This document shows, in pieces, positions 1-12,317 of a stretch of DNA of 12,317 bases (positions within the stretch are counted from its first letter, which is position 1; each line of letters opens with the position of its first letter). The position numbers and the translations under genes are program-made. Below the pieces are notes generated by a model that worked only from the letters and a program-made list of their open reading frames with translations, was not told where the DNA came from and did not search any database. The DNA lies in NCBI GenBank assembly GCA_938029515.1, contig CALJAQ010000182.1, positions 1-12,317 on the forward strand. Reading direction: 5' to 3'. Source of the stretch: an uncultured Nitrososphaerales archaeon. Lineage in GTDB: Archaea; Thermoproteota; Nitrososphaeria; Nitrososphaerales; JAAOZN01.

Positions 1-305
1 CTCCTGTTTATCTAATATCTTTGCAGCTCAAATCAGGTTTTTGAGTAGCTTTTCATACACCTTGATGCGTTCTAAGAGGGGGGTCTACCTAAGTTGTCTT
101 TTGATCTGTTGGAGTAGTTGTTTTTGAAGCCTTCGGCGTTAAGTATGGAGGTCTATAATGAGTCTAGATTTGCCCTAGATGTATGGAGGTTGTAAGGCAC
201 GATATGGGTGAGTGAATCTTCTGCGTAGCGATTGTAGAAGAAGGTTAAACGCGTACCTACAATAGAAGAAAGATTAATAAATTATTAAGGTTTCCATATT
301 AGTGC
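1..305. other. Gene-free left flank
   Basis: I see no intact coding region here. On the minus strand one frame (about 1-140) reads as a helix-rich, Lys/Gln/Leu-rich peptide interrupted by two in-frame stops; it may be a coding remnant or chance. The 10-base string GTATGGAGGT occurs twice (143-152 and 180-189). ATTGTAG at 231-237 is the inverse of CTACAAT at 257-263, giving a weak inverted repeat with a 19-base spacer. The last 35 bases hold the likely promoter of the MNT gene. Confidence 0.5.
274..289 (+). promoter_or_regulatory. Probable TATA box for the MNT-HEPN operon
   Basis: An A/T-only stretch (TTAATAAATTATTAA) is centred about 25 bases before the ATG at 306. That is the distance expected between an archaeal TATA box and the transcription start, so the transcript is probably leaderless or nearly so. 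No Shine-Dalgarno sequence precedes the ATG, which fits. Inferred from spacing and composition only. Confidence 0.45.
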
Positions 306-1049
306 ATGTGGGCTCCTAGGCGGCTCAGCGAATATTACTCTAAACTTTATGTGAAGTTCGGCCAGGAATTGTTTACGTTTAATGATGCTGCAGACGCTTT
401 ATCGCTTGATAAGAATAACCTCTCCGTAGCATTCAGCAAACTTCACACTAAGAGGGTTCTGCTGATTTTTAGCCGCGGAAAACCTAGGGTTTATAGGCTT
501 TTAGATCCTGAGAATGTCGTCTTCTTAGCCTCAGGAATGGTTAAGAACTTTGATAAAATTGCTCAAGAGAGGTACCTTAAGCTTATACTAGGCTGCCTTC
601 GTGTACTCATGAAAACTATAACGCTGGATTCGTTTGCTGTTTACGGATCTGTTGCACGTGGCAACGCATCAAGCTACAGCGACGTAGACATACTTCTGGT
701 TTCAAATTCACTTCAGGGAAGTTTAGGCTCTCGAATCGAGCAGCTTATTCCTGTAGAGGATAGGTTGTCAGAAGAGCTTATGTGGCTTAGGGAGCACGGA
801 ATCTACACCTCCATAAGCTTCTACCCTCTTAGGAGGGATGAAGCACAGAGGCTTCCACTTCTGTTTCTAGATTTAACAGAGGAGGCAATACTCCTTTATG
901 ATAAAGAGGGTTTTCTCGAAGCGCTGCTGCTAGAGCTTAAGACAAAGCTGCTAAGAAAAGGTGTTAAGAAGTTCACAGTAGACAAAAAACACTGGTACTG
1001 GGACTTAAAACCCGACTACAGATTTGGTGATAGAGTTGAGGTTACATAA
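306..1049 (+). CDS. MNT-type nucleotidyltransferase with N-terminal winged helix
   Basis: The 247-residue protein has an N-terminal winged-helix-like segment (about residues 20-68) followed by a minimal nucleotidyltransferase (MNT) domain. The signature is clear: Y-G-S-V-A-R-G at 113-119 and S-D-V-D at 125-128, giving the two Asp residues D126 and D128 that bind metal in this polymerase-beta superfamily. The strand expected to hold the third carboxylate (about 167-174, YTSISFYP) has no acidic residue, so catalysis may be weak or lost. It overlaps the following HEPN gene by about 23 bases in another frame, the usual arrangement of MNT-HEPN modules, where the MNT protein is generally the antitoxin and can AMPylate the HEPN toxin. 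The N-terminal DNA-binding segment suggests autoregulation (inference). The ATG at 306 is chosen because a TATA-like box lies about 25 bases upstream. Confidence 0.85.
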   Translation: MWAPRRLSEYYSKLYVKFGQELFTFNDAADALSLDKNNLSVAFSKLHTKRVLLIFSRGKPRVYRLLDPENVVFLASGMVKNFDKIAQERYLKLILGCLRVLMKTITLDSFAVYGSVARGNASSYSDVDILLVSNSLQGSLGSRIEQLIPVEDRLSEELMWLREHGIYTSISFYPLRRDEAQRLPLLFLDLTEEAILLYDKEGFLEALLLELKTKLLRKGVKKFTVDKKHWYWDLKPDYRFGDRVEVT

Positions 1050-1470
1050 GGTTGCAAGAGCCCGCCTTCGGCAAGCTGAGGCCAGGCTTAAAGATGCTGG
1101 CGAAGCTTTCCTTAGTTGTAATTATCCGTACGCTGTAAGGTTAAGCCAAGAGTGTGTTGAATTGTCGTTAAAGGCGGTGCTAAAGGCTGTTGGCATAGAG
1201 TATCCTAAAATACACGATGTATCAGATGTGATGCTGCTAATCGAAGATAGGTTCCCAAGCTGGTTCAAGGCGGAAATAGAGTTCCTGAGAGAGTCAAGCA
1301 AGATTCTAGTCAAAAAGAGGGAAATAAGCCTCTATGGAGGGGAGGAAGCCTTCCTCACACCAGAGGAGGTCATCGATAAAAGAGATGCTGAGGACGCTGT
1401 CAAAAGGGCTGATAAAACGTACAGTTTATGTGACAAACTTGTAGCTGAAATTGAAAAAGGGAATGACTAA
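1027..1470 (+). CDS. HEPN-domain protein, partner of the MNT gene
   Basis: This all-helical protein of about 147 residues matches the archaeal HEPN family: a first helix rich in Arg/Ala/Glu, the segment N-Y-P-Y-A-V-R-L-S-Q-E-C-V-E-L-S-L-K-A (about 33-51), a histidine in K-I-H-D-V (about 62-66), and a C-terminal helix with repeated D-A-E-D-A. The RX4-6H motif of HEPN ribonucleases is not visible. The equivalent place has R-E-I-S-L-Y-G-G (about 99-106), the R...YG form seen in many archaeal HEPN proteins, so RNase activity cannot be assumed. There is no ATG near the N-terminus. The start is GTG at 1027, or the adjacent TTG at 1024; both lie inside the end of the MNT gene, so translation is probably coupled. 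Toxin role is inferred from pairing and family. Confidence 0.8.
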   Translation: MIELRLHKVARARLRQAEARLKDAGEAFLSCNYPYAVRLSQECVELSLKAVLKAVGIEYPKIHDVSDVMLLIEDRFPSWFKAEIEFLRESSKILVKKREISLYGGEEAFLTPEEVIDKRDAEDAVKRADKTYSLCDKLVAEIEKGND

Positions 1471-1698
1471 TTTAAACATTAAAGCGGTTAAGCCCATAAA
1501 CCTATTACCATAAGACCCTCTCCCTATTTTGATAAAATTGATTTCTTTGACATACAGTTGAAGAATCGGAATTAGAATAGGGGTGTAGGTATGTCTCAGA
1601 GCTTCGTTAAACTTCATAAGCCTTTTACCTTGCCGATTGAATAGGCAAGAAACGCAGCTTTAAGCACCTACACTCCTCTCTAGAGCGATCTAGTCAAA
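1471..1698. other. Convergent intergenic spacer
   Basis: This spacer lies between the HEPN gene (+) and the membrane-protein gene (-). I see no convincing coding frame or RNA gene. CTTGCC at 1629-1634 and GGCAAG at 1644-1649 can form a 6-base-pair stem with a 9-base loop, but no T-run follows on either strand, so I do not call it a terminator. Confidence 0.4.
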
Positions 1699-2235
1699 CT
1701 AACCTTCACTCATACCGAACCTGCAGAGTATTCTCCTCCAGATAAGCGCCGCTAGCCAACCAGCTAAAGCGCCGCTTACAGTGCCTGTAAGTAGAATAGT
1801 GATCTCTAATATGGGGTTCCTTGGTAGGAGGCCTAATGTGAAGGCTGTGACGTAGTATGAGAGAAGCCCAACGAGCCCGGTGCTGACGGTCGCCGATAAA
1901 ACAAGCCTACCCGACTTAATAGCGGCTTTAGAGGATCTGACTCTAAGTAGGCTTGAGAGGTAGTCGACGAGCAGACCGTAGATGAATGCAAACAGGATCG
2001 TAAGTGGGGCAAATGACGGTCTAAAGAGAGTTGTTAAGAGCCCTCCAACAACCGCGACATAGGTTGCACCAAGCCGCCCAAGCAGTAGATAGCCTAGAGT
2101 GAGCATAAGGGCTTGAACCACAACAGCGGCCTTATCGATAGGTGTGGGTAAAGCGGTCTTCGAAGCGAATATGAGGGTAGCGAGTAGGGTTGCCAGAGCC
2201 AGGCGGCGAGTATTTGACTTAACATTCAACCTCAT
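1699..2235 (-). CDS. Small integral membrane protein, ECF transporter S-component-like
   Basis: The product of about 178 residues is strongly hydrophobic, with five or six predicted membrane segments and short basic loops (for example LLRVRSSKAAIKSGR). The organisation (basic N-terminus, first helix with A-S-K, then a long run of short helices with G-R-L-G-A and G-L-L-T-T motifs) resembles the substrate-binding S component of ECF vitamin transporters, but I cannot name a substrate and the family call is tentative. A longer frame runs upstream to 2346, but that part overlaps the radical SAM gene and has no membrane character. The ATG at 2235 directly follows an AGAGGTG ribosome-binding sequence; TTG at 2229 is an alternative with better spacing. 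It overlaps the end of the radical SAM gene by 17 bases, so the two are cotranscribed. Its stop is TAG, with another in-frame TAG two codons later. Confidence 0.7.
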   Translation of the reverse strand: MRLNVKSNTRRLALATLLATLIFASKTALPTPIDKAAVVVQALMLTLGYLLLGRLGATYVAVVGGLLTTLFRPSFAPLTILFAFIYGLLVDYLSSLLRVRSSKAAIKSGRLVLSATVSTGLVGLLSYYVTAFTLGLLPRNPILEITILLTGTVSGALAGWLAALIWRRILCRFGMSEG

Positions 2236-3292
2236 CACCTCTGAGCCAGCATCCTGGGTCAGGTGCCAAGAGATCTCCGCTTTCCTCATAAGCCCTACCT
2301 CTGCATCCGGCGCAGACCTCTCGATGAATGCATCTGCCGCATACACCTTTAAGAAGGCTTCTTGAACGTAGCTTATGTAGAGTAGGTGAGTTATCCCAGA
2401 CTTCAGCTAACTTATCTTTACGCACGTTGCCGAGCCTGGTCTGAAGAAGCATACAGGGGATTAGATCCCCATTCGGAAGTATGGTGAGGTAGCCGCTTGG
2501 CATGCCTGCGGCGCATCCTCGCTGATAGTATGGGATTCGATGTAGGTGTGAAGCTGGGAGGTCTGTTGGGCTGATATTCTTCTCTTTGAGTATTAGGGGG
2601 TACATTGGGCAAGCAGGTACTCTTATTAGGATTGGGCAGCTGCTCTGCGCTTCAGCGAGCCAGTTCATAACCTGCCTCCGCTCATTAACCGTTAAAATAT
2701 CCTCTACGCAACGCTCCTTTACCCTCCTGACCTGGATTAAGTCGAAGAATTCAGCCGCGGTCGCGCCGCTATCAACCGCCATCTTGAGAATGGCTGGGAT
2801 TTCGTTAAGAGTGCTCCTTCTGATTACAGTATTGAACTGGAAAGGGAGACCTGCTTTCCTACAGGCTTTAACCCCTTCCATCGCCTTCATGAAGCTGCCT
2901 TCCTCTCCTCTGAAGGCGTCGTGAGTCTCTGGCTTTGCTCCATCAATAGAGATGGCGACAGCCTGAACACCCACTTTACGCATCTTCAAAGCAGCAGACT
3001 CGTCTATAAGAGTACCATTACTCCCCACAACAACCCTCAAACCCCTTGATGATGCGAAACCCACTATCTCGAAGAAGTCATCTCTACAAAGGGGCTCTCC
3101 ACCATCTAAGATTAGGAGCCTTATACCCCACTTCGCAAGCTCCTCTATAAGCGTAGCCGCCTCTTCGGTGGAGAGCTCATCTGGAGCAAATGTTTCAGAA
3201 GCGTCACTGTAGCAGTGCTTACACCTCAGATTACACCTTCTGGTTAAAGCGTACGAAAGTAGGAAAGGCGGTGGTGTCGATGTTTTAACCAA
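2219..3292 (-). CDS. Radical SAM/SPASM enzyme, AhbD/PqqE-like
   Basis: The 357-residue protein has the radical SAM cluster motif C20-x3-C24-x2-C27 (T-R-R-C-N-L-R-C-K-H-C-Y), then D-G-G-E-P-L (63-68), S-N-G-T-L (91-95) and S-I-D-G-A (115-119). The C-terminal SPASM region has cysteines at 260, 280, 318, 321, 327, 330 and 348, enough for auxiliary Fe-S clusters. The phrases S-I-D-G-A...E-T-H-D-A-F-R-G and C-G-R-C...C-A-G-C-R-G-R-A-Y-E resemble AhbD/NirJ-type heme-biosynthesis enzymes, but PqqE and peptide-maturase relatives share this architecture and no heme gene or small peptide gene is visible nearby, so the substrate is unknown. The start is TTG at 3292; a stop lies a few codons upstream and no ATG or GTG is available before the CxxxCxxC. 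It follows the Lrp gene and overlaps the membrane-protein gene. Confidence 0.88.
   Translation of the reverse strand: MVKTSTPPPFLLSYALTRRCNLRCKHCYSDASETFAPDELSTEEAATLIEELAKWGIRLLILDGGEPLCRDDFFEIVGFASSRGLRVVVGSNGTLIDESAALKMRKVGVQAVAISIDGAKPETHDAFRGEEGSFMKAMEGVKACRKAGLPFQFNTVIRRSTLNEIPAILKMAVDSGATAAEFFDLIQVRRVKERCVEDILTVNERRQVMNWLAEAQSSCPILIRVPACPMYPLILKEKNISPTDLPASHLHRIPYYQRGCAAGMPSGYLTILPNGDLIPCMLLQTRLGNVRKDKLAEVWDNSPTLHKLRSRSLLKGVCGRCIHREVCAGCRGRAYEESGDLLAPDPGCWLRGDEVEC
2236..2243 (-). promoter_or_regulatory. Ribosome-binding site deciding the membrane-protein start
   Basis: On the minus strand the sequence reads CAGAGGTG and abuts the ATG at 2235. AGGTGAT is complementary to the 3' end of archaeal 16S rRNA. 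It lies within the end of the radical SAM gene and points to a start at 2235 or at TTG 2229 rather than the far upstream ATG at 2346. Confidence 0.6.
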
Positions 3293-3317
3293 ACTACTAC
3301 ACGCTTAAGTTCTTTGC

Positions 3318-3326
3318 TCTTTTAAC
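3318..3326 (-). promoter_or_regulatory. Possible TATA box for the radical SAM gene
   Basis: On the minus strand AGTTAAAAG lies 26-34 bases before the TTG start at 3292, the spacing of a leaderless archaeal promoter. The gene could also be read through from the Lrp gene upstream. Composition and spacing are the only support. Confidence 0.35.
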
Positions 3327-3360
3327 TATTGCGCTCTAAGCTAATAATCATCTCTTTATT

Positions 3361-3373
3361 TGCTGATTCAGCA
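3361..3373. repeat. Perfect 13-base palindrome between the Lrp and radical SAM genes
   Basis: TGCTGA-T-TCAGCA is a perfect inverted repeat with a one-base centre. It begins three bases beyond the Lrp stop codon and about 35-45 bases upstream of the possible TATA box of the radical SAM gene. Symmetric dyads at that distance are typical of archaeal activator or Lrp-family binding sites. It is also a potential short hairpin at the end of the Lrp transcript. Confidence 0.5.
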
Positions 3374-3375
3374 GC

Positions 3376-3831
3376 TTAAAAAACATTAAACCTCGTTTCG
3401 ATCTTAACTAACCTAGTCGCGATCCACATCGTAACATCCCTTACACCACGAATCATCTTTATCCTCTGCTTGAGCCCATTCAGACGATCCATATCCTTTA
3501 CATGCGCAACAGCTACTACATCATACTCTCCTGTGGTCTGAAAGACGTGATGCACCTCTTCAATAAACGCTAAACCCTCTATAGCTTCATTCAAGAAGAG
3601 TGGGTCAACCTTCACTAACACAACAGCCGTAACGTTCAGACCGATCTTCCTTGGGTCAATTAGGGCTGTAATCCTAGTCACCGTTTTGTTTTCAAGTAGA
3701 CGTCTAAACCTGTATCTTACCGTCGATTCAGCAACATGCAGCCGCTTGGCCATCTCAGCGGAAGAGACTCGAGCGTTATCCTGAAGCAGCTTAAGTATGC
3801 CTCTATCCACATCATCAACCTCTGCTGACAA
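3376..3831 (-). CDS. Lrp/AsnC-family transcription regulator
   Basis: From the TTG at 3831 the product is 151 residues, the usual Lrp/AsnC size. The N-terminal helix-turn-helix starts at D-D-V-D-R-G-I-L-K-L-L-Q-D-N-A-R and includes A-E-M-A-K-R-L-H-V-A-E-S-T-V-R-Y-R-F-R-R-L. The C-terminal RAM ligand-binding and oligomerisation domain follows, with T-G-E-Y-D-V-V-A-V-A-H-V as its core strand. An in-frame ATG at 3927 would add 32 residues with no similarity to the family, and a TATA-like box sits about 30 bases before the TTG, so the shorter form is preferred. It is the first gene of a minus-strand set with the radical SAM enzyme and membrane protein, so it may regulate them and itself (inference). 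The effector cannot be read from the sequence. Confidence 0.88.
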   Translation of the reverse strand: MSAEVDDVDRGILKLLQDNARVSSAEMAKRLHVAESTVRYRFRRLLENKTVTRITALIDPRKIGLNVTAVVLVKVDPLFLNEAIEGLAFIEEVHHVFQTTGEYDVVAVAHVKDMDRLNGLKQRIKMIRGVRDVTMWIATRLVKIETRFNVF

Positions 3832-3859
3832 ATCGATATAGTAAAAGGTTAAGTAATCT

Positions 3860-3867
3860 TTATTATA
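3860..3867 (-). promoter_or_regulatory. Probable TATA box for the Lrp gene
   Basis: On the minus strand TATAATAA (within AACTATAATAAAG) lies 29-36 bases before the TTG at 3831. This supports the short Lrp product and a short or absent leader. It falls inside the hypothetical longer frame that starts at 3927, which argues against that longer start. Confidence 0.45.
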
Positions 3868-3929
3868 GTTGCTGGCGGCAGAGCAAGCTGCTTTAGATGG
3901 CGATATTCTAGCGATTAAAGTATACATCC

Positions 3930-3941
3930 AGCGTTAACGCT
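3930..3941. repeat. Perfect 12-base palindrome AGCGTTAACGCT
   Basis: AGCGTTAACGCT is fully self-complementary. It lies in the divergent spacer between the Lrp gene (-) and the 110-residue protein gene (+), about 65 bases upstream of the Lrp TATA-like box. It is a candidate operator, but a single 12-base palindrome could occur by chance. Confidence 0.4.
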
Positions 3942-4068
3942 CCACCGCCTTCTTACAAACTCATCATCAAAGAGGGCTATGTCATCTGCCAACTATAAAA
4001 GGTTAGACACTTCATCGAAATGGGAACCTTCTAACTACAGCCAGATTTAACCCATCTATTAAATAAGA

Positions 4069-4096
4069 GGTTATATTGACTCTGAGACATATAACC
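4069..4096. repeat. Inverted repeat, 8-base arms, 12-base spacer
   Basis: GGTTATAT (4069-4076) and ATATAACC (4089-4096) are exact inverses separated by 12 bases. It lies upstream of the Hef operon, with its right arm about 15-20 bases before the TATA-like box at 4111. The A/T core of each arm could itself serve as a TATA element. Symmetry and position suggest a regulator site, possibly for the neighbouring Lrp protein (inference). Confidence 0.5.
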
Positions 4097-4108
4097 CACC
4101 CTCAGAAA

Positions 4109-4121
4109 CGGTTTTTAACCG
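4109..4121 (+). promoter_or_regulatory. TATA-like box within a small inverted repeat
   Basis: CGGTT-TTT-AACCG is a 5-base inverted repeat with a 3-base centre. Its TTTTTAA core lies about 20-25 bases before the ATG at 4137, which suits a TATA box for a leaderless transcript. No ribosome-binding sequence precedes that ATG. Confidence 0.4.
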
Positions 4122-4136
4122 CTCTGTAGGAATGTT

Positions 4137-4469
4137 ATGGGGATGTCTGAGGAGAAGCTCATATCCTTTTTGAAGACCGGTTCGGATTGGGCGAGGTTGA
4201 AGACCACTGTTCCGGGTGTATTCATCCTTAAACTGCCTGCGTATAAGAGTAGCCCAGCGAGGCTTGCTGTAGAATTGAATCCTGTCGACGACTCTGGCAC
4301 ACCGACGAAGAAGAGGGGGTTGGTATTAAGGTCGTTTAATGAGCTTGAAGAATATAAGACTCTGTTTCAATACGATAAGCTCGCACCCTTGTTAAAGAGT
4401 GTCGATAAGCTGAATCCGCCTATGAAGAAGGCGGTGAAGGCTGAGGGTGAAGAAGTCTTAGAGATATAA
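4137..4469 (+). CDS. Uncharacterised 110-residue protein paired with the Hef-like helicase
   Basis: I do not recognise a named family. The protein is soluble and mixed alpha/beta: an N-terminal helix with a conserved-looking S-D-W (17-19), beta-rich middle (V-F-I-L-K-L-P, then A-R-L-A-V-E-L-N-P-V-D), a basic turn (T-P-T-K-K-R-G), a strand L-V-L-R-S and a helix beginning F-N-E-L-E-E-Y. The C-terminus is Lys/Glu-rich. No Cys cluster, signal peptide or membrane segment is present. It ends one base before the helicase ATG, so the two are almost certainly cotranscribed and a role with the helicase in DNA repair or fork processing is plausible (inference). ATG at 4137 is used; a second in-frame ATG two codons later (4143) is equally possible. 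Confidence 0.75.
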   Translation: MGMSEEKLISFLKTGSDWARLKTTVPGVFILKLPAYKSSPARLAVELNPVDDSGTPTKKRGLVLRSFNELEEYKTLFQYDKLAPLLKSVDKLNPPMKKAVKAEGEEVLEI

Positions 4470-4470
4470 T

Positions 4471-6561
4471 ATGAAGACATATGTCAGCCACCCATTAATC
4501 TACCCTTACGCGGTTGAAGAAAGGCTGTATCAGAGGAGGATCGCCCAGACCGCTTGCAGCATGAATACCCTCGCAGTCCTCCCAACAGCCCTTGGTAAGA
4601 CTGTGATATCAGCCCTCGTAGCAGCTGACATCCTCTACAACTACCCAGGTAAGAGGGTTCTAGTCATGGCGCCGACTAGGCCTCTTGTAATGCAGCATAG
4701 GGATAGCTTTCAGAGAATCATCAGGCTCCCGTCAGAAGAGTTTACGCTGCTTACAGGTAAGACAGGCGCTGAGTATAGAAGCGCCATGTGGAGCGGCCCT
4801 TCTAGAATAGTCTTCGCTACACCTCAGGTGGTGAAAAACGATATTTTAAAGAATGGGTTAACCTTAAAGGATTTTGGCTTACTTATCTTTGATGAATGCC
4901 ATAGGGCTGTGAAGGAGTATGCGTATACAGAGGTTGCGAAGCATTACGTTGAGGTTTCAGACTACCCGTTAATCCTCGGCTTAACAGCCTCCCCTGGCTC
5001 AGAGCTGGAGAGGGTAAGAGCGGTCTGTGAATCCCTCTACATAGAGCACGTTGAATACAGATCTGATGAAGATGAAGACGTGAAGCCTTACATTCAGCCA
5101 GTAGATGTTGAGTGGAGGATCGTGAAGCTTCCAATACAATATCAACCGCTCATCGACATCCTAAAGGGGGCGCTTGACTCTAATATTAAGTGGCTTCAGA
5201 GCAGAGGGTATTTGAAGAGCGTATCTAAAGGTGTAACGAAGAAGAAGCTCATCGAGTTAGGGGCTGAGTTAAGATACAATCTCGAGATGAGCATTGAAGA
5301 GGAGAGAGGGCACATATACCAAGCAATTATGTATCAAGCATCAGCGTTAACAACACTCCACATGCTCGAACTCATACAGACGCAGGGGGCACACACGTTA
5401 AAGAAGTTCATAGAGAGAATAGAGCTGGATAATAAGAGAAGCCACAGTATGATTGTGAAGCAGGAATACTATATTCACCTCACACAACTCTTAGAAGGCC
5501 CTTGTAACATAGAGCATCCAAAGATACAACTCCTTAAAAAGATATTACGTGAGCAGCTGAAGAGTAATCAGAGTTCAAGAATACTCGTCTTCACACAGTA
5601 CCGTGATACAGCCACACACCTAGTCGAAGAGTTGAATCGAGTCGAGGGTGTAAGGGCAGAGAGGTTCGTAGGCCAAGCATCAAAGATAGATGATAAAGGC
5701 TTAACACAGGAGCAGCAGGCAACACGCATACAGGATTTAAGAGTGGGCTACATAAACACACTTGTAGCAACCTCAATCGCTGAAGAAGGGTTAGACATAC
5801 CTGAAGTCGATTTAGTAGTATTCTATGAACCTATACCATCTGAGATCAGATACATTCAGAGAAGGGGGAGGACTGGGAGGAAGACAGCTGGTAAAGTCAT
5901 CATCCTCGCCGCAGAAGACACATACGATACGATCTACCTACATACATCAGAGAGGAGGGTTAAGAGGATGAAGCAGGTAATGGGGAAGCTTAACACAATA
6001 CTCAAACCCATCCTCAGATTTAGAGTAAAACCCCCGCCAACACCCATCACACCACAAGAACTCTTCAACATCTACAGCAGAGTAGGGGCGAAGCCTGAAC
6101 CCCTCACCAGCGAAAAGAAGCTGCTATCAGATATAAGTAGAGATGTCTCAAGGGCTGAGAGAGCAATATACCTCAAAATCTTGGAGAAGGGGGTGATGGG
6201 AATCGACAATGAGTCACTCTACGCAGAGATGGAGAGGGAGGGGTATAGTAGAAGCATAGTTACGGCAGCGTTAAAGAGGCTGGTGAAGAGCCAGCATATC
6301 AAAACTCAAACATCAAAGACAACGCTTCAAATCAAAGACATACCAGGAGCCAAGGTGATGACCATCACCGTAGAAAAGATCCTACCACACGCAGCCGTCG
6401 TATGGGTCGATGATAAATGGAGGGCAAGACTCCTACCTGAAAACTACCATGGGCCAAGAGAGTTGATTAGAAAGAATGGGTGCTTCAAAGCGTTATGTGA
6501 ACTATACCGCGACTCAGGAGTATTATGTGTGAAGGTGAGACAGGTCATAGAGGCGATATAA
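4471..6561 (+). CDS. hef: Hef/FANCM-like DNA helicase without XPF nuclease domain
   Basis: The 696-residue superfamily 2 helicase has motif I P-T-A-L-G-K-T (38-44), A-P-T-R-P-L (68-72), DECH (141-144), T-A-S-P-G (172-176), the Hef-type helical insertion (about 210-350), and the second RecA domain with F-T-Q-Y-R-D (374-379), A-T-S-I-A-E-E-G-L-D-I-P (433-444) and Q-R-R-G-R-T-G-R (463-470). Archaeal Hef and FANCM process stalled forks and branched DNA. Euryarchaeal Hef continues into an ERCC4 nuclease and HhH domains; here these are absent. Instead, residues about 555-620 resemble a winged helix and 628-696 form a beta-rich domain with W-R-A-R-L-L-P-E-N-Y-H-G-P-R-E-L, which I cannot assign. The ATG follows the preceding stop by one base. 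Confidence 0.92.
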   Translation: MKTYVSHPLIYPYAVEERLYQRRIAQTACSMNTLAVLPTALGKTVISALVAADILYNYPGKRVLVMAPTRPLVMQHRDSFQRIIRLPSEEFTLLTGKTGAEYRSAMWSGPSRIVFATPQVVKNDILKNGLTLKDFGLLIFDECHRAVKEYAYTEVAKHYVEVSDYPLILGLTASPGSELERVRAVCESLYIEHVEYRSDEDEDVKPYIQPVDVEWRIVKLPIQYQPLIDILKGALDSNIKWLQSRGYLKSVSKGVTKKKLIELGAELRYNLEMSIEEERGHIYQAIMYQASALTTLHMLELIQTQGAHTLKKFIERIELDNKRSHSMIVKQEYYIHLTQLLEGPCNIEHPKIQLLKKILREQLKSNQSSRILVFTQYRDTATHLVEELNRVEGVRAERFVGQASKIDDKGLTQEQQATRIQDLRVGYINTLVATSIAEEGLDIPEVDLVVFYEPIPSEIRYIQRRGRTGRKTAGKVIILAAEDTYDTIYLHTSERRVKRMKQVMGKLNTILKPILRFRVKPPPTPITPQELFNIYSRVGAKPEPLTSEKKLLSDISRDVSRAERAIYLKILEKGVMGIDNESLYAEMEREGYSRSIVTAALKRLVKSQHIKTQTSKTTLQIKDIPGAKVMTITVEKILPHAAVVWVDDKWRARLLPENYHGPRELIRKNGCFKALCELYRDSGVLCVKVRQVIEAI

Positions 6562-7131
6562 CATATTTCTAGCCGCCTACATCGCAGACAAACCAAACTC
6601 ACAACCAAAACGCTGCAAACATTACAGTAGAAAACACACTATATTAAGCGTAGCGAAGCCTTACAATCATTGTAGACGTTGAAGGCGAATTCATTACAAG
6701 AGTATTCTCCTACAATATGCTCTCTTTAAGGTTTAAAGACGATTTAGAGCAAAGAATTGAGTGCTAATCGATTAACACATAGCAACGCTCTTCACACCCC
6801 ATATGATAACAATTACCCTCCTTCTCTTAACCTGTGCTTTATTTCCTTCTCTCTTTCAGTGAGCTCTTTCAACCTGAGCAGGGCCGCATCGAATCTCACC
6901 CTCCAACCTTTCGCCCTCCGTTTGAACTACTCTTCACTAGAAGTCAGCGAAATCTACCAAATACTCAAAGGGAGGCCTGAGAATCCACATTTTATCTACT
7001 GCCTGGGTGCACCTTTGCAACATTAAGTTAAGAGGCGCAGATAGAAGGTTCGTTAACGTGCTGATTGTAACCTATTTATTTAACGTAGATAACGGTTGAG
7101 AACAAAAACCCATTAGTCTATTGTATACTAG

Positions 7132-7143
7132 TTTAATATATTA
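7132..7143 (+). promoter_or_regulatory. TATA-like element before the glutamate synthase cluster
   Basis: TTTAATATATTA lies 25-36 bases before the TTG start at 7168, fitting a near-leaderless archaeal promoter. A second A/T-rich element (TATTTATTTAAC, about 7073-7084) would give a leader of roughly 60 bases that includes the Shine-Dalgarno sequence. Which one is used cannot be told from sequence. Confidence 0.4.
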
Positions 7144-7151
7144 GTGAATAA

Positions 7152-7159
7152 GAAGGTGA
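7152..7159 (+). promoter_or_regulatory. Shine-Dalgarno sequence supporting the TTG start at 7168
   Basis: GAAGGTGA with a GGTGA core ends 8 bases before TTG 7168. It supports that TTG as the start of the FMN-domain gene, which has no ATG or GTG option in the right frame near the expected N-terminus. Confidence 0.6.
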
Positions 7160-7167
7160 GCCTATAG

Positions 7168-8645
7168 TTGCCCGTAGCTCAGCAGAAGTTAATCGACCAC
7201 TATATTAACCTCCCAAAGCAGGTGTTGAAGGAGTTTTGGACTACTGCCAAGATTAAGTATATTAGAAGGTTGGCTGAAACTGGCAGGGCTACTAGAGTCT
7301 GGACTCCTGAGAATGAACTTTCTACAAGAGTGCTTGATAGATTAAGATTCAAATGCTTAAACGAATCTAATGCTACTTTAGAAGTTGACACTACAATAAG
7401 TGTTGGTAAAGGTTGCATAACCCTTTCGACACCTATTTACCTAGGCGACATGTCTTTGGAAGCCTATCTGGTGTAGCGAACATCGCTATAGCTAGGGCTG
7501 CAGATCTAACCGAAACTTTGGCTGGTACAGGAGAAGGGGGGCTACAGTCTGAGGTAGCTAAGGCGAAGAGAATAGTAGTTCAATGGGCTTCAGCTAGGTT
7601 TGGTGTAGATGCTAAAATACTTGATAGGGGGTTGGCGATCGTAATTAAGATAGGTCAAGGGGCTAAACCTGGTATAGGTGGGCATCTGCCAGCTGTCAAA
7701 GTGACTGAACCTATATCTATGGTGAGGCGAATCCCTCCCCACAAAGACGCTATCTCACCTGCACCACACCATGACATATACTCAATAGAAGATCTAGGCC
7801 AGAGGATAGAAGCTCTAAAAGAATTAACAGGTAAGCCTGTCTTCGTCAAAGTCGCTGCAACAAATTACAGCCAATATATAGCTACTGGCGTCGCCAGAAT
7901 GGGTGGCGACGGAATAATCTTAGATGGGGCAGGTGCTGGAACAGGGGCCGCACCGATTATAGTACGGGACAACTTAAGTATGCCTATAGAGCTGGCTGTA
8001 GCATCTGTTGATAGACTGCTACGTAAAGAGGGGCTTAGAGAGGGCTTCACAATCATAGCAGGTGGACGCGTAAGTAACCCTGAAGACGCTGCTAAGCTTA
8101 TGGCGCTTGGGGCTGATTGTGTGAGTGTTGGTACAGCAGCTCTAATAGCATTAGGATGTATTATGTGCCATAAATGTCACCTCGGTTACTGCCCCGCTCT
8201 CATAACAGATAGGGCCTCATCTAACCCCCTTAGAACGTTATCACTTGATTGGGCTGTAGAGAGGCTTGTCAACTTTATAAAAGGATGGGGTGAGGAGCTC
8301 AAACTTATAATTGGGGCACTCGGTTTAAGCAGGGTTAAAGATCTTGTAGGTAAAAGGGACCTCTTAGAAGCTTATAATATGTGGGATGAGACGGCTTCCA
8401 TTCTAGTGGTTAAGCTTATAAGTAGCTGTTCACTACCACTCGTTACTGGAGAAGGAGGATACTACTCTGAAAGACGTAGGATGCATCTTAAAGCTTTAGC
8501 TGAGAAAGGTATACCTCTAATCGGTAGCATGGGTTCTTGCAGCCCTCCTTTTGTTGAGTCGCCGAAGGCTGTATGCGACTACCTTATCTCAGACGGCGCA
8601 CAGGTGACGAGGCCAAGTATAGATCCATATAGAGAGGAAATATAG
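7168..8645 (+). CDS. glxD: Glutamate synthase FMN/3Fe-4S domain subunit, frameshifted
   Basis: Read through a one-base shift at 7455-7457, this encodes a 492-residue protein equivalent to the FMN-binding synthase domain of GltB. It makes glutamate from 2-oxoglutarate and ammonia using electrons passed through FMN. Visible signatures, in composite numbering: [12 protein letters not shown] spanning the shift, G-E-G-G (122-125), [16 protein letters not shown] (about 161-175), [16 protein letters not shown] (195-210), [11 protein letters not shown] (253-263), and the 3Fe-4S motif C331-x5-C337-x4-C342. After residue 405 the frame enters the start of a GltB central domain (G-S-M-G at 453-456; [14 protein letters not shown]) and hits TAG. 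The catalytic part is canonical apart from the shift. Start TTG 7168 has a good ribosome-binding site. Confidence 0.85.
7453..7458 (+). other. Frameshift site in the FMN-domain gene
   Basis: Upstream frame reads D-M-S then L-E-A-Y-L-V-stop. Shifting back one base after TCT (7453-7455) gives [11 protein letters not shown], the family's conserved M-S-F-G sequence. The run TTT at 7455-7457 would be in frame if it were TTTT. No canonical X-XXY-YYZ slippery heptamer is present, so a missing T (real mutation or base-call error in a homopolymer) is the simplest reading. Confidence 0.85.
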
Positions 8646-8648
8646 ATA
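8643..8648 (+). other. In-frame TAG within an apparent six-base insertion
   Basis: The frame reads ...R-E-E-I, TAG, I-V-S-Y-L-S-G... and stays in the same frame on both sides. GltB central domains read R-E-E-L-V-M-S-L at this place, so removing TAG plus ATA gives R-E-E-I-V-S-Y-L, a gap-free match. The local repeat ATATAGATAG suggests slippage as the source. TAG also ends the membrane-protein gene and the beta-helix gene, so it is used as a stop in this genome. Confidence 0.6.
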
Positions 8649-9452
8649 GTATCGTATCTTAGTGGCATCAGGCTCTCTGCACCTATATTCTTCTCACAGC
8701 TTAAAGGTTTGCCTAAAGGGCTTGTAGAGGTCTTCGCAAAAGTGGCTAAGGCGCATGGTTTGATGATTTATACTACGCTCGATGAATATGATGAACACGT
8801 AGCGGAATACGTTGAGAACCTTATGCTGGCTGTAGATGATCCTGTTAGTGTACCAGAGAACGTGGGAGTGATTGTGATAGATGCTGAACATGAAAGTAAG
8901 CCATTTAGAGAAGCTTTTCCAGATAAGCCCTTATATGTTAGGATTCATTCGTCTGAGCAGAGCCTAATATCTACACCAAAGCTAGCACGAAGAGGGTTCG
9001 ACGGGATAATAGTTGACGCCGATCTAATCTACCCACCAGCAGCGCTTGATGTAGCTGTTATGACAGCCGAAGCAGATTGGAGTCTTAGAGAGGTGTTTTA
9101 TAGTGGTAGCCCTGTTAGGAACCAACTTAACTTATTATGTGGAGGGGACTCTGTAAGAGGTGCTGATGACATATTCAAGCTGCTCTGCCTAGGAGCTGAC
9201 GCTGTTGGATTAAGTAAAGCTGCGCTCGTTGCTATAGGGTATGAAGAAGGTAAAACTATAGATCTGCAGGAAGCACGCATCAAACTCGAGAACCTCATAC
9301 TTGGGCTAAAAGGTGAGATAAGACTTCTAGCAGGTGCAGCTGGTGTAAGCAGCTTATATACTTCACTTGTAGGGAACCGTGAGCTGCTAAGAAGTGTAGA
9401 TCTAGATCCAGCTATAAGAAGGAGGCTAAGGGTGAAGGCTGCTGGAACCTAA
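8646..9452 (+). CDS. Glutamate synthase central-like domain, continuation after TAG
   Basis: This stretch continues the preceding frame after TAG and runs 268 codons. It resembles a second, FMN-less synthase barrel like the GltB central domain: it opens with S-G-I-R-L-S-A-P-I-F-F (parallel to the I-T-L-S-T-P-I-Y of the FMN domain) and ends with G-G-D-S-V-R-G-A-D-D, L-G-A-D-A-V-G-L-S-K-A-A-L-V-A-I-G, then L-L-A-G-A-A-G-V and L-V-G-N-R-E-L-L-R. The FMN-binding glycine runs and the 3Fe-4S cysteines of the first barrel are missing. No ATG or GTG follows the TAG; the first usual start is TTG at 8709, which would delete the first beta strand. ATA at 8646 sits after GAGAGGA but would be a rare start. 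I infer that it was, or still is, the C-terminal part of the FMN-domain protein. Confidence 0.65.
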   Translation: MVSYLSGIRLSAPIFFSQLKGLPKGLVEVFAKVAKAHGLMIYTTLDEYDEHVAEYVENLMLAVDDPVSVPENVGVIVIDAEHESKPFREAFPDKPLYVRIHSSEQSLISTPKLARRGFDGIIVDADLIYPPAALDVAVMTAEADWSLREVFYSGSPVRNQLNLLCGGDSVRGADDIFKLLCLGADAVGLSKAALVAIGYEEGKTIDLQEARIKLENLILGLKGEIRLLAGAAGVSSLYTSLVGNRELLRSVDLDPAIRRRLRVKAAGT

Positions 9453-9468
9453 CTGTTATACACCTATA

Positions 9469-10557
9469 GTGAAGGGTGGATGCGGTGTTTTCGGTGTGTT
9501 AAGGAAGAACTCTGCACACAAGATCAGCAACCTTACTCCACTTAGGGCTATTGAATGCGTAAGGTTTAGGGGAAGCCAACTTGGCGCAGGCTTCGCTTCT
9601 TTCGATATACCCGAAGGCACACCACCCCCTATAAGGGTGAAGGTATTTGTCGACAATGACAAAACATTATCGTTTGTGAGGTTAATGTTAAAAGGAGCCG
9701 TTAAAAATCGTAGGTTAAATATGTTAAGTGAAAAGTTGTCGAAATTTAATGTTGAAGGCTTTAAAGTTTATGAAGCATTTATTGAAGCAACTCCCTCTAC
9801 ACTCCAAACTATAGTAGACCAACTTAACTTGAGGCTGATGAGTGAAGACGGTGTAAAAGGGAGAGTTTTTTCCTACGGGAGGTATGTGGATGTTTTCAAA
9901 GATGTGGGCTACCCGTCAGATGTAGCAGCAAAATACGGTTTAGATTATGATGTTATGAAAGGGGACGCTTGGCTTGCACACACAAGGCAGCCCACGAACT
10001 CTCCTGGCACAACCCCCGTCTGGTCGCACCCCTTTTCAGCGCATGAGGTAGCGGTTGTGCATAACGGTGACATAAGTTCTTATGGTTCCAACCAGCAGAT
10101 ACTCAGTCTAGCTGGCTATAGAAGCTTTGTGGGTACAGATAGTGAGGTCATAGCGTTTATGCTGGATTATCTAATTAGGGTTAGGGGGTATACGTTAGAG
10201 CAGTCCTTAACAGTGCTACAGAATCCATATGAGCGTGTGCTAAACTTATCACCACTTAAAGACGATGTTATGAGGCTAATGAATGAAGCAAGGGGATGCC
10301 AGCTAGATGGACCATTCACTGTTATAGCAGGCTACTGCGATGGGGAAGATATTTACCTTATGGCGCTTGTTGATAGAGCCAAATTTAGACCTATTGTATT
10401 TGGTGAGGACAACGATGCTATTTACGTCGCAAGTGAGGAGAGCCAGATTAGATGTATATCACCTTTAGCAGAGGTTTGGACGCCTGAGCCTGGAGAGATC
10501 TTCCTAGCATCGCTTAGGAGAGGGCTGATTCGTAGAGGTAGGTCTGAGGATGGTTGA
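9469..10557 (+). CDS. glxB: Glutamate synthase amidotransferase domain, class II
   Basis: The 362-residue protein is the glutamine amidotransferase (Ntn hydrolase) domain of archaeal glutamate synthase; it releases ammonia from glutamine for the FMN domain. It shows C-G-V-F-G-V-L-R-K with the nucleophile at Cys5, R-G-S (34-36), H-T-R-Q-P-T-N-S (171-178), H-N-G-D-I (198-202) and T-D-S-E (223-226), the usual substrate-binding and oxyanion residues. An insertion of about 120 residues separates the N-terminal strand from H-T-R, as in archaeal stand-alone forms. Class II enzymes need the Cys at the mature N-terminus, so the four residues before it (M-K-G-G) must be removed unless an alternative start is used. 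GTG at 9469 is chosen as the nearest start; it lies 16 bases after the previous stop. The gene is intact and overlaps the next by 8 bases. Confidence 0.9.
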   Translation: MKGGCGVFGVLRKNSAHKISNLTPLRAIECVRFRGSQLGAGFASFDIPEGTPPPIRVKVFVDNDKTLSFVRLMLKGAVKNRRLNMLSEKLSKFNVEGFKVYEAFIEATPSTLQTIVDQLNLRLMSEDGVKGRVFSYGRYVDVFKDVGYPSDVAAKYGLDYDVMKGDAWLAHTRQPTNSPGTTPVWSHPFSAHEVAVVHNGDISSYGSNQQILSLAGYRSFVGTDSEVIAFMLDYLIRVRGYTLEQSLTVLQNPYERVLNLSPLKDDVMRLMNEARGCQLDGPFTVIAGYCDGEDIYLMALVDRAKFRPIVFGEDNDAIYVASEESQIRCISPLAEVWTPEPGEIFLASLRRGLIRRGRSEDG

Positions 10558-11494
10558 GGAAGGTGAAGTAAATGCATCTGTTCCAACTTCAGATGCGCAT
10601 ACTATAGATGCAGCTAATCTTTCGAGTCGAGAGTTAAATCAAGCCATTCTTAACCTCATAAAGGAGGGGGTCAAGAGGTTGAAGGTTTTAAATGTAAATG
10701 GTCAGCGTTACATAGGTTTAAACCTAGCCGGCTTAGCCTGTGAAGACGTAGAAGTTACTCTTACAGGCTATGTAGGTAACTGTCTTGCTAACCTTAACAG
10801 CAGTGTAAGTTTTACAGTTTACGGAAACTGCGGTGACGATTTAGCTGACACTATGCACGGAGGTAGAGTTGTGGTTCATGGTGATGCCAGAGATGTGGTA
10901 GCGCAAGCATTACAAGGTGGTGTAGTGTATGTAAAAGGTAACGTTGGCAATAGGGCTGGGATACAGATGAGAGAATATCTTCATAGGCGACCTTATTTAG
11001 TAATAGGTGGTTATGCAGACGACTATTTAGGTGAATACTTGGCTGGTGGCGTCATCATTATACTCGGTATAAAATGGGCAAAGAAGTCTGTTGGAAACTA
11101 TGTGGGCAGCGGTATGGTTGGTGGAAGAATTTACATAAGAGATAAGGTAGAGCTATCAAAGATAGGTGTCCAGCCACCTGAAAAAGATATAGAAACACAT
11201 CTAACCTTGTTAGCAGAAGAGGGCGCATTAGATGAAATATTATATACTACCGTAAAAAGAAAAATATCATACCATACACTAAAGGCAAAACTACAGAATG
11301 AAATATTTGAACGTGTCAAAAGATACTATCTTTCAACATACGTTGAACCGCCTATCTGTGAATACAGAGAATTAAACACGTACGAGACACAGGAAATCGA
11401 ACCCATCCTTGAAGACTATATTTCAACTTTTAATCTGCCTCAAAAATTGTTAGAAGTGATCCTATGCTCAAAGTTTACGGTTCTCTCACAATAG
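10550..11494 (+). CDS. glxC: Glutamate synthase GXGXG beta-helix domain
   Basis: The 314-residue protein is the GXGXG (right-handed beta-helix) domain that ends GltB and stabilises the complex. The glycine-rich coils run from about residue 65 to 205: G-Y-V-G-N-C, V-Y-G-N-C-G-D-D, H-G-G-R-V-V-V-H-G-D-A, Q-G-G-V-V-Y-V-K-G-N-V-G, A-G-G-V-I-I-I-L-G, and G-S-G-M-V-G-G-R-I-Y-I-R. The roughly 100 residues that follow are helical and end S-K-F-T-V-L-S-Q at TAG, close to the usual end of archaeal stand-alone forms. ATG at 10550 lies 8 bases inside the amidotransferase gene, so translation is coupled. The N-terminal 60 residues are helical and variable. A decayed transposase begins directly after the stop, so the last few residues could have been altered by an insertion. 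Confidence 0.9.
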   Translation: MVEEGEVNASVPTSDAHTIDAANLSSRELNQAILNLIKEGVKRLKVLNVNGQRYIGLNLAGLACEDVEVTLTGYVGNCLANLNSSVSFTVYGNCGDDLADTMHGGRVVVHGDARDVVAQALQGGVVYVKGNVGNRAGIQMREYLHRRPYLVIGGYADDYLGEYLAGGVIIILGIKWAKKSVGNYVGSGMVGGRIYIRDKVELSKIGVQPPEKDIETHLTLLAEEGALDEILYTTVKRKISYHTLKAKLQNEIFERVKRYYLSTYVEPPICEYRELNTYETQEIEPILEDYISTFNLPQKLLEVILCSKFTVLSQ

Positions 11495-11999
11495 CTAATA
11501 CTCCGAAGACATCTTTCGTTGCAGTTCATATCAGCGGAGGTCTGATGTTGACACCTCAACGAAGCCTCTCTAGAGCAACCCTGTACCACGGCCCTTTATC
11601 GACGAGGATTATAGGTCTATTCAAGCAGGTATTCAGCATCACGGTGAGGAAGATGTATGCGTTCAATGGATAGAGCTGTTATGATGCAGAGACAGCGAGA
11701 GTTCCTCTACTCTCGATATCGATGGCATCCCATAGGTAAAGCCATGAAGCTTCGTCTCATCTACCGCTATCATGAACTCTTCTTTGGAGGACCATGATAA
11801 GCAACTCTTCCAGCTTATGCACCCAGAGCCCGGCAGCCTCCCTTGAAGCCTTGATCAAACAATACTTCTTGTCACCCCTCTTGTGCTCAAACAGCTAAGA
11901 AGAGGATTATGCATGAACCTTATCTTCTAGCTTGACCTTACTGCGCTTGAAGACCCTAAGCTCCCTCACAGCATCTAGAAACCATTCAAAGGCCCTTAT
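11485..11999 (-). pseudogene. Decayed insertion-sequence transposase (DDE, IS6/IS240-like)
   Basis: Reading the minus strand from 11999 down, pieces of one transposase appear in order but in shifting frames. First A-F-E-W-F-L-D-A-V-R-E-L-R-V-F-K-R-S-K ending at a stop near 11908. Then S-R-E-A-A-G-L-W-V-H-K-L (about 11845-11800), a helix-turn-helix-like segment. Then E-E-F-M-I-A-V-D-E-T-K-L (about 11782-11745), which holds the first catalytic Asp. Then Y-L-W-D-A-I-D-I-E-S-R (about 11737-11705). Then D-A-E-Y-L-L-E (about 11640), and R-P-I-I-L-V-D-K-G-P-W-Y-R-V-A-L-E-R-L (about 11612-11555), which holds the second Asp. Several stops and at least three frame changes show it is dead. The DET and VDKGPWY motifs fit the archaeal IS6/IS240-type DDE family; the exact family is uncertain. 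I did not find terminal inverted repeats. Confidence 0.78.
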
Positions 12000-12317
12000 T
12001 CCACATCAATGATAGGAAAACCCTCCAGACACTTCACACCGTAAAGGAGATAAGGTTAGACTAACTCAAACCTCATCTTGTCAGCATCCCGATTTTCAGA
12101 GCTTTATATGCTGCTGTTCTTCTCCGCTTTTACTTACTACGCTTTGTGGGCTGTATTAGGAGGGGTGGTTAGTGTTGGTTTGCGCCGAAAAATTTTTCTG
12201 CTAAAGATTTGGTACTAAAGGTCTACACTTCGTCTAAGATCTTAAGCCTTTGGATGTGTATATGGTTCAGAGGCGCTGGTTTAGAGCGCTTCTTCAAGCA
12301 TCTCTTTGGCATCTGTT
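12000..12317. other. Right edge: possible partial coding region, strand uncertain
   Basis: Two readings compete. On the plus strand AGGAGGGGTGG (about 12158-12168) is a strong ribosome-binding sequence before GTG 12172, but that frame stops after 10 codons; a neighbouring frame is open from 12173 to the window end and reads F-S-A-K-D-L-V-L-K-V-Y-T-S-S-K. Joining them would need one base fewer in the A5/T5 run at 12188-12197. On the minus strand the last bases read T-D-A-K-E-M-L-E-E-A-L-stop (12316-12281), like the tail of a gene entering from outside. TTTATATG at about 12102-12109 is a TATA-like element. Nothing else is supported. Confidence 0.3.

Follow-up and report, generated by a model that had tools for sequence, protein, structure and literature searches.

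A probable archaeal-type glutamate synthase operon in a Nitrososphaeria archaeon, with the central domain behind the FMN barrel

Bacterial GltB, as in E. coli and Azospirillum brasilense, is one polypeptide with the domain order amidotransferase, central, FMN, GXGXG, and frequently serves to illustrate how a large enzyme can be put together from modules. The SCOP authors, in the relevant passage, assert a duplication from structure (PMC5011417), and the section of a 2021 review that deals with the GltB central domain leaves undecided whether it arose by duplication of the FMN barrel or independently (PMC8097209). In the archaeal FMN-binding glutamate synthase family, for example the Sulfodiicoccus acidiphilus protein P0032 (704 aa), the FMN barrel is followed by the central domain in one protein. 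The split-gene archaeal enzymes whose FMN subunit stands alone, such as those of loci L040 (519 codons) and L186, have the amidotransferase and the other parts in separate genes; L186 contains a GXGXG-ferredoxin-FMN frame, a type of protein also known from Ignicoccus in the relevant part of PMC2614490, and no central domain was found by reading the L040 and L186 frames. In MgsABC and GlxBCD, represented here by locus L106 of Aminobacter, the amidotransferase, GXGXG and FMN genes lie in one cluster.

The window analysed here is a stretch of 12,317 nucleotides from an archaeon of the class Nitrososphaeria, and to judge from its sequence the region 7168-11494 is very probably a three-gene operon for an archaeal-type glutamate synthase. 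Its features are listed below, with reference to two genomes of the same genus, the sister G001 and G002.

7153-7159, + strand: Shine-Dalgarno-like AAGGTGA, read from the sequence, preceding the TTG at 7168
7168-7453, + strand: FMN subunit, N-terminal portion, in the first frame (77.7% identity with G001 across 94 aligned positions, 7177-7458)
7454, + strand: frame break, one base fewer than in G001 and G002 (DNA alignment)
7455-8450, + strand: remainder of the FMN barrel and C-terminal extension (PF01645, 309.7 bits; 69 of 70 covered signature columns); the end at 8450 is our choice
8157-8192, + strand: C-x5-C-x4-C, the expected [3Fe-4S] cluster ligands, from sequence and the invariance of the cysteines in relatives
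8451-8642, + strand: central-domain header, with GSMG at 8523-8534 and a 14-residue motif just before 8642 (PF04898, 52.3 bits)
8643-8645, + strand: in-frame TAG (GAG in G001, GAA in G002)
8646-9452, + strand: barrel of the central domain, with neither FMN nor Fe-S residues, and closed by a TAA (84% identity to the G001 fused protein; profile comparisons)
9469-10557, + strand: class II glutamine amidotransferase gene (GATase_6, 27.2 bits, cut-off 27; 82.7% identity to G001)
10550-11494, + strand: GXGXG beta-helix gene (PF01493, 81.7 bits), sharing 8 bases with the amidotransferase gene

The AAGGTGA followed by TTG is likewise found in G001. Domain profiles confirm the order given in an earlier note on this DNA, with the FMN barrel and central domain first and the separate amidotransferase and GXGXG genes after them, so that the locus falls outside the class of single-chain bacterial GltB (amidotransferase-central-FMN-GXGXG), while the genes at 9469-10557 and 10550-11494 are the downstream amidotransferase and GXGXG genes of the FMN-central class. 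The four domains, the set of 72 conserved FMN columns, the cluster cysteines and the methionine of the header are all shared with GltB. The matches to PF01645 and PF04898 both come from the translation of 7413-8642, the second covering the start of the profile (7-70 of 277), and in profile comparison the archaeal header matches the GltB header with E 1.7e-10 (41% over 61 columns). The candidate nucleophile of the amidotransferase is the cysteine of codon 9481-9483, in a CG-(V/I)-FG context that is similar in most of 18 relatives examined. This is residue 5 after the GTG start of the likely protein, and N-terminal processing must therefore be assumed. No plasmid DNA match to 7100-11600 was found in the plasmid search.

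The earlier note read 7168-9452 as an FMN domain running directly into a central domain; the domain order stands, but the single open frame does not, as 7168-7476 is offset by one from 7413-8642 and the TAG at 8643-8645 follows. The window copy is thus interrupted twice, in which it differs from the archaeal FMN-binding family, whose listed matches have 57-70% identity to the window piece. In both G001 and G002 the gene is a single uninterrupted frame, of 767 and 779 codons respectively, so the close relatives do have the fusion, and an FMN subunit that carries a central domain of its own at the C terminus is borne out. The FMN-central gene in this sequence is either newly inactivated or mis-sequenced. 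That both breaks are assembly or sequencing errors, with the gene intact in the organism, has about an even chance of being right. The T that is absent at 7454 relative to both congeners sits in a T run, the draft genome has a completeness of 72.34%, and both congeners have the gene intact. The broken gene has a dN/dS of 0.117, vs 0.115 for the amidotransferase, with no relaxation on either side of the TAG (FMN part 0.129, header 0.094, central part 0.108), which would mean that the breaks are recent or are sequence errors. The distribution of the lesions tells against error: among 32 orthologue stretches (30,855 aligned coding bases, from the window plus 6 out of 20 further contigs that were retrieved) both are in the FMN-central gene and none is in the other 31. 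By our own arithmetic the chance that two random errors would both fall in this gene is about 0.005, but the gene was chosen because it was odd-looking.

The same clustering of lesions speaks for a young pseudogene, or for a variant segregating in the population, with ammonia assimilated by another route, and the probability of this reading is put only a little short of one half. A fragment at a contig edge scores above the PF00208 cut-off (Glu/Leu/Phe/Val dehydrogenase, probably glutamate dehydrogenase), and a loss of GOGAT is inferred, in the relevant part of PMC7554672, for the ancestor of the ammonia-oxidising archaea. Against it are the absence of relaxed selection and the open amidotransferase and GXGXG frames. 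It has also been considered that the TAG is decoded as an amino acid, by pyrrolysine or suppression, and that the frame is shifted by programmed slippage, given that both interruptions lie within otherwise conserved sequence. This is extremely improbable: the sister has GAG and no gap, TAG terminates the GXGXG gene and one other of the 10 window frames checked, none of 6 genomes has PylS above its cut-off (against 1 of 14 controls), and no slippery heptamer was seen by eye at 7454.

The arrangement is not peculiar to this locus. The earlier note had proposed a distinct architecture, but the same FMN-central fusion is present in 26 of 42 named archaeal loci, in many archaea as a single frame of about 700 aa, and at least 118 proteins have both Pfam domains (118 of the 120 best protein matches listed), some of them under the database name 'Archaeal glutamate synthase [NADPH]'. 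FMN-then-central order is already common in archaea. What is new here is the fixed order with variable fusion points, and the stand-alone central genes: the fusion points vary and the order is constant across the 42 loci and the genus of the window. The central domain is a separate gene in 15 of the 42 loci, and two further relatives have four separate genes. The amidotransferase is downstream in all 42 and the GXGXG domain in 41, L077 ending at a contig edge; the two are in one frame in 39 of the 42 and are separate genes in the genus of the window (3 of 3 genomes). A full-text literature search, of mostly open-access coverage and thus weak as evidence of absence, turned up neither the FMN-central order nor stand-alone central genes in the text that it covered.

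The assignment of the second barrel depends on these relatives. As the earlier note had suggested, it is without FMN residues, and it is without Fe-S residues as well; the proposed check against PF01645 and PF04898 gave a divided answer. On its own 8646-9449 matches PF01645 (20.8 bits, cut-off 20.4) and does not reach PF04898, which for this copy is nominally the outcome that the earlier note named as counting against the architecture, so that within the window the GltB-type central domain is recognised by its header. In the relatives PF04898 is matched by 38/38 fused proteins and 15/15 stand-alone centrals scanned, over 105-263 and 123-263 of 277 in the same domain of G037 and G045, and this settles 8646-9449 as a central domain despite its own match to PF01645 only. 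PF01645 is followed by PF04898 in one frame in all 38 relatives scanned, whereas the window frame is interrupted at 7454 and 8643.

The residues conserved in glutamate synthases are also informative on the identity of the enzyme. There are 72 FMN columns with the same residue at 95% or more in both the archaeal and the GltB sets, and of the 70 that lie within the window piece 69 are conserved there, together with the [3Fe-4S] cysteines expected of GltB. It had been suggested in the earlier note that the product might be that of N-methylglutamate synthase (MgsABC), and a GlxBCD-like enzyme may be considered with it, as the same three folds are there encoded by separate genes. This identity is rejected as very improbable. 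The Aminobacter reference L106 has 45/72 of the signature columns, lacks the three cluster cysteines and matches PF01645 but not PF04898, and the annotation within 4 kb of it includes no central-domain gene. L106 is a single reference, and its MgsC/GlxD-like label is our own, from the neighbouring glnT and sarcosine oxidase genes; the window does not show the feature set taken from it, an FMN subunit with neither [3Fe-4S] cysteines nor central domain. A ferredoxin domain, as in L186 and the Ignicoccus protein, is a further difference from the window.

The archaeal proteins supply a sequence link for the origin of the central domain, which is recognisable in them as both barrel and GltB central domain; the bearing on GltB assembly that the earlier note had foreseen is upheld to this extent. 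In profile comparison the archaeal central domain matches the archaeal FMN barrel with E 1.3e-35 and the GltB central domain with E 1.5e-19 (hhalign E-values, for one template and not a database, with reversed and column-shuffled nulls run). For the central and FMN pair the real score is 187.6, and the best column-shuffled score is 9.8 (60 profiles, 20 each of three). Within single proteins the central domain matches its own FMN domain by blastp in 38/38 (E < 1e-3, database of one). Between the two barrels of GltB no sequence similarity is detectable (E 0.11, 26 sequences). Depth alone is not the cause of this negative, since ten five-sequence subsamples of the archaeal pair still give E 4.4e-15 to 1.1e-27 and the negative held with 26 GltB sequences. 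Other comparisons are fainter: the archaeal barrel without its header matches the GltB central barrel weakly (E 2e-5 with 5 GltB sequences; 2.7e-7, probability 89%, with 26), the match of the archaeal central profile to the GltB FMN domain is marginal (E 5e-4 with 5; 0.016 with 26), and the GltB central barrel alone faintly matches the archaeal FMN barrel (E 1.3e-4, and 2.7e-4 in a second comparison). The comparisons support homology of the archaeal central domain to both the FMN barrel and the GltB central domain, and so back the duplication asserted in SCOP.

In a maximum-likelihood tree (93 tips, 184 barrel columns; tips subsampled to 16 F and C names and 12 GltB names) 43/43 central domains form one clade, three ferredoxin-linked upstream barrels being outside this count, with an ultrafast bootstrap of 92, below 95. 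AU tests did not reject a grouping of the GltB central domain with the GltB FMN barrel (p 0.247), of the archaeal central domain with the archaeal FMN barrel (p 0.555), or of all C-type barrels including the ferredoxin-linked ones (p 0.357), and with this bootstrap a single duplication is therefore not claimed from the tree. The hhalign merging kept 13/15 stand-alone centrals, 37/38 fused centrals, 25/26 GltB FMN domains and 3/4 of each ferredoxin-linked group. The deletion pattern shared by C-type barrels in the merged alignment is partly there by construction, through mapping via the archaeal central profile, and is not evidence.

Tentatively, and with some doubt, glutamate synthases may derive from an ancestral pair of barrels made by duplication, one catalytic and one decayed; the archaeal operons would have kept the FMN-then-central order, in states from four genes to two fusions, and bacterial GltB would have fused the same four parts separately, the first three in the opposite order. 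On this view the GltB central domain would survive in its pre-fusion form as the stand-alone central genes. These genes make the role of the domain in ammonia channelling and electron transfer testable by add-back as a separate protein.

A glutamate synthase function of the archaeal FMN-central complex is putative. On the model of the homologous bacterial alpha-GltS, glutamine would be hydrolysed by the separate amidotransferase, and the ammonia would reach the FMN along a tunnel whose lining is formed by the FMN and central domains; there 2-iminoglutarate, formed with 2-oxoglutarate, would be reduced to glutamate. Electrons would reach the FMN through the [3Fe-4S] cluster, with the SMG methionine of the central domain beside the path. 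The central domain would be a shortened, cofactor-less duplicate of the FMN barrel, placed after it instead of before. The cluster cysteines and the SMG methionine are invariant in 38/38 relatives, the methionine also in 15/15 stand-alone centrals, and Met479 of A. brasilense, for which the relevant section of PMC8097209 considers a controlling or participating role in electron transfer possible, falls in SMG. In the sister G001 the GltD-type domain PF14691 has partial matches only, so that conservation of the partner protein is unsupported. Elsewhere in the genome of the window are a glutamine synthetase frame truncated at the end of its contig and a protein that passes the TIGR01316 cut-off ('gltA, NADPH-dependent glutamate synthase').

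The three glutamate synthase genes of the window lie in the order proposed in the earlier note, but the first of them is interrupted:
7168-9452, FMN-central gene of glutamate synthase
9469-10557, class II amidotransferase gene, adjoining the FMN-central gene
10550-11494, GXGXG protein gene, third in the set

In profile searches, the FMN piece at 7413-8642 matches the FMN barrel domain (PF01645) at 309.7 bits and its end matches the first quarter of the central domain (PF04898) at 52.3 bits; the piece at 8646-9449 gives PF01645 only, at 20.8 bits.

Archaeal homologues with the FMN-central order, which the earlier note had suggested collecting, are abundant, both Pfam domains being present in 118 of the best 120 of 7998 scored protein matches. 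The names in this best 120 include Sulfolobales, Ferroplasma, Thaumarchaeota, Bathyarchaeia, and Vulcanisaeta, some with the UniRef name 'Archaeal glutamate synthase'. Among 42 named loci from a scan of GTDB contigs, FMN and central domains are in one frame in 26 and in two frames in 15 (L075, L076, L080, L082, L084, L086, L088-L091, L093, L094, L096-L098); in L067 a contig end cuts the region, leaving this locus outside both counts. As a fusion found in many archaea, the architecture is not unique to this locus. The enzyme of the window locus is of an ordinary archaeal kind, in a copy that is uncommon and possibly broken, and the pattern seen across its relatives is moderately interesting. 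In 39 of the 42 loci a single frame encodes both amidotransferase and GXGXG; of the other three, L057 has two genes, L060 has two frames that overlap, and L077 runs into a contig end. The two-frame records are titled Caldarchaeum, Calditenuaceae, Calditenuis, Pelearchaeum, Terraquivivens, Aigarchaeota, and Archaeon HR02, and in L086 an ATGA overlap joins the FMN stop to the central ATG. PF04898 is matched in all 15 stand-alone central proteins, and PF01645 also in 7. Separate archaeal frames for individual GltS domains are mentioned in general terms in a 2021 review (PMC8097209); the listings from searches of an open-access library contained no account of FMN followed by central, nor of central domains encoded alone.

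The gene is intact in two congeners, G001 (contig JARVJZ010000002.1, Nitrososphaeria archaeon DRTY6_bin.124), the closest relative found, with a central domain 84% identical to that of the window, and G002. DNA alignment to both places one missing T at position 7454 and a TAG at 8643-8645, which is GAG in G001 and GAA in G002. Over the compared stretch, whose end is at 10949, G001 and the window differ in length at just one further place, 7414, by a complete codon. The TAG is within the central domain, past the conserved REEI, whereas the central gene of the 15 two-gene loci begins upstream of the SMG header, the N-terminal part of that domain; the window break is therefore not that two-gene split. 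The first ATG, GTG, or TTG downstream in the same frame is TTG 8709. Since TAG terminates the GXGXG gene and one other of 10 window frames checked, and PylS is above cut-off in none of six genomes (one of 14 control genomes), TAG looks like an ordinary stop in this genome.

As a control for lesions, 393,598 bases of G001 were set against the window and 20 further contigs of its genome. This gave 32 orthologue stretches with 30,855 coding bases aligned, located on the window and on 6 of those 20 contigs. Of the six rows that were flagged, one is the FMN-central gene; in the other five, stops are confined to residues 1-15 of the stop-to-stop frame, ahead of the probable start codon. The dN/dS against G001 is 0.163 for 7177-7458 and 0.117 for 7455-9449; the amidotransferase gene stands at 0.115 and the GXGXG gene at 0.156. 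The FMN-central gene was thus maintained by selection through most of the interval since it diverged from that of G001, which makes the breaks either recent events or artefacts.

In G048 and G032, of the same order as the window genome, there are four separate genes in the sequence FMN, central-like, amidotransferase, GXGXG, the last label being computed for G048 only:
L188 1145-7160, four-gene set of G048
L189 2125-7300, four-gene set of G032

A type I glutamine synthetase gene (TIGR00653 above cut-off) adjoins both sets. Their FMN proteins keep 53-54 of 72 signature columns, the FMN-domain positions with the same residue in at least 95% of both the archaeal and GltB sets. The central-like protein scores 17.0 bits against PF04898 in G032, below cut-off, and has no PF04898 match in G048; with hhalign, both proteins match the profile of archaeal central domains, at E 2.6e-14 and 2.3e-15, and show no link to the GltB central or FMN profiles. 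Ammonia-oxidising archaea are reported to have lost GOGAT in their ancestor (PMC7554672). There is no PF01645 match in any of six family f10 genomes, and the strong match in 2 of 6 family f8 genomes is the four-gene set; that these families are ammonia oxidisers is a guess based on genome size.

What the earlier note observed is confirmed in part, and its interpretation has partial support. The archaeal central domain is linked both to the FMN barrel and to the central domain of bacterial GltB. Archaeal central and FMN profiles align over 259 columns (E 1.3e-35), the own central and FMN halves match by blastp in 38/38 proteins, and null profiles (reversed and 60 shuffled) score at most 9.8 against 187.6 for the real pair. 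Archaeal central matches GltB central at E 3.1e-15 (5 GltB) and 1.5e-19 (26 GltB), the barrel alone at E 2e-5 (2.7e-7 with 26 GltB). Similarity between GltB central and GltB FMN is not detectable by profile comparison (E 0.058 and 0.11). Taken by itself, the SMG header matches GltB central at E 1.7e-10, and it has no counterpart by profile comparison in FMN barrels (E 0.62); the case for central domains having arisen once therefore depends on this header, and the tree is compatible with other histories too. Cofactor sites have been lost from the central domain: fused archaeal centrals retain 7-16 of the 72 signature columns, and the cluster cysteines are gone. The SCOP authors describe duplication of the FMN domain and later loss of three beta/alpha units from the copy (PMC5011417), and the 2021 review still allows an independent origin (PMC8097209).

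Barrel pairs of a second kind are seen in L182-L185 (G059, G044, G052, G027), where a ferredoxin-barrel frame, matching PF01645 weakly, lies upstream of a ferredoxin-FMN frame, the two being joined into one 970-codon frame in L185, and a large amidotransferase-like frame adjoins. The upstream barrels group with their own partners in the tree (bootstrap 84), a placement that would fit a duplication of their own. On a Shinella plasmid (L104), the annotation of a GltB-like protein spans 5,487 bases; the protein exceeds E. coli GltB (1,486 aa) in length and is 35% identical to it.

By homology with bacterial alpha-GltS, for which PMC8097209 gives the scheme, glutaminase would probably release ammonia into a tunnel lined by the FMN and central domains, with reduction at FMN. 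The SMG methionine corresponds to Met479 of A. brasilense (our numbering, from Cys1). Another contig encodes a 466-aa protein that scores above cut-off for the gltA model TIGR01316 (609.9 bits against 471.75); in G001 the Pfam domain corresponding to a gltA-type protein is matched only partially. The genome also carries two frames at contig ends, one for glutamine synthetase and one for a fragment of a Glu/Leu/Phe/Val dehydrogenase.

Elsewhere in the window, a radical SAM/SPASM protein is encoded on the minus strand at 2219-3927, with the heme b synthase AhbD and NirJ2 models nearest, both below cut-off, and an Lrp/AsnC-family gene adjoining. At 306-1470, NTP_transf_2 nucleotidyltransferase and HEPN genes overlap, by their look an MNT-HEPN pair; in G001 these two genes are adjacent, approximately 55 kb from the glutamate synthase genes.
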